Below are positions 1-64,000 of a stretch of 64,000 bases of DNA, piece after piece. The translations under genes were made by a program, and so were the position numbers. The notes beneath the pieces were generated by a model. It was not told where the DNA came from, ran no database searches, and was given only the letters and a program-made list of their open reading frames with translations. The DNA comes from an uncultured Pseudomonadota bacterium (lineage in GTDB: Bacteria > Pseudomonadota > Zetaproteobacteria > Mariprofundales > Mariprofundaceae). The stretch is from positions 1 through 64,000 of the forward strand of contig CAJXLC010000007.1 of assembly GCA_913055645.1 (NCBI GenBank), read 5' to 3'. Every line of letters starts with the position of its first letter. The stretch's first letter is position 1.

Positions 1-2
1 TG

Positions 3-104
3 CTGTTGCAAAAGGCGCTCGACTGCCAGGGCAAGGTCGAAACTTCTTTGTTCGAGTTGGCGGAACGTTTTAACCCTTTAGGCCGGGCGAATGTCTTCGT
101 TTAA
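3..104 (+). CDS. C-terminal tail of an unidentified protein (5' cut by window edge)
   Basis: One frame is open from the window edge to a TAA at 102-104. It encodes about 33 residues ending in ...RANVFV and has an ordinary amphipathic composition (LAERFNPLGRA). It overlaps the tonB start at 91 by 14 bases, which suggests translational coupling and one operon. I do not recognise the family from so short a tail. In many genomes exbB/exbD or an unrelated housekeeping gene lies here. The other two frames stop earlier (about 73 and 83), so this is the most likely coding frame, but it is a weak call. Confidence 0.4.
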   Translation: MLQKALDCQGKVETSLFELAERFNPLGRANVFV

Positions 105-864
105 TATGATGAATCCAGGCTGTGGTGATCAAATGCAATCATGGTATTTTGCTGGTGGATTGTTTCTTTCCATCTGTATGCATACCATATTATTGCTGCA
201 ACTTAGTCAGATGAACTTAGCTGATGCGGAGATTCCGCATCAGCTAACGGTTGTTGAAGTTGAACTGCTACATACAACAACTAAAAAAGTTCCGAAGGAG
301 ATAAACCCAGAGCCACTAGAGCCTGAAACGCATGTTCAGAAAGCCTCTTCTATTGAGCCAGAAGAGCCCAAGCCAGTCAAAAAGGAAGTGCCAAAACCCG
401 AACTACAGAAAAAGCCTGTAAAGAAAACAACCAGGAAAACGATCCAGAAAAAAATAAAGCATCAAATAAAACCTCATGCTGTTAAAAAAGCATCCCATGC
501 TCCTGAATTAAGCAGCAGCAGTATAGCCACACAGACCACCATCAAAGCACAGCCACGATCGCACAATCAAGCGCAATTGAAACAGATCAAGCAGCAGTAT
601 TTATCTCGTATCTTGTCTATGATTCAATCACATAAGCACTATCCCTATTCGGCGCGCCGTCGTCATATTGAGGGTGATATTCAAGTATCCTTTCTCGTGG
701 ATACACAAGGGCATATAAGTGATCTGCATATTACCGGAGGTTCATCCGTACTGCGTTCATCCACCCGATTGGCTATTGAGGATTCATTGCCTTTTCCCAT
801 GCCATCAAGACTATTGTTACAGCCGATGCATTCACGGTTTATCATGCAATATCGACTAAAATGA
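91..864 (+). CDS. tonB: TonB-family energy transducer
   Basis: TonB couples the inner-membrane proton gradient, through ExbB/ExbD, to outer-membrane receptors for iron chelates and other scarce solutes. The 257-residue protein has the classic layout. A single N-terminal membrane anchor lies at about residues 18-38. A Pro/Lys/Glu-rich periplasmic spacer with many EP and KP steps covers about 66-150. The C-terminal TonB domain spans about 165-257 (HYPYSARRRHIEGDIQVSF, then DTQGHISDLHITGGS). No exbB or exbD is visible in the window. A TonB-dependent receptor that could use it lies at 45733-47781. The ATG at 91 overlaps the preceding reading frame. Confidence 0.9.
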   Translation: MSSFNMMNPGCGDQMQSWYFAGGLFLSICMHTILLLQLSQMNLADAEIPHQLTVVEVELLHTTTKKVPKEINPEPLEPETHVQKASSIEPEEPKPVKKEVPKPELQKKPVKKTTRKTIQKKIKHQIKPHAVKKASHAPELSSSSIATQTTIKAQPRSHNQAQLKQIKQQYLSRILSMIQSHKHYPYSARRRHIEGDIQVSFLVDTQGHISDLHITGGSSVLRSSTRLAIEDSLPFPMPSRLLLQPMHSRFIMQYRLK

Positions 865-1023
865 TGCTCTTGCATACAATGAGGGGAGTAGTGAAGAACT
901 TTGATTTGGGCAGTTGTAGCGGTAAGGTTGGGTCGGAAATCATCGTAATAATGGGTGAGAGAGTTGCACACTCGCGCCATAGATGAGGACAATCGTCGTA
1001 CGATATCAGATTAGGGAGAATGC

Positions 1024-1731
1024 ATGCGTATAGGTCAGAAAAACATTCATGATGTTTGCGAAGAATCCCGAATATGGGAGAGCAAACTTCAACTGGATCA
1101 TGCCAATATACTGGAGCTTGGCTGTGGTACGGCGGATTTAACCCGAAAAATTGCCATGGCAGGTACAGGTCGATGTATTACAGCGCTGGAGGTGGATGAA
1201 ATCCAGCATGCCAAAAATATGCAAGTGGATGATCTACCCAATGTTCGCTTTGTGGCCGGTGGCGCCGAGGATATTCCGGCGGCAGATCACAGCTATGATA
1301 TCGTGTTCATGTTTAAATCCTTACACCATGTGCCGATAGATTGCATGGACAAGGCGCTGGATGAAATACGGCGTGTATTGAAACCGGGTGGTCGTGCTTA
1401 TATTTCCGAGCCCATTTTTGCTGGTGATTTTAATGATATTCTAAGGTTGTTTCACGATGAAGAACAAGTCAGAAAAGCTGCCTTTGCAGCCGTAAAAAAA
1501 GCGGTGGATAACGGACAGTTTAGTCTGCTCGAAGAGGTGTTTTTTCTTACTCCCATGCATTTCGCAAATTTTTCAGAATTTGAACAGAAAGTCATCGGTG
1601 TAACGCATAGTCAGCATCATCTGTCCGATGAAATATATCAGCAGGTTAAGCAAGCATTCTCCACCAAAATGACCGATGATGGTGCGTCTTTTCAGATGCC
1701 AATGCGAGTGGATGTGCTGGAGGCTTTGTAA
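1024..1731 (+). CDS. class I SAM-dependent methyltransferase, UbiE-like fold
   Basis: The 235-residue protein carries the Rossmann methyltransferase signature. Motif I is ILELGCGTADLTR (about residues 29-41), an acidic post-I residue sits in TALEVDEIQ, and motif IV-like hydrophobic sequence is VFMFKSLHHV, followed by LKPGGRAYISEP. These bind S-adenosylmethionine; the substrate cannot be read from sequence. Its stop overlaps the start of the next gene (TAATG), so the two are coupled. AGGGAG lies just upstream of the ATG. It differs from true UbiE in its C-terminal half, so a quinone role should not be assumed. Confidence 0.8.
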   Translation: MRIGQKNIHDVCEESRIWESKLQLDHANILELGCGTADLTRKIAMAGTGRCITALEVDEIQHAKNMQVDDLPNVRFVAGGAEDIPAADHSYDIVFMFKSLHHVPIDCMDKALDEIRRVLKPGGRAYISEPIFAGDFNDILRLFHDEEQVRKAAFAAVKKAVDNGQFSLLEEVFFLTPMHFANFSEFEQKVIGVTHSQHHLSDEIYQQVKQAFSTKMTDDGASFQMPMRVDVLEAL

Positions 1732-2360
1732 TGCCGGATATGTCATTTATGTTGTTGCTGATCGGGCTGATCGCCATCGTGAATCCACTCGGCGCACTGC
1801 CTATTTTTCTTTCCATGTCGGATAAAAATGATCCTGAAACAGATATGCGCACCATCAATCGAGCGACTGTTGCCGTCGCGTTGATTCTGCTGATTGCTGC
1901 GGTGACAGGTAAGTCATTACTGCATTTCTTTGGTATCACTATTGATGCTTTTAGAGTTGGGGGTGGTTTGCTGATTCTATTGATGGGTATCTCCATGTTG
2001 CATGGCAAGCAGAGCCATGTGCAACACTGTCCGAATGAAGCCGATGCAGTTGAAGCAAAAGAGGATATTTCGGTAGTACCACTAGCTATTCCACTGATGG
2101 CTGGACCAGGCTCTATAAGCTTGGTTATTCTTGATGCTAACAAGATCCATTCATGGCAGGGCGATATGCTATTGGCTTTGGCAATTACTATTGTTGCTTT
2201 CATAGCTTGGCTAGTGTTATGGATTGCTGAAAAAATGCAGGACAAACTTGGCGTGATTGGATTGAATATTGCGACTCGGATTATGGGCTTAATTCTTGCG
2301 GCTATCGGTGTACAGTTTATTACTGATGGAGCCAAAGAACTATTGCCTGGTCTCGCCTAA
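1731..2360 (+). CDS. MarC/YhgN-family integral membrane protein
   Basis: The protein has 209 residues and about six hydrophobic segments. The family start signature IAIVNPLGALPIFLSM is at about residues 15-30, and LAIPLMAGPGSI at about 119-130 is the second conserved loop. MarC proteins are inner-membrane proteins of unsettled function; the old link to multiple antibiotic resistance has not held up. Translation is coupled to the upstream methyltransferase through a one-base overlap. A 147-base spacer follows before the next gene. Confidence 0.85.
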   Translation: MPDMSFMLLLIGLIAIVNPLGALPIFLSMSDKNDPETDMRTINRATVAVALILLIAAVTGKSLLHFFGITIDAFRVGGGLLILLMGISMLHGKQSHVQHCPNEADAVEAKEDISVVPLAIPLMAGPGSISLVILDANKIHSWQGDMLLALAITIVAFIAWLVLWIAEKMQDKLGVIGLNIATRIMGLILAAIGVQFITDGAKELLPGLA

Positions 2361-2452
2361 TGATCAATTTGTGCACACCATAGGTTCAACTTGCAGTGAT
2401 TCTCATTGTTTGAATGAGCCTAAAATAAAAGTAGTGGCTATCCTAAACAACC

Positions 2453-2471
2453 CCTCATCGTTATGGTGAGG
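2453..2471 (+). other. short hairpin upstream of the epsilon-subunit gene
   Basis: CCTCATC and GGTGAGG can pair (one G-U) around a five-base loop, about 36 bases before the TTG start of the epsilon gene. An A-rich stretch, not a T-run, follows. It is more likely a leader structure than a terminator for marC. Weak evidence. Confidence 0.25.
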
Positions 2472-2507
2472 CAGTATAAAAAAGAAAATAGGCAAGGTGA
2501 CTAAACG

Positions 2508-2951
2508 TTGAGCGGCATAAATGTATTTATTGCTAGTGCAGAAAAAGAAATCTATCGCGGCAAAGCCAATATGCTTATTGCCTCTACGAGCAATGGTGAA
2601 ATTGCAGTTCTACCAGGGCATGCTCCACTACTTGCTATCTTAAGACCTGGCGAAATTCGTATTCTTTGTGAAAGTGAAAATCATACTTCAAACTGTGCGC
2701 CTATGGATATCATCGTTCATGGCGGCTTTCTTGAAGTTCAACCCGAAAGCGTCACTATTTTAGCTGATGCGGTTGAACGAGCAGAAGATATTAACGCCGC
2801 ACAAGCAAAAAAAGCACTCGAACAAGCCAAGAAACAAATGCTGTCATCTGATAAAAACATCGCCAGCAAGGCACTTTTAGATTTGGAACTAGCCATTGCC
2901 AAATTACAGTTACTGCGCCGAAAGAGCAAACAGTCTCTTCTTAAACCTTAA
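2508..2951 (+). CDS. atpC: F-type ATP synthase epsilon subunit, orphan copy
   Basis: The 147-residue protein matches AtpC along its length. An N-terminal beta-sandwich carries the conserved GEIAVLPGHAPLL (about residues 30-42) and GGFLEVQPESVTILAD (about 72-87). A C-terminal helical pair follows (about 90-147). Epsilon links rotor and catalytic head and damps ATP hydrolysis. Translation starts at TTG (2508), about seven bases after AAGGTGA. The usual atpAGD neighbours are absent: marC is upstream and hisS converges downstream. The two genes overlap by 11 bases, so both stop codons lie inside TTAAACCTTAA. This could be the only epsilon gene, displaced from its operon, or a second copy. Confidence 0.85.
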   Translation: MSGINVFIASAEKEIYRGKANMLIASTSNGEIAVLPGHAPLLAILRPGEIRILCESENHTSNCAPMDIIVHGGFLEVQPESVTILADAVERAEDINAAQAKKALEQAKKQMLSSDKNIASKALLDLELAIAKLQLLRRKSKQSLLKP

Positions 2952-4188
2952 CCACCCTTAAAAGCGAAGCCACTTGTTCAATAGCACATACCTGTTGCTC
3001 ACCTGTTGCCAAGTTTTTCAATGCAACGACGCCTTGCTGAACCTCATTATCACCCAGAACAGCAACAAATAACGCACCTTCTCGGTCTGCAAATTTAAAT
3101 TGTTTCTTCGCTGCACCACCACCTGCATGCAACACAGCAATACCAGTGGCACGTAATTGACTGGCTACTTGCAATGAGTAAGGCAATGCGCCATCACCCA
3201 AAGCAACAACCACAACATCCACACCTTGCTTATCATCATCCGGCATCAGCATTGCCAAACGCTCCATACCTGCTGCAAAACCAACAGCTGTCGTTGCAGG
3301 GCCACCCAATGATTCTACCAAACCATCGTAACGCCCTCCAGCCAATACCGTTCCCTGTGCACCAAGCTGATCAGTCACAAATTCAAAGGCGGTACGATTA
3401 TAATAATCCAAACCACGTACAATGCGCGGGTTCACTTCATAGCGTACGCCCAACGCATCCAAGCCTGATTTCAAACCTGAAAAGTGCGTTTCGCAATCAC
3501 CACACACATGAGCCACCATTTCTGGGGCATCGGTAAGCTGAGCTTGGCATGATTCATTTTTGCAATCGAGCACACGCATCGGGTTTTTCTCAATTCTATC
3601 ATTACAGGTGGCACACAATGATTCAGCACGTGCATGTAAATACGCAACCAAGGTCTCACGGTATGCGGGGCGACATGCCGCACAACCCAGTGAGTTAATC
3701 TCCAAACGCACCTTTTCAATACCCAATTCATCCAAGAACCCTTGTGCCATACCCAGCATTTCCGCATCGCCTACAGGGCCATTGACAGCAAACCATTCCA
3801 CACCAATTTGTTGAAACTGGCGCAAGCGCCCTTTTTGCGGACGCTCCCGACGAAACATTGGTCCCATATAAAACCAACGTTGTGCGCCTGCTCGTGTTAA
3901 ACCTGCTTGCAAATAAGCGCGAACCGCTCCTGCCGTACCTTCCGGACGCAAGCAAATATTGTCACCGCCTTGATCTTCAAAAGCATACATTTCTTTGGAT
4001 ACAATATCCGTTTCTTCACCCACAGAACGTACAAAAAGCTCTGTCGGCTCTAAAATTGGCAACCGCACTTCCGAAACGGCGTGTGTTGCAAATACTTTGC
4101 GCGCCACATCTTCAATCTTGCGCCACTTAGAAACTTCTACTGGCAAACCATCATGAATACCGCGAATACTTTGTAATTTCTTAGCCAT
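2941..4188 (-). CDS. hisS: histidyl-tRNA synthetase
   Basis: This class II synthetase charges tRNA-His. Visible landmarks are LRPEGTAGAVRAYL, motif 2 (MFRRERPQKGR), the HisRS-specific RGLDYYNRTAFEF, motif 3 region GGRYDGLVE with GFAAGMERL, and a C-terminal anticodon-binding domain. At about 415 residues it has the normal length. I chose the ATG at 4188 (MAKKLQSIRGIHD) over the ATG at 4209, because the latter would add seven residues inside ispG and the family starts just before the QxIRGxxD motif. The ispG stop is one base upstream, so ispG and hisS share a transcript. Confidence 0.97.
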   Translation of the reverse strand: MAKKLQSIRGIHDGLPVEVSKWRKIEDVARKVFATHAVSEVRLPILEPTELFVRSVGEETDIVSKEMYAFEDQGGDNICLRPEGTAGAVRAYLQAGLTRAGAQRWFYMGPMFRRERPQKGRLRQFQQIGVEWFAVNGPVGDAEMLGMAQGFLDELGIEKVRLEINSLGCAACRPAYRETLVAYLHARAESLCATCNDRIEKNPMRVLDCKNESCQAQLTDAPEMVAHVCGDCETHFSGLKSGLDALGVRYEVNPRIVRGLDYYNRTAFEFVTDQLGAQGTVLAGGRYDGLVESLGGPATTAVGFAAGMERLAMLMPDDDKQGVDVVVVALGDGALPYSLQVASQLRATGIAVLHAGGGAAKKQFKFADREGALFVAVLGDNEVQQGVVALKNLATGEQQVCAIEQVASLLRVVKV

Positions 4189-4189
4189 C

Positions 4190-5287
4190 TTATTCTTCTT
4201 TCTCAGCACGAATCACAGCAGCGCGCTTTTCTACTTCTTCCACTAAAGAATCAATCATATTAGACGATTTTACACGACCGAATTTTTCACCATCATGGTA
4301 AAAAGTATGCGTTGGATAACCACCTGTAATACCCACTTGCACCTCTTGGGCTTCACCAGGTCCATTTACCACACAGCCAATCACCGCGACATCAATGCTT
4401 TCCTGAATATGTGCCAAACGTCCTTCCAATTCTTGCACTGTTTCAATGACATTAAACTTTTGCCGCGCACAAGATGGGCAAGCAATCAAATTCACCCCAC
4501 GATGCCGCAAGCCAAGGCTTTTTAGAATTTCAAAGCCAACTTTAATCTCTTCTTTTGGCTCAGCAGCTAAAGAAACACGAATGGTGTCACCAATACCATC
4601 GGCAAGAATCAAACCAAGTCCAACTGATGATTTCACTGTACCACCAAACAAGCTGCCTGATTCTGTGATGCCCAAATGAAATGGGTAATCAACCTTTTCT
4701 ACCAATTTACGATAGGCAGCAACTGTCATTGGGATATTACTCGCCTTGAGAGAGACTTTGATATCATTAAAATTCATATCTTCAAGAATACGAATATGCC
4801 GCATTGCCGAAGCCACCATGGCATCAGCACAAGGTTCGCCATATTGCTCGTTAAATTCTTTTTCGAGTGAACCTGCATTCACCCCTATACGAATCGATAC
4901 ATTCTTTTCTTGTGCTGCCTTCACCACACGCTCAACCCTATCTTGGCTACCAATATTACCAGGATTCAAGCGCAAGCCATGCACACCCGCATCAAGTGCC
5001 AACAAAGCCATTTTATAACTAAAATGAATATCAGCAATAATCGGCACATTCGTTTGCGCTAAGATTTCAGGCATCGCCGCTGCTGAATCAGCATCTGGCA
5101 CAGAAATACGCACAATATCCGCGCCCGCTTCTTCCAACGAATGCACTTGAGCTACCGTCGCATCAATATCGGTGGTTAAGGTGTTGGTCATCGATTGCAC
5201 AGCTATCGGCGCATCCCCGCCAATAGCCACATCACCGACCATAATTTGCCGCGTTTTGCGGCGTGGCATCACTATCGTATCACGCAT
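4190..5287 (-). CDS. ispG: 4-hydroxy-3-methylbut-2-en-1-yl diphosphate synthase
   Basis: IspG (GcpE) makes HMBPP in the non-mevalonate isoprenoid pathway and carries a [4Fe-4S] cluster. The 365-residue protein has the short bacterial form. The TIM-barrel half has PIAVQSMTNTLTTD and IVRISVPD; the cluster ligands are in LIACPSCARQKFN and VIGCVVNGPGEA near the C-terminus. The ATG at 5287 is used here; a second ATG six codons on (MPRRKT) is equally possible. The order TPR protein-ispG-hisS resembles the pilF/rodZ-ispG-hisS order of gammaproteobacteria. Confidence 0.96.
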   Translation of the reverse strand: MRDTIVMPRRKTRQIMVGDVAIGGDAPIAVQSMTNTLTTDIDATVAQVHSLEEAGADIVRISVPDADSAAAMPEILAQTNVPIIADIHFSYKMALLALDAGVHGLRLNPGNIGSQDRVERVVKAAQEKNVSIRIGVNAGSLEKEFNEQYGEPCADAMVASAMRHIRILEDMNFNDIKVSLKASNIPMTVAAYRKLVEKVDYPFHLGITESGSLFGGTVKSSVGLGLILADGIGDTIRVSLAAEPKEEIKVGFEILKSLGLRHRGVNLIACPSCARQKFNVIETVQELEGRLAHIQESIDVAVIGCVVNGPGEAQEVQVGITGGYPTHTFYHDGEKFGRVKSSNMIDSLVEEVEKRAAVIRAEKEE

Positions 5288-5340
5288 GAATCATCCTATT
5301 TTGTTAAGCTGTGTGTGCCAAAAAGTCAAACACTGCAAAA

Positions 5341-6480
5341 CTATTTCAAATCACTTCGTAACAAGTGCAAGCGCTCTTGTAGTTGTCTTGCACGACGCAA
5401 TGCATCTACATATTCAGAATTCGCTGGCTGCATCTCGACGGCCTGGCTCCACATTTTCACAGCCACATCAATATGCTCTCTGCGAAATGCTGCCGAGCCC
5501 TGTGCAAACAATGATGATGCAGCCTTCTCTAGACCACTGTTCACACTTTTCAGAAGCTTGTCAGCACCCTTACCTTCATGGCGACGGTACAATAATGCGG
5601 CATCTTTGGCCTGTAACCACTTGCCCTGCTTCATCAGCTTCAGCACATCTGACTTACGAGCACTGTATTCTTTTGCAGACATTCCTCCACGCACTTCTTT
5701 TGTTGGAGTTTGTTTTGTCGGAGTATTCCTATTCATCGCTCTAACAAGCAAACCTTTAGGCATTGCCTTGCGAACATCCTCCATCAAGCGCTGACCTTTT
5801 TCTGATTCTGGCATCAATCGTAAATAGGACTCAATTTCAACATATGCCACGCCAGCCATATCTTTATTTAGATAACGACGCGCTTCTCTATAAGCACGTA
5901 CCGCACGATCTTCTATATCACTTCCAATCATTTCACGCATACGAGAAAAAGCAGCATCTGAAGGAAGAACACCGCGCGAAGGCTCGTAAGAGCGCAACCA
6001 ATGTATCCACGCGTTATCTTCCATGCGTCGTTGTTTCAATAGTGCGTCCATACGCTCTTGACGCATCTTCAAATCCATATTTCTAATATAGGCGAGAAAA
6101 ATGTCAGGTTTTGCTGAAAACTCTGCTGCTTCTCGATAAAAAACCAGCGCTTTTGACCATTTGTGATCTTTTTCAGCTTTTTTACCCTTGATTTTATAGT
6201 GCCTAAGCAGGCGAATGCGCGCTGGGTCAATTTTATTCTTCAAAAGTGCTTGTGCCTGCTTGTAATCATCGCGTCCAACATCCATTGCCAGAATTCTAGC
6301 TCTAGCCTCCATCACTTTACCTGCATTATAATCCTGTAATGCCATACTGTAGCTGTTTAAAAAAGGAAGTGCTGAGGCTTTAGCATGCTGTCCTCCACTA
6401 CCCGTTGCGCAGCCGGTTAAAAACAAACAAACTCCCACAATAAGCAGCCAACGCACATTCAATACATTTGCTTTTATCAC
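5341..6480 (-). CDS. putative lipoprotein with TPR-like helical repeats
   Basis: The 379-residue protein starts at GTG (6480). Its lipoprotein signal peptide has lipobox LTGCATGSG (cysteine at about 24), so it is probably an envelope lipoprotein. The rest is alpha-helical with TPR-like pairs: KALVFYREAAEFSAKPDIFLAY near 120 and AVKMWSQAVEMQPANSEYVD near the C-terminus. The last repeat is closest to a true TPR. The start overlaps the stop of the upstream cyclase gene (GTGA), so the two are co-translated. A role as scaffold or assembly factor for the cyclase or another envelope complex is inference only. Confidence 0.7.
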   Translation of the reverse strand: MIKANVLNVRWLLIVGVCLFLTGCATGSGGQHAKASALPFLNSYSMALQDYNAGKVMEARARILAMDVGRDDYKQAQALLKNKIDPARIRLLRHYKIKGKKAEKDHKWSKALVFYREAAEFSAKPDIFLAYIRNMDLKMRQERMDALLKQRRMEDNAWIHWLRSYEPSRGVLPSDAAFSRMREMIGSDIEDRAVRAYREARRYLNKDMAGVAYVEIESYLRLMPESEKGQRLMEDVRKAMPKGLLVRAMNRNTPTKQTPTKEVRGGMSAKEYSARKSDVLKLMKQGKWLQAKDAALLYRRHEGKGADKLLKSVNSGLEKAASSLFAQGSAAFRREHIDVAVKMWSQAVEMQPANSEYVDALRRARQLQERLHLLRSDLK

Positions 6481-7949
6481 GTATTTACATCCCCAATAAT
6501 CAGCCGCACATCTGATGGCAGCGTTAAATCAAAAGCCAAGGCTACAGCATGCGATATTTTGCGCTGAGTCTCATCATCAATCACTGTAACACGACCGCAC
6601 TCTATCTTATCCTTTACACCTTTAATATTTTTTTTACCCATCGAATCAAAACCAAATCCTTTACCTAAGTGTTGATACGTCGCTTGCGAAAGAACAACTT
6701 CCCCACCTTCGCCCAAGCCCCCCATTCGCGAAGCTACATTCACAGTATCGCCAATCACTGTGTACTCTAAGCGCTCGGCAGCTCCAATACTACCAACAAT
6801 CACACTACCACGATTTAAACCAACACGAAATGATATAGGCTCTCCACACTGGCGTAATACCCCAAGCTTTCGACACGCGACTGTCATCGCCAGTCCTGCC
6901 ATGCTTGCATGTCTCTCATGCTCAGCATCTTCATTAGGGTGGTTAAATACTGCCATCACCGCATCGCCGATATACTTATCCACATGCCCGCCAAAATAAT
7001 CAATAATCCGATGAAACACTTCAAAATGCTTGTTAAGAACTTCAACAATTTCAGCAGGCTCTGCACTTTCTGAAAATGATGTAAAGCCAACCATATCGGC
7101 AAATAGTACAGTCACCTCTTGATTACTATCTTCCACATGCGCCGCGCCACCCTCAAACACCTCTGAAACAAGTTTAGGATTCAAATACTTACCAAAAACA
7201 TCTCGAATTTCTTCTTTATGAGCCAGCTCTTCCACCATGCTATTAAACTGACTGGTTGCATCGCTCACTTCATCATTGCCTTCTACAGCCAAACGCACAC
7301 TATAATCGCCTCCAGCCACCTGACCTGCCCCTGCTGCCAACAACTCCATAGGCCGACTCATTTTCCCAGCAATCCAATACACCAACATACTCGCCAATAT
7401 AATCACCAAACTTGCAGCCAAAAGCATGCGTGTGACCAAACGCTCTGCCAACGATTCCCACGCTTTTTCAGAATAGCGTACTGCCACAGCGCCAATTGTT
7501 GTTCCCCCATAGATGATACGTTTGGCAAACCACAAGTCATCGCTAATTAAACGTGTGATACGCTTGGCTTGCACAATCTGCTTCAACATAGCTGCATTCA
7601 CCGTCGCATCACCAAACTGCTGATTTTTGCCTTCCACATACTGCACATGCACTGCCAAAACAGCAGGTACTGTTTGTAAGAAGCCATGCACAATAGCATC
7701 GACTTCGGCAGCACTACCACTTAACATTGGAATTTTTAATCCATCACCCAAACGATCCACCAAGACTTCTGCCTGCGACTCCTGACTCTCAAGCCAAGCA
7801 TCACGCTCCATATCCAAAATCACCAAAGACAACACCAAAACTGCAACTGCAACTGCAAAACCTACCAGCATTGTCCAACGCCAACGCAAGGGAAAACGCG
7901 GTGCATCATTCACATCCCCATACGCGGGCACATGCGCAACAGTGTTCAT
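6477..7949 (-). CDS. membrane class III adenylate/guanylate cyclase with HAMP domain
   Basis: The layout is a receptor cyclase of about 490 residues. TM1 lies at about 25-48. A periplasmic sensor region of about 115 residues is followed by TM2, then a HAMP linker (about 190-245). The C-terminal cyclase catalytic domain has VTVLFADMVGFTSFSE (metal-binding Asp), VDKYIGDAVMAVF (second Asp), and EYTVIGDTVNVASR. The residues expected for an active enzyme are present, and the Lys in VDKYIGD favours ATP as substrate (family inference). The ATG at 7949 with GGGGT upstream is preferred to the TTG at 7961. It lies 30 bases after the GGDEF gene and overlaps the lipoprotein gene, giving an operon that joins two cyclic-nucleotide signals. 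Confidence 0.88.
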   Translation of the reverse strand: MNTVAHVPAYGDVNDAPRFPLRWRWTMLVGFAVAVAVLVLSLVILDMERDAWLESQESQAEVLVDRLGDGLKIPMLSGSAAEVDAIVHGFLQTVPAVLAVHVQYVEGKNQQFGDATVNAAMLKQIVQAKRITRLISDDLWFAKRIIYGGTTIGAVAVRYSEKAWESLAERLVTRMLLAASLVIILASMLVYWIAGKMSRPMELLAAGAGQVAGGDYSVRLAVEGNDEVSDATSQFNSMVEELAHKEEIRDVFGKYLNPKLVSEVFEGGAAHVEDSNQEVTVLFADMVGFTSFSESAEPAEIVEVLNKHFEVFHRIIDYFGGHVDKYIGDAVMAVFNHPNEDAEHERHASMAGLAMTVACRKLGVLRQCGEPISFRVGLNRGSVIVGSIGAAERLEYTVIGDTVNVASRMGGLGEGGEVVLSQATYQHLGKGFGFDSMGKKNIKGVKDKIECGRVTVIDDETQRKISHAVALAFDLTLPSDVRLIIGDVNT

Positions 7950-7979
7950 AGCATACCCCAAAATTCAAAAATCATATAT

Positions 7980-8861
7980 CTATTCATCCGTATGCCCTAC
8001 CACACAGGCACGACCACAATCCTTTGCTTGATATAAATGAAGGTCGACTTTTTCCAATAGTGTTTCGATATGTTGGTCAACTGTTTGCCCTTTCTGCACA
8101 ACTAAACTAGTTACACCCGCAGAAAAACTTATATCCAAAAGCTCTCCATTTGCTAAACCAACAGGGGTACTCTGCACATGCTTCAGCCACTTCTGTACCG
8201 CCAACTGTGCATCCGCCACACTTGTATGCGGTAACAAAACAATAAACTCTTCTCCACCCCAACGTCCAACCACATCCGCAGTACGCACACTTCGCTTCAA
8301 ATCATGAGCCACTTGCTTTAATACAACATCTCCCACTACATGTCCATAAGTGTCATTCACGCGTTTAAAATGATCCAAATCCATCAATACCAACGAGCAT
8401 TCAAACCCATATCGAATCGCCTGACTAAGCTCTCTATGCAATTGATCCATGATAAAACGGCGATTATATAAGCCTGTTAAAGGATCATGGGTCGCTTGGT
8501 ATTCTAAATCCTTCTTAGCGTCTTTCAAGTCCATCACCATACGCCAAAGCAATCTTGCTTCGAGCCCACCAATCACACCACCAGCCCCTAAAACACCGTA
8601 GGCAATTTCCTCAACCATCTCATTATTTGTAAAGTTAAATGCCACACAAGGCGCATTCGCAACCAATGCCTTCTGTACATCTTGGTATGTTGCAATACCC
8701 ATTGCCTTAGCCTTAAGTATTCCAAGTGCATCCGCATTATGATCAACCATTGCCACAACTTCAGTCAATGCCTCATCACACAGCATTTCCATCATGGCCG
8801 TGCCACCACGCCCGCCGCCCAAAATAACAATACGGCTAGGATCTTCCCTCAAACGCTTCAT
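7980..8861 (-). CDS. Rossmann-fold domain fused to GGDEF diguanylate cyclase
   Basis: The first ~125 residues look like an NAD(P)-binding or ligand-sensing Rossmann domain: RIVILGGGRGGTAMME (glycine-rich loop at residues 15-20), VVAMVDHNADALG as the second strand, and GVLGAGGVIGG near 93-103. A short coiled linker leads to a GGDEF domain with DPLTGLYNRRF and an intact active site GGEEF. An RTAD inhibitory site sits exactly five residues before it. So it should make c-di-GMP and feel product feedback. No membrane segment or PAS domain is present. It is the first gene of the cyclase-lipoprotein-ispG-hisS operon. What the Rossmann domain binds is unknown. Confidence 0.85.
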   Translation of the reverse strand: MKRLREDPSRIVILGGGRGGTAMMEMLCDEALTEVVAMVDHNADALGILKAKAMGIATYQDVQKALVANAPCVAFNFTNNEMVEEIAYGVLGAGGVIGGLEARLLWRMVMDLKDAKKDLEYQATHDPLTGLYNRRFIMDQLHRELSQAIRYGFECSLVLMDLDHFKRVNDTYGHVVGDVVLKQVAHDLKRSVRTADVVGRWGGEEFIVLLPHTSVADAQLAVQKWLKHVQSTPVGLANGELLDISFSAGVTSLVVQKGQTVDQHIETLLEKVDLHLYQAKDCGRACVVGHTDE

Positions 8862-8994
8862 GCACTTCTCTCCCTATACCTTAAGCAATCATCATGGAAC
8901 ATAAAACATCGCTGCCATGCTGTCCATAGCTACCATTCTCGGCATATATTTGTACACTGCGACTTTGTTTATTAACCCACATAAGAGAGCCACT

Positions 8995-9279
8995 ATGTCC
9001 ATCAACAGCAAACAGCGTAAAGCGTTAAAAGCCAAAGCCCACCATCTAAAACCCGTCATTCGCATCGGTCAGCATGGCGTTTCTGAAGGCGTTGTCACTG
9101 AAACCAACATTGCTCTAGATACCCACGAACTGATCAAGGTTCAAATTCAGCAAGGCGATCGTGATGAGCGCCACGCCGCTATCGAGGCACTATGCCAGCA
9201 AACCGAAGCAGAGTTAATTCATTCCATCGGAAAAGTGTTTGTTATTTATCGTCAATCCAAAGAGCAAACTAAAAAATGA
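8995..9279 (+). CDS. yhbY: YhbY-type RNA-binding protein
   Basis: This is a small CRM-domain protein (94 residues) of the YhbY family, associated with the large ribosomal subunit precursor. Conserved features are KQRKALKAKAHHLKPVIRIG near the N-terminus, GVSEGVV, the helix ending in THELIKVQI, and the C-terminal GKVFVIYR. The ATG at 8995 has GAGAG upstream and fits the family start; the longer frame from 8917 adds an unrelated leader. Divergent from the GGDEF gene across a 133-base intergenic region that must hold both promoters. Confidence 0.9.
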   Translation: MSINSKQRKALKAKAHHLKPVIRIGQHGVSEGVVTETNIALDTHELIKVQIQQGDRDERHAAIEALCQQTEAELIHSIGKVFVIYRQSKEQTKK

Positions 9280-9539
9280 GTGTTCGCTCAGACAAAATAC
9301 ACGCCATTTTAACACAAGCATTTCAGCCAAGTTCACTACAAGTTGAAGATGAATCTTGGAAACATGCTGGGCATGCAGGTGCAAAAGAAAGCGGCGGCGG
9401 ACACTTTGTTGTCCATATCACAGCGGCAGCTTTTTCCGGAAAATCTCGCATTGCTTGCCACCGTATGATTAACCACACGCTTAAAGGTGAATTCGGAGAA
9501 GTTATTCATGCCTTGAGTATCCATGCTAAATCAGCGTAA
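9276..9539 (+). CDS. bolA: BolA-family protein
   Basis: The 87-residue protein has the BolA/IbaG layout. An N-terminal helix is followed by a loop with a conserved histidine (ESWKHAGHAG), the GGHFVVHITAAAFSG strand, and the R...HR.I...L helix (CHRMINHTLKGEFGEVIHALSI). BolA proteins partner monothiol glutaredoxins in Fe-S/iron trafficking; some act as regulators. The start overlaps yhbY by four bases (ATGA), so they are co-translated. No glutaredoxin gene is adjacent. Confidence 0.88.
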   Translation: MSVRSDKIHAILTQAFQPSSLQVEDESWKHAGHAGAKESGGGHFVVHITAAAFSGKSRIACHRMINHTLKGEFGEVIHALSIHAKSA

Positions 9540-9591
9540 TTGTTTACTTCATCAATAAATTTCACCCGTCTCTCCATATTGTAATATAAGC

Positions 9592-9607
9592 TGGCTTCAT
9601 TCTTGCG
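9592..9607 (+). promoter_or_regulatory. sigma-54-type promoter for the 9645 gene and diguanylate cyclase
   Basis: TGGCTTCATTCTTGCG has GG and GC separated by exactly ten bases, and the TTGC of the -12 element. Predicted transcription start is about 9618, leaving a 27-base leader with GGAG before the ATG at 9645. The same element precedes flagellar genes elsewhere in the window. Confidence 0.65.
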
Positions 9608-9644
9608 TAATTTACTCCATGAGATATTTAGTTATGGAGTTGAC

Positions 9645-10022
9645 ATGAAAATTCATCAGAATCGCAATATCAACACATCAAGCACATCGCGACGAAAAAA
9701 AACCAACAGCAGTAAATTTGGTCCGTTATTTGCGTCAGAAATGGAGACTAGCCCATCAGAGCAAGAAACGGCTCCAGCACAGCATACTGAAGAAGCTGCC
9801 ACACCTGCCCAACAACGCGCCCTATTCAAACAAGCCACTGAATTATTAGATCAAGCATTGGAGCAGTGGGAAATCGATGGCGCACTCACAAAAGACACCA
9901 TGACCTCCATTCAACAAGCGCGTCAACAACTGGGACTATTATCCTCACAAGACCCCTCTCTTGCCCAAGCAGAAACCTTGCTTGCGGTTGAATCAAAACG
10001 TTTACAAATGCTTAACCATTAA
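9645..10022 (+). CDS. small FliX-like helical protein, uncertain function
   Basis: The protein has about 125 residues and starts at the ATG at 9645 (GGAG six bases upstream). A basic, Ser/Thr-rich N-terminal tail and a Glu/Pro/Ala-rich linker precede a helical C-terminal half. That half (ELLDQALEQWEIDGALTKD ... DPSLAQAETLLAVESKRL) resembles in pattern the C-terminal domain of FliX, a flagellar assembly regulator. The likeness is by eye and could be convergent. The sigma-54-type promoter and the downstream diguanylate cyclase 11 bases away argue for a flagellar role. Confidence 0.5.
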   Translation: MKIHQNRNINTSSTSRRKKTNSSKFGPLFASEMETSPSEQETAPAQHTEEAATPAQQRALFKQATELLDQALEQWEIDGALTKDTMTSIQQARQQLGLLSSQDPSLAQAETLLAVESKRLQMLNH

Positions 10023-10033
10023 AAAGGCTTTAT

Positions 10034-11260
10034 ATGCAACGACACCTTGAACAAATCCTTGACGACATGGATACCTTGCGCCCTTATGCGCTCAAAAATC
10101 AGGAAAATAATGTGGAACTACGAAGTGTTATGCGCCGCATTATACAACATATTGAACACCTTCAACGCACCCCCAATATCACCCCTGCGCATCATCAATC
10201 TATTGTCATGTTATTGGCACAGTTGCTCGATGCCGAACATGGCATTCTGCTCAAAGGTCATCATGATACAGGGCTATCCGAACAAGAGCATCTGCAATTA
10301 CAAACACATGTGACGGAACGCCAGAAAATGCTACAAGCCATTCAACAAGACTGGCCTGCGTTACAAACATTCTTAAATAATTGTCAGGATTTACTAGGGA
10401 AAAAACCGAGCAATGATGCAGACCTTGGCCAGCATGTTCGTGAATTAGAAAAGCTCCTACGCGAGCACTTTCAGCAAGACGGTCAATTACGTAATGAGCT
10501 CAATCAATTTATCAATACACTACAAGGCTCTATTGGCAGTGTGCTGCATGTATTGGATGAAGTTGGCGAGAATGCACCTGAACTCAAACAAACCCAAAGT
10601 ATTCTCCAGCAGGATTTGCCCGATGACCCAATACAGGCAAAAGCATTATTACAGCAAGCTCGTGAAGGGCTGCTGCAAGCAGGTAATAAACTCAATGCTG
10701 CCAGTCAAACAATGCGTGACAATATGAAACAGCAAGTATCACAAATGACAGATCTATCAAGCCGACTCAAAGAGGCTGAACATGCCGCTAGAAAAGACCC
10801 CCTTACAGGTCTTGCCAACCGTCGAAAACTTGCAGAATTTTTAACATCATTACCGCAAGATATTGCCATCAGTTTCGTGATGATTGATATTGATTTCTTT
10901 AAAAAAATAAACGACCGCTATGGGCACGATGCGGGCGATGATATTTTAACTGCTTTGGCTAAGATTCTAAATGATAGCACACGAAGCAGTGATATGGTGG
11001 CACGTTTGGGCGGCGAGGAATTTTGTATCATTTTACCCGACGCAGAGCTTCAACAGGCGGGTACATTAGCTGCCAATTTATGCCAAGCCGTTTCACTACA
11101 CAGCTTTACAAGCGGCTCACATCATATTGATGTCAGAATCAGTTTGGGTGTAAGCCAGAAAAAAGATAATGAAACTTCCGAAGAGTCTATCAAACGTGCA
11201 GATAAAGCCCTTTACCAATCCAAAAAAGGTGGGCGAAACCGCGTCACCTTGGCAAAGTAA
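10034..11260 (+). CDS. soluble diguanylate cyclase (GGDEF) with long helical N-terminus
   Basis: The protein has 408 residues. The first ~245 are almost all alpha-helical and Gln/Leu-rich with no recognisable sensor; they probably form coiled-coil signalling or oligomerisation helices. The GGDEF domain follows: RKDPLTGLANRRK, the substrate region IDIDFFKKINDRYGHDAGDD, the active site LGGEEF, and an RSSD inhibitory site five residues earlier. Enzyme activity with product inhibition is expected. There is no membrane segment. It shares a sigma-54-type promoter with the gene before it. Its TAA (11258-11260) directly abuts the stop of the convergent DUF4197 gene with no spacer. Confidence 0.88.
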   Translation: MQRHLEQILDDMDTLRPYALKNQENNVELRSVMRRIIQHIEHLQRTPNITPAHHQSIVMLLAQLLDAEHGILLKGHHDTGLSEQEHLQLQTHVTERQKMLQAIQQDWPALQTFLNNCQDLLGKKPSNDADLGQHVRELEKLLREHFQQDGQLRNELNQFINTLQGSIGSVLHVLDEVGENAPELKQTQSILQQDLPDDPIQAKALLQQAREGLLQAGNKLNAASQTMRDNMKQQVSQMTDLSSRLKEAEHAARKDPLTGLANRRKLAEFLTSLPQDIAISFVMIDIDFFKKINDRYGHDAGDDILTALAKILNDSTRSSDMVARLGGEEFCIILPDAELQQAGTLAANLCQAVSLHSFTSGSHHIDVRISLGVSQKKDNETSEESIKRADKALYQSKKGGRNRVTLAK

Positions 11261-12016
11261 TTATTTAAACACTTTTCTCAAAATATCTGTAGTCCGCTTT
11301 ACAGGGTTCTTCCGTATAGCAGCTTCTTCCACAGCCATATAATGAAACACACCTTTTAAAGCTGAATCCAACACATGTTTGGTTAAATCAGCTTTCACAT
11401 TGGGCATAAAAGGCAATGATTGATATTGCCCCATAACACGGTCATATGCCTTCACTGCGCCAGCCCGTGCCAGCGCATGGTCTACAACAGGTTTCATTTC
11501 TTTGGATAACGGTTTGGACATTTTCTTTTTAAAATACTGTGTTGCCGCATCATCAGCTCCACCAAGAATAGACTTTGCGTCACTTATACTCATACTTTTA
11601 ATGGCATTGCCAAAAATGCGTTTCGCCTTGGGTGTTGCCGCTTCTGCTGCACGATTAAGGCGCAACTCCAAGTCATCCATCATGCTTCCCATGCCTACCG
11701 CTGATAAGGCTGATTTAACCTTTTTCATACTAGCAGGCAAAGGGATATGAATCTTAGCATCACCATTAAAACCATTCTTTTTACTTAATTGACCAACAAC
11801 ATTTTCCGAACCAACACGCAAAGCATCTTTCAACCCTGCCACTATATCGCTATTGCTCAACGATGATAGGTTGCTTTTAGGTGCATTCATTTGACCTTTG
11901 GAAACACTTTCCATCAAGCCGCCCAAACCTTGCATAAAATCATTTGCCCAAATCAATGATATAGGCGTACACAAACAACATAATAAAATAAACGTTTTCC
12001 CACACATTTGTTTCAT
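11261..12016 (-). CDS. DUF4197 family exported protein
   Basis: About 251 residues. The N-terminal signal peptide (KTFILLCCLCTPISLIWA) is followed by the family's helical domain with DIVAGLKDALRVGSENVVGQL, IPLPASMKKVKSAL and a C-terminal VDHALARAGAVKAYDRV...LDSALKGVFHYMAVEEAAIRKNP. The family is widespread in proteobacteria and has no known function; it is expected in the periplasm or envelope. I chose the ATG at 12016 because AAGGGG sits six bases upstream; two ATGs further out lack that spacing. Probably co-transcribed with the DHH gene 39 bases upstream. Confidence 0.8.
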   Translation of the reverse strand: MKQMCGKTFILLCCLCTPISLIWANDFMQGLGGLMESVSKGQMNAPKSNLSSLSNSDIVAGLKDALRVGSENVVGQLSKKNGFNGDAKIHIPLPASMKKVKSALSAVGMGSMMDDLELRLNRAAEAATPKAKRIFGNAIKSMSISDAKSILGGADDAATQYFKKKMSKPLSKEMKPVVDHALARAGAVKAYDRVMGQYQSLPFMPNVKADLTKHVLDSALKGVFHYMAVEEAAIRKNPVKRTTDILRKVFK

Positions 12017-12055
12017 AAACATCCCCTTACTGCTATTTCTCAACGGCTTCTTAAA

Positions 12056-13012
12056 TCACTTGTATTGACGTTTAAAAGCATCCTTAAACGCATCCAGCAT
12101 ATCAACAGGTAAAGCATTAATTCCCGCCGCCGCTTTACGGCCACCACCTGTAGGAAACTGTGCACACAATTCATCTGCACCTGTTTTATTGATAAGCGGA
12201 GCCCGTACGCTAATGCGATAGCTATCATCATCCATCACCGTCAACAATGCATGCGCACGATTCGGATACTCCCGCGCTAAAGCATTGCCATACACCCCAG
12301 ACACACGACGCGTCCAAGGCTCATTTGGGAGCATGATAAATGCAGTATTTGCATCATTGGATTCAATCGTCATTTGTGCAGCTTTCGCCATATCTGTGGC
12401 ATAACCTTCAGTAAGCACAGCATAAGAATCTGACTGAGCAATAAAATCAAATGGGCTCTCAAAAGGTTGAATTTCACGATATAAATCTGCAGGGTGGAAG
12501 TACAAATCACTTTCCGTCACACCATAACCATTATAATTGATCAACGTTCCAAGCTGTTCCAGTTGTTTTAACTGTTCAGCTGTTAGGGCTAATGGTTTCG
12601 CAGCTTTTATAGCCGCATCAAAGAGATTATCGCCGAATGTGGCTGTGACTGCCCAAGCAAGATATTGACCCTTTAAATGTTTATTCACCAATAAGCTGGT
12701 ACACACATCTGCTGCCGTATTAATATGCGATGTCATGCAAGGATGCTGGGGGATTTCCCCTGCAAAATGATGGTCGAAATAATTAACCGAAGCACCTGCG
12801 TTCAACAGGCTCAACAATGCATCACGATTTTTATCCAAGGAAACATCCAAGACCAACACCTGATCACCAGCATTCCCTTGCACCCGCTTAAGCAGTGCAA
12901 TATCTCGTTTTACACCTGTAATCAGTGTGCTTTTTTTAGGTTGTGCCAATCGCCATTGGTGCAGAGCGCAAATACCATCTGCATCGCCGTTAAAAACATC
13001 AAAATAAGTCAT
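12056..13012 (-). CDS. DHH-family phosphoesterase
   Basis: The 318-residue protein has FNGDADGICALHQ near the N-terminus (the DxDG metal motif) and the DHH motif in VNYFDHHFAGE at about residue 78. A DHHA1-type C-terminus ends in PTGGGRKAAAGI. These metal-dependent enzymes cleave phosphodiesters (nanoRNA, cyclic dinucleotides, or other substrates). The protein is shorter than GdpP and lacks membrane or GGDEF domains, so it could be a nanoRNase/pAp-type or an uncharacterised subgroup. The surrounding c-di-GMP genes make a role in dinucleotide breakdown attractive but unproven. Confidence 0.78.
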   Translation of the reverse strand: MTYFDVFNGDADGICALHQWRLAQPKKSTLITGVKRDIALLKRVQGNAGDQVLVLDVSLDKNRDALLSLLNAGASVNYFDHHFAGEIPQHPCMTSHINTAADVCTSLLVNKHLKGQYLAWAVTATFGDNLFDAAIKAAKPLALTAEQLKQLEQLGTLINYNGYGVTESDLYFHPADLYREIQPFESPFDFIAQSDSYAVLTEGYATDMAKAAQMTIESNDANTAFIMLPNEPWTRRVSGVYGNALAREYPNRAHALLTVMDDDSYRISVRAPLINKTGADELCAQFPTGGGRKAAAGINALPVDMLDAFKDAFKRQYK

Positions 13013-13071
13013 GCCGCAAGAATAGTTGATTGAATCCAGAAGGTCTAAATTCTTCCCAACTAAAATTAATC

Positions 13072-13650
13072 CTAAGCTGCTTCCTCTTGTTTCTTTTTCA
13101 CACGAATCATTTCACGGTGTCGTTTAAACACATATTTTGCCAAAGTATCTTCCTCTTCATCACAACGAAAAACAAAACGGACACCAATAAATGGTCTGCC
13201 TTCTGAATTCTTCCGTGCCCACATAACTTCCCCTAACAATTCCAATACGGTCGGAGGAAATGCCGGCAGCATCATGGTTATAAAAATAGGATCACCTTGG
13301 CGATAACGCTCATCACTTACAAAACTTGCGCCTGTTGTACTAAAATTCACAGCCCGTTCTTGTAAATTGCTACGACTCGCATCATTTAACATATTGACAC
13401 CAATCAAGTAGTTTAACTTGGTATCCAACGCTTCCATGGCATTTGCCATATCCGAGTTTAACTTGCCGCGCAGATCATTGGAAAAAATATCGCTACCCAC
13501 CATATCTCGCAACATGGAACTTTGGCGTGAACGAATACCCACGTGTTTTTTACGTACTTCAAATTCTTCTGTTGATAACGGTGTATCATTCATGGGAATC
13601 ATATCATCCACACGAAAATCTTGGCGACGGTTGCTGGCATCTTCAGACAT
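13072..13650 (-). CDS. PilZ-domain c-di-GMP receptor protein
   Basis: The 192-residue protein has both halves of the PilZ binding signature, in an unusual arrangement. The arginine motif RRQDFR is at residues 8-13, and the NFSTTG motif is about 100 residues later, at about 109-114. A long helical insert lies between them. The C-terminal part has the PilZ-like LLGEVMWARK...FIGVRFVF strands. It should bind c-di-GMP. It overlaps the HD-GYP gene by eight bases, so a c-di-GMP-degrading regulator and a c-di-GMP receptor are made together at the end of the flagellar flgK-flgL-csrA-fliW operon. Confidence 0.8.
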   Translation of the reverse strand: MSEDASNRRQDFRVDDMIPMNDTPLSTEEFEVRKKHVGIRSRQSSMLRDMVGSDIFSNDLRGKLNSDMANAMEALDTKLNYLIGVNMLNDASRSNLQERAVNFSTTGASFVSDERYRQGDPIFITMMLPAFPPTVLELLGEVMWARKNSEGRPFIGVRFVFRCDEEEDTLAKYVFKRHREMIRVKKKQEEAA

Positions 13651-15223
13651 GTAAAGCTCCTGAATTTAATAAATCAGTCGCAGATAATGGCATCAAACCC
13701 TCTTGAACTGTTGGTACAGATTTAGCCTGCGTATCAACAAGACCACGTTCGATGACAGAAACTGCAACATCTACCACCTGTGCATCAAATTGTATGCCAG
13801 AATTTTCTTTGAGTTGTTCTAAACAAAATGAAAGTGGTTTTGCCATACGATATACACGGTGCGTGGTCATTGCATCAATCGCATCTGCCACGCAAACAAT
13901 CCTTGCTTCAAAAGGAATATCTTCTCCACCCAACCCATCAGGGTACCCTCGACCATCCATTCGTTCATGGTGATGTCTTACCATCAAACGTTCACGGCTC
14001 AATGTATCCATATTCTTTAGAATGGAATCCCCAATCGCTGGATGCGCTTTCATCATCGCAAATTCTTGGTCGGTATAGCGTCCAGGTTTGAGTAATACGG
14101 CATCTGTAATACCAACTTTGCCAATATCATGTAACAAACCACCCGTACGAATCACTTGAATCGTTTTATCATCCAAGCCCAACTCTTCTGCAAATAATCT
14201 TGATAACTCGCCCACCCGTGCAGAATGATCCTTGGTATAACGATCTCGCGCTTCCAATGAGCGCACCAATGCAATCAACGTTTCATTCATACTATCTGCC
14301 AATGCCGCGTGAACAGCCCTGTTATCAAGAAGTGTATCCAGCTCCTTAACCAACAAGCCCAACATATGACGTTCTTCACTCTTCAAAGGTTCAGTGCTTT
14401 CTCGATCGGTCAGGCATAACACACCCATATGTACCCCTTGCAGGGATACTGGAATCGCCACATATTGTTCAACATCTACATCGGGCCAACAAGATTTTGG
14501 CACAGAATCTCTGGGCAAAACCTCGATATATTCTTTGTCTGTATCAATGAGTGGTTGAAATGGTGTGGCTGATAAATCAACATTTAATGTTATATCTTCA
14601 TAAGATGAAAGATGCTTCGCAACCATGATCAACTTTTTCCGGTCACGCTGAAATAAGGAGAGAAAACCACCTTGAGCATGCACCATTTCCATCGCTAGTT
14701 TAAGTGCTGCTCCACATACACTTGATACATCTTGCTGTCGCGGCATTTCATGAAACATTCGGTACAACAAACCCAAACGTCGATCCATCGCAAACAATTC
14801 AGGCAATAGGCGTTCATCTTTACATGGATTATGTTTTCGTATGCCGCCATTACCCTCATCAAGAAGTAATGCTTTACGTACACAGTCCAATAAAACCCCT
14901 GAGTCGAAAGGCTTGGATAAAATATGCTCAACATTTAAATCTTCAGCTTCCTGCAAACGTTGCTGGGACAGAAAGCCACTCACCAAAATAATTGGCATCA
15001 TCGCATGATTATTTCGCAGCTCAGCAATTAATTCCAACGATGTGCCATCACCTAAGCTTAGGTCCGTGACCAAACCATCCCAGTGTTGATCTTTTAACAT
15101 TGTGCGAGCTTCCGATATGCTAGCCGCTTGCCCGACATGTACGGGAACACTTAAATCCTCTATAACTTCAGCAATCACCTCACGAACAGCTGGCTGATCG
15201 TCCAACACCAAGACTTCCAACAT
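13643..15223 (-). CDS. response regulator with GAF and HD-GYP c-di-GMP phosphodiesterase domains
   Basis: The protein has 526 residues. The N-terminal receiver (about 1-120) has a phospho-acceptor Asp in VTDLSLGDG. A GAF-like region (about 140-300) follows, then a complete HD-GYP domain (about 320-490) with LLHDIGKVGI, a second metal cluster HHERMDGRGYP, and VCVADAIDAMT. All metal ligands I can check are present, so hydrolysis of c-di-GMP is likely. The ATG directly follows the stop of the upstream receiver gene. A partner kinase is not adjacent; control by the neighbouring receiver protein's cognate kinase is possible. Confidence 0.92.
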   Translation of the reverse strand: MLEVLVLDDQPAVREVIAEVIEDLSVPVHVGQAASISEARTMLKDQHWDGLVTDLSLGDGTSLELIAELRNNHAMMPIILVSGFLSQQRLQEAEDLNVEHILSKPFDSGVLLDCVRKALLLDEGNGGIRKHNPCKDERLLPELFAMDRRLGLLYRMFHEMPRQQDVSSVCGAALKLAMEMVHAQGGFLSLFQRDRKKLIMVAKHLSSYEDITLNVDLSATPFQPLIDTDKEYIEVLPRDSVPKSCWPDVDVEQYVAIPVSLQGVHMGVLCLTDRESTEPLKSEERHMLGLLVKELDTLLDNRAVHAALADSMNETLIALVRSLEARDRYTKDHSARVGELSRLFAEELGLDDKTIQVIRTGGLLHDIGKVGITDAVLLKPGRYTDQEFAMMKAHPAIGDSILKNMDTLSRERLMVRHHHERMDGRGYPDGLGGEDIPFEARIVCVADAIDAMTTHRVYRMAKPLSFCLEQLKENSGIQFDAQVVDVAVSVIERGLVDTQAKSVPTVQEGLMPLSATDLLNSGALHV

Positions 15224-15739
15224 CTAACTATCCTCTCTTCGTCCATAAGCGCGCATAGCGACAACCTCTGGAGGACGATTCGCCATACCTTGCATTTGAA
15301 GGGGTTTAAACACCTCACTCGTTTCATCCAACCCTGACTCCCCACTCACCGCTTGAAAGCGGCGTAGCAAAGTCTGATAACGCGCCGCATTATCCAAACG
15401 AACACGAATTTCAGGTAATTGAAATGGCTTGCTTACAAAATCATACGCACCTTGCTCAACCGCATGCAAAGCATCTTCAATTCCAGAATAACCCGTCATT
15501 AAAATAACCAATGTACGGATAGAATCTTTATTGGCAGCCGCCAAAACCGTCAAGCCATCGGCGCCAGGCATCACCACATCTGTCAAAATAATGTCAAAAT
15601 GATCTTGATTCATTTTTTCCAAAGCATCATCACCGCGATGGCATATAGTAACCTCATAGCCACTTTCAGATAGATACTCCTCAAGCAACGCTGCTAAAGC
15701 CTCATCATCCTCAGCAATGAGTAGGCGAACACCATTCAT
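15224..15739 (-). CDS. response regulator receiver protein
   Basis: The 171-residue protein has one receiver domain: acidic pocket IAEDDEAL, phospho-acceptor in IILTDVVMPG, Thr in ILMTGYS, Lys in FVSKPFQ. A ~45-residue C-terminal extension follows, with no recognisable output domain. It most likely works through protein contacts, as CheY-like or adaptor regulators do. The start overlaps the preceding small gene by four bases, and its stop abuts the HD-GYP regulator start. This pairs two receivers in a row. Confidence 0.85.
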   Translation of the reverse strand: MNGVRLLIAEDDEALAALLEEYLSESGYEVTICHRGDDALEKMNQDHFDIILTDVVMPGADGLTVLAAANKDSIRTLVILMTGYSGIEDALHAVEQGAYDFVSKPFQLPEIRVRLDNAARYQTLLRRFQAVSGESGLDETSEVFKPLQMQGMANRPPEVVAMRAYGRREDS

Positions 15740-16002
15740 GACTTCGCATCACTTGAATTGCTATACATACGCAACAAACGGGCCTCAAGATCCGCCTGCT
15801 TATGCTCCGAATGATAACCTGTAGGACCATAACTTTGTTTTGGCTCACGACTCTGATCAGGCGATTTTGCTTCTGCAGAAATATTCACACGGTCAGTTGT
15901 AAGTTGGGCTTTGCTAGATGATTCACGCACATTATTCACCTTGCTATTTTGTTGCAACAGGCGATGAATAAGCGCATCTGTTGGACGAATGCTTAAAGCC
16001 AT
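15736..16002 (-). CDS. small flagellar-operon protein, unidentified
   Basis: The protein has 88 residues and starts at the ATG at 16002, five bases after a strong AGGAGG. It is polar, with a Ser/Gln-rich middle and a predicted C-terminal helix (DLEARLLRMY). One stretch, TDRVNISAEAK, recalls the start of FlgM (compare GDRVQVSDAA in the flgM of this window). The sigma-28-binding helices of FlgM are missing. A sigma-28-type promoter lies about 90 bases upstream, so it is probably a late flagellar gene. It could be an accessory anti-sigma or chaperone-like peptide; no function can be assigned. Confidence 0.6.
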   Translation of the reverse strand: MALSIRPTDALIHRLLQQNSKVNNVRESSSKAQLTTDRVNISAEAKSPDQSREPKQSYGPTGYHSEHKQADLEARLLRMYSNSSDAKS

Positions 16003-16088
16003 ATTCACCTCCTTCTAGAATGAAAGTACATTCACCTTCATAACGAATGCACACCCTCCAAAAAGATATTTTGTCGGGTTGATATATT

Positions 16089-16116
16089 CTATCGGCAGAG
16101 GGTATCTACAACTTTA
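16089..16116 (-). promoter_or_regulatory. sigma-28 (FliA)-type promoter
   Basis: On the minus strand, TAAAGTTG and GCCGATAG match the -35 and -10 elements (TAAAGTTT, GCCGATAA) with one mismatch each. They are 12 bases apart instead of the usual 11. It lies between fliW and the small gene starting at 16002 and could drive that gene plus the receiver, HD-GYP and PilZ genes. The fliA gene itself is at 26873-27622. Confidence 0.65.
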
Positions 16117-16143
16117 GTAAAATATTTTCGTAGGGCATGAGCC

Positions 16144-16581
16144 TTACATCGCAGGGGATTGAGGCATCCAACGATAACGTAACTCTAAACTTGTATCGTG
16201 CCGAATACACTGTATTCCACGCCCCTCTTTTTCATACAAGGCAATAGGAGCACGTATATTCGCAGTAATCCATGCTTGGTCGGCAAACGGGTTCAAAACC
16301 AACATCCACATGATTGAATCTTTCTGATTGACTCCATTCGTTAGATGCAAACAGTCCATTTGCTCAGCATTTAATGTCGGCGTAGCACCTAGTCGCTGTT
16401 CATCCCATGGCGTTAAAATAAACGCTGCTTCAGGAGAATCTAGGGACTGCATACAAATCATGTCACCTTTCCCTTCATAAATAAAACCAAAACGATGTGC
16501 GTCACCAAAACCTGCCAACCCTTGGGGAAATATAAACTCATTTTGTTCAGTAACTTCATTCTTTTTCATCACTTGCTCCAT
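16144..16581 (-). CDS. fliW: flagellar assembly factor FliW
   Basis: FliW binds CsrA and flagellin and ties translation of flagellin mRNA to secretion. The 145-residue protein shows the family pattern FIFPQGLAGFGDAHRFGF, an SPEAAFIL strand, WMLVLNP, and TANIRAPIALYEKEGRG near the end. The ATG at 16581, two bases after the csrA stop, is preferred; AAGGAG inside the csrA end serves as its ribosome site. Immediate linkage to csrA is the standard functional pairing. Flagellin itself is not in this window. Confidence 0.9.
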   Translation of the reverse strand: MEQVMKKNEVTEQNEFIFPQGLAGFGDAHRFGFIYEGKGDMICMQSLDSPEAAFILTPWDEQRLGATPTLNAEQMDCLHLTNGVNQKDSIMWMLVLNPFADQAWITANIRAPIALYEKEGRGIQCIRHDTSLELRYRWMPQSPAM

Positions 16582-16583
16582 GA

Positions 16584-16802
16584 TTATACTTCTCCTTTCA
16601 ACCATGTCAGTACATTACCCTGATTAGCAGCGCGATTTTCCTGCTGAATTATACTATAAACTTCCAAACGATGAACTGCGATATCTGCTGGCGCATCAAT
16701 GGCAAAACGAACGCTGTGACCACCCTGAATATCCTGAATAACAATACGAATATCATCATTGATGCGAATTGCCTCACCAATCTTTCTTCGTAAAACCATC
16801 AT
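16584..16802 (-). CDS. csrA: carbon storage regulator CsrA
   Basis: CsrA is a dimeric RNA-binding repressor that blocks ribosome binding at GGA hairpins. The 72-residue protein begins MMVLRRKIGEAIRINDDIRI and contains GHSVRFAIDAPADIAVHRLEVY; both conserved Arg patches are in place. It starts at overlapping ATGs at 16802/16799, nested in the flgL stop (ATGATG with TGA), so it depends on flgL translation. The following fliW encodes its antagonist. Confidence 0.95.
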   Translation of the reverse strand: MMVLRRKIGEAIRINDDIRIVIQDIQGGHSVRFAIDAPADIAVHRLEVYSIIQQENRAANQGNVLTWLKGEV

Positions 16803-17680
16803 CTTAAGAAATTGATTAAACTCAATGATTTCACCTGCGATATTTGACTATAAGAAGCCTGCAAAGCAATACTGGACTGTTGTAATCGAGCCACTACAGC
16901 TGGAACATCTACCGCTTCATGCTCATTAATTTGCTTATCCAAAGTGAATTTCATATCTTCAAACGATGTACGTGTTACCTGCAGAGCAGACAAACGGCCA
17001 CCCACTTCGCTGGTTAAATCAATCATCCCACTACCAGCAGTATTTAATCCACCCAAAGCTGCTGTAACCCCAGCAGTATCATTGGCTTTTAAGGCCGTTT
17101 CAAAGTCTTGCAATGCTGTAAATGCTGCTGAAAATGAAGGGGCATCTCCACGTATATTACTTGTAACTTGCAACGTATCACTAATCGCTACAACCCGATC
17201 TTGACTACTACCTGTATACGCATATTTTCCTGAGCTATCTATTGTAAATGCTTGTTTATCCACTGCAGTTCCAGCAAATAATGACTGCCCTTTCCACTTT
17301 TGATTAACATCATTGGCAAATTGCGTTAACAAATGTCCAACTTCTAATGCTGCGGAGCTCCGTTCTGCTGCGGTCAAGCCGGCTGAGCCTTGCTGTACCG
17401 CCAATGACTGCGCCCGCACCATAATATTTTGCATGCTGTTCAACATCGTTTGCGAAGCACCCAAACGAGATTCTGCTGTTTTCGCAGCATCGAGGCTACC
17501 TGTCACCCCAACTTGAGCATGTCGCAAATCCAAGCTTGTTTTATAATCCAATCCTGCATCGGCAGGCCTTTGAAAACGCGTACCTGAAGATATTTGCTCG
17601 TTTCCTTTTGCCTGAATTGCCAGTTGTTTATTCACCCCAGCCAAAAGATTATCGTACATTTGCGTTGTCGTTACTCTCAT
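16799..17680 (-). CDS. flgL: flagellar hook-filament junction protein FlgL
   Basis: The 293-residue protein resembles flagellin at both ends. The N-terminus is RVTTTQMYDNLLAGVNKQL with SSGTRFQRPADAGLDY; the C-terminus has helical heptads ending in SLSLINFLR. It joins filament to hook together with FlgK. Overlaps flgK (17677-17680) and csrA by four bases each, so hook-associated proteins and the CsrA-FliW switch are translated as a unit. Confidence 0.93.
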   Translation of the reverse strand: MRVTTTQMYDNLLAGVNKQLAIQAKGNEQISSGTRFQRPADAGLDYKTSLDLRHAQVGVTGSLDAAKTAESRLGASQTMLNSMQNIMVRAQSLAVQQGSAGLTAAERSSAALEVGHLLTQFANDVNQKWKGQSLFAGTAVDKQAFTIDSSGKYAYTGSSQDRVVAISDTLQVTSNIRGDAPSFSAAFTALQDFETALKANDTAGVTAALGGLNTAGSGMIDLTSEVGGRLSALQVTRTSFEDMKFTLDKQINEHEAVDVPAVVARLQQSSIALQASYSQISQVKSLSLINFLR

Positions 17681-19416
17681 CGGATTAGCCCTATCAAAGA
17701 ATCTAGCATTGTATTGTTTGTTTGAATCACCTTGGCAGAAGCTTGGTAGGCACGCTGGAATTTAATCATAGATACAAGCTCGTCATCAGTATTAACACCA
17801 GAAAAAGCCTGCCGCTGTTGGCTCAACGAGTCCGCCTCTGCTTGAAAAAATGTCTGTTGCTGATTTGCTAAAGCCACATCATTACCATATTGCGTTGATA
17901 ATAAAGATGTCCGTGTACTCAACGAAGCCGCAGCTGTTCCATCAATAGACACAGCTGCATTCTGCGCATCCACCAACAAAAGTGCAGCACTATTATCAGC
18001 AACACTAATCACTGAGGTAAGTGAATCAATTTGCCCCGTACTAATCAGTCCCGCATCGTTTTGTACGGCATCTGAAACACGTAAACTCGCAGCATCATTG
18101 CCATAGAAAAGACTATTGATCTGATAAGCTGCCAAGAAATTACTGCTATCATTCGAGAACCCCACAGTATTGGCACCTGCATCCATGACTAGCTTCCCAG
18201 CAGCATCAACGCTGGCAGTCACACCAGGAACATTTGCAGTAATATCCGCAGCAATGCTTGCCATGGTACTCACCCCTGCCGTAATAGTAATTGTCCCCTT
18301 ACTTGCAGGTGTTAACGGCACACCTGCTGCATCATAAACATGCATGGTAAACGTGCCATTTTGAATCTGTGCTGCAAAAGGATTATTTTGTGCTACATCA
18401 CTCACAGATAACCCTGCATTGGCAACACCCAAACCTGATTGCACCTGTGACACCCGACTCGAACCAACACCCGAGGCATTAATCTGGTTCATTGTAAAAC
18501 CTAAATTCACTGCAATACTATTCAAATCTTTGATATAAGCTGCGACGCGATCATCCCTTAATGCAATCGAACCACCAATCAGCCCACCCTGATTTAAACC
18601 ACTGACAGGCACATTGCTTCCAGAAATTACAATACTTTGAAAATTACTGTTTGCAGCTACCGCGCCACGCGTCAGTTGTTGAGCCGTTCCATCTTGCACC
18701 AACAAATCACCACCCATCGTTTGCAACAAAACACCATTATCCGAAGTATTCACATCTTGTATCGGCATCAATGCCGATAAATCGCGTATGGCCTGATCGC
18801 GTTGATCACGCAAGTCATTGGCAGCGCCAATCACTCCTTGTGAACTTCCCTCATGCTTGCGTATCTGAACATTTAACGATGCAATTTGTGTTAACAGTGT
18901 ATTCGCCGACTGTAAATTCTGATTAATTTTGGCATCTGCAGAATTTTGCACTGCTGTTAATTGCTTACTCATGCTTGAAAGTTGTGTTGTCAGCGTTGAG
19001 CTCTTTGTGCGCATATTTATTTTCAGTGCAACATCCGCAGGGGCATTTGCCATTTGCTGAGCTGCCAAAAAGAAATCGTCCATTGCTGCCGACAAACCCG
19101 TACTTTGCAGACTACCAAATGTTCCTTCAAGACTAGTTAAACCAGACTTAAGCTCTTTCCAATAAGCCTGTTGCGGACTATTTTTAAGCATAGACTGATT
19201 CACGATTGTATCCACGGAACGTGAAACATTACCCACCTGTACGCCGCGACCAAAGTCTAATCCGCCCAATTGTTCAGGCGATAACGTTCCCAATCCAGCT
19301 GTTTGCCGCGAGTAACCAGGCGTATTCACATTGGCCATATTATGCGATACCACATCAATAGCCTTTTGCTGTGCCTTCAAGCTGCTGGCAGCAATATTAA
19401 GTGCACCAAAAATCAC
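17677..19416 (-). CDS. flgK: flagellar hook-associated protein 1 FlgK
   Basis: FlgK is the first hook-filament junction protein. I start it at GTG 19416 (VIFGALNIAASSLKAQQKAI), which overlaps the flgN stop as GTGA; the longer frame from 19494 lies inside flgN. That gives about 579 residues. The N-terminal rod/hook motif SHNMANVNTPGYSRQ and the C-terminal FQRAYQASAKVIQTNNTMLD are conserved. The middle is variable, as usual for the surface domain. Confidence 0.93.
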   Translation of the reverse strand: MIFGALNIAASSLKAQQKAIDVVSHNMANVNTPGYSRQTAGLGTLSPEQLGGLDFGRGVQVGNVSRSVDTIVNQSMLKNSPQQAYWKELKSGLTSLEGTFGSLQSTGLSAAMDDFFLAAQQMANAPADVALKINMRTKSSTLTTQLSSMSKQLTAVQNSADAKINQNLQSANTLLTQIASLNVQIRKHEGSSQGVIGAANDLRDQRDQAIRDLSALMPIQDVNTSDNGVLLQTMGGDLLVQDGTAQQLTRGAVAANSNFQSIVISGSNVPVSGLNQGGLIGGSIALRDDRVAAYIKDLNSIAVNLGFTMNQINASGVGSSRVSQVQSGLGVANAGLSVSDVAQNNPFAAQIQNGTFTMHVYDAAGVPLTPASKGTITITAGVSTMASIAADITANVPGVTASVDAAGKLVMDAGANTVGFSNDSSNFLAAYQINSLFYGNDAASLRVSDAVQNDAGLISTGQIDSLTSVISVADNSAALLLVDAQNAAVSIDGTAAASLSTRTSLLSTQYGNDVALANQQQTFFQAEADSLSQQRQAFSGVNTDDELVSMIKFQRAYQASAKVIQTNNTMLDSLIGLIR

Positions 19417-19865
19417 CGTGCTACACCACGTCCATAAGCTTCTTGATTCGGTAAGGCTCCCACTTCTTGTAAGACATGCATCGTAACACACCATGCCGCA
19501 TGCAAACGAATTCTATTCTCTTCCATTGCATCATACATATGCTCCATACGTGCCAAAACATGCTCCCGCTTACGTTGCAACAACGATTGTTGATTCTTTT
19601 CAGCATGGACTGCAATAAATTCCTTTAACGTTATCTTATCTGGTGCGTTGTATTGTTTAAAAAGACGCTTGCATTGGCTTTGTAATTCAACCACCTTGCT
19701 CTGACTGCGCGCACGCTGCTCTGCCAAATCCTCTAGGGTATCGCCATCAAATGTATGCGCGGCTTGTAGTTCTTGCTCAACAATATCTTCCATACTTTGC
19801 GCACATATATCCATCTGCTCAAATATATTTTGCAGCTGGTCGTGTAAGGTCTGTGAATGAGTCAT
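19413..19865 (-). CDS. flgN: FlgN-like export chaperone
   Basis: An all-helical ~150-residue protein between flgM and flgK. It has the typical acidic N-terminal helix (LQNIFEQMDICAQSMEDIVEQE) and the L..L...R...V..L pattern in the middle helix. FlgN keeps FlgK and FlgL soluble and guides them to the export gate. The ATG at 19865 overlaps the flgM stop (ATGA) and is preferred to the ATG two codons upstream. Sequence similarity in this family is weak, so position carries much of the call. Confidence 0.75.
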   Translation of the reverse strand: MTHSQTLHDQLQNIFEQMDICAQSMEDIVEQELQAAHTFDGDTLEDLAEQRARSQSKVVELQSQCKRLFKQYNAPDKITLKEFIAVHAEKNQQSLLQRKREHVLARMEHMYDAMEENRIRLHAAWCVTMHVLQEVGALPNQEAYGRGVAR

Positions 19866-20161
19866 TCCCATAAATGCTCCGCCATGGCATTGCGTACAAT
19901 CTGCGTCGCCACTTTTTTACTACTGTAGTTCGTGGTACCACTTTCTAAGGCATCACGAATTTCCTCTATCCTTTCCAAACGCACCTCAGGCATATCCGCC
20001 ATCATGGTATGTGCCATTTCACGTAGTGTTGCAGCATCACTCACTTGTACACGATCACCACCAGAGGTTTTTTTTCCTGATGATGCAGACTTAGCCTTAC
20101 CACCACTGGCTTTAGCTTTTTGAACCGCTCCTGTAGCTCCACTGCCACTAATGCGTACCAT
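19862..20161 (-). CDS. flgM: anti-sigma-28 factor FlgM
   Basis: The protein has 99 residues. The N-terminal half is a Gly/Ser/Lys-rich flexible tail. The C-terminal half is the sigma-28-binding part with DRVQVSDAATLREM, VRLERIEEIRDALESGTTNY and KKVATQIVRNAM. It is secreted when the hook is complete and frees FliA. It starts at ATG 20161 (GGAG upstream), overlapping the flgJ end by 14 bases. A sigma-28-like promoter lies inside flgJ. Confidence 0.9.
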   Translation of the reverse strand: MVRISGSGATGAVQKAKASGGKAKSASSGKKTSGGDRVQVSDAATLREMAHTMMADMPEVRLERIEEIRDALESGTTNYSSKKVATQIVRNAMAEHLWE

Positions 20162-20639
20162 CAACGTCTCCTCGAAGTTCTGCGTACATACTCACATTCT
20201 TTCTATCGGAAGCTTGGCGTATTTCTTGAATTGCTTTATTTGCATCACTTTTATGACTTGGGTCACTGCGCTCCAATTGACGATAAATATTCATCGCAAT
20301 ACCCAAACTGCCACGCTTGCTACCTGCATCAGCAACAGCTTGGTCAAACATTGATTCTTGTACCCCTTCAGCAAAGCCATGGGGTAAAAATCCTGACTCA
20401 GGCACCGTCTTGCGCATGGCAGACATCATTTGCTTAAAAAATATACCCTCAAATTTTACACTCACATCCCACAATGCTTTGTTTTTAACTTCCAGCTTAT
20501 CATTCACTTGTGGAACTGGTTTATGATTCAGAGCCTGCACAAAGCGACTCTTGAAAGCTTCTGGGTCTGACACAGGTTTTGTGGCGGGCTTATCTTGCGC
20601 CATCACCTGTGCAATCACTGTTTCAACCAAATCACGCAT
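20148..20639 (-). CDS. flgJ: FlgJ-type rod-binding protein without muramidase domain
   Basis: The 163-residue protein carries only the N-terminal rod-cap domain, with the signature VKFEGIFFKQMMSAMRKTVP and the following MFDQAVADAG. The C-terminal peptidoglycan hydrolase domain of enterobacterial FlgJ is absent. Single-domain forms occur in many bacteria and rely on a separate hydrolase. The start overlaps the flgI stop by one base. Confidence 0.88.
   Translation of the reverse strand: MRDLVETVIAQVMAQDKPATKPVSDPEAFKSRFVQALNHKPVPQVNDKLEVKNKALWDVSVKFEGIFFKQMMSAMRKTVPESGFLPHGFAEGVQESMFDQAVADAGSKRGSLGIAMNIYRQLERSDPSHKSDANKAIQEIRQASDRKNVSMYAELRGDVDGTH
20203..20229 (-). promoter_or_regulatory. sigma-28-like promoter for flgM
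   Basis: Minus strand TCAA, 15 bases, then TCCGATAG. Compared with TAAA-N15-GCCGATAA this is three of four and six of eight matches. It lies inside flgJ, 42 bases before the flgM ATG, where a late flgM promoter is found in well-studied flagellar systems. Confidence 0.4.
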
Positions 20640-21745
20640 TAGATAACCTTCAAGTCTGCATGTAGTGCTCCTGCAGCCTTGATTGCCTGTAAAACAGCAA
20701 TCATGTCGCTGGGAGATGCACCAACAGCATTCAATGCTTCAACCAAACTACTTAATGTCGCTGTTTTCGGAAGCACCACTAATTTTGCTTTCTCTTCTGT
20801 TACATCCACGGTTGTACTATTCACCGCCGCTGTTTTCCCGCCTGAAAAGGCATTCGGCTGTGAAACTTTAGAGTCTTCACCAACACTGACCTGAATACTT
20901 CCATGCGCTACAGCAACCATATCAATGGCTACTTCTTGTCCCATCACGATGGTTCCCGTGCGCTCATCCATAACAACGATAGCTCGGTGATCTGTTTGAA
21001 GCTCAATTTGCTCCAAATCTGATACCATCATAATAGCATTATTTTCAGTATTCATCACTTCCACTGTTCCCGCATCAATGGCTCTTGCAACCGGCTGTCC
21101 AAACTTCTTATTAATCGCCTCTTGCATGCGTCGAACAGTAGTGAAATCAGCGCGATTTAAGGTTAAAACAATCTTGTTTTGTGCCGCATCCAGACCACGT
21201 GGTGCTGCACGTTCAATACGTCCTCCATTGGGTATTTTACCCACAGTCGGATGATTCTTGGTTACCGTTGCAGCTTTTCCAGCTAGGCTAAAACCACCCA
21301 CAGAAATAGGCCCTTGTGCTACAGAATATACTTGTTTATCTCCACCCAGAAGCGGCGTAATTAACAGCGTTCCGCCACGCAGACTTGCCGAGTCTCCCAT
21401 ACTAGAAACTGTGACATCAATTTGCTGACCAGGTCTCGAAAAAGCAGGCAGTTCAGCTGTCACCATGACCGCAGCAATATTTTTAGGTTTCATTTTGCTA
21501 ATATCAGCACGCACATTCACACCAAAGCGTTCTAGCATGGCTGCAATACTATTAATCGTAAATGGTGATGAATTAGAGGTATCTCCCGTACCATTAAGAC
21601 CCACCACCAATCCATAGCCGATAAGCGCATTACCACGGACTCCTTCAACAGTTGCAATATCCTTGATACGCTCAGCATAAGCGAGTGTCGCAAACGACAT
21701 AAATAGCAAAGGTACGATTGCAAACTTAAATGTTTTTTTCACCAT
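20639..21745 (-). CDS. flgI: flagellar P-ring protein FlgI
   Basis: FlgI forms the periplasmic P-ring around the rod. Conserved blocks include ERIKDIATVEGVRGNALIG, YGLVVGLNGTGD, PFTINSIAAMLERFG and the C-terminal LVEALNAVGASPSDMIAVLQ. I place the start at ATG 21745 (GGGG just upstream), giving a clean signal peptide ending in ATLAYA. ATGs at 21757 and 21778 are alternatives, the latter overlapping flgH. About 368 residues, normal for the family. Confidence 0.93.
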   Translation of the reverse strand: MVKKTFKFAIVPLLFMSFATLAYAERIKDIATVEGVRGNALIGYGLVVGLNGTGDTSNSSPFTINSIAAMLERFGVNVRADISKMKPKNIAAVMVTAELPAFSRPGQQIDVTVSSMGDSASLRGGTLLITPLLGGDKQVYSVAQGPISVGGFSLAGKAATVTKNHPTVGKIPNGGRIERAAPRGLDAAQNKIVLTLNRADFTTVRRMQEAINKKFGQPVARAIDAGTVEVMNTENNAIMMVSDLEQIELQTDHRAIVVMDERTGTIVMGQEVAIDMVAVAHGSIQVSVGEDSKVSQPNAFSGGKTAAVNSTTVDVTEEKAKLVVLPKTATLSSLVEALNAVGASPSDMIAVLQAIKAAGALHADLKVI

Positions 21746-21765
21746 ATTCCCCGTCATAAACTGCT

Positions 21766-22473
21766 TTAAAATGGCCATATCATATCCAATGTTTGGCCAA
21801 GCCAGCCTTCATGTGTAACTGATGCCAAATCGCCACCACCACCATAACTAATCACAGCTTGGGCTACTTTGGATGAAGGAATTGTATTATTAGAAGTAAT
21901 ATCCAGAGGTCGAATCACACCACGAAATGTTAATGCCTGAGGTTGATTGTTAATGGTTAATTGGCGACGACCAACAATGCGCAAATTACCATTGGGAAAA
22001 ACTTCAGTGACCACGGATGTCACACTGGCTGTTAGTGTATCTGAATTGGTGGTCTGACCAGAGCCATCAAAGCTTTTAGCATTGCTTAGATCCAAAGCAG
22101 TCGATGGTTTGAAGTTGGGATTTTTGGCAGCAAGCGATGTTTCATAACCCAATGCCGCTGTCACCGCAGTCGTATGTGAAGATGTCTTATCCTTTTTTGT
22201 ACCCAAGTTTCGGGTTGCGCTTGCCTGTTCAGAAACCAATACAGTTACCAAATCTCCAACAGCATTAGCCTTGGGGTCAGTAAAGACGGTTGCCCCTGTA
22301 TTACTCCACAAAGAGCCTGTTTCGGTATGATCCTGTCTTGGAGCGTGCATGGATTTTTCTACTATCTCAAGGTTGTTATCTTTTGTGATTGTACTTGCCA
22401 TCGGAGTGCAAGCCCCTAGCAAAGCCAGCAAGCTTCCTAACACAACAAACTGCTGAATGTTTTTATACATCAT
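21766..22473 (-). CDS. flgH: flagellar L-ring lipoprotein FlgH
   Basis: FlgH builds the outer-membrane L-ring. Signal peptide with lipobox LLGACTPM; then the family sequence SLWSNTGATVFTDPKANAVG, LVTVLVSEQASATRN, and C-terminal LTFRGVIRPLDI followed by GGGDLASVTHEGWLGQTLD. About 235 residues from the ATG at 22473, with AAGGGTGG upstream. A longer frame from 22536 would run into flgA and is not used. Confidence 0.93.
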   Translation of the reverse strand: MMYKNIQQFVVLGSLLALLGACTPMASTITKDNNLEIVEKSMHAPRQDHTETGSLWSNTGATVFTDPKANAVGDLVTVLVSEQASATRNLGTKKDKTSSHTTAVTAALGYETSLAAKNPNFKPSTALDLSNAKSFDGSGQTTNSDTLTASVTSVVTEVFPNGNLRIVGRRQLTINNQPQALTFRGVIRPLDITSNNTIPSSKVAQAVISYGGGGDLASVTHEGWLGQTLDMIWPF

Positions 22474-22498
22474 AACAACCACCCTTATCCTAAATCTC

Positions 22499-23173
22499 CT
22501 AAATCGCCACCCGCACGGTGTGAGCATCGACCACAACCGCCTCTACCCGCTTTTTACTACGCATATTCTGTACCAACACTCTTTCACCCAATCCTGCTGC
22601 TCTCATAGCCTTACCTGCAGCGCGCACTAAAAAGCTACCATTACCCACAACCATCGTGACTCTATCACCACGCTTGATGAGCGGTGGACGCTTTACAGCA
22701 TTAGAAAAAACCACATCATCAGCATGCAAAGGTCGCGTTAGTCGCATGCCTTCTAATGCCGCAACCTCTTTCCAAAAAACACCCATATGACCCGCTATAT
22801 CTCTTCGTTGCACCTGTAACATAGGTGCTTGCAAGAGTGTCCTAGCAGGCAATTCTTGCCGCACCGATACAACATTTGCCCACCAATGCAGCTGTACGGG
22901 TACATACCAACGACGTAAAGATGCCCCTGTCCCTTGCTCTGCGATAAGCGACACCCGCTTGATATGATGATTAATATTTGGAAAACGCCAGCGCAATGCT
23001 TGTTTTGTATTTGGCCAACGATTTACTTGTATCAACTCCGCCTTTGCGCCTTGGTAATGAATGCCCTGCGCAAAGAAATCATGTAAAGATTTCTCCAATG
23101 CTGATGCCCATAATGGCACAGGATAAAACATGGCAATCATCACCAAGACTTGGAGGAAACGCTTAAAGTTCAT
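22499..23173 (-). CDS. flgA: P-ring assembly chaperone FlgA
   Basis: The 224-residue periplasmic protein has a signal peptide (FLQVLVMIAMFYPVPLWASA). The SAF-type C-terminal part has RPLHADDVVFSNAVKRPPLI, KRGDRVTMVVGNGSFLVRAAGKAM and GERVLVQNMRSKKRVEA. It assists FlgI polymerisation. Neighbours flgG (six bases upstream) and flgH confirm the call. No anomaly seen. Confidence 0.9.
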   Translation of the reverse strand: MNFKRFLQVLVMIAMFYPVPLWASALEKSLHDFFAQGIHYQGAKAELIQVNRWPNTKQALRWRFPNINHHIKRVSLIAEQGTGASLRRWYVPVQLHWWANVVSVRQELPARTLLQAPMLQVQRRDIAGHMGVFWKEVAALEGMRLTRPLHADDVVFSNAVKRPPLIKRGDRVTMVVGNGSFLVRAAGKAMRAAGLGERVLVQNMRSKKRVEAVVVDAHTVRVAI

Positions 23174-23179
23174 ACAATA

Positions 23180-23968
23180 TTACCTTTTCACACTATTGGC
23201 AGCTTGAAGCATTTCATCTGCTGCCTGAATGGCTTTAGAGTTCATTTCATAGGCGCGTTGACCTGCAATCAAGTTCACCATTTCTTCAACCATCTTTACA
23301 TTGGACATTTCAAGCATGCCCTGCCCAATAAGACCAAAACCATTAAGCCCTGGCGTACCTGCAATAGCCGATCCAGAAGCAACCGTAGGTGCATACAAAG
23401 AGCCGCCCATCAATTTCAAACCACCAGGGTTACTAAAGTCCACAGTTGTAAGCTGCCCCACAACCGAAGTTTGTGCACCCTGCTGATCCACAGAGACAGT
23501 TCCATCTTCAGCAATATTAATCGCCAAAGCATCAGATGGAATAGTAATACCAGGCTGCACAACATCACCATTAGCGGTTACCAACTGACCTTGAGAATCC
23601 GTGCTAAACGAGCCTCCACGGGTGTAAGCCAAATCACCACTGGCAGTCAGCACCTCAAAAAAACCTCGCCCTTTAATCGCTAGGTCAAGCGAATTATCCG
23701 TTTGTTTTAAGCTACCCGCAGAAAATATACTGGTAACACTGGATGTTTGTACGCCCAAACCAATTTGAATGCCTGCTGGTAATTGTGTACCTGCTCCACT
23801 GGATTCTGAGCCTGGCGTCTTCACTTGCTGGTACATCAAATCTTGAAAATTCGCACGTCCACGCTTAAATCCTGCCGTGTTCACATTGGCAAGATTATTG
23901 GAAATAACATCCACATTCGTAGTCTGTGCTGCCATACCTGTCGCTGCTGTCCATAGTGCTCTCATCAT
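23180..23968 (-). CDS. flgG: flagellar distal rod protein FlgG
   Basis: The 262-residue protein begins MMRALWTAATGMAAQ and has the rod/hook motif NVDVISNNLANVNTAGFKR. The distal-rod core is AIKGRGFFEVLTASGDLAYTRGGSF; the C-terminus is MVEEMVNLIAGQRAYEMNSK. It forms the distal rod next to FlgF. Size and motifs are typical. A 41-base spacer separates it from flgF upstream. Confidence 0.95.
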   Translation of the reverse strand: MMRALWTAATGMAAQTTNVDVISNNLANVNTAGFKRGRANFQDLMYQQVKTPGSESSGAGTQLPAGIQIGLGVQTSSVTSIFSAGSLKQTDNSLDLAIKGRGFFEVLTASGDLAYTRGGSFSTDSQGQLVTANGDVVQPGITIPSDALAINIAEDGTVSVDQQGAQTSVVGQLTTVDFSNPGGLKLMGGSLYAPTVASGSAIAGTPGLNGFGLIGQGMLEMSNVKMVEEMVNLIAGQRAYEMNSKAIQAADEMLQAANSVKR

Positions 23969-24009
23969 AATAATTTCTCCGATTTATCTCATTGAATTGT
24001 TTGTTATTC

Positions 24010-24753
24010 TCATCCAGGCAAGCGTCCAACAGTTTGAGTAATCTGACCCTCTTGCTGATTATATTGTTCCAAAATTTTCATCATTGATTGATTGCTGCGG
24101 GTGTTTTGCATCATTTCTACCATCATCAATACCGCATTCACATTGGAGCCTTCAAGCATACCTTGATGCAAGGTGACGTCATTTTCAGCTTGAGCAACAT
24201 TCGTATTATCAGTTTTTAGAATCGTTCCAGATATTTTGGTTGCTAACGACAAGTCTTTGATTTTATACATGCCTAAAGTTGATACTTCCACATTATCCAC
24301 AAGCAACCGGCCATCTTCACTGGCTGAAATGACACCTCTACCCAACGTAATCTTTGACCCAGAATCATCCAAAACGGGTAAATTACCTTCCGTAACCAAC
24401 TGTCCTTCCCCATCCAAATGAAAGTTGCCTGCTCGCGTATAGCCTGTTTCACCGTCTGGAGTCTGCACCTTAAAATAACCGTTACCGCGCAAAGCAAAAT
24501 CAAGGTCATTCCCTGTTTGCCGAATAATGCCTTTGTCACCATTCACATATTGATGATCCATTGTCATGTAAGCCTGAGGCAATTTGCTTGAATTTTTTTC
24601 AGCTCCTTCCACATTTGCCAACATGGTTGAGAATGCCGTGCGATCAAGCATATAACCCGTGGTGTTCACGTTTGCTAGGTTGTGCGCAATGGTATTTAAC
24701 TTTTTAGCTGTCATATCCCCAGCCACACCTGAAACAAAAAAACCACTATCCAT
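24010..24753 (-). CDS. flgF: flagellar proximal rod protein FlgF
   Basis: The 247-residue rod protein begins MDSGFFVSGVAGDMTAKKL, with the variant motif IAHNLANVNTTGYM, then DLDFALRGNGYFKVQTPDG and a C-terminal MMVEMMQNTRSNQSMMKILE. It is shorter and less conserved than FlgG, as usual for FlgF. It opens the flgF-G-A-H-I-J-M-N-K-L block, with GAGGAG before the ATG and a sigma-54-type promoter 38 bases upstream. flgB and flgC are not in this window. Confidence 0.9.
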   Translation of the reverse strand: MDSGFFVSGVAGDMTAKKLNTIAHNLANVNTTGYMLDRTAFSTMLANVEGAEKNSSKLPQAYMTMDHQYVNGDKGIIRQTGNDLDFALRGNGYFKVQTPDGETGYTRAGNFHLDGEGQLVTEGNLPVLDDSGSKITLGRGVISASEDGRLLVDNVEVSTLGMYKIKDLSLATKISGTILKTDNTNVAQAENDVTLHQGMLEGSNVNAVLMMVEMMQNTRSNQSMMKILEQYNQQEGQITQTVGRLPG

Positions 24754-24790
24754 GCTCGCTCCTCTAAAACTTCACTTGACAGCTTATTAA

Positions 24791-24806
24791 AGCACGGATG
24801 ATGCCA
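24791..24806 (-). promoter_or_regulatory. sigma-54-type promoter for the flgF operon
   Basis: Minus-strand TGGCATCATCCGTGCT has GG and GC ten bases apart; the -12 reads GTGC, not TTGC. Predicted start about 24780, a 27-base leader before flgF. Confidence 0.6.
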
Positions 24807-24891
24807 ACACATTGATATTCATTTAACTTATTGAATAATAAGTATTTTAATAGAGTTTATGTCATACAATACTTAAACATTGCGGCATTTA

Positions 24892-25182
24892 TTACCGTTC
24901 TGTAGGGGATAATTTTTCCGCTAACTTGCGATCACTATGGTATAAAAAAGACAATAATTCCGCTACCAGTTGATAAGCTTCTTCAGGAATCTCTTGTCCC
25001 ACAGGAACCTGTGCCAACAATGTCGCCAAGTTGTCATCCTGATGAATGTGAACATCACTCTCACGTGCCAACTTAAGTATTTTTTTTGCCACCTCACCAA
25101 AACCCGATGCTAGTACCTTGGGCGCACCCTGACTATCTGGCGTGTAACCCAAAGCCACCGCTGCATATTGATTACGCATCAT
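24892..25182 (-). CDS. small FlhB C-terminal-domain homologue (YlqH/FhlB-like)
   Basis: The 96-residue protein matches only the cytoplasmic C-terminal domain of FlhB. It has AAVALGYTPDSQGAPKVLASG, then VAKKILKLARESDVHIHQDDNL and IPEEAYQLVAELLSFLY. The autocleavage NPTH motif and the membrane domain are absent. In other bacteria such pieces can replace the FlhB tail or act in the switch of export substrate. The FliK-like gene upstream (25571-26317) pairs with it as ylqG-ylqH do in Bacillus (family knowledge), but 388 bases separate them here. Full-length flhB is at 31874. Confidence 0.85.
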   Translation of the reverse strand: MMRNQYAAVALGYTPDSQGAPKVLASGFGEVAKKILKLARESDVHIHQDDNLATLLAQVPVGQEIPEEAYQLVAELLSFLYHSDRKLAEKLSPTER

Positions 25183-25570
25183 GAACTTCAGAGTGATTGA
25201 ATAAACAGGAAAGCATAGCCTTCACTATCGCCATATAATCGTGATACTTAAATGGCAACTATTCAGCTCGCCACTGATTTACCCAAGCTCTACGTTGAAA
25301 AACACTCACGTACAGGAAATACGCTGCGCTTTTTCATCTTGATCTTGAGCAAATAAGCGGCAATCTGAATCATTACAAATGAAGTTAAGGAAATACTGAT
25401 GAGAAATGTTATCTAGACCGAAGTGGAGAGTTCTATTTCGCAATATCTTAAAAACAAAAATCTTTCGACTTCGCTCAAGATGACCAATGATGTCAAATAG
25501 CGTTAATTAGCATTTTCATAAACTGCCTAAATTAAAATTACCATGTAAATTACAACGCACGAGCAATATT
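25183..25570. other. 388-base region between flagellar genes with no convincing gene
   Basis: It holds an imperfect palindrome (25409-25484, listed separately) and a 34-codon plus-strand frame at 25252-25356. That frame's LPKLYVEKHSRTGNTLR stretch faintly recalls the N-terminal domain of tyrosine recombinases. I see no ribosome site for it and no catalytic part. No clear promoter for the FlhB-like gene is visible. Confidence 0.5.
25409..25484. repeat. REP-like imperfect inverted repeat
   Basis: The left arm (25409-25430, ...GACCGAAGTGGAGAG) and the reverse complement of the right arm (25462-25484, GTCATCTTGAGCGAAGTCGA...) share the core CGAAGT-GA-AG and are separated by about 31 AT-rich bases. 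The right arm belongs to a pattern common in intergenic repeats of many bacterial genomes. It could fold as RNA or be a miniature mobile repeat. Only one copy is seen here. Confidence 0.55.
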
Positions 25571-26317
25571 TTATGCTTTTAATTCCCTTAACATATCAAA
25601 ATCATCGGGCATGCCATCATACACATTGCCATCCAATGGTCCCTGCACCGTATGCTTTGAATGCGCTCGGTGTTTTGCTTCTAACCAAGACGAAAAATCA
25701 TGTCGCAACTCATCGATATGTTCGCCTGAATTTACATATAAACTCACCTTCCAAGGTGCATTCGTCTCACCATGTAAGCTGAATGCTACCGCACCCATAT
25801 GTTTCAAATCTACGCGCCCATGCAAACGAAATTTATCGCCAGATACTTGCCTATTCAGCAGCCCTCGCGTTCCACCATCTTGTCTATCCCGCAATACCAA
25901 ATATTGCTCAGATAAACCCACGTCAGAGCGAACAGGAAGTCCATCCATATCCATCTTAGGCCAAGATTCAGCACTTTTTTTACTTGCATGTTTGGCATGC
26001 TCTTCTACAGCTACCGCTGTTTTCTTACCCAACATTTCACTCAACAACGTTGCAGCCTTCGCATCACTTAACAAGCGAAACTGCACTGGCAAATCGCGAC
26101 TCAACAGTTGCAGCCAAATATTACCCATCGGTGTATTAGGAGGTACTTGCGCTCTCATACGGTAGCCACCCAATGATAAAATAACACCTCCTTCTGAATC
26201 CGTAGGCGTTAATTTTGCAGTGATAATACTACCATTAGGCCAAGGTAGTTTGGGTGCAACATCTGACTTCGCTCCCTGAGGGATACTTAAAAGTTGCGCA
26301 GCATTTAAATTAATCAT
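25571..26317 (-). CDS. second FliK-like protein (hook-length control domain)
   Basis: The protein has 248 residues. The N-terminal part has GSIITAKLTPTDSEGGVILS and LLSRDLPVQFRLLSDAK, a small beta domain typical of short FliK relatives. The C-terminal ~90 residues (LKHMGAVAFSLHGE, WKVSLYVNSGEHIDELR) follow the FliK C-terminal fold pattern. A classical FliK (587 residues) is encoded at 43488-45251, so this is a paralogue. Together with the small FlhB-like gene downstream it looks like a YlqG-YlqH-type pair. Overlaps the DUF2802-like gene by eight bases. Confidence 0.6.
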   Translation of the reverse strand: MINLNAAQLLSIPQGAKSDVAPKLPWPNGSIITAKLTPTDSEGGVILSLGGYRMRAQVPPNTPMGNIWLQLLSRDLPVQFRLLSDAKAATLLSEMLGKKTAVAVEEHAKHASKKSAESWPKMDMDGLPVRSDVGLSEQYLVLRDRQDGGTRGLLNRQVSGDKFRLHGRVDLKHMGAVAFSLHGETNAPWKVSLYVNSGEHIDELRHDFSSWLEAKHRAHSKHTVQGPLDGNVYDGMPDDFDMLRELKA

Positions 26318-26828
26318 TGTGTGACTTTTGCAGCATCAACATCAATTTCACTTGAGCCAAAGGAATGTTCATTTTTACAGCTATGCTTTCAGGGGACTCA
26401 CCCTCACGCTGCATACGTGAAATTTGGGCTGACTGTGATGATTGAGAAGTATTTACTATAGCTTGCTTCGCAACCTTTTTTTTGCTCGGAGGCTTAGGCG
26501 CTTTGTTTTTTTTATGCGTTTGAGACATCGCAAGTGATTGCGCACTAAAGGAGACTTTTACATCATCATTTGTTTCAGACTGCTGCTCAACTTCATGATG
26601 TGATTCGCACGCTTGTAAATGTTCAATGTGCTGCAAAGCTTCATCCAACATTTTGGTCGCTTCTTGCAACTGAGCAGCCGCTTCACTCAGCTTTATTTCA
26701 ACCTGCTTACGTTGTCTAGTCTGTTGCCACCATAACCACCATAATGCTGCCATCACCAACAAAAGAAGACCATCCAACAGCATTGAAAATGCTTCGCTTG
26801 ATACGTTTATACCCCACATTTCAAACAT
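26310..26828 (-). CDS. DUF2802-like membrane-anchored protein
   Basis: The 172-residue protein has one N-terminal membrane segment (about residues 17-34, LDGLLLLVMAALWWLWW). A coiled-coil follows (about 38-72), then a Lys/Pro/Ser-rich linker and a C-terminal helix-turn-helix-like motif ISRMQREGESPESIAVKMNI. Proteins of this plan are found in flagellar/chemotaxis clusters next to fliA or motCD; their role is unknown. GAGGTGAG lies before the ATG. It follows fliA by 44 bases. Confidence 0.65.
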   Translation of the reverse strand: MFEMWGINVSSEAFSMLLDGLLLLVMAALWWLWWQQTRQRKQVEIKLSEAAAQLQEATKMLDEALQHIEHLQACESHHEVEQQSETNDDVKVSFSAQSLAMSQTHKKNKAPKPPSKKKVAKQAIVNTSQSSQSAQISRMQREGESPESIAVKMNIPLAQVKLMLMLQKSHND

Positions 26829-26872
26829 CTTTACTCACCTCAACAGGCATATGGATGATGTCATGCCACATA

Positions 26873-27622
26873 TTATTCATCCAACTTCAGGGTGCCGCGT
26901 AATCGCACCACCATTTGACTATGAATCTGCGACACACGCGACTCAGTTAATCCCAAAACCAATGCCACTTCTTTCATGGTTAATTCTTCATAATAATACA
27001 ATGTTAGTAAAATCCCTTCACGCTTGGGCAAAGCATCAATACCCTTCGCCAAACGATTTACGAATTCATTCACTAAAAATTGTCTTTCAGGCATCAACTC
27101 TGGGTCACCCTCAAGAACATCCAACATATTCATTTCATCATCTTCACCCATGACCGAGGGTAAATCATCAAAGTGAACAATCGACATAGTGCGAACATGA
27201 TCCAAACGATGACGGTATTCCTGCAAACTAATGTCTAAATATGTGGCAATTTCATCTTCTTCAGCAGGTCGCCCTTGCTGTTGCTCAACCACCATCATCG
27301 CATGTTGCAAAGCTTTGGAAGTATCGCGCAATCCACGCGGCATCCAGTCAAAAGCTCGTAAATAATCAATCATCGCACCACGCACGCGATAGGATACAAA
27401 GGTTTTAAACTGCACCTCTCTTTCACTGTCAAAGCGCTTTGCACCATCCAACAAACCCAATACGCCTGCATCAATCATATCATCCAATTCAATGGAGTCT
27501 GGGGTACGCCGCATCAATTGATCTGCATGATAACGAATCAATGGCAGATACTCTTTTAACAAAGCTTCTGGATCATTTAGAATTGAGCCTTGCTGCTCCA
27601 CATAGTTTTTTACAACACTCAC
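26873..27622 (-). CDS. fliA: flagellar sigma factor FliA (sigma-28)
   Basis: The protein has 249 residues. Region 2 has LIRYHADQLMRRTPDSIELD, IDAGVLGLLDGAKRFD and FKTFVSYRVRGAMIDYLR; region 4 has LTLYYYEELTMKEVALVLG followed by ESRVSQIHSQ. It directs RNA polymerase to late flagellar and chemotaxis promoters (GCCGATAA type); candidates in this window are at 16089 and 20203. Overlaps the 74-residue gene by four bases in the flhF-flhG-fliA order usual for polar flagella. Confidence 0.96.
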   Translation of the reverse strand: MSVVKNYVEQQGSILNDPEALLKEYLPLIRYHADQLMRRTPDSIELDDMIDAGVLGLLDGAKRFDSEREVQFKTFVSYRVRGAMIDYLRAFDWMPRGLRDTSKALQHAMMVVEQQQGRPAEEDEIATYLDISLQEYRHRLDHVRTMSIVHFDDLPSVMGEDDEMNMLDVLEGDPELMPERQFLVNEFVNRLAKGIDALPKREGILLTLYYYEELTMKEVALVLGLTESRVSQIHSQMVVRLRGTLKLDE

Positions 27623-27843
27623 GATATATGCCCGCGATGATTTTTCGTATGATTTTTAGCCTTCGGTGTTAGCATTTGATCGAGCCACGCAAATAGCATG
27701 CCCATCCATGCACCACTAGCACCCAACACAAAACATCGAAACACAGTGTCAGGCAGTGAAATTTCCTGAATTAAACAGATGGAAATTCCAATCAACACAC
27801 CTGCAAAAGCACCACTTGCGGCGGCATAACTCGTCCGCATCAC
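27619..27843 (-). CDS. small membrane protein between flhG and fliA, unidentified
   Basis: The 74-residue protein has two glycine/alanine-rich hydrophobic segments (about 9-27 and 37-54) and a His/Lys-rich tail (KAKNHTKNHRGH). It overlaps flhG and fliA by four bases on each side, strong evidence that it is real and translated with them. I do not recognise a family. A role in polar placement of the flagellum or membrane recruitment of FlhG is only suggested by position. Confidence 0.65.
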   Translation of the reverse strand: MMRTSYAAASGAFAGVLIGISICLIQEISLPDTVFRCFVLGASGAWMGMLFAWLDQMLTPKAKNHTKNHRGHIS

Positions 27844-28685
27844 GCTCTTGCCTCTGAATTTATATCGACTTCTAAATCTTGTCCTAGGCTATGTTCCCAA
27901 AAAAATTGCAAGCCACTACTGCGCGAATCATCCCGTGGTCGAGCTAAAATCTCACCCAGTACCACATCCAAATCTTTCTTTGCCTGAACACTTTGTAATA
28001 AACGCTGTTGCTGAATCGCTTGACGCACTTCTTTATGGGCTGGCATATTGCCAACATAATCCAAATGCACATCCAAATAACGATCTGCCACAGACATCAA
28101 ACGCCTAAATGTCAGTTCACCATCAACCTTATCTGCTTGGTTAATCGTCACCATAAAACGACGCACATCTCTTTGTTGCGATAATACTTTAATCAACGCA
28201 TAGGCATCAGTAAGTGATGTTGGGTCAGGTGTAAGCACAACCAAGCAAGATTCCGATGATGCAACGAAGAACAATACATTATCGCTAATACCCGCCGCAG
28301 TATCGATAATGACCAAGTCATAATCTTTGGCAGCTTCACGCATTTCACTCATTAAGGTCTGCTGTTGCGTGCCATTTAAAGCAGTAAGATCCGCCAGTCC
28401 GCTACCACCAGGTAGCACATCAAAACCCGCCTTTGTTGACAATAACATATCAGACAAACTGGCTTCGCCACTCACCACTTGCTTCACAGACCCATGACTA
28501 GAAAGTCCTAACATCACATCTACATTTGCCAAGCCTAAATCAGCATCCAATAACAATACTCGAAGACCTTGCTTGACTGCACGCGCTGCCAAGTGAATAG
28601 AAAAAAAGGTTTTCCCTACCCCGCCCTTACCACTACTAACAGCAATAACGCGTGGCGATGACTTATCTATTTCACCTGTTGTCAT
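27840..28685 (-). CDS. flhG: flagellar number regulator FlhG (FleN), MinD/ParA ATPase
   Basis: The ~281-residue ATPase has a deviant Walker A VIAVSSGKGGVGKTFFS, LLLDADLGLANVDVMLGL, LVIIDTAAGIS (Walker B) and VLTPDPTSLTDAYALIK. It restrains the number of flagella in polar flagellates by working with FlhF. ATG 28685 with AAAGGAG seven bases away is preferred to ATG 28703. Confidence 0.93.
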   Translation of the reverse strand: MTTGEIDKSSPRVIAVSSGKGGVGKTFFSIHLAARAVKQGLRVLLLDADLGLANVDVMLGLSSHGSVKQVVSGEASLSDMLLSTKAGFDVLPGGSGLADLTALNGTQQQTLMSEMREAAKDYDLVIIDTAAGISDNVLFFVASSESCLVVLTPDPTSLTDAYALIKVLSQQRDVRRFMVTINQADKVDGELTFRRLMSVADRYLDVHLDYVGNMPAHKEVRQAIQQQRLLQSVQAKKDLDVVLGEILARPRDDSRSSGLQFFWEHSLGQDLEVDINSEARA

Positions 28686-28722
28686 GCAATCTCCTTTACC
28701 CATAAAAACTTTTGCAACTTCA

Positions 28723-29772
28723 TCATTTTTGACTCTGCCTCTCCAACAGCGATGTCAGTGCTTTTGGTGTTAACCAGCCCATTTTTCCAGGTACTTCAGA
28801 ACCAAATACACCATATGACAGTCTGAATTTTGATGCCATCGCCCAATTGATAACTTTACCAGGGCGAGAGGTCTCATCTAGCTTTGTAAAAGCTATTTCA
28901 CTCATCTGAAATGCCTCTGCCTCCAACAAAAGTTCCATACCATCTGACTCATCCATATTCGCTGGCATCACCAAAATACGGTGTGTGCAATGCAATGCAT
29001 CCCACACCACACTTTGCTTTTTCATCTTTGACAAGCGATGAATATTCCAACCTTCGCTATCTACTAGCAGGAGCTGTGCCGAATCGGTGGCTTGTAATGC
29101 TTCGGAAACATCACCCTCCCCTCTTAATGTCGCAAATGGCACACCCAGAATATCCGCATAGGCCTTTAACACATCACTTCCGCCCATGCGATCAACATCT
29201 GTACTTAACAAGCCAACTCGCACACCACGCATGCTGTAATATGTTGCCAATTTCGCTGCTAGAAGTGTTTTACCAGCCCCTGATGGCCCTGCCAGAAGCA
29301 TTACCACAGATTTATTGCTTGGTTTAATACGCTCGCCCCAAGGCAACATTGCAGCACCCGTCGGTTCATGGTTGGCATAATCTTCTGCCAAATCAAAAGC
29401 ATAGGCAGGCGCAACACCCAAAGTCACAAGGTGATCAAAGGCTGCCTGTGTGATTTTATCAGGCATGGCATGACGCAGGTTTTCTTCTTCTTTACGACCA
29501 AGGCCTTCAACAATACGCTCCAACCTATGCATCGAAGCTTCCATTTGATGGACATGGGTTGTTTCAACTTCAGGCTTGGGCTTGTTCTCTTGGTCATTTT
29601 TTTGACGATTTACTTCTTCATCATCCAATGCTGCATGCACATGCCAAACTTTCTTGCCATCTTTATCCACGCCTTCCATGCGATCTAAGACAATGGCATC
29701 AGGACCAAGACCTTGTCGAACCAAAGCCAAAGCTTCATGCAAGCGAGGGGCAGTAAAAATTCTAATTTGCAT
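28723..29772 (-). CDS. flhF: flagellar SRP-like GTPase FlhF
   Basis: The 349-residue protein begins MQIRIFTAPRLHEALALVRQ, has an acidic/basic linker, then the SRP-type GTPase: G1 LLAGPSGAGKTLLAAKLA, DVDRMGGSDVLKAYA, G3 LLLVDSEGWN, and IAFTKLDET. G3 reads DSEG instead of DTAG, a mild change. FlhF sets the polar site of flagellum assembly. Starts inside the end of flhA (11-base overlap). Confidence 0.92.
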   Translation of the reverse strand: MQIRIFTAPRLHEALALVRQGLGPDAIVLDRMEGVDKDGKKVWHVHAALDDEEVNRQKNDQENKPKPEVETTHVHQMEASMHRLERIVEGLGRKEEENLRHAMPDKITQAAFDHLVTLGVAPAYAFDLAEDYANHEPTGAAMLPWGERIKPSNKSVVMLLAGPSGAGKTLLAAKLATYYSMRGVRVGLLSTDVDRMGGSDVLKAYADILGVPFATLRGEGDVSEALQATDSAQLLLVDSEGWNIHRLSKMKKQSVVWDALHCTHRILVMPANMDESDGMELLLEAEAFQMSEIAFTKLDETSRPGKVINWAMASKFRLSYGVFGSEVPGKMGWLTPKALTSLLERQSQK

Positions 29773-31855
29773 CGCGCAAACCTAAGTTACTTAATGTTTT
29801 AACAGGCATTTCTGGTGGCACTTCACCAACAGATAATACGGCTACACGGTTCATGACTTTCGATAACGATTGCGCCAATAACGGACGTAACTGCGGTATG
29901 GTGAGCAAGACGGGTGTATCAATATCATGGGCCGATGAAGCTTCATTAAAACGCATCACAAAACGTTGCCACTGCTGAATTTCCAAAGGCAACATCGAAG
30001 CCCCGCCATCTTGCCCCACACGCTCCAACATAGTTTGCTCTAACTCGCCTTCAAGCGTGAAAACGGATAGTTCACCTTGTTCATTCACATAACGCTGTAC
30101 AATGCTGCGCCCCATACGATGCCGAACCATTTCCACTAAGTTTCCTATCTCACGCTGCTCGGTCATGCCATCAGAGAGAGTCTCAATAATCAAAAGTAAA
30201 TCGCGTACAGGTACCCATTCAGATAATAGTGCGCGTAATACATGTTGCAATACACCCAATGACACCTGTGCAGGCACAATATCCGCAATTACTTTAGGGT
30301 AACGCTCTGCTATGCCATCAACCAACTCTTGCACTTGCGCACGATCCAACATTTCATAGGCATGCCGACGCAGAATCTCTGTAATATGTGTAACAATGAC
30401 GGTTGGTGCTTCCACAACCGTATAACCAGATAATTCCGCTTGCTGGCGTTGTTCGTTAGAAATCCACAAAGCAGGCAAGCCAAATGCTGGCTCTTGCGTC
30501 GCAATTCCCTCAATAGCTTGCCCTGCCACCTGCCCTTCCAATGCCAATAAATGACGCGGCCGAATCTCGCCACGCCCCACTTCAGCACCCCGCACCAATA
30601 CACGGTAATCACCCACACCCAATTGCAAATTATCCTTGATGTGAACAGGTGGAAGCACAAAACCAACCTCTTGGGTCATTTGACGACGCAATGCCTGCAA
30701 GCGCCCAAGTAGACCGCCATCACGCCCAGCTTCAACAAAGTCAATCAATCCATAACCGACTTCTAATCGAATCGGATCAACAACCAATAAATCAGACAAT
30801 GCTTCTTCCGCAGGTTTTTCAGGCTCAGCAAGTGCCGTATCCGAAGTGTCAGGAAGAACAGCAGCTTTCTCTTTCTCACCCATCAGTAAATACCAACCAC
30901 TCAAACCCAACCCTATCGATATGAATAGAAAGGGAATAAATGGCATGCCTGGCACAAGCCCAATAAAGAATAATGCGCCTGATGCAATGAGATGTACTTT
31001 TGGATGCTGCGTAAATTGCACTGTAATTTCTTCCGACAAATGCTCACTGCCACCAGCACGCGTAATCACAATGCCTGCCGCAGTTGAAATCACCAAAGCT
31101 GGAATTTGGGACACCAAACCATCACCAACCGTCAACAGACTATATACTTGCACCGCATCGTTCATGGCCATGCCTTGCTGCATGGTGCCAATAATTAAGC
31201 CTGCAATAAGGTTAATTGCCGTGATAATCAAACCTGCCACAGCATCACCACGCACAAACTTCGCAGCACCATCCATAGAACCAAAAAACTCTGCTTCACG
31301 CGCTACAGCAGTGCGTCGTTCACGTGCCTGCGTCTCATCAATCATACCTGCATTCAAATCCGCATCAATCGCCATTTGTTTGCCTGGCATAGCATCCAAT
31401 GTAAACCTTGCTGCCACTTCAGCAATACGTGTGGAACCTTTGGTAATCACAACAAAGTTAATCAATACAAGAATAATAAAGATGATAATACCCACAACCG
31501 TATTGCCACCCACAACAAAATTGCCAAAGCCTTCAATCACATGCCCAGCCGCGCTCGTCCCTTCTTGGCCATGCAATAAAATCAAACGTGTGGTTGCTAC
31601 ATTCAATGCCAAACGAAAAAGTGTTGTAAGCAAGAGTAAGGCGGGGAAAATAGAGAAATCTAAAGGTCTTAATACAAAAATTGCAGTTAAGAGAATCAGA
31701 ACCCCAATAGCAAGGTTGGCTGCCAACAAAGTATCCATTAGCCATAAAGGCAGTGGCACCATCATAATCAACAGAACAATCAACACGCCCACAGCCAACA
31801 ATACATCGGTGTGTCGCATCATACTCTGCAATTTCAATACTGCTGTTGCCTGCAT
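29762..31855 (-). CDS. flhA: flagellar export gate protein FlhA
   Basis: The 697-residue protein has about eight N-terminal membrane segments with the FHIPEP signature FALNVATTRLILLHGQEGT region and GNFVVGGNTVVGIIIF. The loop KGSTRIAEVAARFTLDAMPGKQMAIDADLNAG is typical. A cytoplasmic domain from about residue 340 follows. It forms the nonameric export gate that receives chaperone-substrate complexes. Confidence 0.96.
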   Translation of the reverse strand: MQATAVLKLQSMMRHTDVLLAVGVLIVLLIMMVPLPLWLMDTLLAANLAIGVLILLTAIFVLRPLDFSIFPALLLLTTLFRLALNVATTRLILLHGQEGTSAAGHVIEGFGNFVVGGNTVVGIIIFIILVLINFVVITKGSTRIAEVAARFTLDAMPGKQMAIDADLNAGMIDETQARERRTAVAREAEFFGSMDGAAKFVRGDAVAGLIITAINLIAGLIIGTMQQGMAMNDAVQVYSLLTVGDGLVSQIPALVISTAAGIVITRAGGSEHLSEEITVQFTQHPKVHLIASGALFFIGLVPGMPFIPFLFISIGLGLSGWYLLMGEKEKAAVLPDTSDTALAEPEKPAEEALSDLLVVDPIRLEVGYGLIDFVEAGRDGGLLGRLQALRRQMTQEVGFVLPPVHIKDNLQLGVGDYRVLVRGAEVGRGEIRPRHLLALEGQVAGQAIEGIATQEPAFGLPALWISNEQRQQAELSGYTVVEAPTVIVTHITEILRRHAYEMLDRAQVQELVDGIAERYPKVIADIVPAQVSLGVLQHVLRALLSEWVPVRDLLLIIETLSDGMTEQREIGNLVEMVRHRMGRSIVQRYVNEQGELSVFTLEGELEQTMLERVGQDGGASMLPLEIQQWQRFVMRFNEASSAHDIDTPVLLTIPQLRPLLAQSLSKVMNRVAVLSVGEVPPEMPVKTLSNLGLRDAN

Positions 31856-31873
31856 ATTTATATAACCCTTCTT

Positions 31874-32950
31874 TTATACTGTTCTGGGGCCACGTATGCG
31901 ATAAATCTCTGCAAGAATAACCGCAACGGCCTCAAACAAATCTTCAGGAATTTCTTCCCCGACCTTCACACTCTTGAACAAGGAACGTGCCAAAGGTTTA
32001 TTTTCACGAATGGGGATTTTATGTTCTCGTGCAATTTCACGAATTTTCTCGGCAACTTTACCTTTACCCGATGCCACAACTTTCGGTGCAGAAGTCCCTG
32101 TCTCATCATATTTAAGAGCCACTGCAATATGTGTAGGATTGGTAATAATCACATCAGCTTTGGGCACATCTTCCATCATTCGGTTGCGTGCTTGTTCCAT
32201 CTGAATTTGGCGAATTTTTCCTTTGAGTTGAGGATCGCCTTCACTTTCTTTATTTTCATCGCGAATTTCTTTTTGTGACATTTTAAGTGATTTGGCATGC
32301 TCCCAGCGCTGATAAATCACATCTGCCAAGGCAATCGTGAAAAATAAAAATGCCACAATTCCAGAGATTTGAAGGCTTCCTTGCGCCAATAATTTGGCGA
32401 TATCACCCGTACTTTGACGAGGTGCCGCTAGAACTTCTGGAAATAAATCTACCAAAACAAACCAACATACCGATGAAATAATCACTAGCTTCAAAATCGA
32501 CTTTACAAATTCTGCCAATGATTTACTCGAAAAAAGACGCATAAAACCTTTCATTGGACTCACTTTTTCAAATTTCGGTTTTATGGTTTCAAACGTAAAA
32601 ACAGAGCCAGTCACTAAAAATGCAATCAACATTCCAAGTAACATCACAGGTATTGCCAAAGGTAAGACCATCATGGCCATATCAATGGATAACGATGCTA
32701 AGAGCTCCTGCATACCTTTGGGTGAGAAATCCAACACCACCTTTCCTGCCAAATATTTTTTTGTTAAATCCATCATATATGACACAAGCCATACCCCAAG
32801 ACCTGTCGTGGATAATGAGGCAATCAATAAAAATGATAGTGCCGTAGATGGTTCTTTACTCGATGCGACCTGCCCTTTTTTACGCGCATCTTCAATACGC
32901 TTTGGCGTGGCATCTTCGGTTTGTTGGCTTTTATCTTGGTCGTCAGCCAC
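31874..32950 (-). CDS. flhB: flagellar export switch protein FlhB
   Basis: The 358-residue protein starts DKSQQTEDATPKRIEDARKK, has four membrane segments, and a cytoplasmic tail with the self-cleaving NPTH motif in IITNPTHIAVALKYD, followed by APKVVASGKGKVAEKIREIA. Cleavage and FliK contact switch export from hook to filament. Overlaps fliR by eight bases. Confidence 0.96.
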   Translation of the reverse strand: MADDQDKSQQTEDATPKRIEDARKKGQVASSKEPSTALSFLLIASLSTTGLGVWLVSYMMDLTKKYLAGKVVLDFSPKGMQELLASLSIDMAMMVLPLAIPVMLLGMLIAFLVTGSVFTFETIKPKFEKVSPMKGFMRLFSSKSLAEFVKSILKLVIISSVCWFVLVDLFPEVLAAPRQSTGDIAKLLAQGSLQISGIVAFLFFTIALADVIYQRWEHAKSLKMSQKEIRDENKESEGDPQLKGKIRQIQMEQARNRMMEDVPKADVIITNPTHIAVALKYDETGTSAPKVVASGKGKVAEKIREIAREHKIPIRENKPLARSLFKSVKVGEEIPEDLFEAVAVILAEIYRIRGPRTV

Positions 32951-33725
32951 CTTTAAGACTCCGCATCATGGCTGGTAACTGATGGCCTAATGAAATAAAT
33001 GCATCATAGGTCAACGAAATGATACTTGGCATGGACAGTGCAAAAACAAGTAAACCCAAACCCACCGTTAAAGGAAAACTCACAAAAAACACCTGAATTT
33101 GTGGCACAGCACGCGAGACCAAACCCAAAGCCACATTAACAAAAAACAATAATAATAGGACTGGAGCAACAAGACGCAATGCCAACACAAACATCTGTGC
33201 TGCTGCATCATTTAAACCACTCCAGCCACCAAACGCCCAAGCATGCCCAATCGGTAAAATGTCAAAAGAGTCCGATAGTGCCAATAAAAATGCATGATGC
33301 GCTCCAGCACCCAGCCACAATAACATCGCCAAAACACTGGCTAACTGCGCCGTAATCGCGCCTTGTGCTGAGGTTGCAGGGTCAAACACATTGGCAATCG
33401 CCATACCCATTTGGAAGCTCATGACTTGCCCTGCAAATTGAACAGCAGAAAATATAAGATTTGCCAATAACGCCAAAATACCGGCCAAAATCATTTCCTG
33501 CGCAGCCAATAAAATAAACACGATTGGTTGGGGTGAAATAACTGCAACAGAGGGCGACACAACGGGGTATAAAAGAAATGTAATCAATGCAACCAAACCT
33601 GCTTTTACAGGTGATGGCACAAGATTATGCCCCAAAACAGGAATCAAGATCACCAATGCACCAACACGCAGAAGTATCAACAGTGCAATCATCACATCCT
33701 GCATTTCTAGCATCGGAAATAACAT
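32943..33725 (-). CDS. fliR: flagellar export protein FliR
   Basis: The 260-residue polytopic protein has VGALVILIPVLGHNLVPSPVK, FAGQVMSFQMGMAIANVFDP and the C-terminal SRAVPQIQVFFVSFPL typical of FliR/SpaR. It is part of the FliPQR export channel. The start lies 28 bases after fliQ, and its stop overlaps flhB. Confidence 0.95.
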   Translation of the reverse strand: MLFPMLEMQDVMIALLILLRVGALVILIPVLGHNLVPSPVKAGLVALITFLLYPVVSPSVAVISPQPIVFILLAAQEMILAGILALLANLIFSAVQFAGQVMSFQMGMAIANVFDPATSAQGAITAQLASVLAMLLWLGAGAHHAFLLALSDSFDILPIGHAWAFGGWSGLNDAAAQMFVLALRLVAPVLLLLFFVNVALGLVSRAVPQIQVFFVSFPLTVGLGLLVFALSMPSIISLTYDAFISLGHQLPAMMRSLKGG

Positions 33726-33753
33726 TAGATGTTACAATCCATCATAGCTTTTT

Positions 33754-34023
33754 TTAATGAATCAACATGGGAATACTAGCAAACACATGCTGCGTATAAG
33801 TCACCATTTTCTCAATCATCCACGAGGAAGCCAAAACTAGAACCAAAAATACGGCAATAATTTTTGGCACAAATGTTAAAGTCATTTCTTGAATCTGTGT
33901 TACCGCTTGAAACAGCGAGATTAATACCCCTACGACCAATGCCGTTATCAGCATAGGCATGGATAACCACAATATCATTTTTAGTGCTTCGACACCTTGA
34001 ACAACAACCATATCAGGACTCAT
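33754..34023 (-). CDS. fliQ: flagellar export protein FliQ
   Basis: The 89-residue protein has two membrane helices and the FliQ patterns EALKMILWLSMPML, GVLISLFQAVTQIQEMTL and FVPKI. ATG 34023 (MSPDMVVVQGVEAL) matches the family start and has AGGAAG four bases upstream. The upstream in-frame extension to 34053 is not used. fliQ is separated from fliP by two plus-strand genes, which breaks the usual fliOPQR order. Confidence 0.93.
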   Translation of the reverse strand: MSPDMVVVQGVEALKMILWLSMPMLITALVVGVLISLFQAVTQIQEMTLTFVPKIIAVFLVLVLASSWMIEKMVTYTQHVFASIPMLIH

Positions 34024-34034
34024 AAGCTTCCTAG

Positions 34035-34050
34035 AGCAATATACGTACCA
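34035..34050 (-). promoter_or_regulatory. sigma-54-type promoter for the fliQ operon
   Basis: Minus-strand TGGTACGTATATTGCT: GG-N10-GC with TTGCT, only one mismatch to TGGCACG-N4-TTGCT. The predicted start point falls at about 34024, right at the fliQ ATG. Confidence 0.65.
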
Positions 34051-34173
34051 CATTTTCTATCGCTTGATGATCAGCTCGTTATAATGAGTAAACCCATGAT
34101 ACAAGCCTATCTTCAAACAATCTCAAGGCTGGCACTGATTCATTATTCAACAATCAACATCTTATTTTGAAAC

Positions 34174-34189
34174 TGGCAATATATTTGCT
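34174..34189 (+). promoter_or_regulatory. sigma-54-type promoter for the EAL-HDOD gene
   Basis: TGGCAATATATTTGCT has GG-N10-GC and a perfect TTGCT. Predicted start about 34200, giving a leader of about 46 bases that includes the AAGG ribosome site. Confidence 0.68.
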
Positions 34190-34245
34190 TCTATATTTAC
34201 CTGGAAAAATTTTATTAAATCACAAACTTATTAAGGATAATTCTT

Positions 34246-35466
34246 TTGAATAAAGTTATGCTTGCACGCCAACCTATTTTTGATGCTCATCAAAAGACTT
34301 ATGCTTATGAGCTGTTATACCGTGGTGAGAGCATGGATATTGATGATGATGCCATGACATCCACGGTTTTAAGCAACACACTCAATCGTTTTGGCATCGA
34401 AAAAATGACACATGGCAAAGTCAGCTTTATCAATCTTTCCAAGTCATTTCTACTCAGTGACCTACCCGACATTCTTCCACAAGATGCAACCGTTTTAGAA
34501 GTGTTAGAAGATGTGCCAGCCGATAAAGAAGTTATCGCAGCCATTCAGCACTGGAAAGAGCAGGGGTTCACGGTGGCATTGGATGACTTCATCAGCATTA
34601 CATCTGATCATATGAAGCTCTTGCCTTATGTTGATATTGTAAAAATTGATATTCTCGACTGTGTGGAGCCTTTAGATGTTGTTGTACAAGAAATCCGCAA
34701 ATTTCCTATAAAACTTTTGGCTGAAAAGGTGGAAACATACGAGGAATATGAACTTTGCAAGAAACTTGGCTTTGATTATTATCAAGGCTATTTCTTTAGC
34801 AAACCTACGGTGATCATTAATAGCCATACATTGGAAACCAGTAAGTCTCAGCTATTGCAATTATTAAGCCGTGTTTTGGAAGCTGAAAGCCCCAAGGAAC
34901 TCGAAACTGATATTGCCCATGATATCACGCTGTCATACAAGCTACTTTGTTACATCAACTCAGCATCTGTCGGCTTAAAAAAGAAAATCGACTCTATTGG
35001 TCATGCCTTAACATTGCTCGGCTTAAAGAAACTGCGCGCATGGATTTCCATGATGCTAATGGCTTCCTTATCAACAGGAAAGCCAGATGCCCTGCTCGCC
35101 CTTTCATTTACGCGTGGACGCTTCTTGGAACAACTCGCCCTAGCCAAACAAGATGACAAACATAGCAATGATTATTTCATACTGGGTATGTTTTCTTTAT
35201 TGGATGCCTTCCTTGACCAAGATATTGGGCATGCCGTTGAATCTGTAACATTACCCAAGCTTGTCTACGAAGGTTTGCTAAACAACGCTAGTAAAGCGAA
35301 CTGTCACTTACGTTTGATTCAAGCTTTGGAACAAGGTGATTGGACTCAAGTCGATACATTATGTGATACAGTCGAGGTTGATAGCGAGCAAATTATGTCA
35401 CTTTATACTGAATCCATTCAGTGGTCTGATGAGAGGCTTGCCACAATTCATTCGCTGTCAGCATGA
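34246..35466 (+). CDS. EAL-HDOD signalling protein (degenerate EAL)
   Basis: The 406-residue protein starts at TTG 34246 (AAGG eight bases upstream; an ATG four codons later is possible). The N-terminal EAL-like domain begins MLARQPIFDAHQKTYAYELLYRG, so the catalytic EAL triplet reads YELL. The later LDDFIS, VKIDI and LAEKVETYEE are kept, but several metal ligands look lost, so hydrolysis of c-di-GMP is doubtful. The C-terminal HDOD domain (about 195-400) has ITLSYKLLCYINSAS and GLKKLRAWISMMLMA. Such YuxH/CdgJ-type proteins affect motility by protein contact. It has its own sigma-54-type promoter. Confidence 0.88.
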   Translation: MNKVMLARQPIFDAHQKTYAYELLYRGESMDIDDDAMTSTVLSNTLNRFGIEKMTHGKVSFINLSKSFLLSDLPDILPQDATVLEVLEDVPADKEVIAAIQHWKEQGFTVALDDFISITSDHMKLLPYVDIVKIDILDCVEPLDVVVQEIRKFPIKLLAEKVETYEEYELCKKLGFDYYQGYFFSKPTVIINSHTLETSKSQLLQLLSRVLEAESPKELETDIAHDITLSYKLLCYINSASVGLKKKIDSIGHALTLLGLKKLRAWISMMLMASLSTGKPDALLALSFTRGRFLEQLALAKQDDKHSNDYFILGMFSLLDAFLDQDIGHAVESVTLPKLVYEGLLNNASKANCHLRLIQALEQGDWTQVDTLCDTVEVDSEQIMSLYTESIQWSDERLATIHSLSA

Positions 35467-35497
35467 CTCATATTTAGATATTGGGAGAAACGTTTTA

Positions 35498-35847
35498 ATG
35501 TCCAGTATTTTGTCCAAAATTTGTGGTTTCTTCACAAAAAACAAATCTAAAACAACAACATCATCATCCAAAGAAATGCCCAAAACAGTATCAAGCAGCG
35601 CATTCGCTTTCACCACCACCCTGGCTTGGGTGATATAGAAAGTGTGCCAAAAGAAATTCGCAAAGAAGTCTTAGCTGTTTATCTGGCTGACTTCTTGGCC
35701 ATTCATTTTGATTTTGCGGGTGGCAATAAATTATTGGTTGAGCCCCATCCCAGCTTTGCGCCTTTGCTGAAAACATGCTTAAACAAAGTTGCCCATGATA
35801 AAGCGGTTAGTAAAGAATTGTGGCGAATAAAAACCATAGAGTTTTAA
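35498..35847 (+). pseudogene. small gene broken by a frameshift between two reading frames
   Basis: An ATG at 35498 with GGGAG upstream opens a frame of about 46 codons (SSILSKICGFFTKNKSKTTT) that stops at 35638. A second frame, open from 35551 and lacking a good start, continues with QRIRFHHHPGLGDIESVPKE and the helical stretch RKEVLAVYLADFLAIHFDF to 35847. The two parts read as one ~115-residue protein if a one-base shift is corrected between about 35551 and 35600, near an AAC/ATC-repeat stretch. It may be a true mutation, a sequencing error, or programmed shifting. Family not recognised. Confidence 0.55.
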
Positions 35848-35958
35848 TCTATTTTCCCAAATGCAGTTTGAGTGAATATGCAAACATTCACGAAATCATC
35901 AATATAAAATCGCGACTCGCATTGATTCGAAGAGCTCTAGAAGGTAAAAGATATATCC

Positions 35959-36690
35959 CTATTTAAAGCTCTGTAATAGTGATGCTGTAATTAAATGCCA
36001 GCCATCAACCAATACAAAAAGAATAATCTTTAAAGGCAGTGAAATCATCACTGGCGGCAACATCATCATCCCCATACTCATAAGCACGGATGCTACAACC
36101 AAATCCAACACCACAAATGGAATATAAATCAAAAAACCAATCTCAAAAGCCGTACGCAGCTCACTAATCACAAAGGCTGGAATCAACACATACATGGGCG
36201 TTTCACTTGAGCTTTTGGGTTTTTCCAAGTGTGCCGCATTAAGAAATAACAACAAATCATCTTCACGTGTTTGCCTAAGCATAAATGATCGTAGCGGTGC
36301 CTTGGCTTTTTCAAAGGCTTGGGATTGGGATAATTCCTCCGCCAGATATGGTGTAATCGCATCAGCGTCAATTTTTTGCCATACTGGCATCATAATAAAA
36401 ATGGTCATAAATAACGCCAAACCAACAATAATCTGATTCGGCGGACTTTGCTGTGTTCCCATTGCCTGACGCAAAAAAGCAAATACGATAATAATACGTG
36501 TAAACGATGTCATCATCACCAAAATCGATGGTGCCAATGTTAATACGGTTAAAAATGCCAGTATTTTAAGCCCTGTAAACCAATCATCGGGGTTATTTCC
36601 TTGCCCCAAACTAAGTGAAAGCGTTGGAATATCGGCCGCCCATGTTACTTGTGGCAAAAGCAGTAAGACCAAAAGAAGAAGTCTAATCAT
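35959..36690 (-). CDS. fliP: flagellar export protein FliP
   Basis: The 243-residue protein has a cleavable signal peptide (LLLLVLLLLPQVTWAAD), then TLAPSILVMMTSFTRIIIVF, GTQQSPPNQIIVGLALF, and the C-terminal VLMSMGMMMLPPVMISLPLK, the FliP signatures. It forms the export channel with FliQ and FliR. It overlaps fliO by eight bases and ends the motA...fliP block; no terminator hairpin is obvious in the 111 bases before the convergent gene. Confidence 0.96.
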   Translation of the reverse strand: MIRLLLLVLLLLPQVTWAADIPTLSLSLGQGNNPDDWFTGLKILAFLTVLTLAPSILVMMTSFTRIIIVFAFLRQAMGTQQSPPNQIIVGLALFMTIFIMMPVWQKIDADAITPYLAEELSQSQAFEKAKAPLRSFMLRQTREDDLLLFLNAAHLEKPKSSSETPMYVLIPAFVISELRTAFEIGFLIYIPFVVLDLVVASVLMSMGMMMLPPVMISLPLKIILFVLVDGWHLITASLLQSFK

Positions 36691-36991
36691 CTAATGTTTG
36701 CACCTTCATTTCAGAATCTTCAATAGACTCTGCCTCAAATGATTCAATCAAATTTACACCCTCCGCAGAAGATGTTGATAAAATGTAGTGTTTATTACCA
36801 TGCTGTACTTCGATAAGGCTATGCCGCGAATCCAACGACAAGCGTTGCAGCACACGCATATTGGATGTATTACTTGATAAGGTGTGACTCTGAAATCGCT
36901 TCATGCCCCACACAAATAATGCAAACAATGCCAAAACCCCTGCCAAAGCAGCAATGGATTGTAGCAACATCATCGTTAAACTTTGCTCCAT
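36683..36991 (-). CDS. fliO: flagellar protein FliO
   Basis: The 102-residue single-span protein has its membrane segment at about 12-29 (SIAALAGVLALFALFVWG). The cytoplasmic domain has LQRLSLDSRHSLIEVQHGNKHYIL, as in FliO, which helps FliP assemble. Identity relies on the segment pattern and its place between fliN and fliP. Confidence 0.85.
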   Translation of the reverse strand: MEQSLTMMLLQSIAALAGVLALFALFVWGMKRFQSHTLSSNTSNMRVLQRLSLDSRHSLIEVQHGNKHYILSTSSAEGVNLIESFEAESIEDSEMKVQTLDD

Positions 36992-36995
36992 CAGG

Positions 36996-37307
36996 CTAAC
37001 TCAAGCTTCGAATGCGCTCACCAGAAGGTACAATATCCACAATGCGCACACCCAGTTTGCCATCCGCAGAGACCACTTCGCCACGTGCAAACACTTGCCC
37101 ATTGGCTAAAATATCAACTTCTGCATCAGCCTCTTTTTTTAAATCAACTACAGTTCCACGATTTAATCGTGCCACCGCATGCAACGGCATTTCCACGCGC
37201 CCTAATTCCACGCTAACTTCCAATGGAACATGCATAATCGCATCCAAGTTAGGGCGTGCGATATCCTGCTGCTCAACCTCGGTATTCGTGTCATTCGCAT
37301 CGCTCAT
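36996..37307 (-). CDS. fliN: flagellar motor switch protein FliN
   Basis: The 103-residue protein has the SpoA core: DAIMHVPLEVSVELGRVEMP, RLNRGTVVDLKKEADAEVDI, LANGQVFARGEVV, KLGVRIVDIV. FliN forms the C-ring base with FliM and binds the export ATPase complex. Start overlaps the fliM stop by four bases. Confidence 0.95.
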   Translation of the reverse strand: MSDANDTNTEVEQQDIARPNLDAIMHVPLEVSVELGRVEMPLHAVARLNRGTVVDLKKEADAEVDILANGQVFARGEVVSADGKLGVRIVDIVPSGERIRSLS

Positions 37308-38350
37308 GATGCACCTCCGTGTATCTTATGAATAAGTTCAGCAGCTAGCATGCCATCTTGACTACCCGCTTGTGCCTGAAACATCGGCATGTCATCAACC
37401 CACAACATACTTGGTTCAGATTCACTGACTTTTAAAGGTAAATAATCACCTGACGATAGACTTAGAAATTGCCCAACATTCATTTCGCACTGCCCCATCT
37501 CTAAACGCATGGTGATAGGGACATCATTCAAAGCGACCTGCAATCGTTGTTCCCATTCCTGATCCACAGATGTCGGTTCATCACTCATGGTTGAGCGTAA
37601 ATTGTCCAACATAGGTTCAAGAAATGTTCGTGGGTAATGCAAAGCAAACATGCCCTTCACATCCTCATTCAATTGAATTTCAAACTGCATCGAAAAGCAT
37701 GCATCATGCGCGCTTGCTACCGACAAAAACTGTGGGTCTGTATCGATTTTAAATAATACAAAATCTAGAATCGTGACTGGTTTCCATACCTTTTCTAGAT
37801 GCATTTCTAAACTCTGAGCAATACGTTCAGACAGGCTTTTTTCCACGGGAGATAAATCAATAATATCCTCTCCGTAAACTTCTCCATTACCCCCCAACAT
37901 AGCATCCACGTGTGCTACAATGAGGGATAAATCAAAACTCAACATCATCCGTCCAAAGCCCTCCGCCGAATATGCAAAAAATACCTGCGGTTCTTCCGTA
38001 TCAATGACATCACTATAAGGTACTTGGTTCATACTCTGGAAAGTTACCGTGACATCACGATTAAACGTATCCGACCACTGCTCCTTTAAAGCCTCAGCCA
38101 TACGCTCTTGCAAGTTAACAAATAACGGATAACGCGCTGGACCATCACCTCCAGCACTCTCAAATGAAAAATCCTCAATAGTTTCAGGTTGTTTTAGGGG
38201 TGGTAGCGTTGCAAAAAGGGCTTCAACAGTCTCTCCTGGTGCAACACTTGCCACCAAAGCTTCAATCTCTTCAGGCTCAAGTATGGGTTTTGCCTGTGCT
38301 TCTACACCAGCATCTGCCATATCTGCATCAGCATTCGCATCATCTGTCAT
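37304..38350 (-). CDS. fliM: flagellar motor switch protein FliM
   Basis: The 348-residue protein has a CheC-like middle domain (PLFVNLQERMAEALKEQWSD, SAEGFGRMMLSFDLSLI, IDLSPVEKSLSERIAQSLEM) and a C-terminal SpoA domain (LQVALNDVPITMRLEMGQCE, FLSLSSGDYLPL). The N-terminal CheY-binding peptide (LSQxEID-type) is not clear: the region reads LEPEEIEALVASVAP, a degenerate match. FliM sets rotation sense. Confidence 0.92.
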   Translation of the reverse strand: MTDDANADADMADAGVEAQAKPILEPEEIEALVASVAPGETVEALFATLPPLKQPETIEDFSFESAGGDGPARYPLFVNLQERMAEALKEQWSDTFNRDVTVTFQSMNQVPYSDVIDTEEPQVFFAYSAEGFGRMMLSFDLSLIVAHVDAMLGGNGEVYGEDIIDLSPVEKSLSERIAQSLEMHLEKVWKPVTILDFVLFKIDTDPQFLSVASAHDACFSMQFEIQLNEDVKGMFALHYPRTFLEPMLDNLRSTMSDEPTSVDQEWEQRLQVALNDVPITMRLEMGQCEMNVGQFLSLSSGDYLPLKVSESEPSMLWVDDMPMFQAQAGSQDGMLAAELIHKIHGGAS

Positions 38351-38862
38351 TGCGATACAAAGTCAGTAAAAAACATTTTCTTCACAGGTTTATATGGGGG
38401 GAACCCTTTGTTAATACGGAAAACCAATTCTTCCTTTAGGGCTGTCTTACCTGCTGGTGTCTTAATATCATCAAACTTTTTGCCTGATATAATCGTAATA
38501 ATTTTATCCTTCACCGTTGCCAAACCAACTGTAGAGCTTAATCTCACTTTGTCTTCTTCGGTGCGCAAAATAAGCAATATTTTAGTACGTAAAAAACGAC
38601 CGTTATCCGCCAAATTAATGGTGAGACCATCAATTTCCATTTCAATAGGTACAGCATCAGGGTCTTCAACCTCTGCTTCAGGCAGTTTGGTTTCCGCAGT
38701 TTGCGTCGGCGCTGTATCAGTAGCTTCCGTAGGCTGATTATTTTGTAACAATGTCCATGCTACAAAACCACCCACACCTAAAACCAATACCAACAATACC
38801 GTATTGATAATCGGCAATAAACCACCTGATGATTTTTTCTCTTCTTTTTCCTCATCAGCCAT
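38347..38862 (-). CDS. fliL: flagellar basal body protein FliL
   Basis: About 171 residues: short cytoplasmic Lys/Glu-rich tail, one membrane segment (LLPIINTVLLVLVLGVGGFV), a Thr/Glu/Ala linker, then the periplasmic FliL domain (NLADNGRFLRTKILLIL ... VKDKIITIISGK). It surrounds the stator units and stabilises them. ATG 38862 has AAGGAG seven bases upstream; the ATG two codons earlier has poor spacing. Confidence 0.9.
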   Translation of the reverse strand: MADEEKEEKKSSGGLLPIINTVLLVLVLGVGGFVAWTLLQNNQPTEATDTAPTQTAETKLPEAEVEDPDAVPIEMEIDGLTINLADNGRFLRTKILLILRTEEDKVRLSSTVGLATVKDKIITIISGKKFDDIKTPAGKTALKEELVFRINKGFPPYKPVKKMFFTDFVSQ

Positions 38863-38915
38863 TTGCATACTCCTTCATATTTTATCTGTTTTTTCACACA
38901 TACAGCAATGCCATA

Positions 38916-39617
38916 TTATTTGTACAAAACAATCTCAACCCGTCGATTACGACTACGCCCAAAAGGTGTTGCATCGGTCGAAACAGGGCGCGACGGTCCA
39001 TAACCTGCCAATGACAAACGCGATGAACTTACGCCTTCTTCCTCTAAGATACGCAAGACTGATGCCGCACGTGCCAATGTCAGACTCCAAGGGTCTTGAT
39101 AGCGACTATCTAGGATGTATTTAAAGTGTGTATCTGAATGTCCATTCACTTGAATTTTACCAGGTGACACTGCCAACATACTTGCAATTCTTCGCAATGC
39201 TTTGATGTTTTCAGGCTTAAGCTCTGCAGAACCCTCATCGAACATCACTGCATCATTAATCCGTAAATACAAACGATCTTTGACAATCACACCTTTCACT
39301 TTATGCTCTAAGGTACTGTTTTGTAATACAACATGACTATTTTGACGCATGGCTAACATCAATTCTCGCGGCGTAACTGCGCGCTGTAGTTCTGAAGGTG
39401 GAATTAAATTAATTTCAGTTCTTTCACCAGCATTTAACACCGATACGGCTTTTTGAAAATATGTCGAAATGTCCTGCAAACCTGTTTGATCCAACGTAGA
39501 CATCGATACCAACAAAATGAAAAACGTCAGCATCAAACTCACCAAATCTGCAAATGTTGTCATCCATGCTTCTGGGTCAGGCTTGTAAACAACAGGCCAT
39601 TTCTTTTTCCTAGCCAT
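38916..39617 (-). CDS. motB: MotB-type stator protein with canonical aspartate
   Basis: The 233-residue protein has one membrane helix with the proton-binding Asp24 in WMTTFADLVSLMLTFFILL. The OmpA-like peptidoglycan-binding domain has YLRINDAVMFDEGSAELKPE, VNGHSDTH and a C-terminal GYGPSRPV ... RSRNRRVEIVL. It anchors the stator and, with MotA, conducts ions. It directly follows a second motB-like gene (one-base gap). Confidence 0.92.
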   Translation of the reverse strand: MARKKKWPVVYKPDPEAWMTTFADLVSLMLTFFILLVSMSTLDQTGLQDISTYFQKAVSVLNAGERTEINLIPPSELQRAVTPRELMLAMRQNSHVVLQNSTLEHKVKGVIVKDRLYLRINDAVMFDEGSAELKPENIKALRRIASMLAVSPGKIQVNGHSDTHFKYILDSRYQDPWSLTLARAASVLRILEEEGVSSSRLSLAGYGPSRPVSTDATPFGRSRNRRVEIVLYK

Positions 39618-39618
39618 A

Positions 39619-40392
39619 TCAGAAACCTCTCTTCGGTGGTGCTACCGCAGCCCGATCACCACCCGATAAGCGGACACCGCTCTTATTCTCAGGGTTGGCT
39701 GTAACAGGTCTAAATTTCAAAGTTATTTCCACACGTCGACTCAAGTCTGGATGGTTAGGAATCGGATGTTTATCTCCCATACCCGCCACAATCATACGAG
39801 TATTGGCAACGCCACGCTTGGACAAAGCATGAAAAACACTCATGGCACGTGCCGCAGACAACTCCCAATTCGATGGGTATAAGGAACTGTTCATTGGCTT
39901 ATCATCCGTATGCCCTTCAATACGAATTTCAATTACTTCGGGACGAGAAAAAATAGCCGCCAACTTATCCATCAAAGGTTTACTTTCAGGTGATAAATCA
40001 ACATGACCAGATGCAAAAGCAATCCTCTCTGGAAGCCGAACACGCACTTTATCTTCACCCAATGGAATCGCATTCATACCATCAACTCCCAACGCCTTCG
40101 ACACCTCCGTCAATTCTTTGGCGGTTCGTTTGGGCGCACGAGAGCCTTCAATAATATCACGAGCAGGCATAGCTGGTCCTTTGCCTTGAGCAAGGTTTGC
40201 CCCTTTCTCCAAGGGACTGAATGTCCCAGCCAATGAACCCAATGCTGCTAATCGTTTTTCTTCCACAATCACCGCCATTGATGTTAGCAAAATAAAGAAT
40301 GCTAACATTTGCATCATCAACTCAAGAAATAAGGCTGCTCCAATATCCTTGGGAGGATCAATGGGATTCGGTTTTTTATCTCGTTTAGCCAT
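39619..40392 (-). CDS. second MotB-type protein with glutamate at the ion-binding position
   Basis: The 257-residue protein has a MotB-like anchor helix IGAALFLELMMQMLAFFILL. The position of the essential aspartate is Glu24 (FLEL against FADL in the neighbour). The C-terminal OmpA-like domain is intact: RIAFASGHVDLSPESKPL, IRIEGHTDDKPM, and GMGDKHPI ... LSRRVEITL. It sits between motA and the normal motB, four bases after motA. It could be a subunit of a mixed stator, a MotY/MotD-like helper, or a working stator with altered ion handling. Confidence 0.85.
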   Translation of the reverse strand: MAKRDKKPNPIDPPKDIGAALFLELMMQMLAFFILLTSMAVIVEEKRLAALGSLAGTFSPLEKGANLAQGKGPAMPARDIIEGSRAPKRTAKELTEVSKALGVDGMNAIPLGEDKVRVRLPERIAFASGHVDLSPESKPLMDKLAAIFSRPEVIEIRIEGHTDDKPMNSSLYPSNWELSAARAMSVFHALSKRGVANTRMIVAGMGDKHPIPNHPDLSRRVEITLKFRPVTANPENKSGVRLSGGDRAAVAPPKRGF

Positions 40393-40395
40393 GAT

Positions 40396-41154
40396 TTAAT
40401 CGAACGCGGACACACGTTCCTTGGGAGGTAAATAGCCAAGTAGCTTCTGCTCCATTACACGCGGGTTTTCACCGGCTACCAATGATTGGATACCTGTTAA
40501 AATAATTTCTAGCACCAACATCTCTTCCGTACTGCGTGTTTTTAACTTACCTGCCCATGGCAAGAATAAAATATTGGCTAACAAAGCCCCGTAAAATGTG
40601 GTTAATAATGCCACAGACATCGATGGTCCAATGGATGACGGATCCGACATATTGGATAACATCAATACCAAGCCCACCAACGTACCAATCATACCCATGG
40701 ATGGCGCGTAAGTTCCGCAAGCAGTCAACATATCTGCGCCTTCAAGATGTCGACCCGATATTTTATCCATTTCCATATATAAAATATCTTCTATTTCAGA
40801 AGGCTCCTGACCATCAATTGCCATTTGCAGACCTTTGACCATAAATTCGTTTTCGATATCACCAACTTTACTTTCCAACGCCAAAATGCCGTCTTTACGA
40901 ACCACCTGCGCCAACTCAACAAGCTCAGCAATCACATCCTTACCTGCCTGAACTTTGTACATAAATGTCTTAAGAATAATACCAATCAGTCCAATAACCT
41001 TTTGCAATGGGTAACCAACTAGAATAACCCCAATGGTTCCCCCAACCACAATCATCACAGATGGAACATCCACAAACCCCATTAACCCATCGCCAATGGC
41101 GAATCCAACCAAACCAAATGCAACTAAAATACCTATGACTGTTGCTATATCCAC
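40396..41154 (-). CDS. motA: MotA-type stator protein
   Basis: The 252-residue protein has four membrane segments. It begins DIATVIGILVAFGLVGFAIG with VMIVVGGTIGVILVGYPL, and has ACGTYAPSMGMIGTLVGLVLML and VALLTTFYGALLANILFLPW with the conserved Pro/Thr/Tyr of the ion channel. Starts at GTG 41154 five bases after AGGAGG. First gene of the motA-motB-motB-fliLMNOP operon, with a sigma-54-type promoter about 70 bases upstream. Confidence 0.95.
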   Translation of the reverse strand: MDIATVIGILVAFGLVGFAIGDGLMGFVDVPSVMIVVGGTIGVILVGYPLQKVIGLIGIILKTFMYKVQAGKDVIAELVELAQVVRKDGILALESKVGDIENEFMVKGLQMAIDGQEPSEIEDILYMEMDKISGRHLEGADMLTACGTYAPSMGMIGTLVGLVLMLSNMSDPSSIGPSMSVALLTTFYGALLANILFLPWAGKLKTRSTEEMLVLEIILTGIQSLVAGENPRVMEQKLLGYLPPKERVSAFD

Positions 41155-41236
41155 GTTTTCCTCCTGCTAGAAAAACACCTTCAAGGTCATTTCCCACATC
41201 AATATACTAATATTTTATAATCTGTATCGAATACCT

Positions 41237-41252
41237 AGCAAGAAGCATGCAA
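41237..41252 (-). promoter_or_regulatory. sigma-54-type promoter for the motA operon
   Basis: Minus-strand TTGCATGCTTCTTGCT: perfect TTGCT at -12 and 10-base spacing; the -24 element reads TTGCA instead of TGGCA. Predicted start about 41226. Confidence 0.5.
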
Positions 41253-41299
41253 CTTTTATTTTCTATATTTTCACAATACATCACTGACACCCCACAAAT

Positions 41300-41336
41300 A
41301 AAAAACACCCGCCATAAGGACGGGTGCCATTTTTAT
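41300..41336 (-). terminator. rho-independent terminator after flgE
   Basis: GCACCCGTCC-TTAT-GGCGGGTG pairs in a stem rich in G and C, followed on the minus strand by TTTTTT. T-rich sequence also flanks the other side, so it may work both ways. Confidence 0.75.
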
Positions 41337-41359
41337 TTCAAAGAAAATGCTTAGATGAC

Positions 41360-42748
41360 TTAACGTTTAATTTGCATCAACGATGAAAGCATCTGGTCGG
41401 TGGTCGTAATAGTTTTGGAATTCGCTTGATAACCACGTTGAATAACAATTAACTTCACAAATTCACCTGCCAAATCCACATTGGACTGCTCCAAACCAAA
41501 CGGTGTAATCGAACCCATACCACCATTACTTGGTTTTTCCAGAACTGGTGAACCTGAAGCAATAGTTTCCTGCTGTAAGTTATTACCTATATGAGACAGC
41601 ACCGATGGGTTCGGAAAGTTTGCCAGTGCTACCTGGAACAATCCACGCCTCTGACCATTCGTAAATGATCCAAATATTCTCCCTGTTGAATCAGTTTCGA
41701 GCTTATCAAGGAAGCCTGCCGCAAAGCCATCAGTTTTCATTTCACGTGTCGCAAATGAACCTGCCATCTGAATAGTACCATTTAAACCAGTACCTACCTG
41801 AGGAGTACCAATCGTAAGTGAGCCTTGGGCGTCTGTTGTTATAGCATCCCCAAAGTTAAAGCCCAGCGTACTAGCTACAGCGCTACCCCATGGGAAATTC
41901 GAGGCTCCTACTAAGGTTTCACTATTTAAAGCACCCGCTGTATCATAGCTAAGTGTGCCCTGGGCTCCAATAAAGGTTGTTCCAGCAGTACCTGCAGCAG
42001 TCGTCGCGCCAAATGCATCTGCAGACCCCGTTGTAATCTCGCCTCCATCAACACCCGCATACCAATTCCATTGATTTGCAGCGGTTTTAACGTAATAAGT
42101 ATTCACTGAATGCTGTTGACCAAGCGAATCAAACACATTCACTTGTGTTTTATAATTATATGTTGTCGGAGATGCTGGATCAAAGTTGCCTTGCGCACCA
42201 GAAACTGAACCTACAATCGGAGTAGCATTTGAATCCAAAGAAACGCCCACATTTATAATTGTTGTCGGGCTCGCTTGGGCTGCTAAGTTAGAAAATGTAA
42301 TATCCTTAACATTGCCAACTGCCTGCTGTGTCGCACTATCCAACCCCCAACCTTGTACAACAAAGCCTTGCCCATCGATCAAATTAGAATTTTTATCCAA
42401 AAAGAATGCGCCTGCACGCGTATACGATGTTTGACCACTGGCTGGATCTTTCAGCGCAAACATTCCTTTACCATTAATCGCCATATCGGTCGGATTCGTT
42501 GTATTTTGAATCGACCCCTGCTGTGAATCACGTGTAATTTGTCCAATACGCACGCCATTACCCACTTGATTAGCAATATTGGAACGTGTCACACCTACCG
42601 TTTGTGATAACACATCTGAAAACACCACATTTTGCGATTTAAACCCCAATGAGTTCACATTGGCAATATTATCGCCAACCACACGTACCGCTTCACCAAA
42701 CGCTGATAATCCACTGGAACCTGTAAAAAGCGCATTATAAATACCCAT
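41360..42748 (-). CDS. flgE: flagellar hook protein FlgE
   Basis: The 462-residue protein begins MGIYNALFTGSSGLSAFGEA with the motif GDNIANVNSLGFKSQNVVFS and the core MAINGKGMFALKDPASGQTS. The C-terminus is FVKLIVIQRGYQANSKTITT. The variable surface domain accounts for the middle ~250 residues. It polymerises into the hook on the FlgD cap. flgD lies 36 bases upstream and a terminator follows. Confidence 0.96.
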   Translation of the reverse strand: MGIYNALFTGSSGLSAFGEAVRVVGDNIANVNSLGFKSQNVVFSDVLSQTVGVTRSNIANQVGNGVRIGQITRDSQQGSIQNTTNPTDMAINGKGMFALKDPASGQTSYTRAGAFFLDKNSNLIDGQGFVVQGWGLDSATQQAVGNVKDITFSNLAAQASPTTIINVGVSLDSNATPIVGSVSGAQGNFDPASPTTYNYKTQVNVFDSLGQQHSVNTYYVKTAANQWNWYAGVDGGEITTGSADAFGATTAAGTAGTTFIGAQGTLSYDTAGALNSETLVGASNFPWGSAVASTLGFNFGDAITTDAQGSLTIGTPQVGTGLNGTIQMAGSFATREMKTDGFAAGFLDKLETDSTGRIFGSFTNGQRRGLFQVALANFPNPSVLSHIGNNLQQETIASGSPVLEKPSNGGMGSITPFGLEQSNVDLAGEFVKLIVIQRGYQANSKTITTTDQMLSSLMQIKR

Positions 42749-42784
42749 AACTTTCTCCTTTAACCTATGTAATTTGTTAACTAC

Positions 42785-43459
42785 TTATAAACTAACTGCT
42801 GTCACATCTTGTAGACTTGCAGGGATACCACCCACCATGAGCTGTGCTGAACCAGAAGCTAAACGAACCGAGTCCACCAAACCTGAACGTTGAATATTAG
42901 CTGCTATATTAGTCCCTTGTGCATCAACAGCGCTTATATCAAGCGTATAAGTGCCTAAAGGCGCTGCCGCACCCACATCATTCAAGCCATCCCAACTCAT
43001 GGTGTTCATACCTTGTGCCATTGGGCCCATATTCATGGTACGAATAGCATTACCAGCACTATCACGCACCACGACCTGCACAGCTGCAGCATTGACAGGT
43101 AAATCCGTTGAAAAACTAGGATTACTACCACTATATTGTATGGTATTCTGATTCACCGTGACCGTACGCCCCAAGTATCCCGCCGATGCAGTATCCAATG
43201 GGCTTGAGCCCGTCGAACCAGACACGCCATTTCCAGCAATCTGCTTCAGCCATTTGTTAGTACTCGTTTGTTGTTCCACCATATTAAACTGTGCCAATTG
43301 CGAAGACATTTGCGTTGGATCTGACGGCTTCAAAGGATCCTGATTTTGCATCTGAGCAACCAGAAGTTTTAAGAAAATATCTTTTTTCCCCAAATCTTGA
43401 GTGGTGGTGTTTGATGCTGTATTGGCTGCTGTAGTTGCAGTGCCTACTTGTAATGCCAT
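42785..43459 (-). CDS. flgD: hook-capping scaffold protein FlgD
   Basis: The 224-residue protein has the N-terminal LGKKDIFLKLLVAQMQNQDP and DPTQMSSQLAQFNMVEQQTS. The C-terminal FlgD beta domain has AQGMNTMSWDGLNDVGAAAP, LGTYTLDISA and VGGIPASLQDVTAV. It caps the growing hook. Between fliK (28 bases upstream) and flgE, the standard order. Confidence 0.94.
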   Translation of the reverse strand: MALQVGTATTAANTASNTTTQDLGKKDIFLKLLVAQMQNQDPLKPSDPTQMSSQLAQFNMVEQQTSTNKWLKQIAGNGVSGSTGSSPLDTASAGYLGRTVTVNQNTIQYSGSNPSFSTDLPVNAAAVQVVVRDSAGNAIRTMNMGPMAQGMNTMSWDGLNDVGAAAPLGTYTLDISAVDAQGTNIAANIQRSGLVDSVRLASGSAQLMVGGIPASLQDVTAVSL

Positions 43460-43487
43460 ATCATGCTCCTCATACTTATATTCAAAA

Positions 43488-45251
43488 TCATGCTAAAATA
43501 CTTAAACTTCCATCGTCAGCCATATTCACGCCCATATGTAACGGTGTTTCCAATGGCATAACGTTCTCTAACTCGCCGTGACTATTCATGTGCTCCATAC
43601 GCGCTACATCATGTGATGCTTTTCCATCACTCTGCTGATGCGAATTCATGTCCATAGTGAAGCCTGAAAGATTCAAACCTTGATCCGCCAACGCTTGACG
43701 CAATTGCGGTAGCTGTTGATCCAATACCTGACGTGAAGACTGCTGATCAACGATTAAATGAACCTGGATTTGTTTTTGGGCATCGGTTTGTAAACTCACT
43801 TGAATTTTCCCCAATGTTGCTGGCTCTAACATCAAGTCCAATTTCACCTTGCCATCTTTTGCCGCTTTGGAAATTTCAAGCATGGCATCACTTGGTTTAA
43901 AGGATGCGGCACTGCGATAAGCCATTTGCATCGCGAAATCATTACGCGTAGCTCGCGCATCTCGGGTAGAACCATTCCCCATCAATAATTCTGCTGCCGA
44001 ATGCCCCATACCACGATCATCACCTGACATATTGGCATCTTTACCATTCGCCGATGCCATGATGGCTTCTGGCTGAATGTTCGACATCACTGATGCAGAA
44101 TTTTGCGGTTGCACACCTAAGATTCCAGAACGATGTGCCGCAACAGCTTTAAGTGATGCCTTCACTTCGGAAACCTTTTCTGCTGCATCTAACCCATGTT
44201 GAAACGAACTATCTTTAATCTGCTTGGTTTGAGCTTGGTGAAGATCATACATTTGACGATTATTGACTTGATCTTGCGACATTACTTTAACATCATCATT
44301 AGCATTTGCCGCAGATGCTAATGATACAGATTTAGCAGAGGTCTCTTTATTACCCTTCATCTTATCTTTAAGGTCTGCTACATCAAGACCATCACGTTTA
44401 ATTAATTTCGATATATCAGTACCATTATCAAGCCCATCCACATCTTTCAAAGAAAAACGCCCTTGGGCAACTTGCTTATCAGATGATGTTCCCACTGCTT
44501 TACCATCAGTAACCAATGCTTCAGCAACCTTTTTTTCTACCTTATTCTGTCCGACTTCTGATTTCTTTTGCTCTGCAGTTATCTCTTTTTTGTTCACTAG
44601 CCGTTGAGTATCTTTTACCAAATGAGGGGATTTTTCTGCCACTTGAGTATCTTTTACCAAATGAGGGGATTTTTCTGCCACTTCAGTATTTTTGTTATTC
44701 TTACTTACAACCCCTGCAAGAAGCTTCTCTTTAGCTTCCTGCCCCCCAACTTTCTTGATGACTGATTGATGTGACTCTTGTTGGAAAACACCCAAGCCAA
44801 CTTCTACATCTTTTTGTAACTTCTTGGTGTCGTCAACAACAAGGTTCTCTTTATTCAAACTATTTTTCATCTCTCCAGCATGCTTCTCCAGAGCTTTATT
44901 ATTCGAGGTATGTGATAATGATTTGTTTAAAGACAATTTTCCTTTTGCATGCTCGCCTTTGCTGGTTTTATCGGCAACATCCACTTTTAACAAAGCCTTC
45001 GCCTTACCTGCCGCATCCGCACCCTCTGATACTTTAAGTAATACTTTTTTCAATCCATTTGCGGCAAGTGCTTTACCCGATGTTTTCTCACTATTACCGT
45101 GCAAGCCAGATTCAGCTTGTTTAATATGTTTTTGAAATGATGTAATCAACTTCGCAAAAGCACCACCTTTAGCGCCGCCTTTGCCGGTCTTAGCTGCTTT
45201 AAGCAACGAGCCAGCAACACTGTCTTGTGTATGTATTGTTTGATTCACCAT
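43488..45251 (-). CDS. fliK: flagellar hook-length control protein FliK
   Basis: The protein has 587 residues. The long, Lys/Ser/Ala-rich, probably unfolded N-terminal ruler region holds a 13-residue tandem duplication (VAEKSPHLVKDTQ twice, near 200-225). The C-terminal domain (about 440-560) has the family signature KLDLMLEPATLGKIQVSL, VDQQSSRQVLDQQLPQLR and ALADQGLNLSGFTMD. FliK measures hook length and signals FlhB. ATG 45251 has no clear ribosome site, and a sigma-54-type promoter abuts it. The actual start could lie further in. Confidence 0.88.
   Translation of the reverse strand: MVNQTIHTQDSVAGSLLKAAKTGKGGAKGGAFAKLITSFQKHIKQAESGLHGNSEKTSGKALAANGLKKVLLKVSEGADAAGKAKALLKVDVADKTSKGEHAKGKLSLNKSLSHTSNNKALEKHAGEMKNSLNKENLVVDDTKKLQKDVEVGLGVFQQESHQSVIKKVGGQEAKEKLLAGVVSKNNKNTEVAEKSPHLVKDTQVAEKSPHLVKDTQRLVNKKEITAEQKKSEVGQNKVEKKVAEALVTDGKAVGTSSDKQVAQGRFSLKDVDGLDNGTDISKLIKRDGLDVADLKDKMKGNKETSAKSVSLASAANANDDVKVMSQDQVNNRQMYDLHQAQTKQIKDSSFQHGLDAAEKVSEVKASLKAVAAHRSGILGVQPQNSASVMSNIQPEAIMASANGKDANMSGDDRGMGHSAAELLMGNGSTRDARATRNDFAMQMAYRSAASFKPSDAMLEISKAAKDGKVKLDLMLEPATLGKIQVSLQTDAQKQIQVHLIVDQQSSRQVLDQQLPQLRQALADQGLNLSGFTMDMNSHQQSDGKASHDVARMEHMNSHGELENVMPLETPLHMGVNMADDGSLSILA
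44606..44683. repeat. 39-base tandem duplication inside fliK
   Basis: Two head-to-tail copies of a 39-base unit (44606-44644 and 44645-44683) encode the repeated 13 residues in the FliK ruler region. In-frame, so length changes would add or remove 13 residues. Confidence 0.85.
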
Positions 45252-45262
45252 GCGCTAGATAG

Positions 45263-45278
45263 AGCAGGGTTTGTGCCA
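45263..45278 (-). promoter_or_regulatory. sigma-54-type promoter for fliK-flgD-flgE
   Basis: Minus-strand TGGCACAAACCCTGCT: perfect TGGCAC, GG-N10-GC, with CTGC at -12. Predicted start about 45252, one base before the fliK ATG, so the message would be nearly leaderless from this site. Confidence 0.6.
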
Positions 45279-45424
45279 TATGAATTGTTCTTATATTTCA
45301 ATAGCTTGCAAATATTACAATGCCAGATAAGGGAAAAATATACCCTATCACTCGGCAATATTTTCCACCGTAAGTATTGGAAATATGTGTGCTTACTGAA
45401 CTTATGCGAGTTTATTCATAGAAG

Positions 45425-45734
45425 TTGCACTTGAGAGTTGAATCCGCGTTGCTCCGTGGGATTACACCAGACTGACGGGCGGGCGACGATGGATTGCACA
45501 GTGGCAGTTCTCAAACACCCCGCCTTAAAACGATTGTGCGAAAAGCATCCAGAGGTAGGCATGCGTTTACTGATGAAACTTGGGCATGATGTGAGTGAAA
45601 ACCTGCGTATGGCGGATGAAAAACTCAGGCGCCTAGCTACCTGAAATGCTTTGTCTACAGGTAAGAAAATACGATGAGTAAACGAAACGGGAGTAGGCTT
45701 TTATAATTTGATATTGCACTTACGAGTTGAATTC
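45425..45734. repeat. pair of imperfect 21-base direct repeats bounding a gene remnant
   Basis: TTGCACTTGAGAGTTGAATC at 45425 and TTGCACTTACGAGTTGAATT at 45714 agree at about 18 of 21 positions. They enclose about 268 bases that include the cyclic-nucleotide-binding remnant. The right copy ends at the stop of the TonB-dependent receptor gene. This could be the scar of a transposition or recombination event. Confidence 0.5.
45438..45644 (+). pseudogene. C-terminal fragment of a cyclic-nucleotide-binding (Crp-like) domain protein
   Basis: The last ~52 codons (from ATG 45490) read GRATMDCTVAVLKHPALKRL and end with HPEVGMRLLMKLGHDVSE and a helical tail. This follows the end of cNMP-binding domains: phosphate-binding cassette exit strand, then helix C. 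The ligand cassette itself and the rest of the beta-barrel are missing upstream, where the frame is closed by a stop near 45431. No ribosome site is seen. It is most likely a decayed remnant of a longer gene, lying between direct repeats. Confidence 0.6.
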
Positions 45735-47781
45735 AGGGATAATTATACACCGCTTGCATATAATAACGCTGCTGAATTCTGGATTCATAGCCCATAACAC
45801 TATCATTATTGCTTTTGTATGAAGCCTGCAGCATATCTTGCCCAACTAAGCTTATTTCAAGATCTTTGATCGGCTTCCATGCCACACGCATATCAAGTCG
45901 ATGGTAGCCGTTCACAGGGCTAGTAGTGTTATCTGCCCTGAAAGGTCCCGTAAAATACAAGTTTGTATCTAGCTCAACCGTTTCAAGTGGATTTAGACTA
46001 ACACCTAAATGAAAGCGATTGTGAGGATCCTGACCCAGATTGCTTCGCACTGTTCCTACTGCTTGAGCATCCTGAATAGGGTAGGGCACATAAGTCTGAT
46101 GTAAATAGGTATAGGATCCTTTCAATGTAACCCATGGCTTAGGCTGATAGCGGAAATTGGCTTCAAAACCATCTCCCTTTCCATTTAATACATTGGTTAA
46201 ATAGACCGGTAGAATCCCCAAAGGTCGATAGGAGCTGGCAGCACTACTATCCAACCATGTATCCAAAACACCCTTGTAGATAATTTTGAATGCTGTGACC
46301 TCAATCAGGCTATTTTTATTGGGTCGTAAACGTGCCCCCACCTCATAAGAAGTGACTTTTTCAGTTTTAGCACGCTTGGCTGGACCAATGACCTTCACCA
46401 GCATACCTGATGATCGTTTTACGTTCCATGTTAAACCATTTTCCATATCATTGGGCGTTCGTGCAGCTCGTGATGCTGAAGCCCAAATTGCCCAATCATC
46501 ATTGGATGCAATCGCCCTAATGCTCGGTTGATTTATCCACTTGGTATAGGAGTTTCGTTCCATTTTAACCCCACCAATCATACGCAAATGACCATCTAAC
46601 AGTGAAAGTTCGTCATTTATAAAAAATGAAGTCAGTCCCGTCATACGGTTTGGCATTTGAAATTGCGGGGTATTGTCATAGCGGGAGCGCAATCGGCGTA
46701 AATTTACTCCCACAGAAATATTTTGATTTAAAACATCAGCAACATCAACCTGAAAATCGCCGTCAAAGGTCTCTTTTTTTTCATGAATGATTTTAGTATC
46801 AATGTTAGTCTGATCATAAAGAAGCTGGGCTTTAAGCTTAATATCAGAAGTAAGCCCCTTCTCCATACGAAAAACCAAGTTTCTTCCATTAAAGTGATTT
46901 TTCCCTATATACTCTTGCCCAGCTTGGGCTGGCGTAGTTACTATAGGCATCCAAAAACCAGCGACTCCTGTTGTAATTTTATACATATCACCGTGCAAAG
47001 ACATTTTTGTTGTGTCACTTGGCTCCCAATCCAAACGAAAGCCTTGCTGATTCATACGTCTAAAATCAGGGGTATCTTCACCTTTTGCAAAAACCGAAGT
47101 ATTACGATTTCCGACGCCTCCATCACGGAGCTCATTCATGCCATAAACTCTATAATTCACACCGTTAAATTCTGAACTGTAGCTGATATTGCCAAAACCC
47201 TTATCTTCAGAACCACTCCCTCCACTGATTCGCAGACCTTGCGATGCCCCTGCATTCTTGGTGATGATATTAATGACTCCATTCACAGCATTAGAGCCCC
47301 AAATCGCACCACCTGGGCCGCGTACGACTTCAATTCGTTCAATATCTTCCAAAGGATAATTCTGTGCTACCCACCAAACACCAGAAAAGGTTGTGGTATA
47401 AATAGGACGGTTATCCACCATGACCAATAAAAGATCGGTAAAGAAATCTGTCTGCCCTCGTATGCCAATTTGATATTGATTCATATTGGTTTGGGAAACT
47501 TGTAATCCAGGCGCTAATCTTAATGCTTCAGGAATACTTCGCGCCCCTGAACGGCGAATATCATCATTACTGATAACAAACACGGCACCTGCCGTAGACA
47601 TATACTTCTCTTCACGCTTGGAAAGACTTGTAACTTTAACATTAACAAGATCTTCAACACTCATAGAAAGAAGGTCATCAACAGAATAACGCTCTGCTGC
47701 CTCTACCTCTTTCATGAAGCTTGCCGCAATCAAAGAGCATAACATCAAATTGTATACCAATATCCGAACGCTCAACACCAT
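45733..47781 (-). CDS. TonB-dependent outer-membrane receptor
   Basis: The protein has 682 residues. Signal sequence, then the plug domain with VFVISNDDIRRSGARSIPEA, LRLAPGLQV, GIRGQTDF and the conserved IERIEVVRGPGGAIWGSNAV. A 22-strand type barrel follows, ending in an aromatic residue region (QRYYMQAVYNYP). The plug resembles those of CirA/vitamin-B12-type receptors; the ligand is unknown. Start uncertain: ATG 47781 is jammed against AGGGG, while GTG 47778 and TTG 47775 have better spacing. Three 7-base repeats precede it. It lies downstream of the kinase-YfiR pair on the same strand. Confidence 0.92.
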   Translation of the reverse strand: MVLSVRILVYNLMLCSLIAASFMKEVEAAERYSVDDLLSMSVEDLVNVKVTSLSKREEKYMSTAGAVFVISNDDIRRSGARSIPEALRLAPGLQVSQTNMNQYQIGIRGQTDFFTDLLLVMVDNRPIYTTTFSGVWWVAQNYPLEDIERIEVVRGPGGAIWGSNAVNGVINIITKNAGASQGLRISGGSGSEDKGFGNISYSSEFNGVNYRVYGMNELRDGGVGNRNTSVFAKGEDTPDFRRMNQQGFRLDWEPSDTTKMSLHGDMYKITTGVAGFWMPIVTTPAQAGQEYIGKNHFNGRNLVFRMEKGLTSDIKLKAQLLYDQTNIDTKIIHEKKETFDGDFQVDVADVLNQNISVGVNLRRLRSRYDNTPQFQMPNRMTGLTSFFINDELSLLDGHLRMIGGVKMERNSYTKWINQPSIRAIASNDDWAIWASASRAARTPNDMENGLTWNVKRSSGMLVKVIGPAKRAKTEKVTSYEVGARLRPNKNSLIEVTAFKIIYKGVLDTWLDSSAASSYRPLGILPVYLTNVLNGKGDGFEANFRYQPKPWVTLKGSYTYLHQTYVPYPIQDAQAVGTVRSNLGQDPHNRFHLGVSLNPLETVELDTNLYFTGPFRADNTTSPVNGYHRLDMRVAWKPIKDLEISLVGQDMLQASYKSNNDSVMGYESRIQQRYYMQAVYNYP

Positions 47782-47782
47782 C

Positions 47783-47803
47783 CCCTAAGCCCTAAGCCCT
47801 AAG
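47783..47803. repeat. three tandem 7-base repeats at the receptor gene's ribosome site
   Basis: CCCTAAG three times on the plus strand, that is CTTAGGG three times on the coding strand, ending in AGGGG directly at the start codon. Each unit carries a ribosome-site-like GGG, so copy number could alter leader length or translation. Confidence 0.8.
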
Positions 47804-47895
47804 CCTCCAAAAACACAGAACAATAATCATGCTTTTATTTGCCCACCCATACCTTAATAAACATTAAGATTATATCAAGAATATTACTACTATTG

Positions 47896-47927
47896 ATAGC
47901 TCAATAGACGCATAGCTCAATAGACGC
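47896..47927. repeat. perfect 16-base tandem direct repeat
   Basis: ATAGCTCAATAGACGC occurs twice head to tail between the kinase stop and the receptor start, 115-146 bases upstream of the receptor gene. It could be a pair of regulator sites or a simple duplication. Confidence 0.85.
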
Positions 47928-47934
47928 AAGTTCT

Positions 47935-49701
47935 TTATTTTCCACGTTCATTTCGATGCATAAGAATAGTGCTCAGAATCTCTTCTGGATCGATAGGTTT
48001 GGACATGAAATAATCCATCCCTGCATCAAGACACTCTTGAACGACCTCTTCCAAAGCATGCGCGCTCAGACCAATAATGGTTAAACGCGACCTATTTAGA
48101 TTTTGTTCCATCGCCCTTATTTTCTGCGTCAATACAAGCCCATCAAGTTTAGGCATACCTATATCAGTCATAAGCAAATCATATGAATTGTTTTGAACCT
48201 TAGACAAGGCATCTTCGCCATTATCAACGACATCCACATGTATCCCCACTTTAGAAAAGCGTTTTATCACAATACGCTGAGCAATGAAGTCATCTTCTGC
48301 TAAGAGTATGCGTAAACTTGCTGATGACTCTTCTCTAGCGGTCACTGCTACCTTGTGCGCGAGTGCTTCAGACAGCTCCAAACAAGTGCTTGAATCTATA
48401 TCACAATGAACCGTCTCAGACCCAACAGGGTAAGAGGGGATATTAAATGAAAAATAGCTTCCCTTGCCTAGGGTGCTCTCCACTTGAATCTGCCCTTTCA
48501 TAAGCTCCACAAAACGCTTCACAATGTTTGTTCCAAGCCCAGTACCAACATATTGCGCCTGATGATTTGTAGAGCCTTGCACAAACGATTCAAAGATATG
48601 CTTTAGATCCTCATCAGAAATGCCAATACCAGAATCTTTCACTGCAAAATACAGCTGCCCACCCTCTTCTTTTATATGAATAGAAATCTCGCCCTTTTCA
48701 GTAAACTTCACAGCATTCCCAACAAGGTTTAATAGAATTTGACGCAGGCGTGATTCATCGCCCAATATCTCTTTGGGTGCATAGTCAATATGCAACGACA
48801 GCACAACACCCTTTTCAATTGCCAACACTCTAAATGGAATCATGGCATCACAAACACACTGTTTAAGATTGAATTTCTTGCTAACCAAATCCATTTTACC
48901 TGATTCAATCTTAGCAAGGTCTAACACATCATTCACTAGGGCTCGCAATGACTTAGCCGACTGCTGTGCCAGCATAAGGTTTTCTCTCTGTTCTGAGCTC
49001 AACTGGTCGATTTCCTCACTCATTAATTTTTGAAGCCCAATAATACCATGGATCGGCGTACGTAATTCATGACTAATGGTTGAAAGAAATTCGCTTTTTG
49101 CATGATTTGCCTGTTCAGCCTGCATAAGCGCTTGATGTAGTTTGGTTTCAGAGTCAGCCAATTTACGCTGTAGTTTCCTTACTACCAATAAACTTGATAG
49201 TAATATACCTATCATAATCAATAATATATTAATGATATCTGCATCTTTATGTTCAATCAATTCACCCAAATCAAACTCAATGTAAATCATGCCCACGGGC
49301 AGACCTTTATGAAAAATGGTTCGATTTAATTCGAGGTGATTATCCTTATACAAGGACTCTTGGGCTTGGTGTTGTAACGCAAGCGACATATCTACTTGAG
49401 GGGAAGCAGCTAGAATTTCTCCCTCTATATTCAAAATTTGAAGTTTAGAAATGTCGCTGCGATTGTCTTTAAATTGTGTGATCAGTGTTTGTGCCAATTT
49501 CTTATCAGAGAACATTAAAGCTGGTTTTATAGCCATGCCAATCATATCTGCTTGTTTTGAATACATGTGTTCAGCTTGCTTCTCAAGTGTAACCCGATCA
49601 TAAGCCATCCAAATTAGAGCAATAATGATAAACGCAATGCTAAAGGATATTGTAATGAGCTGTTGTAGCCTTCTTGAAGAATGTTTGTTTGACTGTTTCA
49701 T
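47935..49701 (-). CDS. membrane hybrid sensor histidine kinase
   Basis: The protein has 588 residues. TM1 lies at about 13-33 and an extracytoplasmic sensor of about 120 residues follows (CHASE8-like by size, no clear motif). TM2 is at about 155-172. The HisKA domain has the phospho-accepting His in EFLSTISHELRTPIHGIIGL; the ATPase has LVGNAVKFTEKGE, KDSGIGIS and GTGLGTNIVKRFVEL. A C-terminal receiver has Asp in LLMTDIGMPKLDG. The stop of the YfiR gene overlaps its start (ATGA). No output domain, so the signal must pass to a separate protein. Confidence 0.93.
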   Translation of the reverse strand: MKQSNKHSSRRLQQLITISFSIAFIIIALIWMAYDRVTLEKQAEHMYSKQADMIGMAIKPALMFSDKKLAQTLITQFKDNRSDISKLQILNIEGEILAASPQVDMSLALQHQAQESLYKDNHLELNRTIFHKGLPVGMIYIEFDLGELIEHKDADIINILLIMIGILLSSLLVVRKLQRKLADSETKLHQALMQAEQANHAKSEFLSTISHELRTPIHGIIGLQKLMSEEIDQLSSEQRENLMLAQQSAKSLRALVNDVLDLAKIESGKMDLVSKKFNLKQCVCDAMIPFRVLAIEKGVVLSLHIDYAPKEILGDESRLRQILLNLVGNAVKFTEKGEISIHIKEEGGQLYFAVKDSGIGISDEDLKHIFESFVQGSTNHQAQYVGTGLGTNIVKRFVELMKGQIQVESTLGKGSYFSFNIPSYPVGSETVHCDIDSSTCLELSEALAHKVAVTAREESSASLRILLAEDDFIAQRIVIKRFSKVGIHVDVVDNGEDALSKVQNNSYDLLMTDIGMPKLDGLVLTQKIRAMEQNLNRSRLTIIGLSAHALEEVVQECLDAGMDYFMSKPIDPEEILSTILMHRNERGK

Positions 49702-50360
49702 GGCTTATTCTCTACAATTTCAGCCATCTGCAATAACTGGGAACTTACGTATAGATTAGCACGTTTAATCGCTTCCAAATTAATACGGAATATTATTTTA
49801 TCATTATCACGATTCAATTCTATCATCCCTCCTTGCTCTGCAAATCCAGGAATGTCAGAGATTGTTAATACAGGTTTGTTGGATAATAAATTGAGTATCT
49901 TGGTTAAACCTTCACGCTCAGAGCTATCAATGAATAAAGCTTGGCTATCTGTAATACAAGAAGGCATAACGCATGCTCGCGCATTTAGTCTTGCGCCAAG
50001 TGCCGGTTTTTGAAAGGATTTCCCATTAAGAATTTTAAGTAAATCTCTATTACCCAAAATAGAAAGGTTCATGCGTTTATTTGCTGATGTTGTTTGGGTT
50101 AATGGCCACTCTGTAAAACGAACAAAGTTAAAAATATAAACGGCTTTAATTTTATCTTCGTAGACAATAGGCGATGATTCACTAGCAAGCAGTGCAGGCG
50201 GTAACAAGCAAAAGCATACAAAAAAAGCAAGCGTTCTATAACTAATTCGAGCATCCTTCAGGCTCCACGAAAAACGCTTCACTAATGTTGCAAAGCTCGC
50301 AAGCAGTAGCTTATTGAAGCTATAGGGTTTCATAAGAATATCTAACAACTGCCTCAACAC
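49698..50360 (-). CDS. YfiR/DUF4154 family periplasmic protein
   Basis: About 220 residues if started at GTG 50360; ATG 50333 or a later start is possible, since the signal peptide core (TLAFFVCFCLLPPALLAS) begins only near residue 42. The mature part shows the family pattern: KIKAVYIFNFVRFTEWP, LSILGNRDLLKIL, and PVLTISDIPGFAEQGGMIEL with IIFRINLEAIKRANL. In Pseudomonas, YfiR is a periplasmic repressor of a diguanylate cyclase; here it is coupled to a histidine kinase and receptor, so it may relay an envelope signal to the kinase. Confidence 0.88.
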   Translation of the reverse strand: MLRQLLDILMKPYSFNKLLLASFATLVKRFSWSLKDARISYRTLAFFVCFCLLPPALLASESSPIVYEDKIKAVYIFNFVRFTEWPLTQTTSANKRMNLSILGNRDLLKILNGKSFQKPALGARLNARACVMPSCITDSQALFIDSSEREGLTKILNLLSNKPVLTISDIPGFAEQGGMIELNRDNDKIIFRINLEAIKRANLYVSSQLLQMAEIVENKP

Positions 50361-50429
50361 CCCAATAATGTAACAAAATAACTCAAATTAAAAAGTAATA
50401 TAAGTATATTACAACTTATATTCATTTTC

Positions 50430-50449
50430 TATAGCATAAACATGCTATT
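50430..50449. promoter_or_regulatory. palindromic operator candidate upstream of the YfiR-kinase operon
   Basis: TATAGCATAAACATGCTATT, an 8-base inverted repeat (one mismatch) around AA, lies 70 bases before the YfiR start. Nearly the same sequence occurs at 54715-54736. Confidence 0.5.
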
Positions 50450-50703
50450 AAATTTTCCATGCCTAGAAATAGCACAGCCTTTAATTTGCATATCATGATT
50501 GTTGAATGATGAGTGATGTAATTGAGGGATAGCCCTTCTATAGTAGAATATATATGCTTCGCTTCTATGAAGAAACTCCCAATTTCCTTTAGCCATTTTT
50601 TAGCTTCCTGCATCAACTATATGTACAATCTGTATGTACAGGCAAGAGCCAACCTTTGCTCTATTTTTGGGAAATTGTTGCTATTGTTGAAGGAAAGAGA
50701 AAT
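50450..50703. other. intergenic region with no supported gene
   Basis: AT-rich spacer between the palindrome and tRNA-Ala. A 64-codon minus-strand frame (50422-50616) exists but has no ribosome site, overlaps the palindrome, and has no recognisable motif. No terminator with a T-run for the tRNA was found. Confidence 0.4.
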
Positions 50704-50779
50704 TGGTGGAGCCAGACGGGATCGAACCGTCGACCTCTACGCTGCCAGCGTAGCGCTCTCCCAGCTGAGCTATGGCCCC
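50704..50779 (-). tRNA. tRNA-Ala (anticodon GGC)
   Basis: Read on the minus strand from 50779. The acceptor stem GGGGCCA pairs with TGGCTCC; the D arm has AGCTCAGCTGGGAGAGC. The anticodon arm is CTACG-CTGGCAG-CGTAG with GGC at the centre; the T arm is GACGG-TTCGATC-CCGTC. The CCA end is encoded (50704-50706). All arms pair well. It is divergent from trpE. Confidence 0.97.
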
Positions 50780-50873
50780 AAAACTTGCAAACATGATGCG
50801 CAAGGGGCGCGAATTTAGCCATGCACCTTTCACACTGTCAACCATACAAGCCTAAGCTATCCAAAGAGGAACT

Positions 50874-52304
50874 GTGAAACTATTTCGTCGAACCCTATCT
50901 GCTGATTGCAATACACCTGTCCAGCTTTTTGCTTGCCTGCGCGGCAAGAAGGAGTCCTTTTTATTTGAAAGTGCCGAAGGTGGTGAACATTGGGGACGTT
51001 ATAGCATCATCGGCTTTGAGCCTGCAGCGGTTGCCGTTGAAAAGAATAACCAACTACATATTCGTTACCGTGATGGCTCACATAAAGTCTCTGATAGCGA
51101 TATTCAAACGTGGTTACGCCATGAAGTGATTGCTCAGCCTGTTCCAGAAGGTGCGGATGACCTGCCTTTTGCAGGCGGTGCAGTTGGTTATTTTGCATAT
51201 GATATGGTTTACCGCTTTGAGCCTGGTTTGAAATCCCATGCAGCGGATACCAATACTGCAGCATATATGATTGTCGATCGTTTCGTGATTATGGATAGCT
51301 TACATGGTGTCATGCATTTATGCGTGATGGGTGACAATGAAGCTATCGCAGACGAACAGCTTGATACGATGGAAACCACGATTGCTCAAGCCAAAGTGCC
51401 CGAAGCCATGCGTTTGGATGCCGATACCAGTCAAACCTCCGAACCTAAAGCACACATGCCACAAAAAGATTATGAGGCTATGGTTGAAGAAGCCAAAGAA
51501 TATATTTTAGCGGGTGATATTTTTCAGGTCGTCTTATCACAACGGTTTTCAGCACCTTTAAGTTGCGACCCTCTCAACATTTATCGTGCAGTGCGTCATA
51601 TCAATCCCTCACCTTATCTTTTTTATCTGCATGTGGATGACACGATTCTGATTGGCTCATCACCTGAAATTCTGGTGAAGAAAGAAGCTGACAAAGCTAT
51701 TGTTCGACCCATTGCTGGTACGCGCCCGCGTGGCGCAACAGACATTGAAGACTCAGCTTTAGAAAAAGAACTGCTCGCAGATAGCAAGGAAACCGCTGAA
51801 CATGTTATGCTTGTGGATTTAGGGCGTAATGATTTGGGGCGCGTATGTGAATTTGGTTCGGTCAACGTCACAGATTCCATGTGTATCGAACGCTATTCGC
51901 ATGTCATGCATATTGTTTCTCAAGTTGAAGGCACACTGCGTAAGGATATTGATGCACTGGACTTACTCGCAGCAACCTTTCCAGCAGGCACACTTTCTGG
52001 CGCACCAAAAATTCGAGCCATGCAAATTATTCATGAACAAGAATCTGAACCGCGAGGTCCTTATGGCGGCTGTATTGGTCATATTTCTTTTGGTGGTGAG
52101 GATATGGATACAGCAATTATTATTCGTACCGCTGTCATTCAAGATGACACCATTTATGTGCAGGCTGGTGCGGGTATCGTAGCTGATTCTGTGCCTGCCA
52201 CAGAGCATCAAGAGTGTGTGAATAAGGCAACTGCTATGTTCCGTTCAGTCACGCTGGCACAGTCCCAAAACAAAGGGCAAAAAGACAAAGGACAAGCATC
52301 ATGA
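50874..52304 (+). CDS. trpE: anthranilate synthase component I
   Basis: The 476-residue enzyme makes anthranilate from chorismate and ammonia, the first step to tryptophan. GTG start at 50874 after AGAGGA. Conserved blocks: [16 protein letters not shown] near the N-terminus (Trp feedback region), [58 protein letters not shown] and [10 protein letters not shown]. The end overlaps trpG by four bases. No Trp-rich leader peptide was found in the 94 bases before the gene. Confidence 0.96.
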
Positions 52305-52870
52305 GCATCCTCGTTATTGATAATTACGATTCATTTACATTCAATTTAGTGCAATATTTAGGCGAATTGGGCGAAACCCCACTCATTTATCGCAATGATC
52401 AAATCACCATTAATGAAATCCGTAAACTTGCGCCTGCTCGTATCCTCATTTCTCCAGGTCCTTGCACACCCGATGAAGCTGGCATTTCAATGGATGTGAT
52501 TCGTCAGTTTTCAGGGGAATTGCCTATTTTTGGTGTTTGCTTAGGACATCAATCCATGGCACAGGTTTTTGGTGGTTCGGTGATTCGCGCACCACGTTTG
52601 ATGCACGGCAAGACCAGTCCGATTGAACATAATCAGCAAGACATCTTTGCAGGCTTACCCAGTCCATTTATTGCCACGCGTTATCACTCACTCATTGTCG
52701 ATGAACCATTACCTGACTGCTTAGAGCGCACTGCATGGACTGCCGAAGGTGAGTTGATGGGCTTGCGCCATAAAGAACACCCAACCTTTGGTGTGCAGTT
52801 TCACCCTGAGTCCATTTTGACCGAGCATGGACATCAAATGTTGAAGAACTTTCTTGAGGTATCAGCGTGA
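52301..52870 (+). CDS. trpG: anthranilate synthase glutamine amidotransferase
   Basis: The 189-residue class I amidotransferase supplies ammonia to TrpE. Catalytic Cys in [18 protein letters not shown], His and Glu in [15 protein letters not shown], and the N-terminal [19 protein letters not shown]. May also serve p-aminobenzoate synthesis. Overlaps trpE and trpD by four bases (ATGA and GTGA). Confidence 0.96.
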
Positions 52871-53898
52871 GTAATATTATTTTATCCGCCATCAAACAAT
52901 TACAAAACGATGAGCCACTAAACCAAGCTCAGAGTGAACAAGTATTCACCGCCATCATGGCTGGTGAGGCAACATCGGCACAAATTTCGGCAATTTTAAT
53001 GGGTATTTCTATTCGTGGTGAAAGCATTGAAATCGTTTCTGGTGCTGCCAAAGCCATGCGTGCAGCAGCTACCCATATCCACCCCAAGTCTAAGGGCTTG
53101 TTAGATACCTGTGGCACAGGCGGTGATGGTGCTAAAACATTCAATATCTCCACGACTGTTGCTTTGGTGACCGCTGCATGTGGTGTGCCTGTTGCCAAAC
53201 ATGGCAACCGTGCCATGTCTTCAAAATCGGGGGCAGCCGATGTATTAGAAGCCCTAGGCGTGAACCTAAACATTTCTCCCGAACAAGTTGCACAATGCGT
53301 GGATGAAGTGGGCATAGGCTTTTTATTCGCCCCCAATCACCACCCTGCCATGAAATACGCTGGACCTACCCGCAAAGAAATGGGTGTTCGTACAATTTTC
53401 AATTTACTCGGCCCTTTAACCAACCCTGCCGCTGCCGATTATCAAATTCTTGGTGTATTCAGCAAAGATAAAATGCCATTGGTGGCTGGTGCATTGCAAT
53501 CATTGGGCATTAAACGTGCGCTTATTGTACATGGGCGTGATGGTTTGGATGAAATCACCACCACAAACATCACCGATGCACTATGGGTAGAGCAAGGTCG
53601 CTCTCCTATGCCGTTTGAAATTGACCCTGAAGCCTTTGGTATGCCTTTTGCCACTGCCAAAGCCTTAGAGGGCGATGATGCTGCAACCAATGCTGAAATC
53701 CTTCGGCATATCTTTGCAGGTAGTCAGGGTGCAGGTAGAGATATTGTGCTGCTCAATGCAGCCGCAGCTCTTTGGGTTGCAGGTAAGGTCGATGGTATTG
53801 CAGATGGTCTTTGCATGGCTGCTGAAGCTATTGATTCAGGAAAAGTCACCCATACATTGGATGCTTTGGTTGCGTTCACACAAGGAGCTTCTGCATGA
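52867..53898 (+). CDS. trpD: anthranilate phosphoribosyltransferase
   Basis: The 343-residue enzyme joins anthranilate to PRPP. The glycine-rich [19 protein letters not shown] binds [24 protein letters not shown] and [20 protein letters not shown] are family signatures. Starts with GTG overlapping trpG and ends overlapping trpC. Length normal. Confidence 0.96.
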
Positions 53899-54680
53899 GC
53901 TCTATTCTGAATGAAATTGCTACTTATAAACGTCAATGGGTCAAACAATGCAAACAACACATATCTGAGGCAGATGTTTTAAAGAAAACCAAAGACTATA
54001 CGCCATTAGACTTTGCCCAAACGCTCTCTACGAAAATTAGTCATCAGCAAAATGCTGTCATCGCCGAGGTAAAAAAAGCATCGCCATCCAAAGGTATTAT
54101 TCGCGATGATTTTGACCCAATAAGCATTGCCACATCCTATGAAGAAGGTGGTGCGACATGTTTGTCTGTACTCACCGATGTGAAATATTTTCAGGGTGCA
54201 GATGATTATGTTCGTGATATTCGCAAAAACGTAAACATCCCCATCTTACGCAAAGATTTCATCGTTGACCCTTATCAAATCGCTGAAGCTCGTGCTATGG
54301 GGGCGGATTGTATTCTTATTATTCTTGCCATGGTGGATGATAGCTTGGCTCATGAGCTTAATGCTGCCGCAAACGAGTTGGGACTCTCCGTGCTCCCTGA
54401 AGTCCATAATGCTGCCGAGTTGGAGCGTGCGATGGGTTTAAACACCTCATTAATGGGCATTAATAACCGCAACTTGCATAGCTTTGAAACATCCTTACAA
54501 ACCACACTAGATTTACAGGCTCAAATCACATCTCAGCGCACTGTGATTACCGAATCGGGTATCTTTACACCTGACGATATAAGCTTGATGAATCATGCTG
54601 ATATTTATGGCTTTTTGATTGGTGAATCACTTATGCGTCAAACAAATCCTGGGCAAGCATTAAAGGCACTCATTCGCTAA
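53895..54680 (+). CDS. trpC: indole-3-glycerol phosphate synthase
   Basis: The 261-residue TIM barrel closes the indole ring. Landmarks: VIAEVKKASPSKGIIRDDFD, GATCLSVLTDVKYFQG, ILRKDFIVDPYQIAEARAMG, LMGINNRNLHSFET and VITESGIFTPDD. No TrpF is fused, and trpF, trpB and trpA are not in the window, so the pathway is split. Overlaps trpD by four bases. Confidence 0.96.
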   Translation: MSSILNEIATYKRQWVKQCKQHISEADVLKKTKDYTPLDFAQTLSTKISHQQNAVIAEVKKASPSKGIIRDDFDPISIATSYEEGGATCLSVLTDVKYFQGADDYVRDIRKNVNIPILRKDFIVDPYQIAEARAMGADCILIILAMVDDSLAHELNAAANELGLSVLPEVHNAAELERAMGLNTSLMGINNRNLHSFETSLQTTLDLQAQITSQRTVITESGIFTPDDISLMNHADIYGFLIGESLMRQTNPGQALKALIR

Positions 54681-54714
54681 GTCCAAGACCATTTCGAACC
54701 ATCAAATGTGCACC

Positions 54715-54736
54715 ATATAGCATAAATATGCTATAT
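54715..54736. promoter_or_regulatory. perfect palindrome upstream of the receiver gene
   Basis: Perfect 10-base arms (ATATAGCATA) around a central AA, 31 bases before the ATG at 54768. Shares 19 of 20 core positions with the element at 50430-50449. Looks like an operator for a dimeric regulator. Confidence 0.6.
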
Positions 54737-54767
54737 ACAGAACAACAGAGCCGCCTAACCTTCCACA

Positions 54768-55124
54768 ATGATTCACATTATTGATGATGAAATATGTATC
54801 CTTGAGATACTACCTGAAGTTATAAAAAGCTTTGGTTATTCCACAAAAACTTTTTCCAGTCCTACTCTCTATTGCGAATATGCAAGCAGCCATAATTATA
54901 ACCGACCTAATATAATCATCACCGATGTTAAAATGCCCAAAATAAATGGTTACCAATTAATGGCAAAGATCTCGGAAATGCACAAAGGAATAAAATTCAT
55001 TGTTATGTCTGGCTACCACAACGAGCTAGACAAGCTCTCTGAATATCCACATATTTCTATAAAAAAAACCTTCAATCCAGAAGAATTGGATACGCATATT
55101 CAATTACTTATGCATGATGCTTAA
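54768..55124 (+). CDS. stand-alone receiver domain response regulator
   Basis: The 118-residue protein is a single receiver: IHIIDDEICILEIL (acidic pocket), phospho-accepting Asp in IIITDVKMPKINGYQ, Ser in FIVMSGYH. The expected Lys-Pro near the end reads IKKTFNPEEL. No output domain. Its codons are noticeably more AT-rich than the trp genes before it, which may mean later acquisition. It could be the phospho-acceptor for the hybrid kinase at 47935, given the shared palindrome. A weak ribosome site precedes the ATG. Confidence 0.82.
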   Translation: MIHIIDDEICILEILPEVIKSFGYSTKTFSSPTLYCEYASSHNYNRPNIIITDVKMPKINGYQLMAKISEMHKGIKFIVMSGYHNELDKLSEYPHISIKKTFNPEELDTHIQLLMHDA

Positions 55125-55167
55125 CAACAATTTAACCGTATTTCGCAATATGTAAACTATATGAAAA

Positions 55168-55203
55168 CGAAAAAAGGCCGCACAATGTGCGACCCTTTTT
55201 AAA
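55168..55203 (-). terminator. bidirectional rho-independent terminator between the receiver gene and rplQ
   Basis: Stem GGxCGCACA-TTG-TGTGCGxCC with AAAAAA on one side and TTTTT on the other, between convergent genes. It ends the ribosomal alpha operon on the minus strand and can stop the plus-strand receiver transcript. Confidence 0.88.
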
Positions 55204-55231
55204 TCTCTTATCTATACTAGAAAAGCCTAGC

Positions 55232-55627
55232 TTACGATGCAGCCATCTCTTCAGAAGCTTCTGATTCAGCAGGTTTATCAACCAATTCGATGACAGCCAT
55301 TGGCGCCGCATCACCATTACGGAAGCCTGTTTTCACCATACGTGTATAACCACCGCAACGTTCTGCTGATGCTTTTGCAATGTCATCAAACAAACGATCA
55401 ACAATCGGGCGATGACGTAACTTGGCTAATGCTTGACGACGTGAATGCAAATCGCCTTTTTTAGCCAAAGTAATCAACTTTTCAACATAAGGACGCATTG
55501 CACGTGCCTTAGGCTCTGTTGTTTCGATACGGCCATGTGTAATCAACGCAGTTGCCAAGTTGGCAAGCAAAGCGCTACGGTGACCAGTTGGGCGATTTAA
55601 TCCGCCGTGATGTTTACGATGTCTCAT
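55232..55627 (-). CDS. rplQ: 50S ribosomal protein L17
   Basis: The 131-residue protein starts [20 protein letters not shown], with [20 protein letters not shown] and [18 protein letters not shown], all typical of L17. The C-terminus carries a Glu/Ala/Ser tail. Last gene of the alpha operon, before the terminator at 55168. Confidence 0.97.
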
Positions 55628-55662
55628 CGGTAATTCCTCTTAAATCTCTTAGCAGTCAACGA

Positions 55663-56640
55663 TTAAGCTTCAGCAGCTTCATCGTCGTCTAGTGGCGGCC
55701 AGTTTTCCAACTGCATGCCTAAACCAAGACCCATGTTTTCCAATACTTCCTTGATTTCATTCAAGGATTTGCGACCAAAGTTTGGCGTACGCAACATTTC
55801 TTGCTCACTGCGAAGAACCAAATCACCAACACGGAAAATGTCATCACTCTTCAAGCAATTCATAGAGCGAACAGACAAGTCCAAATGGTCAATTGGCTGC
55901 GCCAAAATATTTTCAATGCCATCATCAGCTACATCTTCAGTGCTTTCAACTTCCAAAGCTGTAAAATCAGAGAATACAATAAGTTGGTCTTGAATAATTT
56001 TAGCAGCTTCACCAATGGCAGCTTCAGGTGTAATTGAACCGTTGGTATCAATTTCAATAATCAGCTTATCATAGTTAGTCTTCTGACTAACACGCGCATT
56101 TTCAACACGTGTCGCTACGCGGCGAATAGGTGAATATGATGCATCTAGCATCAAAAAACCTACCGGGCGATCATCTTCAGCACGTTCTTGAGCTGGGTCA
56201 TAACCAATACCCTTTTCAATAATTGCTTCCAATTTCAACACACCATCATCATTCAAGTGAGCCAAAACTAGTTCAGGGTTTAAAACTCGTGCACCTGTTG
56301 GACATTCAATATCAGCAGCAGTTACAATCGCAGGACCTTGAACATTCAGCGAAAATGTCATCGGCTCATCATCATCCATAGCAATATCAAGTTCTTTCAT
56401 GGTCAACATGATATCCATCACGTCTTCACGAACACCTTTAATGCTATCAAACTCATGTGTAATGCCATCAAAGTTAACCGAAGTCACAGCCACACCTGGC
56501 AATGATGACAACAGCATACGACGCAAGCTATTACCAATAGTCGTGCCATAACCGCGTTCTAACGGTTCAAACACAATCTTAGCTGAACGACCTGGTACAA
56601 TTTCACTCAGCGAAATCGAACGTGGTTTAATCAAAGCCAT
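55663..56640 (-). CDS. rpoA: RNA polymerase alpha subunit
   Basis: The 325-residue protein has the N-terminal assembly domain ([36 protein letters not shown]) and C-terminal domain ([39 protein letters not shown]-type block) that contacts UP elements and activators. Standard position after rpsD and before rplQ. Confidence 0.97.
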
Positions 56641-56657
56641 AATATCAACCTCACTAA

Positions 56658-57287
56658 TTATTTAGAGTACAATTCAACAATCAATTGTTCACGAATATTC
56701 GGATCCAATTGATCGCGTGCTGGCAATTCGCGGAAAACACCTTGCAAAGTGGTTAAATCCATATCCAACCATTCAGGCAACCCACGTTGTCCTGCATCTT
56801 CAGCCGCAGCTTTCACACGTAAATGCTCTTTTGCACCATCAACAACTGCAATACTTTCACCTGCACGGACACGATAAGAAGGAACATTCAAAACTTTACC
56901 ATTCACTGTTACCAGTTTATGCCTAACGATTTGACGTGCTTCAGTACGAGATGCTGCCAAGCCCATGCGATAAACAACGTTATCCAACCTAGACTCTAGC
57001 AATTGCAACAAGTTCAAGCCTGTAACACCTGACATTCTATCTGCAACTTTAAAGTAACGTAGGAACTGCTTTTCTTGCAAGCCATAAATACGCTTAACTT
57101 TTTGTTTTTCGCGCAACTGAACACCATAGTCAGATACTTTTACTCGACGACCTTGACCATGCATACCTGGAGGGTATGGACGACGTTCAATCGGGCATTT
57201 ATCTGAATAGCATTTGCCACCTTTCAAATGTAGTTTTTCGCCTTCACGACGACACAAACGACATTTGGCATCTAAATAACGAGCCAT
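56658..57287 (-). CDS. rpsD: 30S ribosomal protein S4, zinc-binding type
   Basis: The 209-residue protein shows the S4 RNA-binding domain ([37 protein letters not shown]). Four cysteines at 9, 12, 26 and 31 (CRLC...CYSDKC) form the zinc site kept in many bacteria but lost in enterobacterial S4. S4 nucleates 30S assembly and often represses its own operon. Confidence 0.97.
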
Positions 57288-57298
57288 CTTCTAAACTC

Positions 57299-57685
57299 CT
57301 AAACCCGGCGTCGCTTCGGAGGGCGACAACCATTATGCGGAATTGGGGTAACATCACGAATTGCAGTTACATTCAAACCTACTGCAGCAATTGCGCGTAA
57401 TGCAGATTCACGTCCTGAACCTGGCCCTTTAATCAGCACTGATACGTTTTTAACACCGTTGTCCATTGCTTTACGGGCTGCTTCTTCAGCAGCTACCTGT
57501 GCAGCAAACGGGGTGCTTTTACGAGAACCTTTAAATCCAGATGCGCCACTGGTTGCCCAGCTAATCGCATTACCTGATTCATCGGTAAATGTAATAATTG
57601 TGTTGTTAAAAGAAGCTTTAATGTGTGCAACAGCGTTTGCAATATTCTTGCGGACGCGCTTCTTATTGGTTTTTGGTGCAGCCAT
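57299..57685 (-). CDS. rpsK: 30S ribosomal protein S11
   Basis: The 128-residue protein has [55 protein letters not shown] and the C-terminal [18 protein letters not shown], the S11 signature. Between rpsM and rpsD as usual. Confidence 0.98.
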
Positions 57686-57701
57686 TATAATCCCTCAGCC
57701 T

Positions 57702-58073
57702 CTACTTCTTCTTGCCAGCGATGGCACGACGTGGACCTTTACGCGTACGCGCATTGGTCTTGGTCTTCTGTCCACGCATAGGTAAACCTTTACGATGGCG
57801 AATACCGCGATAGCAACCCAAATCAGTCAATCGCTTAATATTCATACTCACTTCACGACGCAAATCACCTTCAACGGTATATGCATCTGTATCAATGATA
57901 TTACGAATAGCATTCACTTCAGATTCACTTAAATCTTTTACACGTGTCTCTGGATTCACCTTAGCTTCTGCAAGAATATTCTTCGAGCTGCTTAGGCCAA
58001 TGCCAAAGATATATGTTAATGCAACTTCCACACGCTTCTGCGTCGGAATATTAACACCGGAAATACGAGCCAC
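57702..58073 (-). CDS. rpsM: 30S ribosomal protein S13
   Basis: The 123-residue protein has [33 protein letters not shown] and the C-terminal [20 protein letters not shown] basic tail that contacts tRNA and 16S rRNA. Starts the alpha operon group after rpmJ. Confidence 0.98.
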
Positions 58074-58105
58074 TTGAGCCTCCTACCTAACTACCAAACG
58101 ACACA

Positions 58106-58219
58106 TCAGCCTTGACGCTGTTTGTGGCGTGGATTTTCACAAATAATACGAATAATCCCCTTACGGCGGATTACTTGGCATTTACTACACATTTTCTTTA
58201 CTGACGCACGAACTTTCAC
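58106..58219 (-). CDS. rpmJ: 50S ribosomal protein L36, zinc-binding type
   Basis: 37 residues from a GTG start at 58219 to TGA at 58106. Reads [20 protein letters not shown], then [17 protein letters not shown]. Cys 11 and 14, Cys 27 and His 32 form the zinc site of the C+ form. Sits between infA and rpsM, its usual place. Confidence 0.95.
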
Positions 58220-58241
58220 AGCTCATTCCCCCGTCGGTTTA

Positions 58242-58460
58242 TCATTTTGCACGATAGCTAATGCGACCGCGACTTAAGTCATAGGGAGAAATCTCCACTG
58301 TAACCTTATCACCAGGAAGGATGCGAATGTAATACTTACGCATCTTTCCAGAAATTGTACATAACAACTCATGGCTGTTTTCCAAGCGAACTTTGAACAT
58401 TGCATTAGGAAGCTTTTCAACCACTTCACCCTGCATTTCAATAATATCTTCTTTCGCCAT
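58242..58460 (-). CDS. infA: translation initiation factor IF-1
   Basis: The 72-residue S1-fold protein has [40 protein letters not shown] and [20 protein letters not shown]. It blocks the A-site during initiation. Between adk and rpmJ. Confidence 0.98.
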
Positions 58461-58467
58461 TTTTTCC

Positions 58468-59112
58468 TTAACCCTGAACTGCTTTTTCTAATGCTTTATA
58501 AACATCTGCCACTTCGCCTGCTGCATCAATCTTAAAAAAACCATCAGCGCTTGAATAATAATCAAGCAGCGGCTGTGTTTGTTCTTGATATACACCCAAA
58601 CGTTGAGCAATTACTTCTTCCCGATCATCATCACGTTGGTACAGCTCACCAGAGCAGCGATCACAACAGCCTTCTTCACGGGGCGGCGAATAATGCCTAT
58701 GAAATCCAAAACCGCAAGCCCTACAAATCAATCGTCCAGACAAACGCTCCAAAAGCATTGATTCTGGCGCATCCATAAAGATAACACGTTCAATTTTGAG
58801 CCCATGTTTATCCAACATTGCTGCCAAAGCTTCTGCTTGCGGAACGTTTCTAGGAAATCCATCCAACAAAAAACCAGCCTTCGCATCAGCTGCAGTAATA
58901 CGTTCTTCGATCATGCCAACCACAACATCATCAGGAACCAATTTTCCAGCATCCATAAAGGCTTTGGCTTTCACACCAAGATCAGAGCCTTCTTTAACTG
59001 CTGCACGCAATAAATCGCCCATAGCGAGTTGAATAATACCTAGCTTTTCAGATAGCCGCACACCCTGCGTGCCTTTTCCTACACCTGGTGGCCCAAACAA
59101 AATAACATTCAT
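58468..59112 (-). CDS. adk: adenylate kinase with zinc-type lid
   Basis: The 214-residue enzyme interconverts ATP+AMP and 2 ADP. P-loop [23 protein letters not shown]-binding [17 protein letters not shown]. The lid has four cysteines ([11 protein letters not shown] ... CCDRCSGEL), the zinc-finger lid of Gram-positive and some other bacteria instead of the enterobacterial hydrogen-bond lid. Follows secY by one base. Confidence 0.96.
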
Positions 59113-59113
59113 C

Positions 59114-60445
59114 TTAACGTTTGGTTTTCAAGCGAGCCTGTTTCATCAAACCTTCATACTGATGAGACATCAAATGGGATTGAATTTGCGTCATGGTATC
59201 CATACTTACCACCACGATAATCAACAAACTTGTACCGCCAAAATAAAATGGCACAGACAGTTCACTAATCAAATACTGTGGCAGCAAACAAACTGCAGCA
59301 ATATAAGCCGCGCCCACAACCGTAATCCGTGTCAAAACTTTATCTACATACTCAGCCGTTCTTTGCCCAGGTTTAATACCTGGAATAAAACCACCATTCT
59401 TTTTCAAGTTGTCGGCTGTATCTTTAGGATTAAAAACAATCGCCGTATAGAAAAAGCAGAAAAATACAATTAAAGCGGTAAACAACAACATATACAACCA
59501 TGCGCCTGGTGACAAAATGGCAGACATATCAGACAACCATTCAAAACCTTCTTTACCCTTTGTGAACTGAGCAAATGTCGCAGGCAATAAAATCAAACTT
59601 GAAGCAAAAATAGGTGGAATTACGCCTGAAGTATTCACTTTCAACGGCAAGAACGATGATTGTCCACCAAACATCTTATTACCAACTTGACGCTTGGCAT
59701 ATTGAATCGCAATACGTCGCTGCGCTCGTTCAAACCAAACTACAACGGCTGTTACGGCAATCGCCATCACAAACAAAGCCAATACTGTAAACGCAGAATA
59801 TTCACCCGTACGTGCCAATTCCAAGGTTCTACCAATCGCTCCTGGTAAACCGGCCACAATACCTGAAAAGATAATCAGTGAAATACCATTACCGATGCCA
59901 CGTTCAGTAATCTGCTCACCCAACCACATCAAAAACACCGTGCCACTCACCAAGGTTATGACTGTGATAACACGAAAATCCAATCCAGGATCAACAACAA
60001 CACCCTGACCATTTACAGAGAACGTTTCCAAACCGATTGACATACCAATAGCCTGAAAGATTGCCAAAAGCACTGTTCCGTAACGTGTGTACTGAGTAAT
60101 TTTACGACGGCCTGACTCACCTTCTTTCTTTAACTGCTCCAATTTCGGAGAAACCACTGTCATCAACTGAATAATAATTGAAGCCGAGATATATGGCATA
60201 ATACCCAAAGCAAATACCGTCAAACGTGATAATGCACCACCAGAGAACATGTCAAACATACCCAACAAACTACCTTGAGCTTGATTAAAAAACTGTGCCA
60301 ACACCTGTGCATCAATGCCAGGAACTGGAATATGCGCACCCAGACGATAAACAATCAACACGCCAAAGGTAAATAAGATTCTATTTTTTAATTCAGGGAT
60401 TTGCCCGATATTTCCAAGACCGCCCATAGCTGGTGCGTTTTGCAT
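59114..60445 (-). CDS. secY: preprotein translocase subunit SecY
   Basis: The 443-residue polytopic protein has ten membrane segments. Landmarks: [18 protein letters not shown], the plug region [32 protein letters not shown] and the C-terminal [20 protein letters not shown]. It forms the SecYEG channel. Standard place after rplO. Confidence 0.97.
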
Positions 60446-60449
60446 GGTA

Positions 60450-60896
60450 TTAAGCCTCTGCCAACTTCACTGAACCGCCAGCTGCTTCAATTTTAGCAAT
60501 CGCAGATGCTGATGCTGATGAAACATTAACTTCAAGCTTTGTCTTTACATCACCTGTTGCTAATAATTTAATAGGGTCAACCGCATTACGAATCAACCCA
60601 GCTGCAAACAAAGCTGCGGCATCTAACACAGTGCCAGCTTCAAAAGACGCCAATTGACCCACATTCACCAACTGAAAAACTTTCTTATTCATCGGCGTAA
60701 AACCACGTTTTGGCAAACGTTGAATCAAAGGCATTTGACCACCTTCAAATCCACGACGAACGCCACCACCTGAACGAGACTTCTGTCCTTTATGACCACG
60801 ACCGCCTGTTTTACCATTGCCTGTAGCAATGCCTTGACCTTTACGCTTACGTGCCTGACGAGAACCAGCATCTGATTGGAGTGTATTCAACTTCAT
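60450..60896 (-). CDS. rplO: 50S ribosomal protein L15
   Basis: The 148-residue protein starts at ATG 60896 ([20 protein letters not shown]); the longer frame to 60938 adds residues overlapping rpm[19 protein letters not shown]-type Gly/Lys-rich loop and [18 protein letters not shown] are L15 signatures. Confidence 0.96.
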
Positions 60897-60912
60897 AACG
60901 CTTCCCCTACGC

Positions 60913-61104
60913 TTATTCAGCGGACTCAACCACAACAAGGTGGTTGATTTTATTAACCATGCCGCGCACTGAAGGAGTATCTTCCAACTCTACAACTTGA
61001 TGCATACGACGAAGACCCAAGCCTACCAATGTAGCTTTTTGATCTTTAGAATATCCGATGCCACTCTTTACTTGGCGCACACGAATAGTATTTTTCTTAG
61101 CCAT
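60913..61104 (-). CDS. rpmD: 50S ribosomal protein L30
   Basis: The 63-residue protein reads [20 protein letters not shown] and [20 protein letters not shown], the ferredoxin-like L30 fold. Between rpsE and rplO. Confidence 0.97.
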
Positions 61105-61130
61105 GACTCGCTCCTGTTATCTATTGCAGC

Positions 61131-61607
61131 TTAAGACTTGCCGCGACGAGCAGAGATTTGCTCAGGGCTTTCAAGCGACTTCAAACCATTAAATGTTGCA
61201 CGAACCACATTGATATTATTGCGTGAACCTTGACTCTTGGTCAAAATGTCACGAATACCAGCAGCTTCAACAACCGCACGTACAACTGAACCAGCAATTA
61301 CGCCAGTACCTTCAGTACAAGGCTTCAAAAGAACGCGTGAAGCATCTTGAATACCTGTTACCTGATAATGCAATGTTCCATCTTTCAAAGGAACATAAAT
61401 CATCGATTTCTTTGCAATATCACAAGCTTTACGAATCGCTTCTGGCACCTCTTTGGCTTTAGCATGACCAAAACCAACATGACCAGCACCATCGCCTACA
61501 ACCATCAAAGCAGAAAAGCTCATACGACGGCCACCAGATGTTGTTTTAGCGATACGGTTAATATCTACGAGCTTTTCAGTCAGCTCTAATTCATCAGCAT
61601 TAATCAT
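61131..61607 (-). CDS. rpsE: 30S ribosomal protein S5
   Basis: The 158-residue protein has [40 protein letters not shown] and [21 protein letters not shown]5 signatures of the decoding-fidelity protein. Normal length. Confidence 0.98.
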
Positions 61608-61616
61608 CGTAATCTC

Positions 61617-61970
61617 CTAAAACTTCAAGCCAGCAGCGCGAGCGCCTTCAGCCAATGATTTTACACGGCCATGGTAAGGGTAAGAACCACGATCAAAAGC
61701 AACCACTTCCAAACCAGCTTTCACTGCGCGTTCACCGAGCAACTTACCTACGCTTTCCGCGCCTGTAGAATTACCACCATTTTCAATTTCTTTATCAAGA
61801 CTTGATGCAGAAACCAATGTTTTACCTTCGGCATCATCAATAACCTGAGCATAGATGTGACGAGCTGAACGAAACACACTCAAACGCAAACGGCCAGAGG
61901 CCTTAACACGTGAACGAACACGGCGTGAGCGACGAATCGCAGCATTATTTTCATAGCGCTTTGCAGACAT
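61617..61970 (-). CDS. rplR: 50S ribosomal protein L18
   Basis: The 117-residue protein binds 5S r[30 protein letters not shown] and the C-terminal [20 protein letters not shown] are typical. Between rplF and rpsE. Confidence 0.98.
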
Positions 61971-62000
61971 GCTACTAATCTCCTAATCCTATAAGGCTTA

Positions 62001-62534
62001 TTAAGCCTTTTTACCTTCTTTCATGGCAACATGTTCACCAACATAACGAACACCCTTACCTTTATAAGGTTCTGGTGGACGATAAGCGCGAATTTCCGCT
62101 GCTACCTGTCCAACCTTTTGTTTATCAAAACCACTGATTGTAATATTGCTTTTATCCACTGTTGCAGTAACACCTGCAGGCACTTCATAGACAACAGGGT
62201 GTGAAAAACCAAGCGACAAGTTCAATTTTTGACCTTGAGCCTGTGCACGATAACCAACGCCGCGCAATTCTAAAACTTTTTCAAAACCTTTACTAACACC
62301 CGTTACATTGTTTGCCAAAAGTGCGCGAGACAAGCCGAAGTTACCATTCATTTTCTTGTTTGAAACATCAGCACAAGTAATTTGAATTTGATTATCTTCC
62401 TGTGTTGCAGCCAAGCCATCAAACAATGGTGAGGTTAATGTACCCTTAGCGCCTTTTACTGTTACAGCATCCGCTGCAATCGTAACTTCAACACCTGCTG
62501 GGATTGCAATAGGTTGTTTACCAACTCGAGACAT
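62001..62534 (-). CDS. rplF: 50S ribosomal protein L6
   Basis: The 177-residue protein has MSRVGKQPIAIPAGVEVTIA, GFEKVLELRGVGYRAQAQGQ and the C-terminal PPEPYKGKGVRYVGEHVAMK, L6 signatures. It lies near the GTPase centre. Confidence 0.98.
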   Translation of the reverse strand: MSRVGKQPIAIPAGVEVTIAADAVTVKGAKGTLTSPLFDGLAATQEDNQIQITCADVSNKKMNGNFGLSRALLANNVTGVSKGFEKVLELRGVGYRAQAQGQKLNLSLGFSHPVVYEVPAGVTATVDKSNITISGFDKQKVGQVAAEIRAYRPPEPYKGKGVRYVGEHVAMKEGKKA

Positions 62535-62546
62535 CTTAAACCTACC

Positions 62547-62942
62547 TTAAAATACTGTGCAAAGAACTTCGCCACCGACGTGTTCTGCACGAGCCTTTTT
62601 ATCTGTCATAATACCTTTTGAGGTACTTACTACAGCTACACCATAACCACTACGAACACGTGGCAAGTCATCAGCGTTGCTATAAACACGACGACCAGGC
62701 TTAGAAACACGTTTAATTTCGTGAATCACTGCCGCGCCTTCGTCATCATAACGAAGCGTCAAACGCAAATAACGGTGACCCTTAAAATTATAAGCCTTGG
62801 CTGCTGCAATAAAGCCTTCTTCACGAAGAATCTCTGCCATAGATAGCAAAGTATTACTCGCTGGAAGTTCAATTTTTTCTATGCCTACTTGTTGTGCGTT
62901 ACGAATACGCGTCAACATATCAGCGATACGATCTGTCATCAT
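62547..62942 (-). CDS. rpsH: 30S ribosomal protein S8
   Basis: About 131 residues from ATG 62942 (MMTDRIADMLTRIRNAQ; ATG 62939 equally good; GGAG 8 bases upstream). The longer frame to 63092 overlaps rpsN and is not used. FKGHRYLRLTLRYDDEG, RVSKPGRRVYSNADDLPRV and GYGVAVVSTSKGIMTDKKAR are S8 signatures. It binds 16S rRNA helix 21 and often represses the spc operon. Confidence 0.96.
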   Translation of the reverse strand: MMTDRIADMLTRIRNAQQVGIEKIELPASNTLLSMAEILREEGFIAAAKAYNFKGHRYLRLTLRYDDEGAAVIHEIKRVSKPGRRVYSNADDLPRVRSGYGVAVVSTSKGIMTDKKARAEHVGGEVLCTVF

Positions 62943-62961
62943 AATGGAATCTCCTACCGCC

Positions 62962-63147
62962 TTACCAGCTAGATTTAACCATGCCTGGGATTTCACCCGC
63001 AGAGGCATGTTTACGTAAGCAAATACGGCACATGCCGAACTTGCGATATACAGAATGTGGACGACCACATAACTGACAACGTGTGTAAGCACGTACTTTA
63101 AATTTTGGTTTGCGATTACATTTCGCGATTAGAGCTTTTGTAGCCAT
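62962..63147 (-). CDS. rpsN: 30S ribosomal protein S14, short zinc-binding type
   Basis: The 61-residue protein has a zinc site at Cys 24, 27, 40 and 43 ([10 protein letters not shown] ... [10 protein letters not shown]) and the end [11 protein letters not shown]. This is the short C+ form; most gamma- and betaproteobacteria have a ~101-residue cysteine-free form. Standard place between rplE and rpsH. Confidence 0.97.
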
Positions 63148-63156
63148 GTTCGCCCC

Positions 63157-63699
63157 TTAATTCTTTCGGAACGGCATGCTAAATTCTTTAAGCAATGCGC
63201 GTCCTTCATCATTGGTATTCGCAGTAGTAACGATAGTAATATCCATACCACGAACTTTATCCACCTTATCATAATCAATCTCAGGAAAGATAATCTGTTC
63301 CTTAAGACCCAAGGTATAATTTCCTCGTCCATCAAACGCCTTCGGAGATACACCTTGGAAATCTCGAATGCGAGGCAAAGTTACGTTAATCAAACGATCA
63401 AGAAACTCCCACATTTGATCTCCGCGCAATGTAACACGGCAGCCAACAGGCATGCCATCACGCAGTTTGAAGTTCGAAATTGATTTGCGAGCGCGTGTAG
63501 TTACTGGTTTTTGACCAGTAATCGCAGCCATATCTGACAACGCTCCTTCCATCAATTTTGAATTGGTTGCAGCTTCACCCACACCCATATTCACAATAAT
63601 TTTTGTCACACTTGGTATTTGCATCGGATTTTTATATCCGAACTGCTCTTTCAAAGCAGGTGCCACGCGCGATTTATAGTCTTCTTTAAGACGAGCCAT
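63157..63699 (-). CDS. rplE: 50S ribosomal protein L5
   Basis: The 180-residue 5S-rRNA-binding protein starts at ATG 63699 with GGAG eight bases upstream (GTG 63702 also possible). [57 protein letters not shown] and [20 protein letters not shown] are L5 signatures. Confidence 0.98.
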
Positions 63700-63710
63700 C
63701 ACCTATACTC

Positions 63711-64000
63711 CTACTGATCCAATACTTCGCCGCATTTACGGCAGTTACGGACCTTACGCCCATCATCCAATGTCTTCATGCCCAAACGAACACCAGTTTT
63801 ACATTTTGGACAGAAAAACTGAACATTAGACAACGCGATTGGCGCTTCTTTTTCAATAATTCCACCGCTTGTTTGCTGTGTTTGACGGGTGTGACGTTTT
63901 ACCATGTTTACCTTGGAAACCAATACACGGTTATCCGAAGACATTACACGAATCACTTTACCACGTGCACCTTTATCGCGACCTGCGATAACCAACACTT
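63711..64000 (-). CDS. rplX: 50S ribosomal protein L24 (5' end beyond window)
   Basis: The visible ~96 residues carry the KOW motif VLVIAGRDKGARGKVIRV and VNMVKRHTRQTQQTSGGIIE. The C-terminal FFCPKCKTGVRLG ... RNCRKCGEVL is a CxxC-CxxC zinc ribbon found in many bacterial L24 proteins. The first residues (usually M-K-x-K-x-G-D) lie past base 64000. Confidence 0.95.
   Translation of the reverse strand, partial: VLVIAGRDKGARGKVIRVMSSDNRVLVSKVNMVKRHTRQTQQTSGGIIEKEAPIALSNVQFFCPKCKTGVRLGMKTLDDGRKVRNCRKCGEVLDQ

Follow-up and report, generated by a model that had tools for sequence, protein, structure and literature searches.

The window, by which we mean the whole stretch of 64,000 nucleotides analyzed here, corresponds to contig C7 of a 1.88-Mb genome (99.5% complete) from an uncultured member of the Zetaproteobacteria. 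Its minus strand carries a flagellar operon in the order flgE-like gene, motA, motB1, motB2, and fliL, followed by fliM-, fliN-, fliO-, and fliP-like genes. The motA gene, both motB genes, and fliL were assigned with Pfam profiles, and the remaining genes of the operon were named by eye from their translations. The features considered below are as follows.

41360 to 42748, minus strand: flgE-like hook gene upstream of motA (translation, by eye, without family search)
40396 to 41154, minus strand: motA (PomA-like), the single A subunit gene of the operon, GTG start (Pfam MotA_ExbB, 3.3e-29)
39619 to 40392, minus strand: motB1, MotB paralogue lacking Asp at the ion site, 257 residues (MotB_plug, 24 bits; OmpA, 62.3 bits)
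40321 to 40323, minus strand: Glu24 codon of MotB1, GAG, aligned with the stator Asp (sequence and plug profile alignment)
38916 to 39617, minus strand: motB2, MotB with Asp24, 233 residues (MotB_plug, 61.7 bits; OmpA, 64.8 bits)
39546 to 39548, minus strand: Asp24 codon of MotB2, GAT (sequence)
38347 to 38868, minus strand: fliL, adjoining motB2 downstream, stator associated (Pfam FliL, 1.4e-16)

The arrangement of one motA followed by two MotB-type genes, proposed in a preliminary description of this DNA, was confirmed at these coordinates, with motA and motB1 separated by 3 bp and motB1 and motB2 by 1 bp. The sequences of MotB1 and MotB2 are ALFLELMMQMLAFF and FADLVSLMLTFF, respectively. 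The best NCBIfam match of MotA was PomA (NF006527), with a score (267 bits) below the cut-off (341 bits). MotA has Thr158, Thr185, and Thr186 of PomA, which we take to matter for sodium in that protein, and these shared residues hint weakly at a sodium-type stator, the PomA cut-off being missed and a clostridial MotA in the same comparison also having the TTFYG stretch. The genome encodes a third MotB, with Asp in the core YLDLMTLLLALF, adjoining a second motA (G000, contig C20, 37522 to 39113; L002, 527 to 2142), and MotA of this second type occurs in 20 further genomes of the class. Near the operon, on the opposite strand, lies an EAL-HDOD-like signaling gene (34246 to 35466; by eye). The flgE-like neighbor looks similar, again by eye, at a locus of another phylum (L207).

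Residues 24 to 58 of MotB1 aligned with positions 24 to 58 of the MotB_plug profile. Since residue 24 thereby falls on profile position 24, Glu24 lies in the register of the Asp. The membrane core (residues 18 to 43) contains no acid besides Glu24, and the alternative of another Asp in the ion register was rejected because there is none and the profile pairs 24 with 24. The peptidoglycan-binding domain of MotB1 is whole by profile (OmpA PF00691, 5.9e-17, profile positions 2 to 93 of 98), and its predicted fold comes closest to those of the MotS and PomB periplasmic domains; the AlphaFold model is modest (mean pLDDT, 67.7) and is silent on partners. These results agree with the preliminary description, which had assigned Glu24 to the upstream MotB, Asp24 to the downstream one, and an intact peptidoglycan-binding domain to the former. 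Among the features of the MotB family, MotB1 has the plug (barely, with 24 bits for a cut-off of 24), the C-terminal OmpA-like domain, and a gene located directly after motA; the ion-site Asp is absent, its place being taken by Glu24 in the window. MotB1 fell below the cut-offs of the NCBIfam equivalogs for MotD (97 versus 283 bits), MotS (89 versus 264 bits), and LafU (34 versus 383 bits), and both MotBs were below the cut-off in all of their 25 listed NCBIfam matches.

Conservation of the locus was surveyed in 78 genomes of the class, in which a strong match was defined by E values below 1e-90 for MotB1 and below 1e-100 for MotA. Strong matches to MotB1 and MotA were obtained in 54 and 53 genomes, respectively, so that MotB1 as a peculiarity of a single metagenome-assembled genome (MAG) was rejected. 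The closest named relatives of MotB1 among the matches listed are Zetaproteobacteria, including Mariprofundus ferrooxydans PV-1 (L076). All 53 genomes with a strong full-length MotA of this type contain MotB1. The 54th MotB1 genome (G026) is without a strong MotA, and its motB1 begins 15 bases from the contig start. Genome G038 has a 75-residue MotA fragment at a contig end (1.8e-29) without a strong MotB1 match, an exception that a gap in this 80% complete genome may explain. The remaining 23 genomes have neither protein as a strong match. MotB1 and MotB2 co-occur, in the same order, in 54/54 genomes with MotB1. In 31 of the 53 genomes, including G017 (100% completeness), the MotA of the tandem set is the sole MotA match at an E value of ≤1e-20, a search that a very different MotA could escape; the tandem set may therefore be the only stator of these bacteria. 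Genome G009, a MAG with 8% contamination, has two motA-motB1-motB2 copies on different contigs (L046 and L006).

The 54 genomes thus provide 55 motB1 genes, of which 51 specify Glu at the site (L158 being counted as Glu in the codon tally), 4 specify Gln (G066, G044, G042, and G016), and none specifies Asp; MotB2 has Asp in 55/55. Glu is encoded by GAA (27 genes) or GAG (24 genes), and the 19-residue membrane core of MotB1 differs in DNA sequence among all 55 genes but has just 7 protein forms, which argues that Glu is selected and is due neither to error nor to chance. A pseudogene or a sequencing error was also rejected, as no stop occurs within the strong matches and both Glu codons are used. 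MotB1 remains under strong purifying selection. Its residue 28 covaries with the site, Glu24 occurring with Gln28 and Gln24 with Ile28. Invariance in MotB1 extends furthest within the membrane helix. This speaks against MotB1 as a passive scaffold, placed outside the rotating axle and paired with either MotA or FliL in assembly or cell wall anchoring, although the periplasmic domain also has invariant columns. Such a scaffold, for which speaks the position of fliL next to motB2 in the window and directly after motA at four other loci (L207, L209, L212, and L213; by eye), seems to us highly improbable.

To compare the membrane helices, 84 tandem pairs were used, comprising 54 from Zetaproteobacteria, 6 from Nitrospirota, and 24 from the phylum of locus L094. 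The set excludes L163 and L158, which are halves of the G069 gene, and L177, in which the profile did not align the site. In MotB2, Asp at the site (position 0), Trp at position −6, and Ser, Thr, or Asn at position +3 were each present in 84/84 pairs. In MotB1, the corresponding counts were 0/84 for Asp, 6/84 for Trp, and 3/84 for Ser or Thr, and position +3 was Met in all 54 zetaproteobacterial pairs. By these alignments, MotB1 is mostly devoid of the polar residues of the putative ion path, the Glu lineage included. A comparison set of 69 single MotBs was prefiltered for Asp and may include MotB2 from tandem loci; the unfiltered count is that of the 66 single-MotB loci described below. At position −1, which is a MotB-MotB interface in E. 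coli (PMC10659934), MotB1 has Leu (Zetaproteobacteria) or Val (5/6 Nitrospirota) versus Ala or Gly in MotB2, the difference being small in the phylum of L094. This difference in bulk would fit the packing of unlike partners, a hint that holds at the level of groups, of which there are three.

An intact peptidoglycan-binding domain combined with the loss of most ion-path residues is also what would be seen if two separate stators were formed, MotA and a MotB2 homodimer acting as the motor and MotA and a MotB1 homodimer acting as a competitor for sites around the rotor that idles, regulates, or brakes. Units containing MotB D24N do partly assemble in the motor of Borrelia burgdorferi (PMC6663468). 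A brake would nonetheless be expected to be lost or separately regulated somewhere, and the two genes were found together, in the same order, in every zetaproteobacterial genome with MotB1. This observation is not decisive, and we regard separate stators as unlikely.

A scan of named genomes, incomplete as a census, gave at least 73 loci outside the Zetaproteobacteria (L080 to L152). Of these, 66 have one MotA and one MotB, with Asp in 66/66; 3 are tandem sets whose first MotB has Ser, Ala, or Gly (L082, Nitrospirota; L090, Troglogloeales; L094, "Deltaproteobacteria"); 2, both from Aquificota (L108 and L143), are tandem with Asp in both MotBs; and in the last 2, no MotA was found within the locus. 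In Nitrospirota, the phylum of L082, a MotA match was present in 117/198 sampled genomes. Thirty loci were read, among which 23 have a single MotB with Asp, 1 lacks MotB, and 6 are tandem, the MotB1 site being Ser in 4, Ala in 1, and unaligned by profile in L177 (Ser by eye). To these tandem sets the genome of L090 contributes an Ala-type MotB1. At L090, a putative open frame (3602 to 5041) encodes a MotB2 that has a membrane helix and an OmpA domain and is preceded by an additional OmpA-like stretch.

The phylum of L094 includes L102 (Desulfarculus sp.) and L093 (Syntrophobacteria) and is hence Desulfobacterota by titles, L094 being placed under Myxococcota in the rank list. A MotA match was found there in 115/247 sampled genomes, and the best 30 loci comprise 24 tandem sets, 1 cut locus with Ala, and 5 loci without MotB beside motA. 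In the 24 tandem sets, the MotB1 site is Ser (12), Ala (8), Gly (2), Asn (1), or Thr (1), and MotB2 has Asp throughout. The Desulfarculus genome also has a tandem set with Ser (L294). In the five genomes with a lone motA, two tandem MotBs, each with Asp, are encoded at another place. These pairs (L283 to L287; G317, G491, G442, G467, and G488) lie ~15 to 17 kb from the searched motA in four genomes and on another contig in G488. At L207, L209, L212, and L213, fliL-like and fliM-like genes directly follow motA (by eye). In a sample of 398 genomes of Pseudomonadota, 99 had a MotA match at 1e-75, and MotA scores above 300 bits were confined to the class of the window. Outside that class, 19 loci were read from the 46 genomes with a match: 17 have a single MotB with Asp, 1 is tandem (L265), and 1 lacks MotB. 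In L265 (G534), motA is followed by two Asp-type MotBs that are mutual nearest neighbors in the tree, as in a recent tandem duplication.

Loss of Asp was also seen in the Marinimicrobia phylum, in which a genome of Candidatus Marinimicrobia (L115; G854) encodes tandem MotBs, with Ser and then Asp, beside a more distant MotA (L307). A MotA match was present in 76/149 sampled genomes of this phylum, and 20 loci were read (L309 to L328). MotB1 has Ser in 6 and Asp in 14, and MotB2 has Asp in all 19 loci showing it. Locus L322, whose Ser-type MotB1 is 71% identical to an Asp-type MotB1, belongs to an otherwise Asp-type MotA clade (100/100), indicating that Asp was lost at least once in this phylum, apart from the MotB1 proteins of other phyla; the tree requires at least two changes between Ser and Asp. 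Asp can thus be lost while the motB1 gene is kept largely unchanged. Counting each locus once, the second MotB has Asp in 114/114 tandem pairs (55 from Zetaproteobacteria, 7 from Nitrospirota, 24 from the phylum of L094, L294, 19 from the Marinimicrobia phylum, the 5 pairs of the lone-motA genomes, 2 from Aquificota, and L265). Loss of Asp was observed in MotB1 and in no MotB2 read.

In a tree of 144 MotBs, 52 of 53 MotB1 proteins from three phyla formed one group (SH-aLRT, 80; 96 for a part of 46 rows), the long-branched L211 falling outside. A reduced tree, from which L211, L177 and L167 (partial MotB2), and L173 (a copy of L082) were omitted, placed 49/49 MotB1 proteins on one side of a branch (SH-aLRT, 84), with the Asp/Asp pairs elsewhere. 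As the MotB1 proteins of three phyla group together, the arrangement looks old and stable. When the membrane columns were removed, together with L211 and rows of fewer than 120 residues, the MotB1 label required three changes instead of one. Shared membrane residues therefore contribute to the grouping, and a single origin of MotB1 is not firm. A careful MotA tree, built without L211 and L227, recovered the zetaproteobacterial proteins as one clade (100/100), in which the Glu clade (100/96) is sister to the Gln clade (97/88), and resolved the order no deeper; the earlier proposal that Gln is basal, which rested on quick MotA and MotB trees, was dropped.

These comparisons bear on the possibility that MotB1 conducts ions through Glu24, by itself or jointly with Asp24 of MotB2, at a changed affinity or speed. 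The prevalence of Glu in Zetaproteobacteria with use of both Glu codons, the paired change at residue 28, and the reduced motility retained by Asp-to-Glu MotB mutants (PMC6663468) speak for this possibility. Yet Gln is present in a sister lineage within the class, Ser, Ala, or Gly occupies the site in Nitrospirota and in the phylum of L094, and the Ser or Thr at position +3 is replaced by Met in Zetaproteobacteria. The Glu conservation considered in the preliminary description was therefore verified within the class, apart from the four Gln genes, and did not extend beyond it, since Glu is not the rule in Nitrospirota and in the Desulfarculus-containing phylum, where Ser and Ala predominate with a few cases of Gly, Thr, and Asn. 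Because these relatives have no acid at the site and the Ser or Thr at +3 is gone, a carboxylate would not be needed for the function of the family. Glu as a needed carrier was rejected as the general explanation, and its acting as a carrier at all seems to us quite unlikely. Of the interpretations initially put forward, a mixed stator or auxiliary B subunit fits well with an adjacent Asp-bearing MotB2 and one common MotA, whereas altered ion use is not favored and is possible for the Glu clade only. The invariance of Glu together with Gln28 suggests that Glu does something in that clade, where it may matter.

Our preferred reading, which we hold to be probable, is that a MotA pentamer surrounds a MotB1/MotB2 heterodimer in which MotB2 is the ion carrier and MotB1 a structural or tuning partner. 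One type of MotA would associate with two nonequivalent B subunits, the pentamer enclosing a heterodimer instead of a MotB homodimer. MotB2 (Asp24, Ser27, and Trp18) would carry the ion, and MotB1 would complete the axle with its own membrane helix and add another anchor to peptidoglycan, ion carriage not being required of it. We infer the MotB1-MotB2 pairing, the lack of ion carriage by MotB1, and an effect on motor speed or torque from sequence comparisons. The heterodimer would fit well with the co-occurrence of the two proteins, with the presence of one MotA for two MotBs encoded at intervals of 3 and 1 bp, and with the asymmetry of the MotB1 and MotB2 residues. MotB D24N is nonmotile in B. 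burgdorferi (PMC6663468), and MotD D23A has the phenotype of a motD deletion in Pseudomonas aeruginosa (PMC12288467), so that a stator with MotB1 as its only B subunit would be expected to fail when the site is Ser, Ala, or Gln. As MotB1 is kept with MotB2 in lineages with Gln, Ser, Ala, or Gly, in which a MotB1-only stator would be dead, the heterodimer would be the simplest account.

Asp-less MotB is dominant negative beside the wild type in E. coli, Salmonella, and perhaps P. aeruginosa (PMC12288467), and an axle with one Asp would therefore need compensation. Tandem MotBs do not in themselves imply such an axle, since Asp persists in 14/20 MotB1 proteins of the Marinimicrobia phylum, and Asp/Asp pairs occur in Aquificota and in the five lone-motA genomes of the phylum of L094. 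More speculatively, these proteins could form natural "one-Asp" stators in which only MotB2 binds the ion, with ~5 ions per turn versus 10 and larger steps, that is, a low-consumption gear of the 5:2 motor that evolved more than once and is present in at least four phyla; we consider this extension possible but doubtful.

The MotB Asp has been called universally conserved, and an ancestral reconstruction of MotB retained only FAD, YAD, or LAD sequences (PMC7787011), a filter that would leave out MotB1-like proteins. Another study inferred the B subunit from its position beside motA (PMC12505986), a choice that could select MotB1 in genomes of this type. If both MotBs do belong to one stator, they would offer a natural mixed-axle motor for asking whether both ion sites of the 5:2 complex must work. 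A standing question on stator mechanism would then become testable by comparing the existing versions, which have Asp, Glu, Gln, Ser, Ala, or Gly at the site.

ExbD and MotB are kin, and TonB systems with two ExbD paralogues beside ExbB (ExbD1 and ExbD2; gene names only) resemble the present arrangement, although they are not flagellar. The gliding motor AglR/AglQ/AglS of Myxococcus likewise combines one MotA-like subunit with two MotB-like subunits (PMC9120999 and PMC9389320), a likeness by description, without sequence comparison; whether its MotB-like subunits form homo- or heterodimers is given as not known in PMC9389320. In Aquifex aeolicus, one motA is followed, as in the window, by two adjacent motB genes of the same operon with very different periplasmic parts, the membrane and N-terminal regions being 97% identical with Gly/Ser20 as the sole difference (PMC4525482). 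Tandem motB genes and the combination of two MotB-like proteins with one MotA-like protein are thus already known, from Aquifex and from the Myxococcus gliding motor, respectively; in a search of the open-licence literature, no description was found of flagellar operons that retain an Asp-less MotB next to one that has Asp. In contrast to the Asp/Asp tandem loci of Aquificota, the pair in the window is Glu24/Asp24. MotA and MotB2 of the window align nearly full length with the PomAB and MotAB stators of 5:2 stoichiometry (PDB 8bri, 6ysf, and 6ysl). Unlike those stators, in which the B subunits are all alike and have Asp, the operon in the window adds a second B subunit without it.
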